Below, one piece after another: positions 1 to 64,000 of a stretch of DNA of 64,000 nucleotides. Under the pieces are notes generated by a model, which made no database searches, was not told the DNA's origin, and saw only the letters and a program-made list of their open reading frames with translations. Each line of letters starts with the position of its first letter. Position 1 is the first letter of the stretch. This DNA is from Loxodes magnus (Eukaryota; Ciliophora; Karyorelictea; Loxodida; Loxodidae), in assembly GCA_946699065.1 (NCBI GenBank), contig CAMPDV010000078.1, positions 310,001 through 374,000 of the forward strand. The letters are read 5' to 3'. The position numbers were made by a program, and so were the translations under genes.

Positions 1-244
1 TTTTTTAATAATAGTAACCAGTAATTCGATTAAATTGAATGTAATAAAACAGTTAAAAGTAAGACAGTAATATTATTTCTGTTAATTCAAAGTATCACTA
101 TTTATCTGATCTTTAGAATTAAAATAAACAACTTTAATAAAATGTTGACCCAATAAATGCAATATAAAATTAAGCAATTAATAATTAATTTAATGAAAAT
201 TAGTTTACTTAATAAATAAAAGTACTTAAATATGATATATAAAG

Positions 245-2225
245 ACTAAAAGATAACAACTGTTTATTAAATGAAAAATTAGATAGTACAGAAACAAAAT
301 ACGAACTAGAAAAATAAAAATTGATAAATAACTAAGAATCATCAAAAGCATATTATAAAGCATATATTAATAAAATTAATTAGAAATACAAAAAAATAAA
401 AATAGTTACTAAAATTTGACTTATAATATTATTAGGAAAAGCTATTGAAAAAATAATTAAATATTATAACATTAAAAAATAACCTATTAATAGTTTTAAA
501 GTAGAAGATTAAAATGAACAATTTTCATTAGATAATGTTACTTATAAATAATATCTTTCTATTTTAAAACATAATTAATAACTACTTTAGAAAGCTTTTC
601 AATAAAATTTGAGAGGAATTAGTTTTCATTTTAATCCAAAAAGTAAATAATAGTTCAAGAATAATCAGTATAAACAATCTATGTTAATTCGAAAGAGATA
701 ACTGTTTAAACAGATTTTACAATGAAATGTATTGAATAAAGAAATTAAAATAACAATAGAGTTTTTATAAATTAAGAAGCGTAAACGTAATGGATAAAAT
801 TAGAAATGAGTCAAACATAAACTGAAGAATCTTTATTATATTCAGAACAAGAATATTTAAAATAATAACTTTCATTCTATTAATAGTAATTTTCTGAATA
901 GCAACATATTTGGTAACTACTTTAAGAAGTTTGATAATAAAAAACTAATATTGAATTTGAACTAAACTATATTTTGGATTATAATTAATAACTGAAATCT
1001 TAAAATTAAAAAGTAACTGATAAAGTATAAATATTATAAAACTAACTTGAAATTTTAAACTTTGAATGAGAAAAGAAATATTCTTGGAAATCTGATTTAT
1101 GTAATAATCTTTAATAGAATTTATAACCTAAAGAATTGGATTATTAAAGCATATTAAGTTCATTACATTTATAAAAAAATAAGTATATCCAAAAATTTAA
1201 AGATACTTCCAAATAAACAAAAATACCTTAACTATAGAATAATTACACATTTGTCGAAATTTAATCCAGTGATTAAAAAATTCAAACAGTTACTTTGACT
1301 TTAGATACTGCTACTGGAACAGATCTACTACAATTGGATTAAATTTCCTAGTGCGATTTTATTGATTCTAAATACATAAAATTGTAGAAATAATATGATA
1401 AACTAAATGAGCAACTAATCAATTAAATTAAAGCTTTTGATAAAGTTGCATCAGAAAAATGTACTTTAATGGAAAATCTGAAATAGAGCCAAATTTTTAA
1501 TTAGTAAATTTCTTCCAATTTAACATTTCTATCCATAAAATTCTGTGAATAATCTTTTTAGATTTTCAACAACTCTCATTCATAAAATCTAAAATAAAAT
1601 ACTTAAGAAATTCTTTGGAATAAGATTCTATAAATTAATTAAAGAGAAAATATCCAGATTCATATTTTCCATCTACTAAATAGCATATTAATAAAATGGA
1701 ACAAAATTATTCTTTTATAAAAAATTACAATGTTAATTCAAAATAGCTAAGAGACTTTATATTATCTAACTTTTGAAGAAGAACTAATTTCTAAACTATA
1801 ATTTAAAACAGATACGTTGTACTTGACTAAGAACTTGATAAAGGATAGATTGACAGTCAAGTAGTTAAAATTAATATTGATAAGAGATTATTAAAGATAT
1901 ATAGCAGAAAATATCTCTATGTTATAATTTAATTTTATGACTAAAATAAATAACATTAAAAAAATACGTTCATCTTGAAATCAGTGGACAAAGAAAGAAA
2001 TTTTAATTTATGAACCTGGGTGGAAAGCCGGCTCTTAACTAAATCAACAAGGAAAACAAATTATTTTAGATCAAGATGATCACTAAAAAAGAAGTAGTTT
2101 CAATCAAATTAAGATTGAATATGTCAACATAAATGGATTAGCAAGTAAACTATATAAAGTAGAAGAATTTATAAGAGGAAATAGTATTGACATTTTTCAA
2201 TTAATGAAACTTGGTAAAAACAAGA
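245..2225 (+). pseudogene. LINE N-terminal region, Gln/Asn-rich coiled coil
   Basis: Two adjoining frames read as protein. The first runs from about 245 to 780 and is Lys/Glu/Asn-rich. The second runs from about 782 to 2,225, begins with a heptad-like coiled coil rich in Gln and Leu, and leads without interruption into the start of the endonuclease (a VNINGLASKL motif near 2,122). The two need a frame change near 780-800. In these elements the region upstream of the endonuclease corresponds to an ORF1-like or N-terminal extension with nucleic-acid binding or multimerisation roles, but I see no zinc knuckle or RRM here. No convincing start codon can be chosen. Decayed copy. Confidence 0.55.
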
Positions 2226-3340
2226 TTTCCATCCAATATTAATATAAGGTTATAGGACTTATTACAAAAATTCAGGAAAAGGAGGAGGTGTATGTCTAGT
2301 TATTAAAGAAGAACTCAGTAGTACTGAAGATACTAATATAATTGATGTATCCTAGAATTTATTTATCATAACCAAACTAGATAATATATTTATTACGTCC
2401 AGTTACATGCCAGATAATAGCTAAAATGAGAACATAGAAGACCAAGCATATGACTATATTAATCTGCTACTTAATCAATTCCCAAATAACCCACATATTC
2501 TATTGGGAGATTTCAATGCTCCTCTATAAGATTATGGAGATAATCCTAATAATGACTATGATAATACAAACAGATTCTAGGAATTTCTTATTCAGAAGTA
2601 TCTTGAAATAGTAAATAATATGAACAGCAACACTTGCATTCATAAAGGAACAGATTTTATGTATTGCAATTACTATATTGTAATAAACAATCACCTGAAT
2701 ATTAATCAATTTGAAAACTTCTAGGTTCATTATAACTAACTATTTACTGATCACATACCAATTACGGTAAATTTTCTCTTCAACACAATTCTCTATTAGG
2801 ACATAATTACCTAAAGAAAATATAAAATTAGCAGGCTACAAGACCCTATTGATATATTAAAATATTAAGAATCTTTTTTTGAAACTTACAATGAATTTTT
2901 TTAATCTGATAGGAATAATTTAGAGGATTAATACTCATGTATTAAAGGTAATATATAATATAATGCAGATGTAATATTAAGTTCATTTATTCCAGACCCT
3001 AAATATAATAAACTTACAAAAGACCTCATAAAGAAGTATATTGAAGTTAAAAGAGCTAATCAAGTATATAAAGAAACTCATGCGTAGTTAGGAAGAATTA
3101 ATTAATAAGAAATTCCCTTTTTAAGAACAATTGGTAAGAAGGATATTAATATAGAGATTAAGTAACAAGACTATCTGAATGTTACGAAATAGATATTAAT
3201 AATTAGGAATATAATAGTAGCTTTAATACTTTTACAAAATATATTAAAAGTAAGATTCAACATTAATTTTATGAAGTAACTATTAAAAGACTAAAAAGGA
3301 TGCCCACTGCAAAGTTATTTATAGAATAATTAGAATAATA
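2226..3340 (+). pseudogene. LINE endonuclease domain (exonuclease-endonuclease-phosphatase fold) and linker
   Basis: The frame beginning near 2,222 gives a clear LINE endonuclease. The catalytic motif GDFNA is at 2,506-2,520, preceded by a hydrophobic strand, and the C-terminal TDHIPI motif (the family's SDH-x-P) is at about 2,745-2,763. An N-terminal part (INGLASKL, then KVEEFI) lies in the preceding frame and is separated by a one- or two-base indel at about 2,222. After the endonuclease comes a linker (about 2,815-3,110) that matches the linker of the minus-strand copy. The enzyme normally nicks target DNA to prime reverse transcription. Without a reverse transcriptase in this copy it cannot transpose on its own. 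Confidence 0.85.
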
Positions 3341-3379
3341 ATAATAATTCCCGTAAATTTCTAACCAAAACTAAATAAA

Positions 3380-4210
3380 TAGTATCGAAAAGAAATAATT
3401 AGTATATACAAACTCAGAACCTAAAATTACAACTTTCGCAAGGATCTTTAAGACAGACATTATTTAGTTGAGAATTCCCATTGTATATGTGGAGATTTGA
3501 TTAATTTGAACATATTCTGGAATGCGATTGCTATATAGATATGCGAGAATGGGTAATAGCAAAAATTGGAAAATGCAACATTGGAAAGTTAATAACCTAT
3601 GACCAAAATTATATCAATTAATTTCCAAAAAGCAAATTAGAATACATTGATCTGCAAATTAAAATTTTCCATAGGATGTTACTTAAAAGGAGATTAGAAT
3701 TATTCGAATTAGAAAAAAACTTATAATGAGAAAGTTCTGAGACTAATGGTAAAGAAGCGAAAAAGCAAGATAAAGATGAAGAGAATAATGAAAACAAGGA
3801 AGGAAAAGAAGAACAAGAAGAAAAAGGTGAGCAAGTGGAAGATTAGAATGAATAAACTGATAACGAAGATAATAAAGCTGAAGAAGAAGATGAAGTAGAA
3901 AGTGTTTGAGTTGAAAAGCTTTTAAAAAACATTATAACAACTTTAATTGAAGGAAGTAATTCCAACAATGAAAAGATGTCTCTGACTCTTTTAGTTAAAT
4001 TTAAACTTAAATTTAAGAACAACATGTGTAAGAGAAAGATTTAGATTAGCTATCTATAAGTCATTAAATATTGCACTAGTGTTGGGAATATTAGTTGATT
4101 TTTACCTTTCATTATAATATCAGCAATGATAGCTTCAATTTAGCAGAAATGGTTCTACTTAGTAAAAAGATAAAAATTACACCATTTAATCTTTATTCTC
4201 TAAATCAGAG
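3380..4210 (+). pseudogene. LINE C-terminal region: CCHC-type knuckle, helical tail and acidic insert
   Basis: A frame change near 3,480 joins a CICGD element to a frame reading FEHILECDC. Together these make the Cys-x-Cys ... His ... Cys knuckle that follows the reverse transcriptase in many LINEs. The helical region that follows (DLQIKIFH, then a Leu/Glu/Arg helix) aligns with the minus-strand copy. Copy A has an extra strongly acidic Glu/Asn/Lys tract from about 3,735 to 3,900 that is much shorter in copy B. After it comes a segment shared with copy B (IEGSNS). A TGA at 3,908-3,910 is read as Trp inside the shared region. Confidence 0.65.
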
Positions 4211-4240
4211 CAAAGAAATAAATCTGAAGTAAGATAACCA

Positions 4241-6129
4241 TTTTTTTAAATTAAGAGTTGTCAAGATAATCAAAACCTTGCTTACTTATGAATATTTGCA
4301 AATAAATATTATAATTGATGATTTCAAAGAAATAATAAGCATAACAATATTTAAATAAAAAAATATTTATTCCAAGAATGCCTTTAAAGAAATGCAGTCA
4401 TATCAACAGTAAAAAGATTTGTTGATTTAATAAGAGATATATAAAACTTTTTCTCTTTAATAATATACGCTAAATAAAATAGGCATCTAATTTAAGAAAC
4501 TTTCAATCTAAAAACTAATTACTTATACTTATAACTTTTAATATGCACTGAATCATCTATATATCAAAGCTCAATTTAATAAACTTTGCTTAAGTAGATA
4601 GAAATTTGATACATTTGAGCACATTTCCAAACGTAATTTTTTACAGATTTAAAATAAAAATTTAATAAACTTAAAATAATTAATGGAAAGTAGTGTAAAA
4701 GACTTATTTTATATGACTAAACTATATTAATCAATAGTTTACAAAAGATAAGATAATTAAATTAGATAAGTACATAAAAATATTTCATCAATAATATTTA
4801 GAAGACCATTAGAGATTTTAAGAACTAGAGTGAATAGCAAATATGTTAAATTAAAAACCCATAAACAGATTTAATGAGCTGAAAAATTCTTTATCAAGAT
4901 GAGAGTGAAAGAGAATCATGAATGAAATATAGAAACTTTTAAATTTAGCTTAATTTGCATGGTTAAATGCCAATAATTATACAATTATATCTCAATATTT
5001 AAAATATTTAAACTCTTATAGTTTATTATTAAGACTTATTATTTAAGCTTTTAAATAGTGAATAAGATTTTTTATTTATTAATTTTTAAAAATAAAATAA
5101 ATTATTTTAATAATTATCATTTATTTTATTAATTTTAAGCTAAAATATGGGCCTTTCTAATAAAATTGTTGATATATATATAAATAATAAAAATGATAGG
5201 ATTAATAAAATTTAATTTTTTAGCATTTATAATATTAAAGGATAGTTTTAGTTAAAATATGTTTTTAAATAAAAGAAATAAAGTAATTTAGATATAGTTA
5301 AATATTTTATGTAAGTATAATTTTCTTATTATTAGCAAATTAATAATAATGGCTTATATTTAAATTTCTTTAAACTGACAATTATAAAATAATTAATTTT
5401 ACATAATTATAATAAGTTTAATTAAATTTTGATATATAAATTAGTAATTTATACTTAACTTTAAAATATAATAAAAGTTAGTTAAAATTATTATTATAAT
5501 TACTTATATTACTTATAAGTAAAAATTATACATTCATTAAATTTATAATTATTGATCATTCTTTATTAATTTTATTTTATGCAGTTATCTCTAAAGGTAT
5601 GTTTAACTATATTTACTTTTTAATTTACTAAATTATTGTCTTAATTATTGTAGACATTAATTATTAAATGAGAATTTTTATATTTTTATAATCTAGTAAT
5701 CATATGCTTATTGTTAACCAATTATTAAAAACTCATATTAAAATTATGAAAAGCTTCCTCTTTATTAATTTTTAATTAAACAAAGATAATTATTTCTAGC
5801 TAAGCATATAATTATTGAATTATTTTAGATAGTATTTTTAATATTAATATCTTACTATTATAAAGGATTATTTTAAACTATATTTTGCTATCATTTAGAA
5901 TTTATATTATTAAAGTAATAAAGCTAAGGTTCTCTTTAGTTTACTTAAAATTTCAATTCCTTTTTGATATTTCTTCCTTTATATTATCTATATTTTATTA
6001 ATTATAGTTAAATAAAGAGTTCTTTAAATGGCTTCATTAGCAATTTAATTAGTTTTTAGAACTTAAATTTTAATATTTATTTATAAAAATAAATGGTATA
6101 AATTAAAGCTATTTAATAATAATATATCA
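4241..6129. other. AT-rich intergenic region
   Basis: About 1.9 kb between two LINE copies in opposite orientation (tail to tail). I see no stretch with coding character on either strand and no RNA gene. Short runs of TTAATT and ATTATT dominate. It may include the 3' untranslated parts of both elements, but I could not find a common tail. Confidence 0.5.
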
Positions 6130-9110
6130 CTTTAATGAAAGAGTTATTGTACGATACTGTTTATTTAAATTTAAAATTTAAATTAAAAGAGTTTTTAGAC
6201 ATCTATAACTGCAAGAATTGCTTCCTTCAATTATAGACATTAGTAAATGTTCTTAATGTTTTTTAATTATAATCTTGATCTCATCGATTTTTAATTACTC
6301 TTGTTATAGTCTCTCTTTTATGTTTTCCTTTTTTACTTTTTCCATTTCTAATAATTCTAATCTTCTTGAAAAAAGCTTCTTATGAAATATTTTTATTTAT
6401 AAATCTAAATATCTCAAATAAGAATTCGGAAGGGAGTTAATAAGTCCTTAATCATATAATATAAGGCGTCTTAAGTCATAATTCTCAATCTTTTACGATA
6501 GTCAATCTCTTATATTACAATAATATATGCATCTAAAAATGTGCTCAAATGTATCATACTCTCCACATATACAGTAGAGATTAGCAATAGGATAATGACG
6601 ATCTTAAAGATCTTTTCGAAGATTACAAGATTGGGTTCTAAGTTTATATATACTGATAATTTCTTGTCTAAATTATTTGTTCAACTTAGTGTAAGTAATT
6701 ACTGGAAGTTGGTTAAGATTACTAAATTATTTAGTTTATATTTAAACTTTTTCATCCTCTTAAACTTTTGAATAGTTGTATTATAGAAATATTATTGTAT
6801 TTTATCTCTTATATATTTAGTAAAATTTTTAATTTGAACTAATCTTGGAATTCTACAGGTCGATAATATAGAGGTCTGATAATTGCTAAACTAGATTATA
6901 GTATTGTAATCCTTTTTTTCAGTTGGTAATGAAAAGAGAGCCTATTGTCGATATTGGAAAATTAATGCTTTCTTATTTCATTTTATATTAGAATTTAAAA
7001 AACTTTATTGCTATAATGTGTTTGAAAGATAACCAGTTAGATCTATGAAACATAACTTATTAATATTGAAGTTGCTGCTTAAAATGATTTTCTTGAAATC
7101 ATTCTCATACTTTATTCAATTCTATTCAAAACTCCATTTAATCCTTTCTGAATACACCATGGTACTAGCTCTCCTCCATATTCTGCTTTAGGTAGCGTAA
7201 AAATTCTGCATAGAGCTTTAAAATGTCAATAAGTCACATTCTTATATCTAATTATTTAAAAAAACAGTTTTTTTCATTGCAACTAAACACTTGATCGCGA
7301 CTTCTCTACAATGAGGATTAAAATTCTTCTTCTAATGTAGCATTACATCTAAATATGTTACTAGTTCCTTTTAAATAATTGGTTAATTATCTAATCAAAA
7401 ATTTAACTTTTATTGTTTATAATTTTTCTTTAAAATTTAGATGCTTTCATATTTTATAACATTAATCTTTAAGTTTGTTTATTTAAAATGCTTACTTGTT
7501 TCATTTATTAACTCCTGCATCTACTTTGCAGTTTTGGAAAGAAGAATAAGATCATCTGCCCATCCTCTACAAGCGAAGCTAATATTTGAATCCTGGCATT
7601 TAAATCCCAATTAGTTACTTTTACTTTCCAGATATCTAATTACTATGTCATAATACAATAATGCTAAAACTGGTCCATGAGAACTTCCTTACGTAACTCC
7701 ATTGTTGAATTATAAAGTTCTGGTACTCTTACCATCTATGATAAATGAAGAATTTAGGTTTTTATAAAACAATTCTAATGCTATTATTATTCCAAGTGGT
7801 AGTTTAACTCTCTTAAGTTAATCAAACAAGAGTCTTCTTTCTATTGAGTCAAACATTTTTTCAACGTCTATCAGTGTTGCTATCAATTTAGTCTTACCTT
7901 TAGCACATTTTTGATAGTTATCAATTATTTGTTATATTATTCAAATTTATTAAGTTGTTTATCTGTTTTTCATAAATCCCATTTATGAAGGGTGAATCAA
8001 ATTTCTCTTATAAATCAGATTGTATAGTCTTTTTGTTAAAGTTTTATCATATAGTTTTATAATAATATTAATAAGAGAAATAGGTAGTCATTTTTTCCAG
8101 TCATCTTTAATTCCTTTTTTAAATATTGGAATTATCGCCAATGTATTTAATTCCTAAGGGATTTTTCCAAACCTTAACATATTATTCAGAAAAGAGTGAA
8201 GAATTATTAACAAATATTATCCACCATATTTCAGAAGTTCACTTTTTATTCTGTTTGGACCAGCTGCTTTTCCATTTTAATTTCTTTTATAATTCTTGTA
8301 TTTCTTGTATGGTAAAAAGATAAAATCCTTATAAATATGAGAGTTGATAATCTTTAATTTCTTAAATACTATCTTATATTTTATCTATTTTTTAATTACT
8401 AAGATTTATTTATTATTTAGTTAGATTAAAATATTTGATAAAAATACAATTATTCCATGAATTCATGGATTTATTTTTGATTTCTTAATTAAAGTTCATT
8501 TAGTTTATTTTTTTAGGGTTTTGAATTTTCTTAGTATGTGAAAATATTTCTTTAGCATCTCCATTTAGAAGTAAAAATTCCTTTTTTACTTTATTTTTTT
8601 AAACTTTCACAAATTATACTTGAAGTCATTCAGAATGTAGTTTCGCTGTTTCATAAAGATTAGTTACTTATTAATTTATTCTTCCAGACATAATGTATGC
8701 TTCTTTATATACTGAGTTAGTCCTTTTGTAACTGCATATTTCTTAGTAAAATCTTGAGAAAATTTGTTATAACTTGAGTCTGGCATAAAGGATCCTAATG
8801 TTTAATCAGCATTTTATTAGATGTTATTTTTGATAAATTCATATTGAACTTCAAGATTATCTTAATCTATCTAAAAGAATTCTAGATAAGTTTGCAGGAA
8901 AGATTATAAATATTTTTGACGATTTATTGCATCTCATAACCTATTTATTTTATATTTCCTCAAATTCTTGCACATCTTCAATTAATCTCATATAAAATTA
9001 AGTTTAATTTTATAAATCAATTTGCAAGAAAAAATTTCCTTTTTCAACTATAGTTTCATTTTATCTCTGCTTATCTTATAAAAGAATTGTTTTTAAGAAT
9101 TAAACTTTTA
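6130..9110 (-). mobile_element. LINE-type retrotransposon, copy B, 5'-truncated but with open reverse-transcriptase core
   Basis: Read on the minus strand, the element starts at about 9,110 inside the endonuclease-RT linker, runs through a full reverse transcriptase and ends near 6,130 after a C-terminal knuckle region. The linker matches copy A (RKYKI ... then NNLEDQY in A against DNLEVQY in B), and the C-terminal DLQIKIFH region is also shared. The whole endonuclease is missing, which fits the 5' truncation typical of LINE insertion. No target-site duplication was found. The copy opposes copy A across about 1.9 kb. Confidence 0.8.
6130..9110 (-). pseudogene. LINE reverse transcriptase and C-terminal knuckle
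   Basis: From about 8,270 down to 7,500 one uninterrupted frame shows the reverse-transcriptase blocks in order: GKAAGPNRI, PIFKKG followed by WLPISL (the family's RPISL, with TGA as Trp), MGFMKNRQ, the palm LIDVEKMFDSIE with the first catalytic Asp, GVTQGSSHGPVL, and WADDLILLS with the catalytic Asp pair at 7,551-7,562. The usual Tyr or Phe before ADD is Trp here. Downstream, in shifted frames, come a thumb region, a CICGE ... FEHI knuckle (about 6,535-6,580) and the shared helical tail. Indels near 8,600 and below 7,400 suggest a recently inactivated copy, but the RT core itself is open. Confidence 0.8.
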
Positions 9111-9777
9111 TCTTTCAATAATCTAACAATTTTCAGTTGATATCATACTTTATGAATAAATATAATTACAATCTTTAAAATATAAATAAAATAGATCAGT
9201 GAACAAAAAATAATAACTATTTTTAATTAGAAAATGAATATGAAAACATTTTAATTTAATTTCTTGATAAGATATTTTAAATTTAAATAAGTGCTTAATC
9301 TTTTAAAAATTATATTAAATAAAGCATTTTAATATTTTTATGTTTATGAATATTTAGTATCTTAAATTAAAAAATATTATATTTTATATTAAAGCAAACA
9401 TTTATTAAAGGAATGCTTAAATTAAAAATTATAATTTAATTGTCTAATAATTTAGAATATAACAAAAATAGCTATATTTTAAGGTTATTTATGAAATTGT
9501 GTACTATTAGCCTTATCGACTTAACAAAAACTTTGCTTTTATTATGCTATATATGTTTCTTTTTATATTGTACAAAATATTTCCCATTTTTATAGATATA
9601 ATTATAGTAGTTATTAAATTACACTTTGCATATGATTTTAATTAATACAAAAGATTAAAGCTTTTCTTTTAACCTTTTTTGATATAATTAAGGTATATTG
9701 ACTTCTTAATTATTTACACTTTCATTTTGCTAATTCTTATTATTTAATATTAGAATATAACTTTATTCTTATTTTAG
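9111..9777. other. AT-rich intergenic region
   Basis: No coding frame, tRNA or repeat could be supported. This is the target-side flank of the 5'-truncated LINE copy B. Confidence 0.5.
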
Positions 9778-10254
9778 ATGGAAATATAAGATAATTTACA
9801 AGAAAGTGAAGATTTTTATAATTTTGCATATATTCAAATTATTTATATAGTTTACTAAAAATGTTTCTTATATGATAAATAATCAATAACTTTTTTTAAA
9901 AAAGCTTTCAACTTTAATAAAATAGCTTCATTAGAAATTCAAATTTTAAGATTAATAAATAAAATCGATTTTCAATATACATAGTAGATATATTCAAGTT
10001 GCTTAAAATCAGAAAGCTTATCTTTAAAGCTATTCCTTTTAATATTACGAAATGAGAAAAAATGTTTAAGAGAAAAAATACTTAATATAGCAATTTTTTT
10101 TAAAAACTCATTTTTCACTTCTAAATTAAAATATTTTCACAAACTAAAAAATAAATAAATTGTTGTAATAAATTCTTTTCAAAACACTTTTGCTCGTCTT
10201 TTTAAACTTTTAATGTTTTTCTTATTATTATAATAAGGCAGTTTTTTAACTTGA
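9778..10254 (+). CDS. Hypothetical protein, 158 aa, low support
   Basis: The ATG at 9,778 opens a frame of 158 codons with no TGA until 10,252-10,254. The product is rich in Phe, Lys, Leu and Ile, begins with a short acidic segment (MEIQDNLQESED) and has Gln encoded by TAA/TAG. In sequence this AT-rich, a TGA-free run of this length can arise by chance roughly one time in ten, so length alone is weak support. I recognise no domain and there is no neighbouring operon-like partner. It is as likely to be intergenic sequence as a gene. Confidence 0.25.
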
Positions 10255-10614
10255 TTAGTAAGTTTTTGTTTCTATATTTGATATAGATAAGCTAGATATA
10301 TTATTTAGCTCCTTGCTTAATTACTTTTCTTAGATTCTTTGTAGGTTGGACTAAAAATTTATTTTTAAATATGCAGTATACCTCATTTTTTCTATTTGAT
10401 AGATCATATTTTTATAAATTGATTTTTAAACTCTTTTAGATTAGATTTTTTTAACAAATCGCAATATCTATTATAAAATGTAGTTTTAAGCACTATTATA
10501 AAAAGAGTTTTTACTAATTTTACGTCCTAAAATTGTTATTTGTTTTTTTATCTTTACTTCTTAAAAGCTATTTTTAAAAATTTTTTATATCTTTTAAAAC
10601 TCTATCCCTTTTAT

Positions 10615-10690
10615 AATATTTATCCATCCCGAAAATCTTCTTTAGTGTAAAATTCAGAGAAAAAATAAAGGTTAATTTTTTTCACGATTT
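10615..10690 (-). repeat. Dispersed repeat copy (CTCWG...GGACGGAA family)
   Basis: On the minus strand this reads like the 62.7 kb copy: a T-rich start, TCTGAATTTTA, then a short gap, GAAGATTTT and a GGGATGG close to the family's GGACGGA. It is a diverged member in the opposite orientation, some 52 kb away from the cluster near 62 kb. Confidence 0.6.
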
Positions 10691-11124
10691 CATGTTTATT
10701 TTATTTTATTTTCTTATCTTTTCTTTTTTCTTGAGATTCTTTTCAATTAAGCCAATTTTTATAAAATTAAAAATTTTTAAAACAAGATTTACCATTTACT
10801 CTAAAAAATTCAAATGTTTAAAATTTTAATTATAAATCGGAAAAAATTTTATTTTTATCAAAAACATTAACAAAATTTTTGTTTTTTACTATTTCAAAAA
10901 TAATTTACCTTATCAAAAATTTTTCCTTAAATCAAAAACTAAAAACAAACTTTTTCTTTGAATCCAAAAAAGTTTTTTCGTTTTACAAAATATCATTTTA
11001 GCATAAAAGATTTCCTATTCTAATTTAATTAAAAATTTTTTAATTCATATTTTTTCAAAAATATTTTTAATTTGAAATTTTTTCTTTAAATTTTATTCTT
11101 TTTTAACTTTTTCATCTCAAAATC

Positions 11125-11190
11125 AAAAAAATTATTCAGTCCGAAAATGTTCATTAATGTAAAAGAAGAGCAAGAAACAAATTTTTTATT
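11125..11190 (-). repeat. Dispersed repeat copy, second member
   Basis: On the minus strand it contains GCTC followed by TTTTACATTAATG and then TTTTCGGAC, the core order of the family found at 62.0-62.8 kb. It lies about 510 bp from the first copy in the same orientation, similar to the 320-370 bp spacing in the other cluster. Confidence 0.55.
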
Positions 11191-11870
11191 TTTTGAAATT
11201 TATACTTTGAAATTAATATATTAAGATAAATAATAAAACTTACTTTAATAAAAAATGTTCTAATCAGAAACGAAATAAATTAAGTATAAAATTTAAATTT
11301 AAAAATTATAATTAAAATAATTAAAAATAATTAAAAATTATAATTAAGATTAAATAGTTAAAAACAAAGATTAATTAAAAACAAAATAACAAAAAAAAAT
11401 TAATAAAATTTTTTTAAATAATAATCAAGATTATAAACTAATTTTGCATGTACAAATAAATTTTACTAACTTCGTAAAAAATTATACAGAATTTAAATCT
11501 TTTACTAAACTTAAATTTTAACAAAACCTAAAAATAAATCGATAAAAATTTTGACGAAATAAAAGAAACTTAAGTTTATTATATATCTACATATACTTAA
11601 AATTAAAATTAACCTAACTACTTTTTAAATCACATGTACACTTTAACAAATTTTTAAACCAAAAAACATAACCTACTATAATAACCTTAATATTAAAATT
11701 AATGAGTATACAACTTTTTAATTACTAAAATACACATACATACATTTAGTAAACACTTCATAAAACTCTAAATACTTAACTCACCTAAAAAATTCAATTA
11801 AATGCTTTTGTTAACCAATTAATGTCTTTAATCGTAAAATTAAATTAAGTCCGAATTAAGCTACTCAATT

Positions 11871-12773
11871 TCATTTCGAAATCTTCCACTTTCGCACAGT
11901 CTTGTCATACCCTCCCGATACCAACCATCTTTTGTCGACACTCAATGCTATAGAACATATTCCATTTTTATGCCCTTATAAAGTCTTGATACATTTCCCT
12001 GTATCAAAATCCCATATCTCGATTGTTTAATTCCATGATCCAGAAAATATAACACTTGTATCAGCACTTAACTGAATACTTGATACAGTGCTTGTGTGAC
12101 CTTGAAGAGTACGAATACACTAATCAGAAGAGAAGTCCCATATCATAATAGTCTTGTCATCCGAACCCGATATTATATACCTATTATCCTTAGACATTAT
12201 TACCAATAAAACATCGCTTGAATGACTAGAAAGAGTTCGCACAGTTTGGAAACCCCAGATCTTTATGGTTTTATCGTAAGATGCTGATATAATATAGTTA
12301 GAGTCAGGGGAGATTACTACCGAATAAACTACATCAGTACGCTCCATTAAAGTTCTTTGGAGAGTAGCATTGTGGAAATTTAAGATTTTTATGGTTGTAT
12401 CCCAAGATCCTGATACAATATAGTTAGAGTCAGGGGAGATTACAGCCGATAGAATGCCAGAAATATGTCCAGTCAAATTTCTTAGGAGAACACCTGTCTG
12501 GAAATTCCAGATCTTTATCGAATTTTCAGGAGTATCTGAACCTGATACAATTCAATTCAGGTCACTTGATATGGTTACCGATAAAACATCTGAAGTGTGA
12601 CCAGTGACTTAATCTAAAAATATTAATGAAATACCTTTACTTTGTTCATATCTGATCTTATTTATAAGTTTTAAGTAGCATAAGTTGGGTAGAATTTCAT
12701 ATTTAAAATGAAGAAGAGATATTTTCCCTAGGATGTGGTTTCTTGCTCTTAAGAGTTTTCTTAAAAAATACAT
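11871..12773 (-). CDS. WD40-repeat protein, 300 aa
   Basis: One uninterrupted frame runs from ATG (12,773-12,771) to TGA (11,873-11,871), followed two codons later by a second in-frame TGA. Six WD40 repeats of about 42 residues fill residues 70-300, each with a GH near the start, a DSNYIVSGS-type strand and a D-x-T-I-K-I-W end. The N-terminal 65 residues are basic and not repetitive. WD40 propellers are scaffolds for protein complexes, and the partner cannot be told from sequence. The TGA at 12,554-12,552 falls where the other repeats have Tyr, so it is read as Trp and proves the dual use of TGA within one gene. TAA/TAG serve as Gln several times. Six visible blades suggest that a diverged seventh is formed by the N-terminus. 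Confidence 0.9.
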
Positions 12774-13540
12774 TTAGTAAATTGCTTTTCTTTTCTTTTT
12801 TTTTCCATTTTAATTTTTATAACTTACTTTAATAACTATTTAATTAAAATAACTACACTAATAATTTTCCTTACTTAATTTCAATACAATTAAACAATTA
12901 AATTACTTATTTAATAAGCATATTTATAAATATCTTATTTCTAAAACATTTATTTAAAAATTCTATTTTTGTCTTAAACAAGACAGATATAAAACTAATA
13001 GAACATTGTACAAGCTTTTACAATTTTAATTATTTTATATCTTTTTACTTTTAAATAAAAGGATAAATTATTACCATTTTATAATTTTAATTAAATAATT
13101 TGCTATTGTATAAAAGATATTAATTAATTGAAGAACTCTACATTATAATTAAATTTGCTTAAATATTAGAGATGTCTTTAATCTTTTTATTTGAAAGAAA
13201 TCTTCAGTGTAATTTTAGGTGAGATTTAAAATAAATAGAATAAGAATCAGTGTATCCTTTATAGACTGCAGTTCTAAAGCTTTGTGAAGTTTGATGCATT
13301 TATTAAGATTTGAAATATTTGCTCTAATTATCTTAAGCAAAAATAAATAAAAAATAAAATATTAATATATAAAAAGATCTATCATCTATATGGTTATTTT
13401 CATTAGAACATTATTTTCTTATAAATCTTCTTTATAAAGGTCTGTAAAATATTTATTTCATATACCTAGAATACTCTATTTACTTTATTTTTCAATTCGT
13501 TAAAATTAAAATAAAATTTCTATTTTATTAAAGAAATAAA
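12774..13540. other. Divergent intergenic region
   Basis: This lies between the WD40 gene (minus) and the membrane-protein gene (plus), so it should hold both promoters. The sequence is AT-rich, and I saw no conserved motif or further gene. Confidence 0.5.
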
Positions 13541-15640
13541 ATGCTAAAATGTATAAAATGGAAAATCAATCAAATGCCTTAAATAAGAGACTAAAAAAAG
13601 TTCACTGCTAGAATTTTAAGAAGGCATTTCAGATAATTTCGCTGATATTAATAAAATCCTTACTGGCTGTGGATTTACTTGAGAGACTAAGGAAATTTAA
13701 TAGAATAATTAATAATAATAAACCAAAGATTCCAAGAATCTGAATCGCTGAAAGAAATTAATTTAGCTGTAGGAAACTATTTCGCCTTTTTATGATGAAA
13801 ATTTAATTAATTCAGCTGATAGTAAGAAGTTTATCCTTAATGTGGATCTGAAATTATTAAAGAGGTAAAATCGAGAGAATTCCTTCCCCGATAGAAAATT
13901 TGGCTAGAGGCAAGGAAGATAACGATAATAGCATTAAATAGCATTAAGAATAAAGACTAGTATGACTCGATTTTCATCAAGTGCTAGATAGTAGTAGCGT
14001 AAATACGAAACAAGAACAATCTTTTCCTTCTCCTCCTGCAGTAGAAAGAAGTTAATCCTTTCCAAGAATATTAGGAAAGATTCCTACCTTCGAGAACTTC
14101 AGATAAATTAATAGCAGATAGAATAGATTATTCGAATTTTTTAACTTCCTCTCCTTAAGTAAAATTTATGCTTGATTAGGAAGGTTTCAATTTCTTTAAT
14201 TATTTTGAGTCATAATATAAGCACTGAGGTAGCAAGAGTAAAGCAAGCAAGATCTGTTTCTAGCTCGATAATAAGAAATTGCAAAATAAAGAGATACTAG
14301 GTTATGGAATAAAAGAAGAACAATGCTTAGTATACTAAGAGCAGCTAACAAGTAGGTGAAGTTTCGACATTACTTTGCAAGGTTACTTTACAGAATGATT
14401 GTATAATGCCTTTTATATTTTAAGAATCAAAAAATTAAAAATATAAAATAGATTCTACACTTACTTCTACTTAATTTCCTACTATTTATTAATTATTCTT
14501 CTTATCACTATAACTATCAAGTTAGTTAGCACACTATACTTTCGGTAGAATACAATACCAATAGTCTGCATTAATAAATCTTACTTCTCTCTGGTAATTT
14601 TGATTGACAGTCTTTCTATATAATTCAAGCCCATATTATCAATAATTAACTAAATAGCCTTTTTTATCTAATAAATATATTAATAAAAATGGTTATATGC
14701 TTGCTTTATTTTAAATTAAGGAAAATTTAAACAAGCTTAGTATTTTACCTAATGATAGCTCTTTTTAGAAATGCCTAAGTCAATATTTATTATAGTCTTC
14801 TATCTCCTTCACTTCTTGAAGCTATTAATTTTCACTTGATCTTGAAATAAGCTTTGTATAATTATTACATTTTTTACCCTTCTTGATTTAGTTTATTTTA
14901 TTAATTTACTTAAACTAAATATATCTTCTTTCACTCTACAACTAAGCTTCTTAATCTCAAGTATATCTCAAGTCCTGATTTTGTAACATATCAAAAACTT
15001 CTAAAATATCTCCAGTATTACTAACTCTCAACAGATCTGCTTTATTTTACATCCATGAACTAATAACTCCTTGCTTGAATAACAGTTTTCAGATTTATTT
15101 CCCTTTATCATAACTTATAATTATTAAGCTTTTATACCTTAGACATTTCTTCTTAAATACTCTAATATTTGATCATTTTCTGTTCATTCTTAGGAATTTG
15201 TTGATGCTTTGCTTTTGAACTTAGTTCAGAAACCTGATTATTTATAGCTTTATCTCATAAATTAAGTAGCTGATGTAACTATATCAATTAGACTGCGTTT
15301 ATTGATAATTTTTTATTTAACTTTTTGATATTCACGCATTTTTAGCCCCATCAAAAAGCTTAAATTAAAAGAGTAAGGCACTCACTTATATCTCATAACT
15401 GTAGCTTTAGAAATAGTCATACTGATATATACCAACAACAGACTATTAGAAGGATTTTCCCATTTAAATTCTTTCTTACACATTACCTAAACTGGAAAAA
15501 ATATCTTAGCCTAACCTCTTAATTGCTATTTACACTATCAATTCTAGAATAATCTAACACTCTTTTCCATACCAAAGTTATATAATTTTTCCTTTAACTT
15601 GAAAGATTATACCCTTTACCTTATAATCAACATAGAATGA
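13541..15640 (+). CDS. Polytopic membrane protein of unknown family, interrupted by short introns
   Basis: The N-terminal third is hydrophilic, rich in Ser, Asn, Asp and Gln. The rest has about seven to nine hydrophobic segments and no recognisable family motif. Frames join through GT-AG introns: one probably at 13,550-13,586 after the first codons, one near 13,866-13,908 (43 nt), and one at 14,040-14,073 (34 nt, GTAGAA...ATTAG, phase 0), after which a single frame stays open to TGA at 15,638-15,640. A second in-frame TGA follows at 15,647. TGA reads as Trp in KHWGSK, SRWSFD and EWLYN. The start and the first intron are the least certain parts. The shadow frame from 13,549 has poor protein character and was not used. 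Confidence 0.65.
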
Positions 15641-15799
15641 AAAATGAATGAAGTAATAAGCAAGCTAAAAGGATTAAAACCTTAAACTAGTAAAGTATTA
15701 GACATAAATAAGTGTATTTAATGCTTAGATTATTAAACATTACTTAATTTTACTTTCTAGTTAGCCAATTAAATTTAAAATACCTAATTAATAAATTAA

Positions 15800-16850
15800 A
15801 TGGCTTCTAGCAAGTTAATTATTAAATTATTGGCTGTCCTAAACAGCTCAGCCGCTTTAGTGATGCTTGCAGCAAAAAACAACAGAAGAGCTTTGATGGT
15901 AAAATTTAAGTTTTATGAAAATGCTAAGAATCATAGATTGAATTCCAAGCCTTCGATAAGAAATCCATCAAGACTTATAGTTCTTTCTAAGAGATATAGC
16001 AAAGCTACAATATTTTCCATGATTGCTATTACTGGATTAAAGTCTAGAACTAGATGAACTTGATTAAAAAGTTCGCAGTTAACCATTTCGTTGATTTGAC
16101 TAACGAAGAATTCTGAAAGACTTGCTTAGGATACAAGGATACTTAAGGCATAGAACTACATATATGAATATGTATAAAATGTTGCTGATTCTCTTGATTG
16201 GGAATTGAAGGGAGCTTTAACATCTGTCAAAGATTAAAACCAATGCGAAAGTTGCTATGCTTTCAGTGATGTAGAAAGTTTGGAAGGAGCTTACTTCCAA
16301 AAGACTGGACACAATTGGAATCCTTCTCTGAATAAGAACTAGTTGACTGTTCTAATTCATTTTGCAACCAAGGATACAATGGTGGATGGGTGGACTCTGC
16401 CTTCCAATATTGGCAATAGAACAGTGAAGAGACTGAATCAGATTATCCAAACACTGGTGTAGATGGAAGCTGCAAATATTATTCATCCAAGACTATTACC
16501 GGAATAGCAAACTTTGTAGAAGTTCTCTCTAATGAAGTTGCTTTTAAAAATACAGTAAACGGACATATTATATCAGTTGCAGTTGATGTTTCAAATAGAT
16601 CATTCTATTCTTGAGACATTTATAATGGATAATACTCAGCTTCACCTAACCATGGTGTAAATCTTGTTAGTTATGTACTGAAAATGGGCAAGACTATTTG
16701 AGAATCAATAATTCGTGGGGTACATAATGAGGAGAGAAAGGATATAATAGATTGAAGAGAACCGATTCAAGAGCTTTAGTTGGACAATGTCAAGTTGCCT
16801 CAACTGATGATGCCAATGAGTATGTAGACTAAATATTTGTTTTTTTCAAT
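15800..16850 (+). pseudogene. Cathepsin L-like cysteine protease pseudogene (papain family C1A)
   Basis: A signal peptide (MASSKLIIKLLAVL) is followed, in shifted frames, by the inhibitory propeptide (FAVNHFVDLTNEEF), the catalytic-Cys region (QCESCYAFS, where the family has CGSCWAFS), SEQELVDCS, YNGGW, the catalytic His (NHGVNLVSY) and the Asn region NNSWGTQWGEKGY. The last block proves the code because its Gln is TAA and its second Trp is TGA. At least four frame changes interrupt it. Near 16,310 two extra bases sit inside the segment KTG-QLESFSEQ. Near 16,670 one G is missing before ENGQDY. Further shifts lie near 15,930 and 16,150. The changes fall inside conserved blocks without GT-AG boundaries, so they are indels rather than introns. 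The missing Gly before the active Cys also suggests decay. Confidence 0.85.
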
Positions 16851-16973
16851 TAAATAATAATAAATACAGTGGTAAGCCAACTTAGGTATAGCCACTTAAT
16901 TAAACAACTATATCTCTTCAATTTCTTCGTTTTAGACATAGCTAACATAATACTTTTACATTCTGTATCACAA

Positions 16974-17610
16974 TCATTTTTTTCGAAGTTATATCTCTAA
17001 TATTTCACCAGCTAGTTTTATTTATCTATATATAGCAAATAATAAATTTACCATTTTATGTCTTTATTATTAGGTATTTACTTAGATTAAGCACTCTTTC
17101 CAGTCTCTTGTCTTAGTTTCTATTTAAAGAGTTCTAATTTGCATAGGTACAATATAATTGAATTTGAGCTTTGATATATGATGATTATATATCATTATTA
17201 TGGATAAGAAGGGAGTTTAACTTTATAGATTTGATTCCAACTTATTTTTAAGTTTACTTTTTATATTTAATTGAACTTCTTCCCTGCTTTTAACTTTCTA
17301 ATTCACTCTTTTAAGTCAATCGAAAGTCTTAGCATCATCGACAAAATTTTTAATTGGTTTAACTTCAACACTAGAATTGATTCTTTAAGACTAAATAGCA
17401 AACTTTAAGCTGATAAAGTAAAGGCTTAACTTTCTTCCTGTCTTAAGAGATTGAGTTTGTCATAATTTTCTTAGAGCCTTTAAAGAAAGCATTTATCACC
17501 TTCAGTCTATTCTTCTAAAAGGTTTAAATAAAGCTTATTTTTATTCCTAATCTTAAATATATTTCTTAGTCAAAAGTCTGTTATTCTGTAACTCTATTTT
17601 AAGGCAACAT
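16974..17610 (-). CDS. Small coiled-coil protein, function unknown
   Basis: On the minus strand ATG at 17,610-17,608 starts MLPQNRVTEQQTFDQE. A Glu/Gln/Leu-rich helix (EEQTEGDKCFLQRLQENYDKLN) and then a stretch with VDDAKTFDWLKRVNQKVKSR follow in other frames, so two short introns or indels are needed near 17,530 and 17,400. The frame closes at TGA 16,976-16,974 with another TGA two codons on, the doubled-stop pattern seen in other genes here. TGA is Trp in TFDWLKR. Frame joins are not resolved, so the exon structure is provisional. I recognise no family. It converges on the cathepsin pseudogene. Confidence 0.5.
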
Positions 17611-17639
17611 TTCATATGATCTAAAATAATAGATTAGTC

Positions 17640-17900
17640 TCTTAAGGAAGGATAGCGAAGAGACTGTAAAAAGTTAGTAATTAGATGGGAATAAGTTAGT
17701 AAGCGATTTTGAAGTAAAAGGGTAGATAGGAATAAATTAAAGGTAGGTGGGTAACTTAATAGTATCTAAAGTAGAGAAATAGATAGTAAGTAGATATAGG
17801 TAAGAGTATAAGTAGAGATGTATATAGTAGCTAATTAAGAAGAATAGAAGTAACTGATTTAGTAATAGTTAAATATAAAGTATTAGTGTCTTTATAACTA
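17640..17900. other. Purine-rich tract with many GTA/TAG words
   Basis: The plus strand here is unusually rich in G and A for this window and full of GTAAG, GTAG and ATAG words. It lies between the divergent start of the minus-strand coiled-coil gene and the F-box/LRR gene, so it may be promoter or 5' untranslated sequence. It resembles the GT/AG-rich style of the intron array at 60-61 kb but shows no fixed spacing. Confidence 0.35.
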
Positions 17901-17996
17901 TACTTTACTTTAGAATTTACTCTATAATTCTCTTTAGAATTATCTAATTACAATGTAAATACCTTATTTCAACCACATTATCTTTTACTATATAAA

Positions 17997-20254
17997 ATGG
18001 GAGCTTGTTGTGTTAATAACAAAAAGCTAACCCGCTAGAGGGAATTAACCGAGATATATCGTACTGAACATCAGTAAAACTAGGCTACGTTTTCATCTCA
18101 ACCTTAAAAGGATAAAGGATTAGGACGAAACGAAGAAGTAAAGCTTCAAAATAGTTTTTAAGTAGAACATCAAAGAATAGAATTGAAGCTAGATATAAAC
18201 TAAGATTTCAGTCACCAACTAAATACACTGGGAAACTAAGAAGATATTATTAAAATAAATAAAATTGAGCTTTAAGTATAAAACTAATAAGTGAATGAGA
18301 GCTAAATATAAAAAGTTTGGAAGAATTAAAATATTATAAATTACATTATTTAGTTCTTAGAAAATAAAGACATTGCTATTCTGTAATAAGTCAATAGACA
18401 TTTCAACTAATATAGGTACTTTTATAGGTCTCTAGAAATTGGTAGTTATTAAGAAGATAAGTAAATTACCAAAAGCTAAGTTAAATGAACATTAAAGTAA
18501 ATATCTAAATCTGATGTAGAGATTTTAACAATAAGCACTTATAAATTTCCTGAAAGATTGAAAAATTAGATTTCTGATATATTGGTAGTTAGTATCTAAT
18601 AAAGACTGAAATCTTTAAGAAACAATTAATAACTAAAAATGAAAGATTTGGATTTAGATAGAATAAACTTAAATAATAACTTATGCTTTACTATTTCTCA
18701 TTTTAGCTAGCTAAGGGTCTTAAGAATACTTGAAGATTTAAATGATTAATCTTTATGGTTTTTACAATAATTACCTAAGTTAGAATTAATTAATTTTCGA
18801 AAAGCTGAATAATTAACGGGATAATTCTTGGTAGATTATTGCTAAAACTTGAATTTGAAAAGCCTAAATTTATAAAGTACTAAATTAGAATATGAAAAGA
18901 TTAAACTTTTTCTATAAGTAAAAGGAAAAAATCTACAAGACATTAACATTTACTCTACCTTTCATATATAAAGTATAATAAAATTTGGTCCTAATTTAAT
19001 TACTATTACACTTATAAAACTTGAAATATTAAATAAATGATTAAATAAATTTGGGGGTTCTTAACTATAAAATTTAGATATAGAATGTAAAGATACTTCA
19101 GTGTAAGAAACTTAAAAATTGTTTTATAGACAAAACAGTTTATAAACTATTAGGATTAATAATCTAAAATTTTATAATTCCTATTGATTTATTCTTTTAG
19201 TTTGTAGATCTAAAAATTTGAAAGATCTCAGCTTATACAATTTAGAAATTTAAGAGAATGAATAAGAAAATGTATAAATATAAGAAAAAGAATAGCAGCT
19301 AATGAATAATATTAACTTCTAGATTTAGGAATAATTTAAGTTATAGTAATTATACTTATCTGGAAATGCATATATAAGTAGTCAATTTATCAAGTTGCTC
19401 CTATATAACTCTCCCTTCTTAGTATCAATATCATTTTATGAAGTCACTTTTATAGATGATTGACATTTATAGTAATCCAGCTTAGCTTAGTGAATTTAAG
19501 CAGTAGAATAAGATTTAAACTCTTAAAATGGGAAGTTACTTTAACTTGAGACTGCTAGATTTTATAGATGCAATAATTTAAGAGATGACATTTTATAACT
19601 GATATTTATAAACTCTCCTAATCTAAAGAAATTGGAACTTTAAAAATAAGATAATATTTAAGATTAGACATTTCATTAAATAGGAATTTATAATAAGAAC
19701 ATTTAATACTTATAATTATACCAACTTAACTTAAATCTTAAACTATTCATTTTATATTACAAAATTAAAAGAAATTAAAAGAAATTTAACTTAGTTAAAT
19801 GGAAGGATTATAAAAACAGACTTTCAAGATATTCAATACTTACTGCTAGTAAATACAAAGAATTAAGCTTATTAATTGTTAAATAAACCAGAAAAATTGC
19901 ATTAGTGAAATAGTAAAAATATTAACTTTAAAAGAACTATCGCTAAATTCTTGCAATTTAGGTAACGAAGATGCTATTTAAATAATAAAAAACTGTAACT
20001 AGCTTGAATACTTAAACTTAAATAACAATCACGAAATAAACTAAGAAGCATTTCCTATATAAGATGAATAAGGATTTTAATATTTAATTTGGAATAATTT
20101 AAAAAAATTAAATTTATCTGGTTGTTATAAATTAGAAGAAGAATATATCGTTAAATTAAGCCAAAAATTAAAAAAAATAATAATTGAATATGACAATTCT
20201 AAGTAGTTAAACGAAATAGAAGAAATGAATTTAGAATAGGAAGACTTTAGTTGA
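17997..20254 (+). CDS. F-box and leucine-rich-repeat protein with N-terminal acylation signal
   Basis: ATG at 17,997 opens MGACCVNNKK, a classical N-myristoylation signal (Gly2) with a Cys pair suited to palmitoylation, so membrane anchoring is likely. Residues about 105-140 look like an F-box (IINYIIQFLENKDIAILQQV). From about residue 190 there are many irregular LRRs of the cysteine-containing or FBXL kind (e.g. LKELSLNSCNLGNEDA). F-box/LRR proteins act as substrate receptors of SCF ubiquitin ligases. One frame is open for about 590 codons. The LRRs then continue in the +2 frame after about 19,740-19,815, explained either by a 26-nt GT-AG intron (GTTAAA...AACAG at 19,793-19,818) or by a one-base deletion. 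The end is set at TGA 20,252-20,254, since the sequence after it loses LRR character. Confidence 0.75.
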
Positions 20255-21419
20255 AGACTTAAAATGAAAACAATTGATAGACTTAATAAAATATTTGATA
20301 ATTAAATGATATAAATAAATAAAATAATAGGATACCATTATTTACATGGTTTAAAATATTATTCTTATAAATCTTTATTTCTTATTATTATCATTTCCAT
20401 ATTTATTTATAATCAAACTTTTAAATTTAACTTTTCTAATTCTTTTATGTTTGTATATTCATTATCTAAGTTATCTATACAGAATCATAGCAACTATTAG
20501 AAACATTATTTAGCTTTAATTTTAGAAAGACAAGGATTAGAATAGTGGAATATAGCATTTAGTTTAATTATGATCAATTTTAATATAGGAAAAGATAATA
20601 TAATTACTGCAGTGTAAACTAGTACTTAGACTTTACGCTCAAGGACTAATGCAACCTTGATTCATTTTTTTCTAAGGAATTCCAGTAGAGATTAAAAAAG
20701 TTCATTCAGACAATTCTAGATTGCTAAATAAGTTCAAATTCTAATACTTACGCTAATTACCAAACATTAAAACTTTTTAAATGTAAAAGGGTTATCTTCA
20801 TATTAGATATATATTAAGAAAAAAACAATCCATTTACTTTCTAGCAATTAAGTCTTCTAATTTATAATTGTGACAAATGTAATTCAACAGAACTCACAAT
20901 TTATTCAGTATAAATCTTAATTTTTCTTAAAAAGTAAACTTGTTAGCTTGTTCTCAACTTATAACAGACTGTATTAATAACTTAGACGATCAAAGTATAT
21001 AATGCGAAACGGAAAAGAATTGTATTAAAATTAATATATTTCATAATTTCCTTCCAGTTATGCTTTAAATGGAGGTAGCTGCATACAATACAAGTTTTCA
21101 GATATTTTCTTGTAATTTTCAAATTAAATACTGATTCTAAATGTCTTAATTATAAAATATTATTTTATAAGCAGATCCTCAAATTAATTAATTTATATCA
21201 AACTTAATTATAAAAATATTAAGAAACTTGTGACTTAAATAATATATAATGAAGAAGGAAAAATTATAATTATTGCTGATGCTTAGAAAAGTAAAAGTTT
21301 AAAGATTTATTAAATTAATTTCAATGAAACCTAAATAAAAAATTAATAGAAATTAAATTAAAAATTTAATTATAAACATTACAGTTCATTCAAATAATAA
21401 AAAGTATAAATAAATTTGA
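20255..21419. other. Intergenic region, possible 3' flank
   Basis: The frame of the F-box/LRR gene stays open past its assigned TGA, but the reading turns into Ile/Tyr/Phe-rich low-quality sequence. No further gene or RNA was supportable. Confidence 0.4.
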
Positions 21420-21895
21420 TTATAGAGCGCGCAGCACTCTCGTTGGTGCGCAGCCCTTTAAAAAAAATGTTTCATACTGACAAGAATGTTTCTTACTGAT
21501 AAAATTATCAGATACTGATAAATCTTGTTCGATACTGGTATAATTATTCAGTACTGATAAAAATGTTCAATACTGATATAATTTTAGAATACTCGTAATC
21601 TTTAATACTTGCTGTCCAAGGATATGGCAGGATTGTTCTCATTGCATCACCAAAGCAGAGGACGACATGTGTCAATTATGGGTACTTAAATTCCCCACCT
21701 CTGATGAAGCTCGCAATATTATTTCTTTTTCGTTCCAGAATTAAAACTAAGCCAGTGTCGAAGGTCTAAGAATCTTATGTCTCGAGGCCAAACCAAAGCA
21801 GAGGAAGACATAAAGTCGATTATGGGTACTTAACTTCCCCAACCTCTGATGAAGATGACCTTGTTGTTCACCTTCGAACAACTATGGGTGTTTTA
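21420..21895. repeat. Composite repeat: hairpin, degenerate tandem block and duplicated 60-bp unit
   Basis: Three parts follow each other. First comes a GC-rich hairpin-like start (GCGCGCAGCAC ... GTGCGCAGC, 21,426-21,452). Next is a degenerate tandem block built on TACTGATAAA (about 21,465-21,600). Last is a unit of about 60 bp present twice (21,650-21,707 and 21,791-21,850). Both copies share CCAAAGCAGAGGA, ATTATGGGTACTTAA and CCTCTGATGAAG. The part is much richer in G+C than its surroundings. Indels between the two copies break any shared frame, so it is not coding. It may be a non-coding RNA or a mobile-element remnant. Confidence 0.65.
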
Positions 21896-22147
21896 AAAAA
21901 AAAAATAATATAATAATATTAATTATATAATAATCTTATTATCTTAGAGCAGCACAATCATTATATAGGTTTTACGATTACATAGCAATATAACTATTAA
22001 GCAAATAATGAAACTATTTTAAAACTCATAATAAATAATTAAAATATAGCTAAATAAATAAGTTATAATCCTTTATTAATCTATAATACTAATTATTTTT
22101 TAATACCTCTTTTATGTATTTAAGAAAAGGGAATATATATTTATGAA

Positions 22148-22219
22148 GGGGAACTAGCTCAAATGGAAGAGCGCTCGCTTTGCATGCGAGAGGCAACGGG
22201 ATCGATACCCGTGTTCTCC
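22148..22219 (+). tRNA. tRNA-Ala (anticodon TGC)
   Basis: A full cloverleaf: a 7-bp acceptor stem (GGGGAAC with GTTCTCC, one G-T pair), D arm GCTC/GAGC, anticodon stem CTCGC/GCGAG with loop TTTGCAT, and T arm ACGGG/CCCGT. The discriminator base is A at 22,220. No intron and no encoded CCA. Confidence 0.97.
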
Positions 22220-22281
22220 ATTTTTATTATTTTTATTTGTTATAATGATAATATTTAATAAATATAAGATATATTTAATAA

Positions 22282-22354
22282 GCCGGTTTAGCTCAGTCGG
22301 TAGAGCGCCAGCCTTTTAAGCTGGTGGTCAAGGGTTCAAGTCCCTTAGTCGGCG
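22282..22354 (+). tRNA. tRNA-Lys (anticodon TTT)
   Basis: The acceptor stem pairs GCCGGTT with AGTCGGC, the D arm is GCTC/GAGC, the anticodon stem CCAGC/GCTGG encloses CTTTTAA, and the T loop GGTTCAAGTCC is a perfect B box. A run of T follows at 22,355 as a Pol III terminator. It lies 62 bp after tRNA-Ala in the same direction. Confidence 0.97.
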
Positions 22355-24355
22355 TTTTATTAAGTATTTTAGAATGTTAGTAAATAATAAATTAATATTA
22401 CTGAGATAGATATAAATTAAGGATATTAATTTTATTATTCAATTTTAATCTACTTTATATAATAAATCCTTATTAGTGATACTAATATTTATTTGATAAA
22501 GTATTCTAATTACTATATTTATATTGTTTCTCCCTTTAGTTTTATTTATAGTTTTTTCATATTACATAGAATAAATAATTTTTAAGAAAGCTTTGATATT
22601 TTAAAATATTTAAAGATAGTTTAATTAGCATTCTCAAGTTTAGCTTTAATTATATCTTTAATTTTTATTATACATTTATCCAAATAGTTTTTGTGTTAAG
22701 TTTATAATTATTTAATTTTAAACTTTTTGCTAGCTTTAAGATATTATATTCTTAAAATTTTGATTTTTCTATATTTTTTAATTTAACTAAATTTAATTTT
22801 TATAATTATATTTAGCTACAAATCATAAACCTGTTTTGAAGTACCTATTTTAATGAATGTTCTTAAACTTATTTATTTTTAGTGTAAGTTTGATAATTAT
22901 AAATTATCTTAATATTAAAATAAATTAATCCTTAATTTAATAGATTTAGATTATATATATTATTCCTATTCTATTATTAATCTTTTATTAATATCAACTA
23001 AAGGATTTAATGTCTGTCTATTTAATAAAATAAATAAAGAAATTGTATATAAAGATTGCTTTGTTGCTTTAGTTCATATTTTATTAATTTTTATTTAATA
23101 AGCAAAGCTATTATTTTTAAATTAATTTATAGTTATAGTAATTAAAGCATTTATGATATCAATAATTAAACTTTAGTTAATCTCATTAAGTTGACTAAAA
23201 GTAAAGTTAGTTGTATAATTATTAATTGTTTTATTAAAAAAGATAAGCTTCATTTAATTTATATTTAGCTTTATCTTTATTTTATAGAAATAGTTTAGAT
23301 TATTAAATTAATTTTAAGTTTATTTGTTCATAGTAAACTTTTGATTTATTTCAATTAAAAATCCTTCAAAATATAGCATAGATTTATTATTTTATAGTTT
23401 TCTATTCTTTTTTCCTATTTATATTTAATCTATCTTCTCGAAAGTTAAATTTAAACTTTAGGACTTCATATTCATAGAAAAGATAAAACCTTATAAAGTT
23501 GTTTAATTGAAAATAACTTATAATAATTATGGTTAATTCTATTTCTTCTAATTTTAAGTTTTTATAAATCTTATAATTTTTGATAATTATTTTAAAGGTT
23601 TAAGATGTAATATTTACTTTTAAATAAGTAATTGAAATACTTTCATTCAAGTTATTAAGCATGGATTATAAGTAAATATTTTAATTCTATTATAAAATTT
23701 CTACTTTAAAATACTTTAGAATATTTTAATTTAATCTATTTAATAATAATTTTATTTCTTAATGTTTTAAGCATTTAAAGAATTAATAATATTAGATATC
23801 CTTTTAGATAAGATGTAATTTAAATATTATTTATAACATATCTAATAGCAACTAAGTTTATATTCTTATATAGTGCTTATAGATTTGTATAGCATAGTAA
23901 GATATAAGCCTATCATATAAATTAAATTAATACCATACACTTTATGAATTTAGATGTTATTACTATTAAATACTAAAATATATAAATAGTAATATTATGA
24001 TCTTCATTATATCCAATTTACTAAGATATTATCTAAAATATTCTATTAATAAGCTATATGTAATTTAGTTTATAACAGTCTATTCTCCTTTAATATAAGA
24101 AGATATTCTAAATAATAAAAGTTTAATGCTTTAACACTTAGATAGCCTTATTAATATAAAAATTTGAAAATAATTCACTTTTGTCATAATAAAGTAATTT
24201 ATAAGATTGAAAGCTAAATAGAATATAAATCTAAGACAAATATTACACTTTTCCTTTTATTTTAAGAATATTAAATTTAATAGCTAAGATAACTTATTTC
24301 TAATTAACTTAGACAAAAGTATGTTTCTTTATCTAATAAAAGGATATATATTTAA
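22355..24355. other. AT-rich intergenic region
   Basis: Two kilobases of Ile/Leu/Asn/Lys-type codons in all frames, with no convincing start, no conserved block and no structured RNA. Nothing supportable. Confidence 0.5.
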
Positions 24356-24558
24356 ATGCTTGTAACAGCAATTGGTTAAAAGAAAAAGAAACTAAGTGAG
24401 ATTGATCAATTAATTGACATTAATAAACTTTATAAAAATTGGAGATTAAGAGATCTAACTCTCTGAATTATTAAAGTTGATTCGGACTCAAGTTTTTTAT
24501 TAAGCTAAAACCTTTGATGATTCTATTAAAGGAGGATTTACATTAATTAATTACTATT

Positions 24559-25410
24559 ATGTATAATAAAACAAATCTTAATGATAAAATCTTCTCAGAA
24601 AAAGGATACCTCTTAAAATGCGATCAGGAAATTCTCCTTCAAGAACTTAAAAAAATGTAAAGCAAAATGATAAGTTTTTACGCAAAGTACAAGAACTTGA
24701 AAGAAAAATTTAGTAACTTATTTCGAACATCTTAAAACCAAATAACTAAAATCTACAGTCTAATAAGTTCAGAATTTAACAAATTAAAATAAAATTTATT
24801 AACCAGTAAAGCGCATTGAAAGCTTGTTTTTTTTAAATATATCAGCAATTGATTCATAGACGTAAAACCCAATATTCACCCAGCAAAATGGCTTCTACTA
24901 AAGAGAAGAAATAATGTATATATCGCAAGATATAAGGACGTATTTTAAGAAAATGCTGAAGATTTTAACAAAAAATAAGAACTAGAAAGCTTTAGAATAA
25001 GGAGATAGATAAGTAATCTTTACCGCACTTCAGAAGGTCTATTATACAGAAAAAAAGAACTACAAAGGAAGTAAAATTTTAATGAACATCGCATTTTTTA
25101 ATAAAAAAGAAACATAAATACAATTGGAATCGAATTTGATTGAAGCAAGATATCTATAATAAAAAAGAGTAAACACATTACTGAAAGATATGGATTTAAA
25201 GAAGATTATTCAGAAGAAACTTGTAAATTTAATATTTGAACCAATAAATAAACTTTAAAATAGTGAGTATCCTAATTGAAAGGTGGTATCACTATACTTC
25301 ATTATTATTATGATATATATAAAATGGTTTCTAAGAAATAACAGAACTTTGAACAAAACATTTAAACTGGAAAATTCTCTAAAAATAAAAAAGCGAAATA
25401 ATTACAATGA
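24559..25410 (+). CDS. First ORF of the mobile element, 283 aa, unknown
   Basis: ATG 24,559 to TGA 25,408-25,410. The product is basic, helical and Gln/Lys-rich in its first half (KKMQSKMISFYAKYKNLKEK). Its second half has denser character (ERYGFKEDYSEETCKFNIW, then LKGGITILHYYYDIYKMV). Several TGA codons must be read as Trp. The stop overlaps the start of the next ORF as ATGA, which suggests coupled translation or a shared transcript, unusual for a nuclear eukaryotic gene. No family recognised. A role as a nucleic-acid-binding or assembly protein of the element is only an inference from context. Confidence 0.45.
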
Positions 25411-26081
25411 GTGAAAGTGAGAAATATGATTGATATGACGAACATTAAACACTTGGAAATCCAGAACTAAAAAAACTTCCGACACAAACTCAAATAGAAA
25501 TATTATCTAAGTCATTAAAAAAGATTATGTTTAAAAATAGATACCTCACTGATAAAATAGAAAAATTAGAAAAACTAATAACGTCTTTACTTGAGAAACA
25601 ATATTAATCATCATAAGAAATAGAAAACAAACTGGAACAAAGAATTCTTTAAATTTAATAATAAATTCAGGATACGCCATTTTCGTTTTAACAGAATTAA
25701 TCAGATCCTATGGAAATAGAAAATGAAGCCTCAAATTAAAATAAACAATAAACGTTTATTTAAAATAAGTAGTAAATTCAAATTAAATAAGTGTTACAGG
25801 AATAATAGTTTAAAAGAAGAACGAAATGCTACGTGTGCAATAAATAACACCAATGAGAATACGGCTACTAACTAAGCGAAATTTAAAGAAAGAATAAATA
25901 AGATATTTTTAGAAAACTATTTAGGATATATCCAACATAAAGCGGAAAAATTTATAGAAAAAAATTCTTTAATTCAAATCTTAATCTTTGGATAAATAAT
26001 TAGGAATGCTACGTGCAAGATCAAAACTATTCAGAATATTAAAGGATGGTGCACTAATGAAGTGCTACACCGCCTAACTGA
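25407..26081 (+). CDS. Gag-like protein with degenerate zinc knuckle
   Basis: ATG 25,407 starts MSESEKYDWYDEHQ. A coiled coil (residues about 45-85, Leu/Glu/Lys heptads) is followed by a Gln/Asn-rich linker with PMEIENEA, then KCYVCNKQH, which keeps the first Cys pair and a His of a CCHC knuckle but has Tyr in place of the last Cys. After it comes RIYPTQSGKIYRKK. The same order with an intact knuckle is found on the minus strand at 36 kb. TGA is read as Trp at DWYDE and QWEYG. Stop candidates are TGA at 26,058 and 26,079. The higher G+C after 26,040 suggests that the element continues a little beyond. Confidence 0.6.
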
Positions 26082-26557
26082 GCCTAGTAGGAATTCAAGA
26101 CAAACTAATGGAAACGGGCTGATAGAATAGGTCAGATGGTTGACTACTAAGGCTTTAACAAAGCTTTTTAACTTTAACTTTATATAAAAATTAAATCTAG
26201 AAAAAGAATAATCAGGGTAATTATATAAATTTTGAAATAAAGCAAGATATTTTATATAAAACTTATCTTCTTAAAATTTTAAATGGCACTTGAAGTATCT
26301 TATATAAAAAATCTAAGTGCTTTAAGACTAAAAACTATTTTTTTAAGTTTGATTTACTTTTTTTATTTATTTTATTTAATGAAACGAAATTAGATTCATA
26401 ATATTTTTTAAGTCGAAGAAATTTAATTCTTTTAAGATGATCAAGAATTTGGCCATCATAATATAAAAATTTTTTGCATTTGCGCTTTGAAAAAATTGTA
26501 ATTAAAAATTTATTATTAGAGTTACATTTTCTGTTATAAGAATTTTTTAGTTTCATA
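26082..26557. other. Spacer between mobile element and SINE
   Basis: The first 80 bp are relatively G+C-rich and may be the element's end. The remainder is AT-rich without a supportable gene. Confidence 0.4.
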
Positions 26558-26572
26558 TATTATATTTTTATT

Positions 26573-26881
26573 AATTAATTTCAACTTAAAGAATTTTGGA
26601 CTGAAACTTCTTGCAGTTTAACGACCCCAGCACTCCCTTCATGGGATAACGGGGATATCCTGTTGCTTTCGAAAAGCAGCTGCCAGGGAGCTCCATCGCT
26701 ATGGGCAGCCAGGCTTCAAGCCCCTATCAGGAGTGGATAATCAAGAGGAAGGCGTTCCCTTGCAAAGGCTGACTTTGACCAGGGACTTTCTCAGCGACAG
26801 GAAAGGAACTTGTTCCTAGCCATAAAACCAGAAAGTATGATTCAGAAGGTCAATCTCAGCTCCCACCATCTTTTTAATTAT
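26573..26881 (+). mobile_element. SINE-like element, copy 1 (309 bp)
   Basis: An island of normal base composition in AT-rich sequence. It is flanked by a perfect 15-bp direct repeat, TATTATATTTTTATT, at 26,558-26,572 and 26,882-26,896. The body shares its full length with copies at 38.3 kb (minus) and 56.8 kb (plus), and it is the most diverged of the three. It contains an A-box-like TGGGATAACGGGG (about 26,643) and a B-box-like GGCTTCAAGCCCC (about 26,712), the split internal promoter of Pol III. Together with the target-site duplication this marks it as a SINE moved by LINE machinery. The tail is not poly(A). Confidence 0.8.
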
Positions 26882-26896
26882 TATTATATTTTTATT

Positions 26897-29800
26897 TTAC
26901 TTGAAATTTAATATTTTCTTAGCTATGTTTAAAGCTATATTTATGCTATTTTATTAAGTTATACTATTAATTTCATTTATAAACATTTAACTTGAATTAG
27001 CAATATTCTATTAATCATTTTAAAACATTTTTCTTGCTTCAAACTTAATCTTTTCACTTCAATTTTTTTAATTACTATGTAATTAATTACATACTTAAGA
27101 TCAAAAATTAATTAAGGAGATTTTAATTTTTTTTAATTATAATTTAAAATTAAGTTTTAGTTCGTTAATTTTCGCTCTTATTAAATTTTTTTTATGTTTA
27201 AGCATTTCTTCTCTAACATTACATAAAAATTACTCTTTATGTTCTTTAATATTTTAGTTGTATTAATCTAAATCTAAATCCTTTTTTAGCCTATATAGAT
27301 TATAAGCAACTCTATTTAACTTTTTTCTAAGATTATTTTTATTTTATATTCAAGCTTTAAATTCAAATCACTATAAGTTTAATTTATTTGAAAATTCTCT
27401 TCTCTTTCTATCTCATCTCTTCTACATTTGATTTATTAACCTTCATCTTCTTGACTCATTTCATTATATAAGCAAACAAAATATACAATTATTTTGTATT
27501 TCATATATGATCATAATTATACTAATATGTTCTAATAATGTACCTAATTATTAAGTTATAATTATTTAATAGCAATTTAAGTTTATCATCTTTTATCAAT
27601 CTAAACTTAGCTTATTTAAATACTTCTTTATTAACTTTTATCTTTTAGAATTATCCTTTAATCCTTTATTAAGTTCCTTATATTTTCTAAATTTATGATT
27701 TTAATCTTAATTTTCATGAGAGAAATTAATTCTAAGAAAGCAATAAAGGCAATAAATTATTCTTTTAGCTTAAAAAAAATTTGCAAATAAAACTTCCATA
27801 AATTATAATTGCTTGCTAAAAAGTTAAAGCAAACAAACTAGTCTTCATAAAGAAGCAGTTAATTTATTTAATTAACTATTAATATTAACTAAAGATTTAA
27901 TATTAACAGTGTCTAATCTTAAAGTTAAAGAAAGGAAAATAATTTTGAAAAATGGTATAATTAATATTTTTATTATTAATTATGAAATAAGCTAGAAAGC
28001 ATTTTTATCTAAATTATGTAAGCATTATTTTCAAATTTATAATTGAAGTTGAGATATATAAGTAAAAATATCTATTTTCATCTAAAAATTATTAATAATT
28101 AGCTTTTTCTAATTTATCAAATAAAAGCAACATTAAAAAAATTACTTTTTAGGATCAATCTTTCAAACAATAAAAAATCGTATAATTGTGATTTAGAAAG
28201 CAATAAAATCTTATAATTAACTATGAATATTTAATTAGAGGTATAATCTAAGTAAGCTAATAAATGATAATAGCATATTAAATTAATTAATTCTATTTAA
28301 GAATCAATATTTATAAAAATAACTTTAAGCATATTTATAGAAATTATTTAGTAATAATATAAGAAAATAAACTTAACTAAATGTAAACTTTTTAGTTCAT
28401 CAGTAGGACTGTAAGTTAATAATAAAATCCTCTACTAGTTTCAAATTTATAAACTTAAAGCTTTATTAAATAAATTTTTCAATATAATTTTATTCAAAAC
28501 TATTAAGAGTCAGAATATCAAATAATTAATTTAAAGGTAAAATTACAAAATCGACAAAGAAAAGATAACTAAAGGCTTAAATATAAAAAGGTAAAAGTGA
28601 ATTGTTTACTCTCTAATTAATTTTAACCTAAGAAGCTTAATTAATTATAAAATAATAATATAAACATCTTAATAATAGAAAATAGATATCTTTAACCATT
28701 TTCTATCTAAATTTAGTTTAAAACTTATTTAAAAAAGTTATGAATTTAACATAAGAATACTGAGAAAATAATAAGGAATTTTAAAAAATTGTAAAAATGT
28801 TAGTGTAAATAAATGTTTAGTGAATACTGATGAAAATAAATTTTTGTATATTTGGTGTGAGTTAAAAATAGTTAGTTAGAATTTAAATTTATTATAAATA
28901 GTAATAATTAATAATTTTACATTTAAAGCCTTTCTTGATAAAGCTAAGTCTATTATTGCTTTAATAACTTTAGTTTTTAACTTCTCATGAATTATTAATG
29001 AAAAATATAATTAACTATCAATTTTATTTTTAATCTTCTTTTGCTAAATGATAGAGTTATTTAAATGATAGACTAAGATTTGGTATTTTCTAAGTTAATC
29101 ATATATTAAATAAGCATAGAAATTTCAACAATATAAAGTCTTATCTTAGCTTTTTACAGCAAACAAAATTAGCAGAAATAGAACTAGCAGTCTTCATCTT
29201 ACATTGGAATTCCTTGCAGTCCATGTATTTATATTGATAAAATCTAAAAAATACCTTAAAAAATTAAATTATATGGACTTTTTATTATATTTAGCCTTTG
29301 ATTTGGAAAAACTACAAAATAATAGAATATTAACTATATATATTTCTATAAATAAAGAAAGGATATAAGAAAGAGATTTCCTTTTATAATTTCTAAATTA
29401 CGAAATTTAATAAAGCTTTATCTTAAATAATAGGATAGTTAGCATAACTATAAATTAACTTTTGGATTCAATCAAGTGTTTTCTATTTCAGTCATCCTGC
29501 AATCCTAATTTTTTATAATATTTTCAATTCACATCGATGAATTGTAATAAATAAGTTATATAAATTTTAAAATAATCTTCAAATAAAAAGTGGAGTAGAG
29601 TAATGAAAAAGCTATTAATAATTTAATTTCCCCTAAATAAAAAAAATTAAAAAGATAAACTAAATAAAATTTATTCCAATGAAAGCTTTAGCTTAGTAAG
29701 TTTTAAATTAATGTATATACGAAATTAAATAATTTAGTAATATATTTTAGTTCCTAAGCTTTATTTATAATAATTATAGCTATTTATTTTCTTTTTAAAT

Positions 29801-31195
29801 CATTATTATATGAAAACGTTGAGTAAAGATATTTATAATACTTAAAATTAAAAAATTATATAAATAAATTAGAATCAAAGATAAAACTTTTATTGTTTAT
29901 ATAGCATCAAAATTAAAAAATTAACGAATAACTAGTTTATTTATTTAGTTAAGCATAAATTTATATAAATAATCAATTTATATTTTGGAATATATACCCT
30001 AAGAAATTATAAATATAAATCTTTAAGCAAAAATAATTTCAAATTTTTTAAAAAGCTTATATAAATAGTTAATTCTTAATCACTTTTACCTTGATCTTTT
30101 ATTTCAATTTATCTTAAATTTATTTAAAAGTTCCACTAGACTTTATAATTACAATTGTGTTCATATTTTATCCATTCTTCATTATATTAAGACTAATAAA
30201 TATAAACATCAAGTATTTATTAGTTAATCCTAGATTTTACATTCTTTTAAATTTTTACTTAGATAACTTAATCAAACAAATTTAAGAGAAATTACTAATA
30301 AATAATGAAATTGTATATATAAGGAAAATAAAAGATTATACCTTAAATTAATTATCCTTAGGAAAAAATGCTCAGAGATTGAGCGATTTAAGATAATTTA
30401 AGTTCTTAAAGTATATCAAGTTGATAGAATCAGTTATAATATTTTTATGCTTCGAATAAATTAACACAAAAGCTTTTGCTTACAATTTTATTCGAATTTA
30501 TATTTTCTTTCAAACCACAATTTCAATACATAAACAAAAAGAGTGATCATTTAAGTTATAAACTTTTAAGTATGTAGAAAAAATTAAAATGTCTATATTA
30601 ATGAACTCTAAAGTTATTTAGGCTTTAACTTTTGATAAAACTGAATAAATAACTTGAATTATAAAATAAACTTTTTAATAGCCTTATTTCCTTTTTATTA
30701 AATAATATCAATATAACTTTTTAATTTGTTAGATACTAAAATCCTTTTTAATTAACTAGGCTTGCTTATTTATTCGCAAATCATTTAAACTTGTTTTTAT
30801 TAATTTATTTAATAACTAAAATGATGTATTTACTTGAGCATTGGCTTTGCTAATCTTAAGATTATTCTTCATTGCTTTTATAAACATTTCAAATAACTTT
30901 AAGAATCTAAGCACTATTTTATTTCTATTTTCTAAATTTCTTTTTATTTACCTTATTTAACAAAAATTTAGCGCAGTTAAAAAGAAAAATCAGGTAAAAT
31001 TTTAGTTAACTAGCTTAAACAAGAAAGCTTCAGAAATAGAATAATTTTAGGTAGGATGATAGACAAACTGTATAGCTACTAAAATTATAAATAAAGCTTA
31101 ATATTAAATTAGGTTAGTCAAAATTATTATTCTACAAGTTTTATAATTTAAATCTATTTATTAAGAGATATAAAAGTTTAATTGTATTTTCAGAA
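26897..31195. other. Long AT-rich intergenic region
   Basis: About 4.3 kb in which I found no coding frame with convincing composition, no tRNA, no tandem repeat and no element copy. Scattered TTAATT and ATAATT words only. A small or very divergent gene could have been missed. Confidence 0.45.
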
Positions 31196-34100
31196 ATGGA
31201 TGTTGAAACTTAAGTGCTGTGAAATTAGTCTGTAGGAATTATCGACTATAACAAGATCTACTAACATAAACATGATAAACATGGTTATAACGAAAAACTT
31301 CCTGTGTCTTTAGAGAAAATAAAAAAGAAAGAAGAAGGAAATATTTATTTTGTCTTTAAAAGATAAAAAGCAATACCAATGACTGAGTTATAGGCTTTAT
31401 TCCCAAATATATAAATCGAAAAAATATTAAAATTCAACAAGAATTTATAAAAATGAAAATAACAAAATAATTGAATACGCCTGAAACATAAAAGAGGCTA
31501 GCAAACTTATTAGAGTAATTTTATAGAAAAGGCTATTTACTAAATTAAGATAAAGTTTATCTTTAGTGTGGATATTTAAAGCGAAAACAAACTTGAGTAA
31601 GATATGAAAGAACTTGAGAAAATATTTGGAATAGAAATTATAAAAAATACTTTATTTATAATTTTTAGTTTATAGATCTAAGAAAGAAATATCAAGCATT
31701 ACTTACAAGAACACTTATAAAATCTGGCTTAAAACTATTTTAAAGGTATTGCTCCTAATATAATTGAATTATAAAACAAAAGCAAAAAAATTAAAGAGGA
31801 ATTAAGCTCATAAAAGCAAATTTAAGACCTTAGTTTAATAGCCCGCAGTAAATAACTTAGAGTATTATAATATTAATTTTTTATAAGATAGAAAATGTTA
31901 ATTTCATAAATTAATAGAGGAAAATATCAAAAATTTCTAAAAATGATCCTCAAAATATGAATAAATTAGAAAAACTATAAAAACATCTAAATTATAAAAT
32001 TGTTTTCATAATTAAAATTAAAAATGCGAATAAAATATACCATTTAAAGATCTAGGATTTTGCAACTAAATTCTAATTAGTATTCATAAAGATGATTTAC
32101 AAGCTACTAGATTTTATTAATTCGCGCAAAGAAAAATAAATAAATAATGAATTCTCCTAAAAGTTTTGCTCACTTCTAACTTAGATTACGTAATTTAGAT
32201 CTAAAAAGAACATAAGAGAACCTTAAGAAGTTTAGGAGATTCTCAATTATAAGTAAAACTGCTCTGCACTTTATGTGAAGTACAAAATTTAACCCTTATT
32301 TATGAAATCCAATTTACAGAAAACATTTAATATTATAACTTTTTCCAAAAAATAATCAATAATAGATCAAAGAGTTAAATATAGTTTACCTAGTTAGAGA
32401 TAGAAAATCTTATAAAAAATATTTTGGTAAACTATATAGCGTTTTTAGCTAAAGGTATATTCCTAGATATTACAATAGAATCTATTTTAGCTAGCGAAAA
32501 TTTTTCTGAATTTAAGTTTATTCCTTGACTTTATTGGATAAAAAAGACGCAAATTAAGATGATAATTTTAGAGGGAGATTTCTAGTAATACTTAAATTAC
32601 CCTTTAGACTTTATTAGAGATATGAATAAGAAAACAGATATCTGCGACTATGAGTGATTTCTTATCGAAAAGATATATCTAAAATATTGGCTCCTCCAGA
32701 TTAAGAGTAAGACTTTTTTACTCAGGAATAGTGATTTTAAAAATTATTACAGCAAACGAAAAATCAAGTTTTTCTCATTTAATTTAAATGTTCAAGATCT
32801 TACAGGAAAAATAAAATTAAAAAGATTGTCTGGAAGAATCTATAAAAAGGATATTTTTGGACTAATAAAGTACTAAGTAAGAATAGCTTAATTAGTTATT
32901 AAAAGATTACTTGAAACAAAAAATAAATTGAGAAAATGGAAAAAGTAAGAAAGGAAGCGAAATGAAAAAGAAAAAACTACATTTCTAAAAAATTAAATCT
33001 TTTAAATATCTTAAAGGTTTTCTTAAAAGAATAGTTAAAGATCAAGCTTGGAAAAATAAGAATACTTTTAGGATAAAAAAAATAGATAATTCTAGCATAG
33101 AAAAAGAAAATATTTAATTACGCAATTAAGATTCCGCTGTGAACTTTTACATTCCAGTAGAGCCTGTAGATGAAAATTAATTAAATTAACTAAATAAAAT
33201 TAGTGAAAAGCCTTAGTTTAAATACAAAAGATAGCTAAAATTATAAGAGTTAAATGAAACAAAACCTAAAAATAACTATAAAAAGCTAATAAAAGGTTTA
33301 GCTATATAAATAACATTGGACTATAAGTGAAGAGAACAAATAAACAAAGAATTTTTAGAAATAAACTAAAAAGAAAACTATAAAAGAACATGAGAGAAGA
33401 TAGATAAATAATAATATCTAGAAAGCTAACAAAACTAACTATACATATGAATAGAGCATATATTCAAATAGTTCTAACTAAATTCATTCTAAGTGACAAT
33501 TTTTGCTTTCTTCTTCTAAAAAGAAAGCCTTTTTTCTTTATACTTATAGCAAAACGTAATGAGTTTCGAGATGCTAACTTATATAATTAATTAAGCAACC
33601 ATTATAAATATCCGAAAATTTCTTAGATTTACTAAGATCCAACAATAAAAGATAGATTTACTTTCTTTTTTAATTAATATTTAGAACATTTTATATAAAA
33701 TCCGGAGAAAGGAATTATCAAAAATAGTGATATTAATAAAAAATAATAATAACTTATTCAGCTTAGCAAATATTTTAATAAAATTAGTACAACTAAATAG
33801 AGAGAAACATATCTAAATTTATCAAATAGTAAAAGTGAACTTTTAAAGAGTCAACAAAGGTAAAATGCTTCATAGTAGAATTTAATTTGAGCCAAGAAAA
33901 AGAAAAATTAGTTTCTTAAAATTTTAATCCTAGTTAAATTTAGAAAATACTATAGGCTATTAATAGATAAGATTGAATAACTTTGGATGATAGTTAGACT
34001 GAATAGGACCCAGTACATTGGATCAGCTTTGAAAAATATACTAAAATTTCCAATAATGAAGAATAGATAACTTTTTTAAATTAAGCTGTTGAGATTAATG

Positions 34101-34952
34101 ATAATAATCTAAGGAGGCTTAATTCCTTAAAAATTTTAAAGGAATACCAAATTTTAAATGAGGGAAATAACCAAGAACTTAAAGATAATAGTATTAAATT
34201 AGATTCTAAAATTAATCCATCATAATCAATAAATAATAACCAAAATAGAATTCTAGTAATTGAATGAAAATTCGTTTAAGATTTAGAAATAAAAATAAAG
34301 TCTTTGCTATAAAGTTACTAGATAGAAGACTTTAACTTATGAGCATTTTATTGATGCTATTTTAAAATACTTAAAAGACTAAAAATATTAAGCAAAGCTA
34401 AATTTTTAAGCTTTTTAACTCAGTAAAAATTGAGTCAAACTAATAAAAATCTTAGTTGTAAAGCTAGGAAAGATATAAGGAAGAAAATTTAAAATTAATA
34501 AATAAATAATTTGATTCTTAAGTATAGAAATTAGAAGAAACACTAAATAAGTAAGTTTTATAGTAGAATTATGTTAAATCTAATACTATAATTTAGCAAA
34601 AGAAAGAGTAGAAAAGTCAAAAACTAAAGATAGGGAGATTACATCTATCCAAAAATTAAACAGGTTTATAGAAGAGTGCTTGTAGAAAAAGAAATGTTAA
34701 CAACATTCTTAAAATCAGGAGATATAGTAGCAAAATATAACTAAAATTTAGGAATCTAAAGATAGAAAATCGATTTAGTAAACTTTTCCTTTTATTTAAT
34801 TTTATACTAAATAAGCAAATTAATAATAAAATTGTAATAAATTATAACTATTAATTTATCTATTATTTATAAAAATTACAACTAAGAAATCATAAGAGTC
34901 TATATTTAAGTTTTATCTATAAGAACAAAGTAAAAATAGAAAAAGCATTTGA
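31196..34952 (+). CDS. Large multi-exon protein with a degenerate protein-kinase-like domain
   Basis: ATG 31,196 starts MDVETQVLWNQSVGI and a hydrophilic N-terminal region with a possible helix-turn-helix segment. From about 32,070 to 32,990 another frame gives a kinase-shaped region: a helix before LAKGIFLDITIESIL (the place of HRD-x-K-x-x-N), then SEFKFIPW where DFG would be, then GDFQQYLNYPLDFIRDMNKKTDIC, which looks like the APE loop and helix F. The catalytic His, Lys, Asn and DFG are lost, so it would be a pseudokinase or a decayed kinase. From 33,130 to 34,420 come long Gln-rich helical frames, ending in a coiled coil. At least four frame changes need introns that I did not place. The TGA at 34,950 is only a candidate end. 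Confidence 0.45.
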
Positions 34953-35990
34953 TTTATTTATTAGATTCAAGGAAAATTATGAAATAAAATTTACTAAAAA
35001 TGGTTATTTATTTAAACTAAGAATTAGTGAAAGAGTTTAAATACAATTATTATATTTAGACGTTTTAAATCCTATCTAAAAATAAGAGTTATAAGCTAAA
35101 TATAAAACTCATTGCTCATTAATTATTTATCTTAAATCTAATAAATCCTTCTTTGTTAATAATTTAAAAAAGTTAAAATTGAAAGTAACTTAATTTGAGA
35201 TAATTAACTCAATTTTCTTAGCATTTTCTTGGATTTAGAATTTAAAAAAGTTATTAAAAATTGTTAATAAGAGGTGATTCTCATAGAAGATACGAATACT
35301 AAAAATGCATTTTTATTGATAAGATGAATAAACATTTAAGTAATTCTTAAATTGTAAAAATAATTTTAACTTAAATGATTAAAATTAAGAGATGAATATT
35401 CCTTTAATTTTAAATATAATAAAAAAATACCTTTTATTATTATTTTTTGTTCTTAAGCCATAATTAAAGTTCTATTAGATGCTTTCTAGAAGTACCTTGT
35501 TATTAAACTTTATTAAGATTTGTTTATTTATTTTAAAAAAGCTTTATAATTATTTCTAAGCCAATTTTAAAGAATTTTATATAGGCATAAAATTATAGAA
35601 ATAATATAATGTAGATATAGCTTTTACTATATAGCATTTCTTTTAATTTAATTAAATTCTACTTTGCGGATATCAAAAGAAAAATGAATAATTTAGAATT
35701 TAGATTTTTCGAACTACAAACCAAGAACTCAGTATTTGATTATTTAATTAAACTATTAAATATTTTCTTATATTTCTCTTAAATATCTTCAAGGTATTTT
35801 ATAATTAATAATTAAGAAGGATTAAAAATTAAGTTCAAATCAAAAGGTTTAAATACTTATTACAAATGTAGTAATTTAATCTTTTTATTCCTTAAGCTAA
35901 ATTAAGTAAACCATCTATTGGCTTATCTATTCAATTTAATCTGATAACTTATTGCTGTATTAAATTAAATTAAATTAAAGTGTTAAAGAA
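34953..35990. other. AT-rich intergenic region
   Basis: No supportable gene or repeat. It lies between the kinase-like gene and the 3' end of a minus-strand Gag-like ORF, so both transcripts converge here. Confidence 0.45.
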
Positions 35991-35999
35991 GGATCGTCT

Positions 36000-36780
36000 A
36001 CTTAAAAGCTTCCTACTTCCCTATCCAACCAATAGGAACTTGATCTCTAGGTGGTCTTCTCCTCCCTTCACTGTCAAGTTTTCGGAATGGTTGTCTCTTC
36101 ATATAGCTTGCTTTCTTCTTATAAATTTCTCCATTCCTGGTTGGGTAAAATTAGGTTAGGTCATTCCATATTTTCTATTAAATCTCCTTTCTCTTCCAGC
36201 ATCGTCTCCATAGGTGGTCTGTTCTCCTGCAGATGTAACATTTTTTCCTAAAATATTTCTCTTTAGTTTACTCAATTGGCTTATTATTCTCTTATTCGAT
36301 CTCCATTGGGATAGATTGCATAGCCTATTATTTTACACTTGTCTCTAATTTTTCCAATTTGATATGAATATTTTCATTCGATTCGTATAATTGTTCCAGC
36401 TGCCTATCGAATTCGTCAATTCTGATATTCATTGCAGCCTGGTTTAAGTTTCTAGGAGCATGGGTTTCCTCATCTTCTAAATGTTCTTGCTGTTCTTAAG
36501 CTAGTTCTTCAATCTGTTTTTCCAGATCTTTATTTTTTCCTATTAATGCTAAGATAAGCTTAGCCATTTCCTCCTTCGTCATTCCTAAGATTTGTTCTTT
36601 ATTGAGATCTCCGAGGTCCATGTAGGGGTTGAATGTCCTAATCTAGGCCTGAAAGTTACTAATCTTTTGCTTCTTGGGAAGGTCCTCAGTCGATATTGTT
36701 GCATGTTAGTGTTTCTAGGGTTGTCTGGGGGGTGTTGTTTAGAGTTGCTCCTATATGGTTTAAGAAGAAGGTTTGGTTTT
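36000..36780 (-). CDS. Gag-like protein with intact CCHC zinc knuckle
   Basis: The minus strand reads, in one frame, a Pro/Gln-rich start, LNKEQILGMTKEEMAKLILA, a long Glu/Leu/Gln coiled coil, PMEIEQENN, and CYICRRTDHLWRRC (C-x2-C-x4-H-x4-C, about 36,198-36,240), followed by FYPTRNGEIYKKK and a basic tail. This is the architecture of retroelement nucleocapsid proteins, and it parallels the ORF at 25.4-26.1 kb. TAG and TAA are Gln. No TGA interrupts the core. The start is uncertain: an ATG lies at the MDLGDLNKEQ position, and sequence upstream to about 36,900 is also open. The plus-strand ORFs here are shadows. Base composition is richer in G+C than in neighbouring genes, as in the mobile elements. 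Confidence 0.65.
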
Positions 36781-36984
36781 GGAAGATGACGTGTGGTGTT
36801 TAGAAATTTAGGTTTCCTGCTTCCTCTCTTCCTTTTTAGCTTAGAAAGAGGTGGTATAGAAGCCCTTTTTGAAACCTTCTACCATATTTTTTTAACTTAT
36901 TGCTGTATACAAATATTTTATCTAGGGATTTATATACATTTTAGGTTCCGATTATTCTTTTTTTATTATCTAATTTTGAATTAA

Positions 36985-37613
36985 TTTAATTTAAATATAA
37001 ATTCACTTGATTTTACCTAAAGCATATTATATAAAATGCAAAGCGAAATAGAAAAGTTAAAAATAAAACAAATAAGTTTTAAAAAAAGGTGAATTTATAT
37101 TTTTTAACTTAGGTTTCTATATACTGCTAAAATGTTTGCTTTAGTAACTTATTAATTTTATTATTTATATACAAGGTTATATCATCTAATTTATTATGAA
37201 GTTCTCTTTTTTTGCTTATAATGAATATTTTTATTTTTAGTTTCTCAAATGATATTTATTAGCTTAAGTGAAAATTAAAAGCTCATAAGTCATAACATGA
37301 TAACAGTATTAAGAAGAGTTACTAATGATTTATTTATTTTTTAAATAGTTTAAAGTTAAAGAAATTTATGTTCATTCTTTTCTTAATTTTTATACTATTA
37401 GTTATGTTTTTATCATACATATAGATACTCTATCTTAAGGAATAGCTTTATCATTTTAAATTGCTATTTATTCAATTGATATTCTCTCAACCTTTATCTA
37501 AATGTAGAAGTATTTAAACTAAAATATTTTAAATAAATATAATCTTTGATATCACAATTATTATATTATATTAAATCTTCAAATTATATTGGAAACTTTA
37601 AAATCTAGTTTGA
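36985..37613. other. AT-rich intergenic region
   Basis: Between the Gag-like ORF and the 3' end of the disordered-protein gene, both on the minus strand. No supportable feature. Confidence 0.45.
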
Positions 37614-38207
37614 TCAATTCTGCAAAAACTTTTTAGAATTGAGCTTAGTCTCTTCTTTCATATAAGAGTCCTCAATTTGACTATTTTATTACTAATCATC
37701 ATATGTACTATTGCTTTCATATTTAAAATCTTCTGTATTATTTTTCTCTTCATAAGATTCATTCTGATTATTTTATGCTTATTCATCCCTTGCACTATCA
37801 CTAAAATTATAAACTTCATTACCTTTTTGATCCACTTACTAATCATCATTTGAGAAAATTTGTTCTTACTGAGTATTGTCCATGTCTTTTTTTTAAATTA
37901 ATTCATTTTGAGCAACATTCTCTTCTTAAGGACTGTTGGTGTTTATTTAAATTTATTGAATATCTTCTGAGTTATTAACTTCTTCTTATATTTCGTTGGA
38001 ACTATTTTTCTCTTATTAAGCTTTTTTTGTATCATTACTATATTATTAAATATCCTATTTTTAATTATTTGCCTAAGATTCTTCTTAAACAACTACATTT
38101 TCTTCCTTTATTTCTTACTTATTAGTTGCATTATGATTTACATTTACTTCACTTCAAACATCAAATAGCTTTGGAGCTTGATTTCAGCCTTAGAATTAAC
38201 AATCCAT
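37614..38207 (-). CDS. Acidic, Gln/Asn/Glu-rich disordered protein, 197 aa
   Basis: The minus-strand ATG at 38,207-38,205 begins MDCQFQGWNQAPKLFDVW. The frame runs uninterrupted to TGA 37,616-37,614. After the first 25 residues the protein is low-complexity: Glu, Gln, Asn, Asp and Ser make up most of it, with repeated QEE and NNS themes and no hydrophobic core, so it should be intrinsically disordered. Two TGA codons are read as Trp in the first 25 residues. The structured N-terminus with Trp and Pro may be the binding part. No family recognised. A SINE copy sits about 55 bp upstream of the ATG, in the promoter or 5' leader. Confidence 0.7.
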
Positions 38208-38263
38208 TGCTTGTAAATTTTAATATTCTATATTTACGCTATTTATACCTTGATATTTGAATG

Positions 38264-38570
38264 ATTTAAAAGATGGTGGAGCTGAGAATGGCCTTCGTGA
38301 CAACACTTTCTGGTTTTATGACTAGGAACAAGTTCCTTTCCTTCGCTGAGAAAGTCCCTGGTCAGAGTCATTTTCTGAAGGGAACACTGTCTTTGAGATT
38401 ATCAGCTCTTGGTAGGGGCTTGAAGCCTGGCTGCTCATAGCGATGGAGCTCCCTAGCAGTTGTGCCTGGAGCACAACAGGATATCCCCGTTATTCTATAA
38501 AAAGAGAGCGTCGGGTCGTGCAATCGGAAAGGAGTTTCCGGTCCAAAAACTTTTTTAGTTGAAATTAATT
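38264..38570 (-). mobile_element. SINE-like element, copy 2, minus orientation
   Basis: This is the reverse complement of the copy at 56,785-57,098, with only scattered differences over about 307 bp, so the two are recent relatives. The A-box-like and B-box-like segments are present. I could not find a target-site duplication: the left flank (TTTGAATG) and right flank (AAAGAACA) do not match, which points to later rearrangement or insertion with deletion. It lies directly upstream of the gene at 37,614-38,207. Confidence 0.8.
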
Positions 38571-39654
38571 AAAGAACATTTTAATAACTAGTTTCTAGCA
38601 TAAATCAAGGAAACTATTATTTAGTAAGTTAGAATTTATTTTAAATTAATAGCTATTTAATTCCTTTTGTATTTTTACAATCCCAATTTTAAAGCATTTA
38701 AATTTAAAGATTTTATTTGCTTCTGTATTTTTATAATATTAATTTGCTTATAGATATATAAAATAAAAGTTAAGCAATAGAGATGTTTATAATTTTAGCC
38801 TATTAGAAAAAACTTATAAGGGCAAATGAATTCATCTACTGTGAGATTATTGCATTTATAGAATACTTCTATTAAGATATTTACCCTTAAATAAATTATT
38901 TGGCCTCAAAAATTCCACTGAAAAAGTAGCCTATTTATATCTGGATATAACTGCAATTTTTATACAATTTAGTTTAAAGTTGAAATTTAGCTATTTAAGA
39001 GATATAAGTAAACTAAAAAGATTTTAAACAGTTATACAATTTTTCGTTGAAAGCCTAATATTTTTTTCCGCAAAAAATAACGCAAATTATAACAAGGCTC
39101 AGATAGTTTCCATCACTACTAGATATATACTAGATTTTTATTCTAGTTATAACCATTTTCAATCTAGAATGAATTTAGATATTTTAGTATTAAAGCAATA
39201 AACATTAAAATAGAAAAAGGCATTAAAGAATAATAACTTTTACTATAAAAGATAGGATAGCTTATTTTACAGTATCCCCTTCAAAGTATTTTAGCTTTTT
39301 TTATTTAGATTTAAATTTAGAAGGAGGTATTATGTTAATTACGCTTCTTGCTTCTGACTTAATTTATTTTGAAAAAAGTAAATATTTTAAACTGCTATTA
39401 ATACATGCTTATACGAGAACATCAACATCTTAGGCTAATTAATAAAATAATCCTTATCTAACTTCCTTTTGAAGTTCTATTTTTGTCAAACTTAAAAAGC
39501 TTATCCAAGCTATTTCAAAATTTAGTTTTTTAGTTCTAAGATTAAGATTTTTTGATTTTGTTTAATAGATTGAATAAATAGACTTGCACTCATAGTGTTT
39601 AATATCTGAATATTATTTAAATTTTGTTTGCAAGGGATAGATATATTTAAAAAT
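38571..39654. other. Intergenic region upstream of the receptor gene
   Basis: AT-rich. No convincing coding frame or repeat. It should contain the promoter of the receptor gene. Confidence 0.45.
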
Positions 39655-42600
39655 ATGGACACCAAGACTTATAAAATCCTTCTGATTCTTAATCTAATTT
39701 ACTAAGTTAATGTAGTGATTTAATTAAGATATGCTTTATTACTACGTAAATAACTCCTATAAACCTACTTAGTTATATAGAAAGCTAATTTGGAGAATAT
39801 ACGTGGAGTCATGATTTTCATATAAGCAACTAATCTCTGACTGACTTAGATTCAGATGAAAATTTAAAGATAAAAATTAGAGAGTTAAATGTAAATATAG
39901 TGGTTGATATTACCTTCAATAAAGCAATTTCTTTCTTCGTAAAATAAACCTTAAGGTAATAAGATTTGTTAATTTTAGTCCTCTACAGATTGAGAGCTTC
40001 AAATGAGAATAAACCATTTCCTAATTCTTTTTATATAGTATCATCATACTAATCAGAAAGCGAAGCTTTGAAATCCATCCTAAAGCATTGAGATTTCTGG
40101 AATGTGGCAACTATTTACTAGTAAGATAGAGAATTTTATTTACCAACAGAAGAACTGATTAAAGTGACTTAGATTAAAGCATCCATTAATATACCATACT
40201 CATATAACTTCAAATAAGATAAATGTGATGACTAAAGTAAATAAAAAGTAGATTTTGAGGTTTCAGATTATTAAAAATTTTAGGAGTTCCAATTAGTATA
40301 TTAAACTGCTAGAATTGCTGATTTTAGTTTATCCTCGAGCAAGCTGTGAAACTCAACCTTTGTGATGGTTACGCTTGAATTTTAGGTTTGGAATCCTCTT
40401 CATTTCTCTATCAATTTAATCTTTCAGACCCATAAAACAATCTTAAGCTGATAGAAAATGGAATTTTAGCTTTAACATAAAAGGGATGAATTCCATAGAG
40501 CTTTGAGCATTTTTACTGAATGTATTTATTGGAATTAATTAATCTTATTGATTAAAAGCTAGAAAACAAAATGAGCATCATAAAGGAATTTAGAAAAATT
40601 GCAGGAAATATGTTCAATAAAAATCATTTAAGCCCTTAATTTTAAATGGTCAATGCCTAAAATTCTAATTTTATCTTAGTAGCTAATTTTAACTAATGTA
40701 GCTACTAAAAAGTCGAGAAAATAATATGGCCTTCTCAAAAATTAAATCCTCCTTTAAATTAAATTCAAATTTAAATTAGTTATTCAACTGATTTAGGTGA
40801 GGGGCTATCTGGGAAGCTGCTGCAAGTTCTATAATTAAATACTAAAAATAACTTCCTTGTTCTATAAAATATGTAAATGAGAAGACAAACGTATTAGCAG
40901 GATATAACTACTCAGGCAATTCTCTAAGCTATGGAAGTCTTTTGGTTAATGCTACTTAAATAGCAACTGAATTCTTAATGAATAAGTAAAAAGTAGGAAT
41001 TGTTCATATCCCTCCAATATCTTTCCTGCAGATCTACTATTCTTTCTTAATTGTTAACTAAATGTTTGGCTTCAACCTTCCTTTCATCTCTTCAACTCCA
41101 ATATTAGAGTTAGAATCTACCTAAACAGTTCCACTTTACTTAGCAAATGTTGAAATCCTAAAACTTAAATTTTTATTTAATTGATAAAAAGAAAAAAATG
41201 GAAAGAAATAGGACTTTACTATGACGCTAAAGTCTACAAACAAGTTATAATATGAAATGTTAAAGAATGGTATGAAAAGAATGGAATAAAGCTACTAAAC
41301 AATGTTACTGTTTTTCCATTAATAAATACTACTGTTGAAAGTAGAAAAGCTTTAGGAAAGAAAGTAGCAAGAGATTTTATGGAAAATGAAATTAAAGTAG
41401 TTGTTGTCATAGGAGAAGCTACCTCACTTCCAATAATTGGATAAGAACTTATATATCTTAATTTCTAACCTGGAGACGTAAATTTCGTGCATACTATACC
41501 TACAAGCTTCCTCTTTGTAAAAACTCCTAATGTTGAGAATGTTGATGATGTTGAGTTTACTTTGCATGGTTCATAGTTTATTACCTTGCCAGCATGAATT
41601 GGAGAGACTGGATAAGATATGATTGAATTCTAAAAAGAATGCGACCCCGAAACAGTTTCAGAATGCTACGTTTGAGAAGAGCCTCTTATAATAGCTTATG
41701 GTGTCAAAGAAGTTATTAAGTAAGGAGAAGATTACAGAAACCCTTTTACTTTGATAAAAGCGATCAGAAGATTAAAAATTACAAGCTGTTCTGGTACAGT
41801 TAAATATTAGAAAGCAATAAATTACAGAAACTTAAGCAACTTCATTATTTCTTCTGTTTATAGCAGAAATTAATCCAATCCATAAATGAATCCAAGAGAA
41901 GAATTTTGCTTAACATGCTCAATCATTTGAAATATTATAGACGAAGGACTATTATGGAATGATAATACCACTTTAACACCTGCTGACTAATTTGAATAAT
42001 ATGAGAATTGTCCCTTTACTGAAAGACATGTATTTGCTTATCATAAAGGCGAAAGATAACTCATAGCCTTCATTATTTCTTTTATATCTTTCATGCTTAT
42101 TTTTGCAGTTCTAGGTATATGAATTTAAAGAAAAAGGAAATACGAGTAAATAACGAGTAAAAGAGAAGCTTCGATGCAAGACGAACTTTTCTTGGTTTTA
42201 TAGTATTCCAATTGATGCAATTAACAGCATTAGGTCCTGATGTAAAGCATATACTGGGTTAATCAGCGTAACTTACAAAAGATTATTTTATTCTAGATTT
42301 GGTAGGAATTGCTAATTCTAGTACTTTCTAAACTATATTCATAATTATTTTTTGCACCTGCATTGTATGATTAATTATGTTAGTTTCATTTTTAGCAAAA
42401 CTAGAAATAGTAACCTCGGTATCATTCTTTCGGGTTTTGGGGAATTTTTCTTTTTTAGCTCTCCCTCTAATGGGAAAAATTCTCCTTGTTCCACTTTCAG
42501 TTATTCTAATGGATCCCTTTAAATGTCTTAAAGGTTAAGATTTAAATATAGATAACTTTATTGATAAACACGAAAGCTTTTTGGAAATAGATTGTGAGTT

Positions 42601-43793
42601 AGAATGCTGAGCGGGCAAGCACTATTTATGAGTTTTTCTATCACTAATAAGCTAAGTAATATTCATTCCTTGGGTTGTATTATCAATGCCTCATTGATAA
42701 GATGTATTTGACTAAACTCTAAACTTGAAGCAAAATCCAATTTATATAGTTATTAATTCTTATATTCTAGTGCTTTTTAGTTACTTAAGTAGCTGCTAAA
42801 AGCACTGGAATTCGAGCTTATATGGCTATTTTTATATAGTCATTATGGTGCTTTTTACATCCTTCCATTTTAAGTATAAAGCGTGGAACTTTGCCTTTTT
42901 AAATTGGTATCTAGAATAGGGCTTTTCTTAATAGCATGAACAATGATATTAATTTAGCTTCTAAATGAAGTGAAAGATGCTTAAGCTAATATATCTTTTA
43001 GGACTTTACTAATAATAGGATACTTTATGATACTATTAGTAGAAATAGTAATAGGATAGAAGAAATACTAAGTTATGCTTAAATGAGATACTCCTGATAA
43101 AGCTATGCTGCTTAGATTTGCCTATAAATGTGGAGCTTAGATTAGCATGCTCTAAGACCATCTGGAAAAATAAAAGTAAATAATTCAATCTAAAGGCTAA
43201 GTGGTGGATTATGCTAAAATAGAGCTTGGAAACTCTTCTATGATTCTTTCAGACTAAATATTAAGTGATAATCTCCTTTCGGAATCTAATCTCAATCAAA
43301 TCTAACTTGCTTCTTAAGATTAATTTAAAGAATCCAAGTAAGAGCACGGAAATTCTAAGAGCCTTGCTTAGTAAGTTTTTTATTTAGAAAATTTAAAAAA
43401 GAATTACTAGATAAGACAAACTCCTTTGACATTACCATAATTCAAAATAATAAGAGCAAAGATTTAATGCATACTGAGGATCGAAAAATCAAAACCCTGT
43501 GGAAATATCGAAGCATAAAATCAAAAGAATGAAGAATAGGAGTAAGAAAAGTAAGAAAATAAAAGAAATTAGATGACTGAAAATTCTATTTTTAACTAGA
43601 AACTTTAGATTTAATATAATTTTAACTACACAAAGGCTAAATTAGAAAAATTATTAAGCAATCTCTTGCTTTAAATGATAAATACTAAGATAAAACTACC
43701 ATCTCTAATCTTAATAACTAATTCATTATTATAGATAAAATACCTAAAAGTCTTTTTTAAGATCAGAGCTTTATTTCTTTTAGCTTAAAATGA
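39655..43793 (+). CDS. Receptor with ANF-receptor-type (Venus-flytrap) ectodomain and multiple transmembrane helices
   Basis: ATG 39,655 starts a signal peptide (MDTKTYKILLILNLIYQ). The ectodomain shows periplasmic-binding-protein motifs: DGYAWILG, ISSTPIL followed by LIKRKKWKEIGLYYDAKVY, and VVVVIGEATSLPI. A first membrane helix near 42,060 is followed by about seven more, with ECWAGKHYLW and MPHWQDV between them, and a Gln/Ser-rich cytoplasmic tail. Candidate GT-AG introns that restore frame lie at 39,714-39,730 (17 nt), about 40,283-40,314 (32), 40,797-40,816 (20), 41,107-41,126 (20) and 42,151-42,170 (20), and one near 43,490. Near 42,907 the join LNW...IGLF needs either an 8-nt intron or a one-base deletion, so the allele could be damaged. 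The TGA at 43,791 is the likely stop. Ligand unknown. Confidence 0.7.
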
Positions 43794-46700
43794 AATTTAA
43801 TTTTAATTACTCATATTAAAAGCAAGCTTTAAGCGAGGGTTTAGAACTAAAGGCTATTAAATGCTAATTATTATAACTAATTTTATAAATAAAAGGGAGA
43901 GTAAATATTATTTAAATTAGCTTTATAAAAATGTCTTAGCTAATTATATCAATATAATCCTTTCTTATTTCTAAGATTTTTTTATATATTTAAGATTTAA
44001 AAGGAATTTTAAAATTTTGATTACACTAAGTTATTGCAACAACTAAGGTAAAAAGGAAGGTATACTATAAGATCAAATACTTGATTTGTTTCTATTAATT
44101 GCTCTTTTATAAAGTTAGTTAATGACAGAGTGACAATGATATATAAAAGCTATAGTAAGCCTAATTAGCAGTTTTAATGCCATGCATATTCTATATGTCC
44201 ATAGAAAATCTAATCAAATACTTTTTTATCTCTAACGAATTTAAAGAGAACAAAAGTTAAATAATAGTAGAAATATATAACTAAATTAGTGCCTTACACT
44301 TAAATTAAAGTAGGCTATTTAGTTTATTTCTAAAAGTATCTTATTCAAACATTTATATCCTAGATAGTTTTACTAGTAAGCTATTATTATTAAATTAAAT
44401 TAGGTAGAATCATACTTTTTTCCTAAATTGGTATAAGATATTTCTAAGTTATAGCTCTATTATATTCTATCCCCTTACTTCCTCTTATATCTTCTCTAAT
44501 TTTTACTAATTTAAATTCAATTTTTTAATGAAAAGTGATTTATATCCTTAAGAACCAATTTAATATAGGTGAAAGTCTTCGATAAACAGAGCCATACATA
44601 ATAGAGCATATATAATATAAATATTAATAAGTTTAAAAATAAAATAAGGTTATATAAGCTAATAAAATAACTACTTTAATTAGCTACCTCATAGCTAATT
44701 AAGCACTATTTACTTTATTATATTATATTATCCTTATTATTTTAACTAATAAATAGATCAAATACATCATATTCAAACTTAAGATTATTATACTTTAATA
44801 ACTTATGCTATTAGGCTATGTGGCATCAAAAAGAAAGGTTATTGATTTAAAAGTTATAATAGTGATAGCTAATAAATTTTATCTTATACTATATCTTATA
44901 TTTATAGGATAGAAATAGGAAGTAATAATTCAGAAATTAATGTAGATTAAAGTAAGAAACTATACTTGAGGATTTATACTTCTAAGGTTTATTTTCTTAA
45001 GCTTTATTGAAATATTTATTAAGGAGTAAGATGAGAAGGATTAAGAAAAGTGTTAGTCAAATCATAGGAGAATTATTTTAAAATTATTAAGAATTTCCTA
45101 ACTTAAAATAACTTTGAAAATAGTAGATTAAATAAACGAATTTTTAAGGCATAAAAGACTTCGACATTGAGCAAATATCTCTGTTAAAAAGCTAGAAAAC
45201 TAATATTTAAAAGTTATATAGAATATGAAGCAAATTGCTAAGAATTGTATTATAAAATCTTGCTTTAATAACTTGAGAAATATTTGTTGGTATAAGAGTA
45301 TAATAATAGCAAGCTAACTTTAAATAATAAACTATATAATAATAAAAAATTGCTTTGTATAACTAACTATTATAATAAGCATCTTATTTACTTGGAATTA
45401 TAAATTTAATAACATTAAAATTGTTATCATTTATCAAGGAGAAAAATAACAAAGCTGAAGTTTTTCAAATAAGAAAAAGATTTATTTGCAGGTAGTAATA
45501 AATTATTTTTTTTAAAGGATAAGGCTAATATTTGGGATTTTAAACGCTGTGTTATATTTTATTCTAAAATAGATTATTTTCATTGTAGAATGAATTAAGT
45601 CATACAATTTTATATGATGTTGCTCATAACTCTTTATTTAAATAACTAATATGATAGAAGAAAATATAAGATATATTCAAAAGTAGCTGAGATAGTTAAA
45701 ATTTAATTTAATCAAATATAAAATTTCAGTAGATAAAAAACTAAATAAGTGCTATTATATAACTAGGCTTAGTTTTAGAAGTTTAAAAGTACATTATCTG
45801 ATTCCGAATATCTTAATTTAGCCTTTATACAAAATAATTCCACTAAATTCTTTTAGCAAATTTAATTAAAATTATTTCACTAACTTTATAAGCAAAACTA
45901 AATAATTTAGCAAAGATATTAAACTATTAACTTAATCAAGAAAGGGATCTAATGTTTAAGATAAAAAATTAAAGGAACTAGAAAAAATTAAAACTAACTG
46001 TTTATAGCAATAGTAAGAGATTAAATCATATGCTATTTGTAAAATTATTTGGGGGTTAGAAAAGAGCTTAACCTTTTTATTAAAATTAAATACAAACATT
46101 TTAAATAAATGAAAGCATTTTAAAATAAAATAAAATAAAATAACTTAATTTATGCTTAAAGGGGCATAAATTAGAACATTAAACCAAGAGAAATTTAAAA
46201 AGCTTTAATTTAAGACTTGAATATCCTATTTCATTTAAAAGGAATTTGATTATCAAATATAACAATAATTTTATACAATTTAAGATTTAATAAAATAATA
46301 GGGATAACTTTCTTTTTAAATTTGTAATTTAGAAGTTAAATAATTATATAGATGTAAAGAATATAGATTAAGTATGTATTTGAAATTTTTTAGATATAAA
46401 ATTAAAATTAGATTTTTAAGTTTTCTTAATTTAAGAGTTTTATTACGTTTCTAAAGTCAATAATTAAAAAAGATAAACATTTATTCTCCCTAAATTATAA
46501 AAGAGAAACAAAATTAAATGTTCTTTCGATAAAAAATGAAATTTTATATTTTTTTACTAAAAAATTATAAAATAGTAAAATGAAATATTTATAGCAAGTA
46601 ATCTTTATAACTAAACAAATATTAAATTTTCTTAAATGATTAAAGATAAAAATTATTAAAAATAATTGATAAAATAAAATATTTTATAGCTATAAGTTTA

Positions 46701-47114
46701 TGAATTTATTTGATGAGACTTAGAATTACTTAAATAATCTAAAAATTTATCTTAGATAAGAAACATAAAGTTGTCTATTTGATAAAGAAAAAATTAAATA
46801 AATATTTTCAAAAATTATAAGAAAAAGCTTAAATCTAAGTAACTAAAGTTTCTAGTTAAATTCTATATAAATGTATATTGCTATAAAACTTATAAAGAAT
46901 CCTGTGATTATCTAATTTATTCTATTGATAATAATTTATTTATAGTTATATAAGATATATACATAATTTAGATAAATGCATTTATTTGTATTTATTTCTA
47001 ACTAATTATTTCTAAGTTTATCTTATCTGATTTATTTAAATATAGCTAATGATAAGTTTAATAGTCTAGTTATAAATTTATACTTTTATTACTAAAAAAT
47101 TAAAATTATTAAAA
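43794..47114. other. AT-rich intergenic region
   Basis: About 3.3 kb between the receptor and tRNA-Phe with no supportable gene. The receptor frame stays open for some distance past the assigned stop but loses protein character. The poly-AAAAT run near 46,130 is simple sequence. Confidence 0.45.
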
Positions 47115-47187
47115 TGCCGAAACCCGGGATTGAACCGGGGACCTTTAGATCTTCAGTCTAACGCTCTCCCAACTGAGCTATTTCGGC
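47115..47187 (-). tRNA. tRNA-Phe (anticodon GAA)
   Basis: The minus strand folds into a full cloverleaf: acceptor GCCGAAA with TTTCGGC, D arm GCTC/GAGC, anticodon stem TTAGA/TCTAA enclosing CTGAAGA, and T arm CCCGG/CCGGG with GTTCAAT. The discriminator base is A. No intron. Confidence 0.97.
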
Positions 47188-47540
47188 CATACTTAAATAG
47201 TCATACAAACTATTAAAAGCATAATTATCATTTAATGCTAATAATTTTCTTATATTAAGCAATCAAATTAAAATCCAGTTATAAAAGCGTAAAATAACTT
47301 AAAGATATAATTAAGTTAAAATCCATCTACTACTAGTAAAGATAATTCTATTACTATAAAGTAGCTTTGTATATATAAAGATCTTAATATACTTAATATT
47401 AAAAGCATATATATTAAATTAGCTATTCTCTATAAACTTAATAGCATATATGAAGAAATAATAAAACTAATTACTTTTTATTAAACTAAAAGTTTGAGAA
47501 ATATATAAAGGAAACCTTTCTATTTTATAGAATCTATTAA

Positions 47541-48507
47541 ATGGAATCTCAAAAATAAAACAATATAATTAAGATTATATTCTTAAGAAAGATGTTAAGA
47601 AGCAAAATTAGTTATGAAGAGAGAAATTTTCGCGTAATTCGGAATAGATGTCACTAAATATGAAATCATTCCTAACTTAATTCGATTGAGATATATAAAT
47701 AAATAGAAACTATTTTATGATTTTCAAATCTTAAGAAGACTTATTCTCTATAGAATAAATAATTTTATTAACAAGAAATTAACATTGAAAGAACTTATAA
47801 AAGCGATACTTTCATAAAAAAGTATAAAATGAGATACTGTTTATATCTGGAGGATTTTAGAGCTGTAGATTTACTATATATTCATCAAAAAAAACAGAAA
47901 ATTATTAAATGTAATTTGAAAGAAGTACTCATAAAACTCATAAAATCAATTTTAATAAAAGGAATCTAATTTATATCATTTCAGGGTCTAATTCTATTGA
48001 TAACGATTAATGATTTCATGTGGCAGAATATGAAGCATTCAATATAAGCAAAAATAATTTTAACAGTATTTAAGCTATCTAAATTCCAGTTAATTTTTTT
48101 GGATGTGACTAACATAATAAATAGGTTATGTATTTGGTGGATTTAATTAGTAATAAAATTATTGTAAGGATATTTAAGTATACGATATAATTAGCAATGA
48201 ATGGAAAATAAGTAATTTACATCTATTTAAAGGTGGATTATTCTCAGCAATATTTATTCCTCAAATAAAGGCTTTTCTAATATATGCAAACTAAAAATAA
48301 TTAGATACCTTACTATTTGATTTTTAATCTATTCAAATTAAAGGCTAGCCATATCCAATGAATTTGAGTGCTTAATGTGATAATAGAAAACCAGTTCTAA
48401 GCAAAAATTAGGATTTTTAATTCAATCTTGATAATATGCTATATAATTATGATCTGAGTACTAAAAAGTGGAATCTGATCCAGTGGGATTGGTAAACTTT
48501 GTAATGA
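47541..48507 (+). CDS. Kelch-like beta-propeller protein, multi-exon
   Basis: ATG 47,541 is the first plausible start. Several frames in turn carry kelch-like strands: LFISGGFQSCRFTIYS (about 47,845), IYIISGSNSIDNDQWFHVAEYEAF (about 47,975-48,045) and GYVFGGFNQ with DIQVYDIISNEWK (about 48,125-48,210). The GG doublet followed by a Tyr/Trp pair marks each blade. The frame changes between blades fit short introns like those in neighbouring genes, but I did not place them, and a decayed gene is also possible. TGA is Trp at DQWFH. The TGA at 48,505 is the likely end. Kelch propellers bind partner proteins, often as ubiquitin-ligase adaptors or actin binders. Confidence 0.5.
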
Positions 48508-49539
48508 TTTGAAGTTTTATATATCTTAATATTTAGTTTTTAATTTAAAATAAATGTATATAATCTATTAGAAGATTAAGTATAAATTATGTTTGAACTA
48601 AGTTTATAGCTGTTTTTGAATTAAATGAATTAAAAGTATTTGGTTAATTTAAATGAATTTCTTGATAGTTATTAGTATTAAACAATTTGTAATCCATTTA
48701 TATTTGGTTTTAATCCTTGTTATAAATTGAGTAAATTTAGGTTTTATTTAATTTAAATGATGTCTCTTTTTAAATAAAGCTATAAAAGATATTAAATAAG
48801 CATTCTATTTTTAACTATAGAATAAAAATATTTAGATGTATATATAAAGCTTGATTAAGCTTTAATAATATCCTGACACTTATTATATGTTTTATTCTAT
48901 AAACAAATCTACCATTAAAATACTTGGATACATTTTTTAATTTCTTAATAGCAGTTTTAACAAGCATAATGCTTAATATAGATAGACTCTTTTTTAGAAA
49001 TAATTTACAATAGCCTTTTGATTAATCACAAATAATATAAACTTTATATAATCTTAATAGATTAAAAGTTTAGTGCTAAGATAAAAATAACAAATTAGCC
49101 TATATTAAAGTTCTTATTTATTCTGAGATAGTTTTTAGTTATTACCTTATGCAAGTAAATCCATTCTATTATATCAAAGAAATATTACACTAATTATTAT
49201 TAAATATAATAGTATCATGATAATGCTGCTTTATATACTTATAAAGCACCTCACCACTATTTATAAGTTTTATTATACATAACTACATTAATATATCAAT
49301 TCTGCTATTTAATCAAATGTATATAATCAAACATTATGCTTAAATCCCTATAACCAACATATAGTTATATACCTATTTACCATCAATTTACTAATTATAT
49401 AACTGTAACACCTAATTATTTTATGCCTTAGTCTTAAATTACCTTATTAACAACTGTCTAATCAACAAAATACAACTTAAACATTCAATTCTTAAAGAGT
49501 TAAATACCCTTCAATTATACTTATACCTAGTCACTTTTT
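48508..49539. other. AT-rich intergenic region
   Basis: No supportable gene or repeat between the kelch-like gene and the next plus-strand ORF. Confidence 0.45.
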
Positions 49540-50244
49540 ATGCCTTATAATGAAAATGCTCACTAAGCTACCATATTTAATAATTATAATATTATCTTTT
49601 AGAAAACATTCAATAGAGTGAAGTGACGGAGAAAATATCGCGAATTTTCTAGTGGAGGAAAGTTTAATGCAATCAACTTCTAATTTATTTGTGATATGCA
49701 TTTCAATAATATACAATTACTTGCTACTATTCAGGCACCAGTTAAACTTAGTAATTGAAATCAACAATTTTAAGATATGGAATTTTAAATTTACCAAAAA
49801 AGTGAGAATTACACTCCAATAGAATAATTAAGTAATATTAAAATCAGAATATTTAAAGAGGAAGATTTAGAAAACACTAAAATTATATTAAAATAAAAGA
49901 AAAAATCTGATTCTTCTAAGTTAAGACAAAGAAATAATTAGAATCTATTAAAATCATTTTAATCTTCAATTATAAAAAATTTAAATCACATTCCACTAAA
50001 ACAATTTCTCTACTAGTTTATCTAAAAACAAAGGATAAACTTTTGCTTATAAATATAATCTAAATAATTAGATATTAGATCTTTGTTTAAACTTAATGCT
50101 TTATGCATTTAATTAACTGAAGATAAAATTTAGGTATATAAATAATAAAAGCTAAAATCAAACTTTCAATACTAAATTTTAAAATAAAATTCTTCGTTTT
50201 GTCATTCTGTATCAGGTATTTCTTTTTCATTTGGTTCTTAGTGA
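49540..50244 (+). CDS. Hypothetical protein, 234 aa
   Basis: ATG 49,540 (MPYNENAHQATIF) to TGA 50,242-50,244 in one frame. The first 160 residues look like real protein (e.g. EFSSGGKFNAINF, then KIRIFKEEDLENTK), with Lys/Gln-rich helices after. Two in-frame TGAs (about 49,624 and 49,756) are read as Trp. The last 25-30 codons overlap the 3' end of the minus-strand coiled-coil gene, so the true end may be earlier, through an intron that I cannot see. The minus-strand ORF at 49,531-49,716 is its shadow. No family recognised. Confidence 0.5.
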
Positions 50245-51170
50245 ATTTGTCTTACAACTGTATTTAAATGGAATATATATTCCTTTTATTTATTGATTTA
50301 ATTTTTTAACTGCCTCTAGTACTTTAACTTTATTGTTTGTTAAGTAATTCTTTATAATTAAATCACTTAAGTTTCAAGCTGTTTCATTAATTTTTTCTGT
50401 CTTTCTTCTTTACTTTAGCTTTACAGAAGATATATTCCTTGTTATATTTCCAATTCAGCTTATTAAATTTATCCCTTCTATCTAACTCAGATAATTTATT
50501 TATAGCATATATTTTCAATGCATCACAGTTCACTTTAACTTCTTCTTCCTTGAATGGTACTTTTTAAACAAGATTCTTTACTACTAAATATATGTTTAAG
50601 TATGAACTTATTCAAACTATACTAGAAATACTACTCTCTTTTATTCTTTACTTCCTGTTCTTCCTTACCCAGACTTTACTATATTTCCATTAATTTTTTA
50701 AATATCTCATTGATATTAATAATTAAATTCCTATACTATTAATGATCCTTTGTAAGCAGCATCCAATTATCAACTCTTTCAAATTTTTGGGCAAAATGCG
50801 AATTGAAATTTTTAAGTTAAATTTCAATATACTTTAGCAATTTCAACTCCTGTTTAGTTTTCCAATATTTATTCAACGTTTTCTGTAAAACTTGTGCATT
50901 TATTTTGTTTTAGTTATCCTATTTATTCTTATACTTAATTACCTTCACAATCTTACTAAGTTTTTTCTGTTAGTACTCTTAAATTTTCTAAATCACAATT
51001 GGCATTTCCAAAGCTAAGAATTAATATATCAACATATTTTTACTAGGCTATTTATGAAAATTATTTATAAAACTCTAGATCTTTTAAGCATTCGCTTGGC
51101 AAGCTATCAGTTGTTACAATTATTTTTTTATCTATGACTTCCTTCACTAGCCTCTATAAATAGCTAAAAA
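50166..51170 (-). CDS. Coiled-coil protein, 5' end missing
   Basis: On the minus strand an exon reading LVKEVIDKKIIVTTDSLPSE ... DILILSFGNANCDLENLR (51,160-51,000) is followed, after a frame change, by KKLSKIVKVIKYKNKQ and a long helix (LQKTLNKYWKTKQELK, about 50,880-50,590). A second change leads to VPFKEEEVKVNCDALKIYAI. The frame closes at TGA 50,168-50,166. The protein is helical and basic, like cytoskeletal or ciliary coiled-coil proteins, but I recognise no specific family. The tiny interval GTACTAACAG near 50,994 would join the first two frames if it were an intron. I find no start codon: the reading runs into the antisense of the receptor fragment at about 51,170, so the gene looks truncated by rearrangement. 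Confidence 0.5.
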
Positions 51171-51234
51171 GATAGCAGAATCTAAGGCAGAAAGGGCTCC
51201 TACTTTAATTTAGTCTATCTTATCAAGAAGAACA

Positions 51235-52395
51235 TTGAAATGTCTTTATGGAAGAGAATTAAATTTCGATGATTTTATTGATAAAGAAGAAAGTTTTATT
51301 GAAATGGACTATAGTCTTTAATACTATTCATTTAAGCATAAGGTCTATTTTATTTTAGCTTTGGCTAGTTAGTTAACTTTTATTCCATCTGCTATACTAG
51401 CCATGCCACATTGGCAAGATATATACCACTTTTCTTTGAACGTTAAATAAAAGCCAAATTATATCCTTTTTTATATTTTTACTCAAGTAGCATTAAGCTG
51501 CTTATGTAGCTGCTTGAAGCACTGGAAAGAAGATCTTTATGGATTCCTTTATATCTCAATTATGTTCGTTTTTACAATCTCTTACTTTTTAGCCAAACCT
51601 TGGAATTATCAACTTTTAAACTGGGGAATTGGAATAGGACTCAGCTTGGTAACTTGTACAATGGTATTTGTTCATCTTACTAGAATAGTAGATAATTCCA
51701 AAGCTCGCCTAGCTTTTGTTATTATTCTGAGAGTAGGAGATTTCTTAATACTAGTAATTGCTAAATTCTTAGGTAATTAGAAAAACAAAATTTGGCTTAA
51801 ATGAGACACTCCTGATAAAATAATGCTCTTTAAGTTTGCTTATAGATGTGGAGCATAAGTATCAATGCTTGATAGTCATTTATAGAAATAAAAATAAAGA
51901 CTAAAACTAAAGAATACTTATGTAAACTATGAAAGAGTGCCTTAAGATAACTCAACATTATACTCTAATTAAATTATGCTAGACCCAACCAATCTATCCT
52001 TAAATAACAACCAAAACCTTCATCCTTCTTAAACTGTCATTTAAAAAGAACAAAATTACTAAAATTTTCAAGAATCACAGGATAAAAGCTAATTTATTCA
52101 TTTAGATAAATGTAATAACAAGAAAACGCACCTCAGTATCTAGAAACGCAGTTTTCATTTATCGAGCATAAAACTCTCAAGCAGAAGTGTAAAGAGATCA
52201 ACGAAGAAATTTGAAATTAACTCTTATAACTTAATAGGATAACTTCCTTTAAGCCTTCTTAATTTATAAATCAAACTAGAATCATAACTTATTAAGTATT
52301 TTCATCTTATATTTCCAAAGTATTTTAGAGCATCAACTAAAATAAATAAATAAATTAAAGCTTATTACTATTACTTTTTCTAGCTATCTCAATGA
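51235..52395 (+). pseudogene. 5'-truncated paralogue of the multi-TM receptor (C-terminal half)
   Basis: From KCLYGRELNFDDF (51,238) to TGA 52,393-52,395 one frame matches the C-terminal membrane half of the 39.7-43.8 kb receptor. Both share AMPHWQD/SMPHWQD, KHW with an LYG turn, LLNW/FLNW, LKWDTPDK and a CGAQ segment. Upstream of 51,235 the similarity stops. The ectodomain, signal peptide and first helices are missing, and no start codon with an upstream exon is visible. This copy is intact at the LNW...IGIGL join where the full-length gene has a frame problem. The tail diverges and is rich in Ser, Asn and Gln. Probably a fragment left by duplication or rearrangement, though an internal ATG could still be used. 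Confidence 0.75.
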
Positions 52396-52710
52396 CAATA
52401 AATTTAGTTTACTGAAATAAAGATATCACTGAGACGAAGATATATTATTTAAGCTATACTTAAGGGTTATGTATTAAACATCTATTTTAAATTAGAATTT
52501 ATTGGAAAGTTACTAAATAGCTATATCTTTAGTATCTCTATAAAACTTTTAAATAATAAATATCATTAGTCATGCTAAGCTTTAGAACCTATCTAAAAAA
52601 TAGTTATAGAGATATGAGATTTGATTTATCAATTCCTAGTTAATGTATTTTAAGTATTGCTTACTTAATATTAAACTGACTCTATTATAAGTGGAATCTA
52701 CTTCTCAGAA

Positions 52711-53688
52711 ATGATGGATTGGTATTCGATTTAAATAATTGGAAATGAGTAGATATTTTTATTTCTTTGAAGAAGAGGTGGATTTACTTTGATTAAAGTG
52801 AGGAAAGGAGTTACATAAACTAGCTCAAATTATACTTTGATAATATCAATTAAAAGAGGAAAATAAAAATTAGATATTGATATCTAGAGATTCTAAATTA
52901 AGCAAGCCAAAATCCATAAAAAATTACCATTACAAAAGCTTATCTCTCTTAAATGAGTCTGAGATTCTAAAAACAGTGTAAATTATAGGAAATAAATTTA
53001 TTGATAAATGACCACCATGCTAATTGCAAGATTAATTGATACTTCACAACAAATTTTTTAGGATATCCGTTCTTATTACTACTTATTCTTAAAGACTAAT
53101 AAAATAAATTTCAATCTATTTTAGTAAAAATGATTCATCTAGAAATAAAACTATTTAATTAATTAGACTGAATTTACTTACACTGCTATATAGCAAAAAA
53201 GAATTAATATTATCTATTTTATTAAAGCTTCTAGTTCTTTTATAGTTGAGCTTTTGCATAACTTTAAATATAAGCATATGCTTAAGATGGAGGAAGTAAA
53301 AGAATTAGGCAATGTGTAAATTCTAGTTTCAGATGATTTAAATTTAGAGCAGCTAAGTAAAGAACTTGTTTAATATATTACTTGGAAAGTATTTTAGAAA
53401 GCTAAAGAATACAACTAAAATTATTATGGGTTATTTCATTAAGAAGCAAGTATCTTTGGTAATCTAATGGAATAACAAAATGCTTCTATTATTTTATTAA
53501 CTTCAACTAGAATATTGCCTAAAAACATTTTCAGTATATTAATTTCAATTGAAATCTTTATTAAAAAGCAAAGACTAAAAATCTTGTTGATACACCTATT
53601 TGAAAGTTCCATTTAAAATCTTTCCTAAGATAAAGTTATTTTAGCTTTAATCTTAAGAAATTAAATTCCATCTAAATTAAAAAAATGA
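52711..53688 (+). CDS. Hypothetical protein, 325 aa
   Basis: ATG 52,711 (a second ATG follows directly) to TGA 53,686-53,688 without frame change. Composition is even, with helices rich in Ile, Lys and Gln and an acidic patch (SDDLNLEQLSKE) near residue 215. Several in-frame TGAs read as Trp. No signal peptide, membrane helix or known motif could be named. Single-exon structure and good protein character make it a likely real gene. It follows the receptor fragment on the same strand after about 315 bp. Confidence 0.55.
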
Positions 53689-54819
53689 AAAAGCTAAGTT
53701 GCTAATTTAAAGTAGAAACTTAAAGCTTAATATCTAATAATGCTAAACATTATTTTTATCTTTCATTGTATAATGATATAATATAAAGAGTTTCTCTTTA
53801 TCTTAATATTTTAAACGATATAATTTTATGGCTTGCATCTTAACTAAATGTATTAGCTTGTGAGTGCTTTAAATTATTTATCATTGCTTTATTATATAAA
53901 AACAATTATTCTTCCTTTATAGAATTAACTAGCATACTTATAACAAAAATAAATCAAATCTCCTTAATTTAGAAATAGATGAATGCTATCCTAATTTCAG
54001 TATAATTATCGAATTCTTTAAGTTATCTTCTAGCTTATAAAATGAAAATAGCTTTTAAGCTAATTAGAAAATGGTCTAACTATATAGCTAATCATTCATT
54101 TCTAAAGTTATATTTTTCTAATAAGCTTTAAATCATAAAATTAACTCTTACTTCCTTCCAAGATTGTTGTCTTATAAAAAAAATTAATCTCTTTTGCTTA
54201 TCGCAATTTTAAGATCTTCTAGAGTATCTTTTCTGAATGGACTACTATAATCCTAAAATGAATTAACTAGGAAATAGCTAAAGCTGAAAATAATAAAAGC
54301 ACTGAAGAGTATTGATTTTATAGCAGTATTATGAAATACTCTTTAGAGTTGGAGTTAGTACTTGATTGTAATCTATACTACATTAGTTACTTTTACTTTA
54401 GTCTTAAATTCCCCAGAATCATGCTTTCGCTACGTCTAATAACAAAATCACATTTAACACTATAAAATAATATAAAATAATTACTAAGCAAAAGATTCTA
54501 AATATCATAGTCACCAAAATTATTAAGATAGAAAAGAATAGAAACTTTTAAGATTACAGCTTGATATTTCAACTCATCTACTTTATATGCATTAAGAAGT
54601 GTTTCCATAATCTTAAATTTTAAATAATTTACTTTAAAATTACAAAGAGTAAATATAAGTAAGAAATAGATTTTAATTAGTAAACTATTTCTTATTACTA
54701 TTTCATTCAAATTTCTTAAATAAAACTTTCCTCCTTTAGTTTTGTAAAAATAATTTAATACTTAAAATTAATGTTTATTCTAGTTTCTTATATTTTAGGA
54801 TTACTTTATTTATAATAAG
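53689..54819. other. AT-rich intergenic region
   Basis: The preceding frame stays open but loses protein character. No other gene, RNA or repeat is supported. Confidence 0.45.
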
Positions 54820-55230
54820 ATGGAAAGAAGGTCGCATAATAAGAAATTATATGAAAGATTCTTTAACGCTTATGAAAATAAAAAATTAGAACTTGACGCT
54901 ACTCATCCAATAGACTAGTAGTTTATTAAGGAATATAAAAAAATAAGTATATATATTGAAGTCTATCCATTCCAGTTTTTTTTATTACTATGGCTTTAGA
55001 CTGAAAAGTTTGGAGTAAAAAATGTGGACAAAGCCAAAGAGCTGTTTTTTATAGGATCTTAATTCGCAAATGAGATTTGTTGGTGTTTGTCATAATTTTG
55101 TCCTTATATATCTATTTCAATGAAAGATATGTAAAGAGCTACATAAGAATGTGTATCTAAATATGAAGTTCAACTGAATAAGCTTTATTCATAGGACAAT
55201 TACTCTTAGGACTGATATTTTCCAAAGTGA
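54820..55230 (+). CDS. Hypothetical protein, about 136 aa, Cys/Trp-containing
   Basis: ATG 54,820 opens MERRSHNKKLYERFFNAYEN, a basic helix, followed by an aromatic segment (YPFQFFLLLWLQTEKFG) and a Cys/Trp segment (ANEICWCLSQFCPY). One frame is open. TGA codons occur at 55,213 (probably Trp), 55,228 (assigned stop, before AT-rich sequence) and 55,321. If the last is the stop the protein has 167 residues. No known family. Internal composition (charged helices, clustered Cys/Trp) is far better than that of random AT-rich sequence. Confidence 0.6.
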
Positions 55231-56765
55231 AAAAATGAACTAAAATTAAGATTTAATTCAATAGAATATCTAACTTTAAGATTCTTTTTTATATCAAATA
55301 TATATAATAAGAATTTTACTTGATGCTTTAATCTAAAGACATAAATATATCTTACAACTAAAATCAATTAATCATATATTTATATTTTTCATCCTCCTTT
55401 TTTGGTTATTTCATCCTCCAAACGCAAATATCTTTTCTTCACATATATCTCATCCAAAAAGATTTATTGGTAGATAAATTCAATTGATACTTCTGAATGT
55501 CTACGTTTTAATATCATAGACTTCGCATTCTTTTACATCTTTATATTTACATTATAAGAATTTTAATCCTGATATAATATAAATTTCTTTCTTTTGATTG
55601 CATTTGGTTTTATGAAAATATCTATAGAATATATTTCATAATATTCAGTTCTATTCGTATTATAATTATAAATATTTATATTCCTCACCAGCAGATCCTA
55701 ATAGTGCAAATGTGTTTTAGTTAATTTATTCTATAAAAATAGTAGTTTACTCAGACTTTTTTATATCTATTTGCTGCTCTTCAAATTTATTATTTTTAAT
55801 GTTATAGCCTTCTTGATATTTGTGTCTGATTTGATAGTATAGATATTGGAAATATGCAAGTGTTTTAATATTGGAGTATATTTCATATTTAATTACACCT
55901 ATCCCAAATTTTTAAAATAGTTGACTAGTATTATAAACTTTTCTTAGCAATTACTTAAGATAAAGAATTTAATTGCATTTCTGTTCACTAGACACTTAAA
56001 TTAATTTTATTTAATCCTTTATAAATAAATACTAATGCAGTTTAATTATTAAGCAGTTACTTATAAAGTTCTATATTTATAATTTTATTTCTTATTGTCT
56101 ATCTTAATATTTTTCTCTTTTCTATATGAATTAATTAGAGTCTTTATAGTTACTATAATCACTTCTTTTTAGTTTCATTAAATCTAGAAATAAATGCGGT
56201 TTATGTTGGAGATTATTTACAAACTAAGTTTTATTATAAAGTTAGATTTAAGCATTACCTTTATCTCACTAAAATTGAAAGTGAGACTTATTAGGAGGTA
56301 CAAAAAAAAGAATTGATTGAGAGATTTAATTAGTCTTAGCATTGAATTCACTAAAAGATAAACTAATATGTGAATAAAATAGCTGCTTTGAGTGAAAAAT
56401 CTTATAATTATAAATTCAAAATATAATATTAGATAAGATAGAGTAATAACTTGAATTAATAAAGCAATAAATATGCTACAATTTATTTTGTAAAAACTGA
56501 AATATTACAAGATCTATAATCTTTAAGATATTTAAATTATAAATAATTATCATATGTAGATAAAAGTAAATAGTTATTTTTACTTTAATAGTCGTATATA
56601 GATATACTATCTTTAAATATTTTTATGAAATTATCTCTACTTTTTTAGCATAGAGACTTTGTTGTTAGTTTTTCATTTAAGATAGTAAAGTAGATTAATC
56701 CTTTTAAATACTTTTTTATTTTATCTTTTTATGAGAAAGATAAATATTTTAAAACGGTCTATGAA
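55231..56765. other. AT-rich intergenic region
   Basis: No coding frame, RNA gene or repeat could be supported before the SINE at 56,785. Confidence 0.45.
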
Positions 56766-56784
56766 TATTTTGATATACTTTATA

Positions 56785-57098
56785 TTATTAATTAATTTCA
56801 ACTAAAAAAGTTTATGGACCGGAAACTCCTTTCCGATTGCACGACCCGACGCTCTCTTTTTATGGAATAACGGGGATATCCTGTTGTGCTCCAGGCACAG
56901 CTGCTAGGGAGCTCCATCGCTATGAGTAGCCAGGCTTCAAGCCCCTACCAAGAGCGGATAATCTCAAAGACAGTGTTCCCTTCAGAAAATGACTTTGACC
57001 AGGGACTTTCTCAACGACAGGAAAGGAACTTGTTCCTAACCATAAAACCAGAAAGTGTTGTCACGAAGTTCATTCTCAGCTCCCACCATCTTTTCAAT
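56785..57098 (+). mobile_element. SINE-like element, copy 3 (314 bp) with perfect target-site duplication
   Basis: It is flanked by a perfect 19-bp repeat, TATTTTGATATACTTTATA, at 56,766-56,784 and 57,099-57,117. The body begins TTATTAATTAATTTCAACT and ends CCACCATCTTTTCAAT. An A-box-like TGGAATAACGG (56,863-56,873) and a B-box-like GGCTTCAAGCCCC (56,933-56,945) suggest Pol III transcription in the plus direction. The long target-site duplication and lack of terminal inverted repeats argue for LINE-driven retroposition rather than a DNA transposon. A plus-strand ORF of 78 codons inside it is not conserved in copy 1. Copy 2 is nearly identical. Confidence 0.85.
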
Positions 57099-57117
57099 TA
57101 TTTTGATATACTTTATA

Positions 57118-59098
57118 ATTAATTTATTTTTGATGGTATTAAATCTTATCTGTAGAAAATTTTAATATCTTTCATATTATTAGATTTTTTCTAAATTGAA
57201 TAATAGTATGAGTTAGATTATTTAAGCACTTCTTTAAGTTTTTATTATGAATTTCTAATTTCATTTTCTTATAAAAGTGGTTTATTCAGACTATATTTTA
57301 AATTATTTATTTTATGTTTAGATATAACTAAAGTTTTTGTTATTCCAAAATTTTTTATCTCATAGTTATGTTGTATATAACTTAGAGTAAAAATGCCTGA
57401 TAGTGTTAATTTAAATAATTTTATTTATCAATGAGCTATAATTTGTTTTGAATATTTTCTCATTACATATTTATAATTGAATACTTTATTAATTTTTTAC
57501 ATCTTAGTCAATTTCAAATTTTGTAATGATATTTCTTAGGTTTGATAAATTAAGTTTTTAACTGGAACTTCACTTAAGATACACGGCTTTTAATTCTTTT
57601 TCTAGTTGGATAGTTAATTAGCCTTCTAATAAATTTTATATTTAGCTTAGTTCTTTTAAACTGTTAATAGTTTTTTGGAGCATCATAATATAGTTAAGTT
57701 GCATATTACTATTATCTACCTTTATCCTAATGAATATGATCTTTCAAGTATTTGCTTTAAGTTAGCTATTTTCTAGAATTTCTACTTGCAAACCTATTTT
57801 ATTTTATGTTTGCTTAATTATTTAATTAAGAAAATTTAGTTAATACAAGGATAGGATGACGAAATAAATATTTCATAAATAAAGTAATAATTGAAAATTA
57901 CTATAAAAAGTCTACCTCACCAAAAATAGTAGACAAATGAGTTCTATAACTGAGAATATAGAGTAATTCATAGATATTACTGTAAGTACTCTAATAACTA
58001 ATACTAAAATATTTCTATTTTAAATTTGACTAACTAAATATTCTTATTATCATATACCTTTGACTATTTATATGCAGCTAACTAAATTTATTTTATGTTT
58101 TCTTTTTCTCATATCCAGTCTTAATATCTTTGATCATTTCAGGACTTTCTTTTGCTTATTTCTAGTTGATAAATTATGTAAATGTCTTAAACTTCTCTAT
58201 ACTTTTTTAAGAATTGATATACTTTAACTCCCTAGACGTTAAAATTATGTTGTTAAATTTATAAAAATTTTATATTGTAACAAATAGTTTTTGTATAGAG
58301 TTAAACTGAAAGTTATTTGATGAAAAATTAAGATGAAAAGAGTTTTATTAGTAAGATCTTTTAAGAGTTAATGAAATTAATTCTGCTACAAGCAGTATAC
58401 ATTCTGATTCTCATATACATAAGTTTAGTACGTATTATAAGATGGAATTATTATTATTTATTTTAATAGTGTTTCAATATTAGGACTGAATGGTTATTTA
58501 AGAAATTAACTACTTAAATAATTTTCTTTAAATGATTTACTGTAGTTAAGTCTCAAGTAAATGTTTCCAAAATGATTAAGTGATTTACTTTAAAGTTTCT
58601 AATAAATTTTTTAATTTATAGAAGGAGATAATAAATTTTGTGTTGAAGTAAAGCTGAATGTCAAATGTATTTGAAGGAGAATCTAAAGAAGAGTTTCTTA
58701 AAGATTATTAATATACCAATTAAAAAAAAATCATCTTAAGTTATTTTCATCTAAGTTAATTAAGTTTTACTATTTTAGAGTATCTGAATGGTAAGTTAGA
58801 AAGATTAATTTGAGATAAAGGGTAAGAAAAGACTAATAATTATGAATTAGCACAATTTAACAAAATGATTAAACATTAGTTTTGTTATTAATTTTCTTTG
58901 TAGAAGAAGATGAATCCAAGAAGATATAATAGAAATTCAAGATATGTAGTTCTTATATTAATAATACTAAAGTTTCATAAAATTATTATTATTATTATTA
59001 TTATCTACGTGTTTTTTTAATTTCATAATGATATTTAACGTATACTTACGTGGTTTTTGTATATAAGGAATTGTTTTTCTAAAAAATAATAATAAGAA
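57118..59098. other. AT-rich intergenic region and promoter side of the RING gene
   Basis: No supportable gene. A short ATT microsatellite lies at 58,982-59,003. Sequence from about 58,900 should include the promoter of the RING/ubiquitin-like gene. Confidence 0.45.
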
Positions 59099-61143
59099 AT
59101 GTCCTAGGTTGTTTAATGTCAATCTTGTAACGGAGATTTCGACGATTAGGAAAAGCTTCCCATGTTGTTGTCATGTGAACACAACATATGTTATCTATGT
59201 GCGCATGATCAGTATCTAAAAGCCAAAAGTATAAAATGTGCAAATTGTCAGCAAGTTCATAAGATTCATCCTTCAAATTTGGTAAAAGACAGTTAGTTAC
59301 TTAAGTATCTTGAGTAAAAGAGTATCATGGAGAGTATATCATTGTTGGAGAATCAATCACTGAGATTGCGTTAAGCTTAGACTTAATTGTCTAAGGTCTA
59401 AATTACTTTCATCTAGTAGTTGATTAGGCACGTGAGTAGTTACGTTTTAAAGGGCAATATTGGCTTATAAAGGTAGTTGTTTGACTAGGATCGATAAATT
59501 TAGGAGTAGTTAAGGTTCTTAAAAATCTAGAGGTAAGTAATATCTATTAGTAATAATTATTAGTAATAGCCATTAGAATTACTAAGGTTAGGATATTTCT
59601 AAGTATGAGTCTAAGGTGTTGAGATTGTTAGATGAGGTTTAGAGGATCATCGATGTGAGGGTATCGGTTAATGTTTTTGAGGATTTGGACAATTATAAGT
59701 TGAGTCAAGAGTAAATGGTTAAGGAAAATGATTATTTGAGGAGTGAGATATAGAAGTTGAATGATTAAGTCTAGAATCAGTAATAATAGATGACTTAGTT
59801 ATAAGGTTAGTTAATCTAGTTCTAATAAGTAACGCCAGTAGTGTAGTTTAATTAGCCAATTTCTCAACTTTAGAATATTCCTAAGTAGGCAAAGATATAG
59901 GATATCAGTATAACCATCGTATCGCCGAATAATAAGACCTTAAAGCTCTAGGTCAAATAAGAAACTACGATAGAGTAGATAAAAGAATAAATCGAAAAAT
60001 AAACTGAGTTATACTCATGGTCTCTCGACATCTTTAAGATCAATACTAAACTGGAGGATGATTAATCAGTATCGAGTTTATAAATTGTCGATGGGGAATA
60101 GCTTCAAATGAAGTTAAGTAAGTTTAAAAGTTAAATGTAATATTAGATGGTAAGTATTTTAATATTCTTTAAACATATAGTCTGTAAGTATTTTAATATT
60201 CTTTAAACATATAGAATGTAAGTATTTTAATATTCTTTAAACATATAGATAGTAAGTATTTTAATATTCTTTAAATATATAGGAAGTAAATATTTTAATA
60301 TTCTTTAAACATATAGTTGGTAAGTATTTTAATATTCTATAAACATATAGTTAGTAAGTATTTTAATATTCTTTAAACATATAGGGAGTAAGTATTTTAA
60401 TATTCTTTAAACATATAGGGAGTAAGTATTTTAATATTCTTTAAACATATAGTCTGTAAGTATTTTAATATTCTTTAAACATATAGTGGGTAAGTATTAT
60501 AATATTCTTTAAACATATAGGATGTAAGTATTTTAATATTCTTTAAACATATAGTTGGTAAGTATTTTAATATTCTTTAAACATATAGGGAGTAAGTATT
60601 TTAATATTCTTTAAACATATAGAAGGTAAGTATTTTAATATTCTTTAAACATATAGTATGTAAGTATTATAATATTCTTTAAACATATAGATGGTAAGTA
60701 TTTTAATATTCTATAAACATATAGTTAGTAAGTATTTTAATATTCTTTAAACATATAGATGGTAAATATTTTAATATTCTTTAAACATATAGTTAGTAAG
60801 TATTATAATATTCTTTAAACATATAGAGAGTAAGTATTTTAATATTCTTTAAACATATAGATGGTAAGTATTTTAATATTCTTTAAACATATAGAGAGTA
60901 AGTATTTTAATATTCCAAATAGAGAGTATTTATTAATATTGATAGTATGTAAGGTGTATTTATAGTTTTTTTTTCTGTTTTTTAGATCGTAGGTTTAGAA
61001 TAATCAAAATAGGAGGTGAGTTATTCATTATTATAAATAGAATGTATGTTAGTTTAAGGTTATTATAAAGGGGGTGAGTTAGTGTTTTAATGAGTTTAAA
61101 ATAGGACTCTATGAATCGAGTGGCTGTGAAATATTCTGAGTGA
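59099..61143 (+). CDS. RING finger / coiled-coil / ubiquitin-like protein with 28 single-codon exons (380 aa predicted)
   Basis: ATG 59,099 starts a C3HC4 RING with Cys7, 10, 26, His28, Cys31, 34, 47 and 50. A Gln-rich coiled coil follows, then a ubiquitin-like fold (59,904-60,116; ISITIVSPNNKTLKLQV ... EQIKEQI ... GEQLQMKL). Exon 1 is 59,099-59,532. A GTAAGT intron of 31 nt (or 37 nt, with the next AG) follows, and exon 2 (59,564-60,149) ends in phase 0. The coding sequence then continues through 28 exons of three bases each, separated by 29 GT-AG introns, to the last exon 61,105-61,143 (DSMNRVAVKYSE, then TGA). Spliced length is 1,140 coding bases plus stop. No TGA is used as Trp. RING plus a ubiquitin-like domain suggests an E3 ubiquitin ligase. 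The two leading domains are solid. The tail rests on splicing that is inferred, not shown. Confidence 0.8.
59533..59563 (+). other. Intron 1 of the RING gene, 31 nt
   Basis: It begins with GTAAGT and ends TTATTAG. It is needed to pass from frame 2 to frame 0 between the RING/coiled-coil exon and the ubiquitin-like exon. Using the next AG at 59,569 gives 37 nt and the same frame, so this is a tandem acceptor. It has the same length and 5' splice site as the 31-nt units of the array downstream, but a different interior. Confidence 0.75.
60150..60897 (+). repeat. Tandem array of 22 near-identical 31-nt introns, each followed by a variable 3-nt exon
   Basis: The period is exactly 34 bp over 748 bp. 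Each 31-nt part begins GTAAGTATTT (twice GTAAAT) and ends in CATATAG (once TATATAG). Only about eight single-base variants occur in 22 units. The three bases that follow each ATAG differ from unit to unit (TCT, AAT, ATA, GAA, TTG, TTA and so on). The invariant part has the hallmarks of an intron (GTAAGT donor, AG acceptor, length equal to intron 1 of the same gene), and the array starts at a codon boundary. Triplets are about twice as rich in G+C as the 31-mers (32% against 16% by my count). Confidence 0.95.
60898..61104 (+). other. Seven further introns, mostly unrelated, still separated by exactly 3-nt exons
   Basis: Introns at 60,898-60,922 (25 nt), 60,926-60,945 (20), 60,949-60,985 (37), 60,989-61,012 (24), 61,016-61,040 (25), 61,044-61,070 (27) and 61,074-61,104 (31). 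Donors are GTAAGT, GTATTT, GTAAGG, GTAGGT, GTGAGT, GTATGT and GTGAGT. All end in AG. The exons between them are AGA, TAT, ATC, GAG, AAT and GGG. The first still shares its first 18 bases with the 31-mer, and the others do not resemble it or each other. The exact three-base spacing therefore persists without sequence repetition. Confidence 0.8.
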
Positions 61144-61154
61144 GTGAATGACTT

Positions 61155-61245
61155 TAAATACTTAATTTGAACTCTGCTTAATTTAACTTTCTTAATTTAA
61201 CTTTACTTAATTTGAATTCTACTTAATTTGAACTCTACTAAATAT
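61155..61245 (+). repeat. Short degenerate tandem repeat in the 3' flank
   Basis: About five units of roughly 17 bp built on CTTAATTTGAACTCT, just after the stop codon of the RING gene. Probably 3' untranslated sequence. Confidence 0.65.
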
Positions 61246-61879
61246 AAGTTTATTAATTAGGTATTTATATATAAGGGGTATTAAAGGTATTAATGATTAA
61301 TATTAGTATATCTTAGTATATCTTAGTATATTTTAGTATTTTTAAATATATCTTTAATATATCTTAATTTATAATTTGAATATATATTATTGTTTGTTAT
61401 ATTATTGTGTTATATTATTATGAAGTTATATTATAATTGATATTATTATAATTGATATTTTTATTATATTTTGTTATTTGTTATTTGATTTTGTATAAGG
61501 TTGTATAGTGTGGAGAATGAGTGTGAAAGGTTTAAGTTATTTTATAATAATGTATTTTAAAGTATTGTAGTTAGAATATTTGTATAGTAGTTTAATAATA
61601 ATTATAAGTAGTTGCTAAGGAATTATTTTTTTAAGGGTAAAGGTATATTTTTGAAGAGTGATTAGAGGAAGTGTATATTGTTTTTATTTTCTAAAAGTGA
61701 TAAAAGTTATAAAAGGTAAAGAAAGTAAAAGGATAAGAATTTTTTAAATTAAGACTGAGATATATTTTAAAATAAAAGGAAGGAAGAGTGTAGTTGTAAA
61801 GAAATGAGAAAGATATGTTTTTAAAGAGTTTATAGAAAGTAATCTTTTTTAATATGTATTAGATAATTTCTAAATTATT

Positions 61880-61975
61880 TAAAGTATTAAAAATAATAAA
61901 AATAATAAAAATATTAAAAATATTAAAAATAATAAAAATAATAAAAATATTAAAAATATTAAAAATAATTAAATT
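61880..61975 (+). repeat. AT microsatellite (AAAAATAAT / AAAAATATT)
   Basis: Alternating ATTAAAAAT and AATAAAAAT words over about 90 bp. Confidence 0.85.
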
Positions 61976-62004
61976 TTTTGAATATAAATAGTTTTTTGTT
62001 TAGA

Positions 62005-62945
62005 ATTTGTGAAAATTTTAATTTTGTTTTTTTGCTCAGCGTTTTCCACTATAGGGAAATTTTGGGACGGAATAAACTTGCGAGATTTGGGATAAAAGAT
62101 TTCTAAATGGAATATGGAAAGGTGAAAAGGGAACTAAGGGGAGTAAGTAATGTTAAAATTTTCGAAGTGAAAATATTGAATAAGGAAAGAATAAAATTTA
62201 TAATAGAATTTTTGAAAAAATTTAATTTTTTTAAAGAGAAAAGCTATAAAAGTGGGGAAAATTTTGAATTTTGGAAATGGAATAAAAAAATTTATAAAAA
62301 TAGAAGGTTTGGAAACAGTAGTTAAAAAGCGAAATAGTTGTTGAAAAAGTAAAAATAGATTTTGAAGAGGTTCAAAACGCGAAAATTTTAATTTTGTTTT
62401 TTTGCTCAGCGTTTTACACTACAGGAAAATTTTCGGACGGAACAAAATTTTTTTTGGAATTTTAAAAGAAGGATAAAATTTTTAGTAATCAATTTTTTTT
62501 TTATTTTATAATTTTTTTAAACTATGAATTGGAAAAATTCAAAAAGTAAAAATAATTAATTATTAATTAAATTTCTTTTTTATCTAATTTGAATAAAATA
62601 ATTTTTTATAATTTTAGTGGAGGTGAGGCTAAGAAAGTTTTAATCTATATCAGTTAATTTTTGTTTAACTGATAAAATCGATTTAAGATGTAAAAATTTA
62701 ATTTTTGTTTTTCGCTCTGAATTTTATACTATAGAAGATTTTTTGGACGGAACAAAAATTTTAGAAATTTTGAATCAAGTTTTTAAGTCTAAAGTTATTC
62801 TTATTAAAGTAAATCATTTAGAATTTTTTTAGATAATGCACAATATAGAGATCAGGAATATTAAAAAATATTTTTATAATTAAATTTTTGTTTTTTTATT
62901 TTAGATTTACTACAGGAACTTTTAAAGATAGACTAATATTTTAAT
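62005..62945 (+). repeat. Cluster of three to four copies of a dispersed repeat
   Basis: Copies at about 62,008-62,075, 62,380-62,448 and 62,695-62,762, with a faint fourth near 62,885-62,935. Each has AAATTTTAATTTTTGTTTTT, then GCTCAGCGTTTT or CGCTCTGAATTTT, then ACTATAG, a T run, and GGACGGAA. The cores are more conserved than the 300 bp between them. Two inverted copies lie at 10.6 and 11.1 kb. The 72-codon ORF at 62,107 lies between copies and is not supported as a gene. Confidence 0.75.
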
Positions 62946-64000
62946 AATTAAAATAATATAATTTAATTTAATTTTCTCACTCTAAGTTTTTAATAAAAAT
63001 ATTTGTTTATTAGACTAATGCTATATAAAATTTTTTAATACTAATTCATTAATGTAGTTTTTTATATTTAATACTGATAAAGATGATAAATATCTTATTA
63101 AGAAATATTAAAAAATAATAAATATTTTAATGTTCATTTAATAATTAAAAATTGCTAAAAAAGTAAATTAAAAATCAGAAAATTTATTTTCTTCTAAAAA
63201 TAATTTAATTGCAAATATTAAATTATAAAATGAGAAAAAAATTTAATAACAAAAAAATTTAAATTTTTTAGACTATATCATATGAATCTTTATTCATACA
63301 CCAATAAAAACTTAAAAACTTTAAATTTTTTATAATGAAAGAAAACAATTTTTTTAGCAGAAGATATGAAAAATTTTAATAAATATATTTGTTTATTCTA
63401 GAAAAAAACTAAATATATTAAGCTAAAATTTATTATTAGTAATGCATTGCTTTCACAACAATTATTTTTAAATCTAAGTTTAGTGTTTAATAATATTAAC
63501 TGTAATATTTAAAATTAAATTATAGTTAACTGAAATATTTTTATTTTAAAACCAAACAATTTTAGAAGTTAATTCTAAATAATTAAATATTAACTAATAT
63601 TACTATAAAAAATTACTTTGAAATCTATAAAACTAAAATTTTTTAATATTGTTAATCTTTTAAAAATATATAAAATATTGCAGAAGTTTAATCTGATAAC
63701 ATAATAAAAGATACTAAAAATTTTAAATAAAAATAAATATTTATATTAAATAAAATAAATTTATATAATTATGATACAAATTTTAAAAATACAATAGAAT
63801 AAGTTAATTTAGCATCAGAATAAATCATTTTATAAGATAAATATACAAATTAAGAACGAAAAAACATATGAGGCTAAAACTATAGAATAATCTAACTGCT
63901 ATGCATTTTAATTTAATTATTATAGAAGAAAAAATAAAAAGATAGAATTTCCTTGCAAAAACTGATGAAGATACTATTAAATACTATTTGAAGGCTTAAT
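62946..64000. other. AT-rich region to the end of the window
   Basis: No coding frame, RNA or repeat copy could be supported. Confidence 0.45.

Follow-up and report, generated by a model that had tools for sequence, protein, structure and literature searches.

Arrays of probable three-base exons in a RING/ubiquitin-like gene family of the ciliate Loxodes magnus

The array gene and other features of the window

The 64-kb stretch of Loxodes magnus (Karyorelictea) DNA analyzed here (the window; bases 310001-374000 of its contig) carries on its forward strand a gene composed of two exons with RING-like and ubiquitin-like domains, an array of short intron-like units, and a short last exon (Table 1). 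Exon 1 matched the Pfam model zf-RING_5 at E = 9.8e-4, below the Pfam cut-off, and four RING models matched this exon at E = 0.00098-0.076, each short of its curated cut-off. The ubiquitin-like domain of exon 2 scored slightly short of cut-off with two Pfam models, Rad60-SLD at E = 4.8e-5 and ubiquitin at E = 8.8e-4, and was matched by 31 distinct PDB sequences at E <= 0.1, of which the best were tandem ubiquitins (6e-12), while single copies were found from 0.0066. Its sequence similarity to ubiquitin extended across the fold. A homology search of the conceptual protein gave 1880 candidates, none at E <= 0.001, and only tRNAs were reported by Rfam at the gathering threshold.

Table 1. Features of the array gene in the window. 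Lengths are in nucleotides.
Feature	Position	Strand	Remarks
Exon 1	59099..59532	+	RING-like zinc finger, then coiled-coil-like stretch (latter by eye); TAA/TAG = Gln
Intron 1	59533..59569	+	GTAAGT...TAATAG, 37 nt; alternative 31-nt version ends at 59563; both frame-compatible GT..AG candidates
Exon 2	59570..60117	+	Coiled-coil-like (by eye) and ubiquitin-like domain; runs to 60149 if next unit is unspliced
Possible extra intron	60118..60146	+	GTAAGTTTAAAAGTTAAATGTAATATTAG, 29 nt; if spliced, whole array in phase 1; otherwise codes SKFKSQMQYQ
Triplet ATG	60147..60149	+	Would be the first 3-nt exon upon splicing of 60118-60146
22 units of near-identical 31-nt intron and variable triplet	60150..60897	+	Triplets: TCT AAT ATA GAA TTG TTA GGA GGA TCT TGG GAT TTG GGA AAG TAT ATG TTA ATG TTA AGA ATG AGA
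25-nt intron variant and triplet AGA	60898..60925	+	Pattern parse
Tail intron, 20 nt, and conserved triplet TAT	60926..60948	+	
Tail intron, 37 nt, and triplet ATC	60949..60988	+	ATG or ATT in some relatives
Tail intron, 24 nt, and triplet GAG	60989..61015	+	GAA, GTG, GCG, GCT, AAG or TAG in relatives
Tail intron, 25 nt, and triplet AAT	61016..61043	+	
Tail intron, 27 nt, and conserved triplet GGG	61044..61073	+	
Last intron, 31 nt	61074..61104	+	
Last exon	61105..61143	+	Phase 0 reads DSMNRVAVKYSE, stop TGA at 61141-61143
Last exon in phase 1	from 61105	+	...GLYESSGCEIF, stop TGA at 61136-61138

A pattern parse of positions 60150-61104 (+) yielded 29 GT..AG intron-like units with 28 stretches of exactly 3 nt between them, and thus reproduced the alternation that had been noticed in a preliminary description of this DNA. 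The count given there, 28 triplets and 29 introns, holds for this interval, but another unit, built alike, is found directly 5' of it (60118-60149). If this unit is spliced, the gene counts 30 introns with 29 triplets, and its array is read in another phase. The exact consensus was found in 14 of the first 22 array units, whereas the last seven introns are mostly unlike the 31-nt consensus. When a looser pattern was applied to the whole window, the longest run of intron plus triplet was 29 on the + strand, including the unit at 60118, and 1 on the - strand; when the first 59 kb of the window was shuffled in triplet blocks, 20 repeats gave no run above 2.

Several other features were observed in the window. 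A papain-family gene (15790-16830, +), with its I29 propeptide split over three frames and TGA where Trp is expected, may be a frameshifted copy, contain unannotated introns, or be decaying. A WD40-repeat gene with six matched repeats (11872-12640, -) contains one in-frame TGA possibly read as Trp, and an endonuclease-reverse transcriptase domain (PF14529, E = 1.1e-8; 2002-4000, +) perhaps belongs to a non-LTR element. A dispersed repeat of about 250-300 nt was present at 26630-26889, 38278-38572, and 56788-57109, in both orientations and with copies 79-97% alike; its GC content reaches about 50% in stretches, compared to about 22% for the window. In the 3' flank of the array gene, a 69-nt repeat occurs three times at 62011-62759, with its copies 310-370 nt apart, in a stretch of strong G-over-C skew.

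Related arrays in the genome

Genome searches were performed in the L. magnus assembly of 705,730,643 bp. The array as query gave at least 115 matches (39 of 298 candidates scored). The exact 31-mer intron was found in 759 copies genome-wide (reversed control, 0), of which 755 lay within fetched loci of this single RING/ubiquitin-like family, and the conserved tail motif was found at 44 genomic places with at most one mismatch (control, 0). Thirty-eight loci were collected first and seven more afterwards. Thirty-six of 39 arrays, including that of the window, were parsed; L010 and L013 were missed by the first parser and L045 lacked anchors, and all three were read by a second parser. In the 36 parsed loci, the introns were almost constant and the triplets were different, except between near-duplicate loci (L021-L023; L018 with L032-L034; L020 with L036). 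The first two of these groups may each be alternative assemblies of one locus. Examples of variable tails from different loci, in a phase-0 reading, are KGFYGRYGYGYHYWW, NHMMSSSMMKMK, and HSSMQNNNMQNNN. The array of L010 has 19 units, with introns of 26-32 nt and exons all of 3 nt, that of L013 has 116 units (second parser), and the longest array fetched contains about 323 triplets over 11.1 kb, in the gene at C78:422987-434201.

A search of the genome with the exon-1 protein gave 2437 candidates, of which at least 150 were scored as matches, and the family size of at least 150 genes is counted from these matches. Among those listed, 42 were at >=66% identity and 108 at 51-59%. Arrays were present past the ubiquitin-like domain in all 10 distant members picked by hand from the 108, and in several of them the introns have a sequence unrelated to that of the window, such as GTAAGTTAAAGTTTAAGGTGAAAATGAAG in L057, GTAAGTGAAATTTAAGGGTGAAACTTGAAG in L058, and GTAAGTTGATTGTTAGATTTAAAAAAAG in L059. 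Of 287 exons predicted in these 10 members, 271 were of 3 nt, nine of 0 nt, and seven of 6 nt, with a parser that penalized all lengths other than 3 equally and therefore favored 3, but not 0 or 6 over 1, 2, 4, or 5. Intron lengths ranged from 16 to 37 nt, with two 16-nt and a few other introns being the last ones clipped at the end of the fetched stretch or of the chain (L056, L058, L061, and L063). The nine zero-length exons, in which AG is directly followed by GT, were observed in L056, L057, L058, L061, L062, L064, and L065 and could be recursive splice sites. In a scan of 648,024 bases on both strands, the sole other chain was the leader of family member L009.

Across 32 family copies, dN/dS was 0.44 for exon 1 and 0.56 for exon 2, and exon 1 is under purifying selection. 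Six near-duplicates, five loci without an anchor, and L010, L026, and L048, whose upstream sequences were too different, were left aside in this alignment. In these last three loci, the upstream 1.1 kb is about 60% identical to the window gene, yet array and tail are alike, which may point to a domain exchange. In L049, L050, and L051, the 3' end of the array is joined to other upstream sequence, with Kelch-like motifs (by eye) in two frames; the junction, at about base 2404 in the oriented L051, suggests truncated or fused copies. In L045, units without a donor GT were found together with two 7-nt exons. Given the lost donors and 7-nt exons of L045 and the truncation of L049-L051, some of the loci are decaying.

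Evidence for probable splicing of the arrays

In the window subfamily, 725 of 728 gaps between introns measured 3 nt, whereas the introns varied from 20 to 33 nt, with one of 48 nt (near-duplicate loci included). Exon lengths were thus multiples of 3, with the exception of 3 of the 728 gaps and of the two 7-nt exons in L045. The splice dinucleotides were also conserved at the units, GT in 943 of 948 and AG in 887 of 890 intron copies recognized by their core sequence and not by their ends, about half of these copies being from two giant arrays. In a genetic code where TGA can be Trp, splicing cannot be judged by whether a frame is open, and an array could in principle be retained and translated as a repeat protein, with the three stop codons read as sense and all frames open. 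A repeat protein of this kind would give no reason for the conservation of GT and AG at nearly every unit. Moreover, the total intron length modulo 3 was split 19, 11, and 6 among 36 arrays, so that retention would leave the exon after the array in a frame that differs between arrays. Translation of the unspliced array therefore seems highly improbable.

The end of the array is informative in another way. Between the window, L056, and L057, which belong to three subfamilies, the six tail triplets were 78-89% identical in order, compared to 0.38-0.40 when permuted, while the tail introns were 60% identical at matched and 53-58% at mismatched positions. Furthermore, homogenized introns of four different sequences (window type, L057, L058, and L059) have the same 3-nt spacing. 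Both observations, as well as the constancy of exon length in the face of variable intron length, are difficult to reconcile with an ordinary minisatellite, located in an intron or a 3' UTR, that would be removed as a single long intron or remain untranslated and in which GT and AG would be carried along by tandem duplication. The array is indeed tandem, with a period of 34, two arrays have grown to 116 and about 323 low-complexity units, as satellites do, and the published L. magnus genome is rich in tandem repeats according to its description (PMC11441545). The changes in the arrays were not, as for a plain minisatellite, indifferent to exon length and splice sites, and 34 triplet types were counted (see below) against about 54 expected with independent positions. 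We thus regard a minisatellite as unlikely.

The length of the array introns counts against the spliced reading. L. magnus introns have a mean length of 19.3 nt and 93% of them do not exceed 25 nt, as given in PMC11441545. A length of 31 nt, found for 635 of 727 gap-parsed introns, falls in the upper tail of the published L. magnus distribution, and the array introns are long for this species. Nevertheless, the maintenance of the 3-nt exon length and of GT and AG, tail triplets that outlast their introns, variable totals modulo 3, and the dN/dS values of exons 1 and 2 together make it likely, as judged from sequence, that the array is truly spliced. The earlier proposal that a RING/ubiquitin-like gene contains 3-nt exons set between short introns is supported by 725 of 728 gaps, by 287 of 287 exons of 0, 3, or 6 nt in distant members, and by tail triplets conserved without conservation of their introns.

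Reading phase and triplet repertoire

The reading phase depends on the unit at 60118-60146: left unspliced, it places the array in phase 0, and its splicing leads to phase 1 and a different peptide. Peptides predicted for the window gene would match SNIELLGGSWDLGK in phase 0 and parts of IVRRILGFGKVYVNVK in phase 1, and with splicing of the unit the peptide would read NVQYRIVRRILGFGKVYVNVKNEKIYREWGLYESSGCEIF. The unit is highly conserved in family copies. Its counterpart measures 33 nt in the window, 45 nt in L058 and L059, 42 nt in L062, and 39 nt in L064, multiples of 3 that suit a coding sequence. Lengths of 38 nt in L056 and 32 nt in L045, a decaying locus, fit an intron instead. The comparison covers loci for which the beginning of the unit had been fetched, unlike L060, L061, L063, and L065, and in which the motif used was matched, unlike L010.

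In L. magnus, TGA can stand for either Trp or a stop (NCBI table 27; PMC11441545). Because TGA, TAA, and TAG can each be read as sense, the absence of stops was rejected as an argument for phase 0. The window array does meet a TGA in one of its three readings, that with intron phase 2. The preliminary description had placed all junctions in phase 0, with one codon per triplet. This agrees with the class-A last exons (21, of which 11 distinct; computed without L045), where pN/pS was lowest in phase 0 (0.39), compared to 0.74 for phase 2 and 4.78 for phase 1, but not with the tail compared across several subfamilies (13 loci), which slightly favors phase 1 (0.47-0.48, versus 0.50-0.75 for phase 0 and 0.96-1.18 for phase 2). 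A TGA was present in phase 1 in 13 of the 14 types of last exon, and equally in phase 0 (13 of 14), and thus does not decide between them. Codon usage did not separate the phases either: the mean log P per codon was -3.998 for phase 0, -3.973 for intron phase 1, and -4.181 for intron phase 2, and a shuffled triplet order was at least as good in 267 of 300 cases (intron phase 2, offset 1) and 218 of 300 cases (intron phase 1, offset 2). As the evidence on phase is conflicting, we use the term three-base exons instead of single-codon exons, and the equation of one triplet with one codon may be wrong.

The repertoire of triplets is restricted. Only 34 of the 64 types occurred among 441 variable triplets from 29 arrays (seven near-duplicates omitted), whereas about 54 were expected when bases were shuffled independently by position, with a minimum of 49 in 500 shuffles (383 triplets, 25 arrays). 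With amino-acid names that presuppose phase 0, Ser was TCT in 27 of 27 cases, Lys AAG in 35 of 36, and Gln CAA in 15 of 17, and Val was absent from the 441 triplets. The 577 codons of two genes were less biased than the triplets, Phe being the same in both, in comparisons that ignore shared ancestry. A rule of one codon per amino acid is valid only under phase 0, and otherwise the triplets are merely a restricted set. Other subfamilies use partly different triplets, such as CGA, AAA, and AAC.

Turnover of array units

Between loci, the 31-mers were 98.8% identical, while triplets shared only 30.6% of their bases, and two triplets paired at random were the same in 4.8% of cases. Such a disparity could be created by targeted hypermutation of the triplets, or by very strong positive selection on point mutations. 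The two giant arrays speak against this explanation. Their 429 scored introns (nine irregular segments set aside) contained 62 substitutions spread over 12 listed variant sequences, a large part of the substitutions being inherited copies, and their triplets were limited to seven recurring types; AGA and TGA were found once each in L013 and were common in the other array, and the leader contained one TTA triplet. About six triplet changes are expected at the intron rate and hundreds at a hundredfold rate. The confinement to seven types makes strong ongoing hypermutation unlikely and is compatible with an ordinary rate. In addition, three of the four kinds of triplet mismatch in the closest group alter two or three bases together (TTC/AGA, CAT/GGT, and ATG/TAT, as opposed to GGA/GGT with one base). 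Altogether, we find it improbable that hypermutation or selection on point mutations generated the diversity.

The comparison of loci points to changes by whole units. For 10 pairs with exon divergence below 1%, array unit similarity was 0.80, compared to 0.48 for shuffled arrays, and for 395 pairs with exon divergence of at least 2%, it was 0.18-0.31, compared to 0.18-0.28. Close pairs, such as L031/L042 and L012/L014, differed mainly by gains or losses of whole units or blocks. In a test that counted related arrays as independent, the 3' half of the intron showed a link to the triplet after it (0 of 500 shuffles) but none to the triplet before it (216 of 500), and the 5' half was linked to both neighboring triplets (0 of 500 each). 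This linkage suggests that the units travel as cassettes.

The joint duplication of units and triplets is also at odds with an introner-like process, in which one intron would have been copied between all the triplets of a pre-existing variable tail. Such a process would fit introns that are identical within a subfamily, flank every triplet, and differ in sequence between subfamilies. We know of no mechanism for insertion at exactly every third base. In contrast to what is expected of introners, copies were not dispersed over many unrelated genes, and with 755 of the 759 exact copies in one family, this intron is not spreading genome-wide. An introner-like origin thus appears doubtful. The constant introns and divergent triplets are best reconciled, we infer, by old triplet lineages under diversifying selection together with intron recombination that homogenizes the introns.

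Proposed explanation and implications

We consider it quite probable that this RING/ubiquitin-like family of L. magnus carries a hypervariable tail produced from spliced 3-nt exons, which turns over by whole units via recombination between introns. Each tiny intron would be recognized by intron definition, so that the spliceosome would join runs of three-base exons. Whatever the length of its intron, each unit would add exactly 3 nt to the mRNA, and its gain, loss, or reordering would therefore leave the frame intact. The near-identical introns would provide a homologous substrate for recombination through which whole units and blocks turn over; the turnover pattern itself is observed, and recombination is its presumed cause. 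Introns would be homogenized within a subfamily, while old, differing triplets would persist, presumably because selection favors diversity of the peptide. The variable tail could, as a guess, be the recognition or interaction part of a putative E3-ligase-like protein.

A bolder and less probable reading is that the RING/ubiquitin-like proteins of Loxodes form a large repertoire of receptors or ligases with three-base-exon tails, edited unit by unit through recombination and diversified by combinatorial alternative splicing. Since every donor could be joined in frame to every acceptor farther along, each array could yield combinatorial sets of peptides by alternative splicing. If so, this would be a recognition repertoire in a unicellular organism, with a logic comparable to that of immune-receptor diversity. 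If the arrays are spliced, they are the longest runs of three-base exons known to us, and they would test the minimal exon size under intron-only recognition, the splicing of introns 3 nt apart, and the order of splicing. The usual pattern is reversed here, with introns almost frozen and exons saturated with change. It becomes possible to test in what way recombination and selection can uncouple a 3-base exon from the adjoining 31-base intron, and whether a protist uses arrays of three-base exons to diversify recognition proteins.

Comparison with known systems

A literature search, mostly at the level of abstracts of openly available papers, found isolated 3-nt exons, micro-exon genes, introners, and segment switching in toxin genes, but no run of three-base exons. 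Micro-exon genes (MEGs) have consecutive very short exons with lengths that are multiples of 3 nt. The Loxodes arrays resemble the MEGs of schistosomes in the many consecutive very short exons, in lengths that are multiples of 3 nt, and in fast-evolving predicted products. MEG exons are longer than 3 nt and their introns are ordinary, whereas the putative Loxodes exons are nearly all of 3 nt, with short and homogenized introns, in runs of up to hundreds. The schistosome MEGs are the subject of PMC4350168, and the term microexon is absent from the main text of the L. magnus paper (PMC11441545).

Introner elements likewise comprise many near-identical introns per genome, but the Loxodes introns are confined to arrays in one gene family. 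ASSET, described for snake venom toxin genes, switches exon segments and involves, to our knowledge, no tandem array of three-base exons. Ultra-short ciliate introns separate normal exons. Those of Loxodes, Stentor, Blepharisma, and Paramecium belong to the same group of organisms and the same range of intron sizes as the arrays, with a mean of 19.3 nt in Loxodes (PMC11441545). Isolated 3-nt exons, reported for homothorax of Drosophila and PICALM of the dog, have the same size of three bases and are, as far as reported, single exons, not runs. Finally, TALE repeats consist of a near-constant unit with a short hypervariable position; their constant part is protein, whereas the constant part of the Loxodes arrays is intron.
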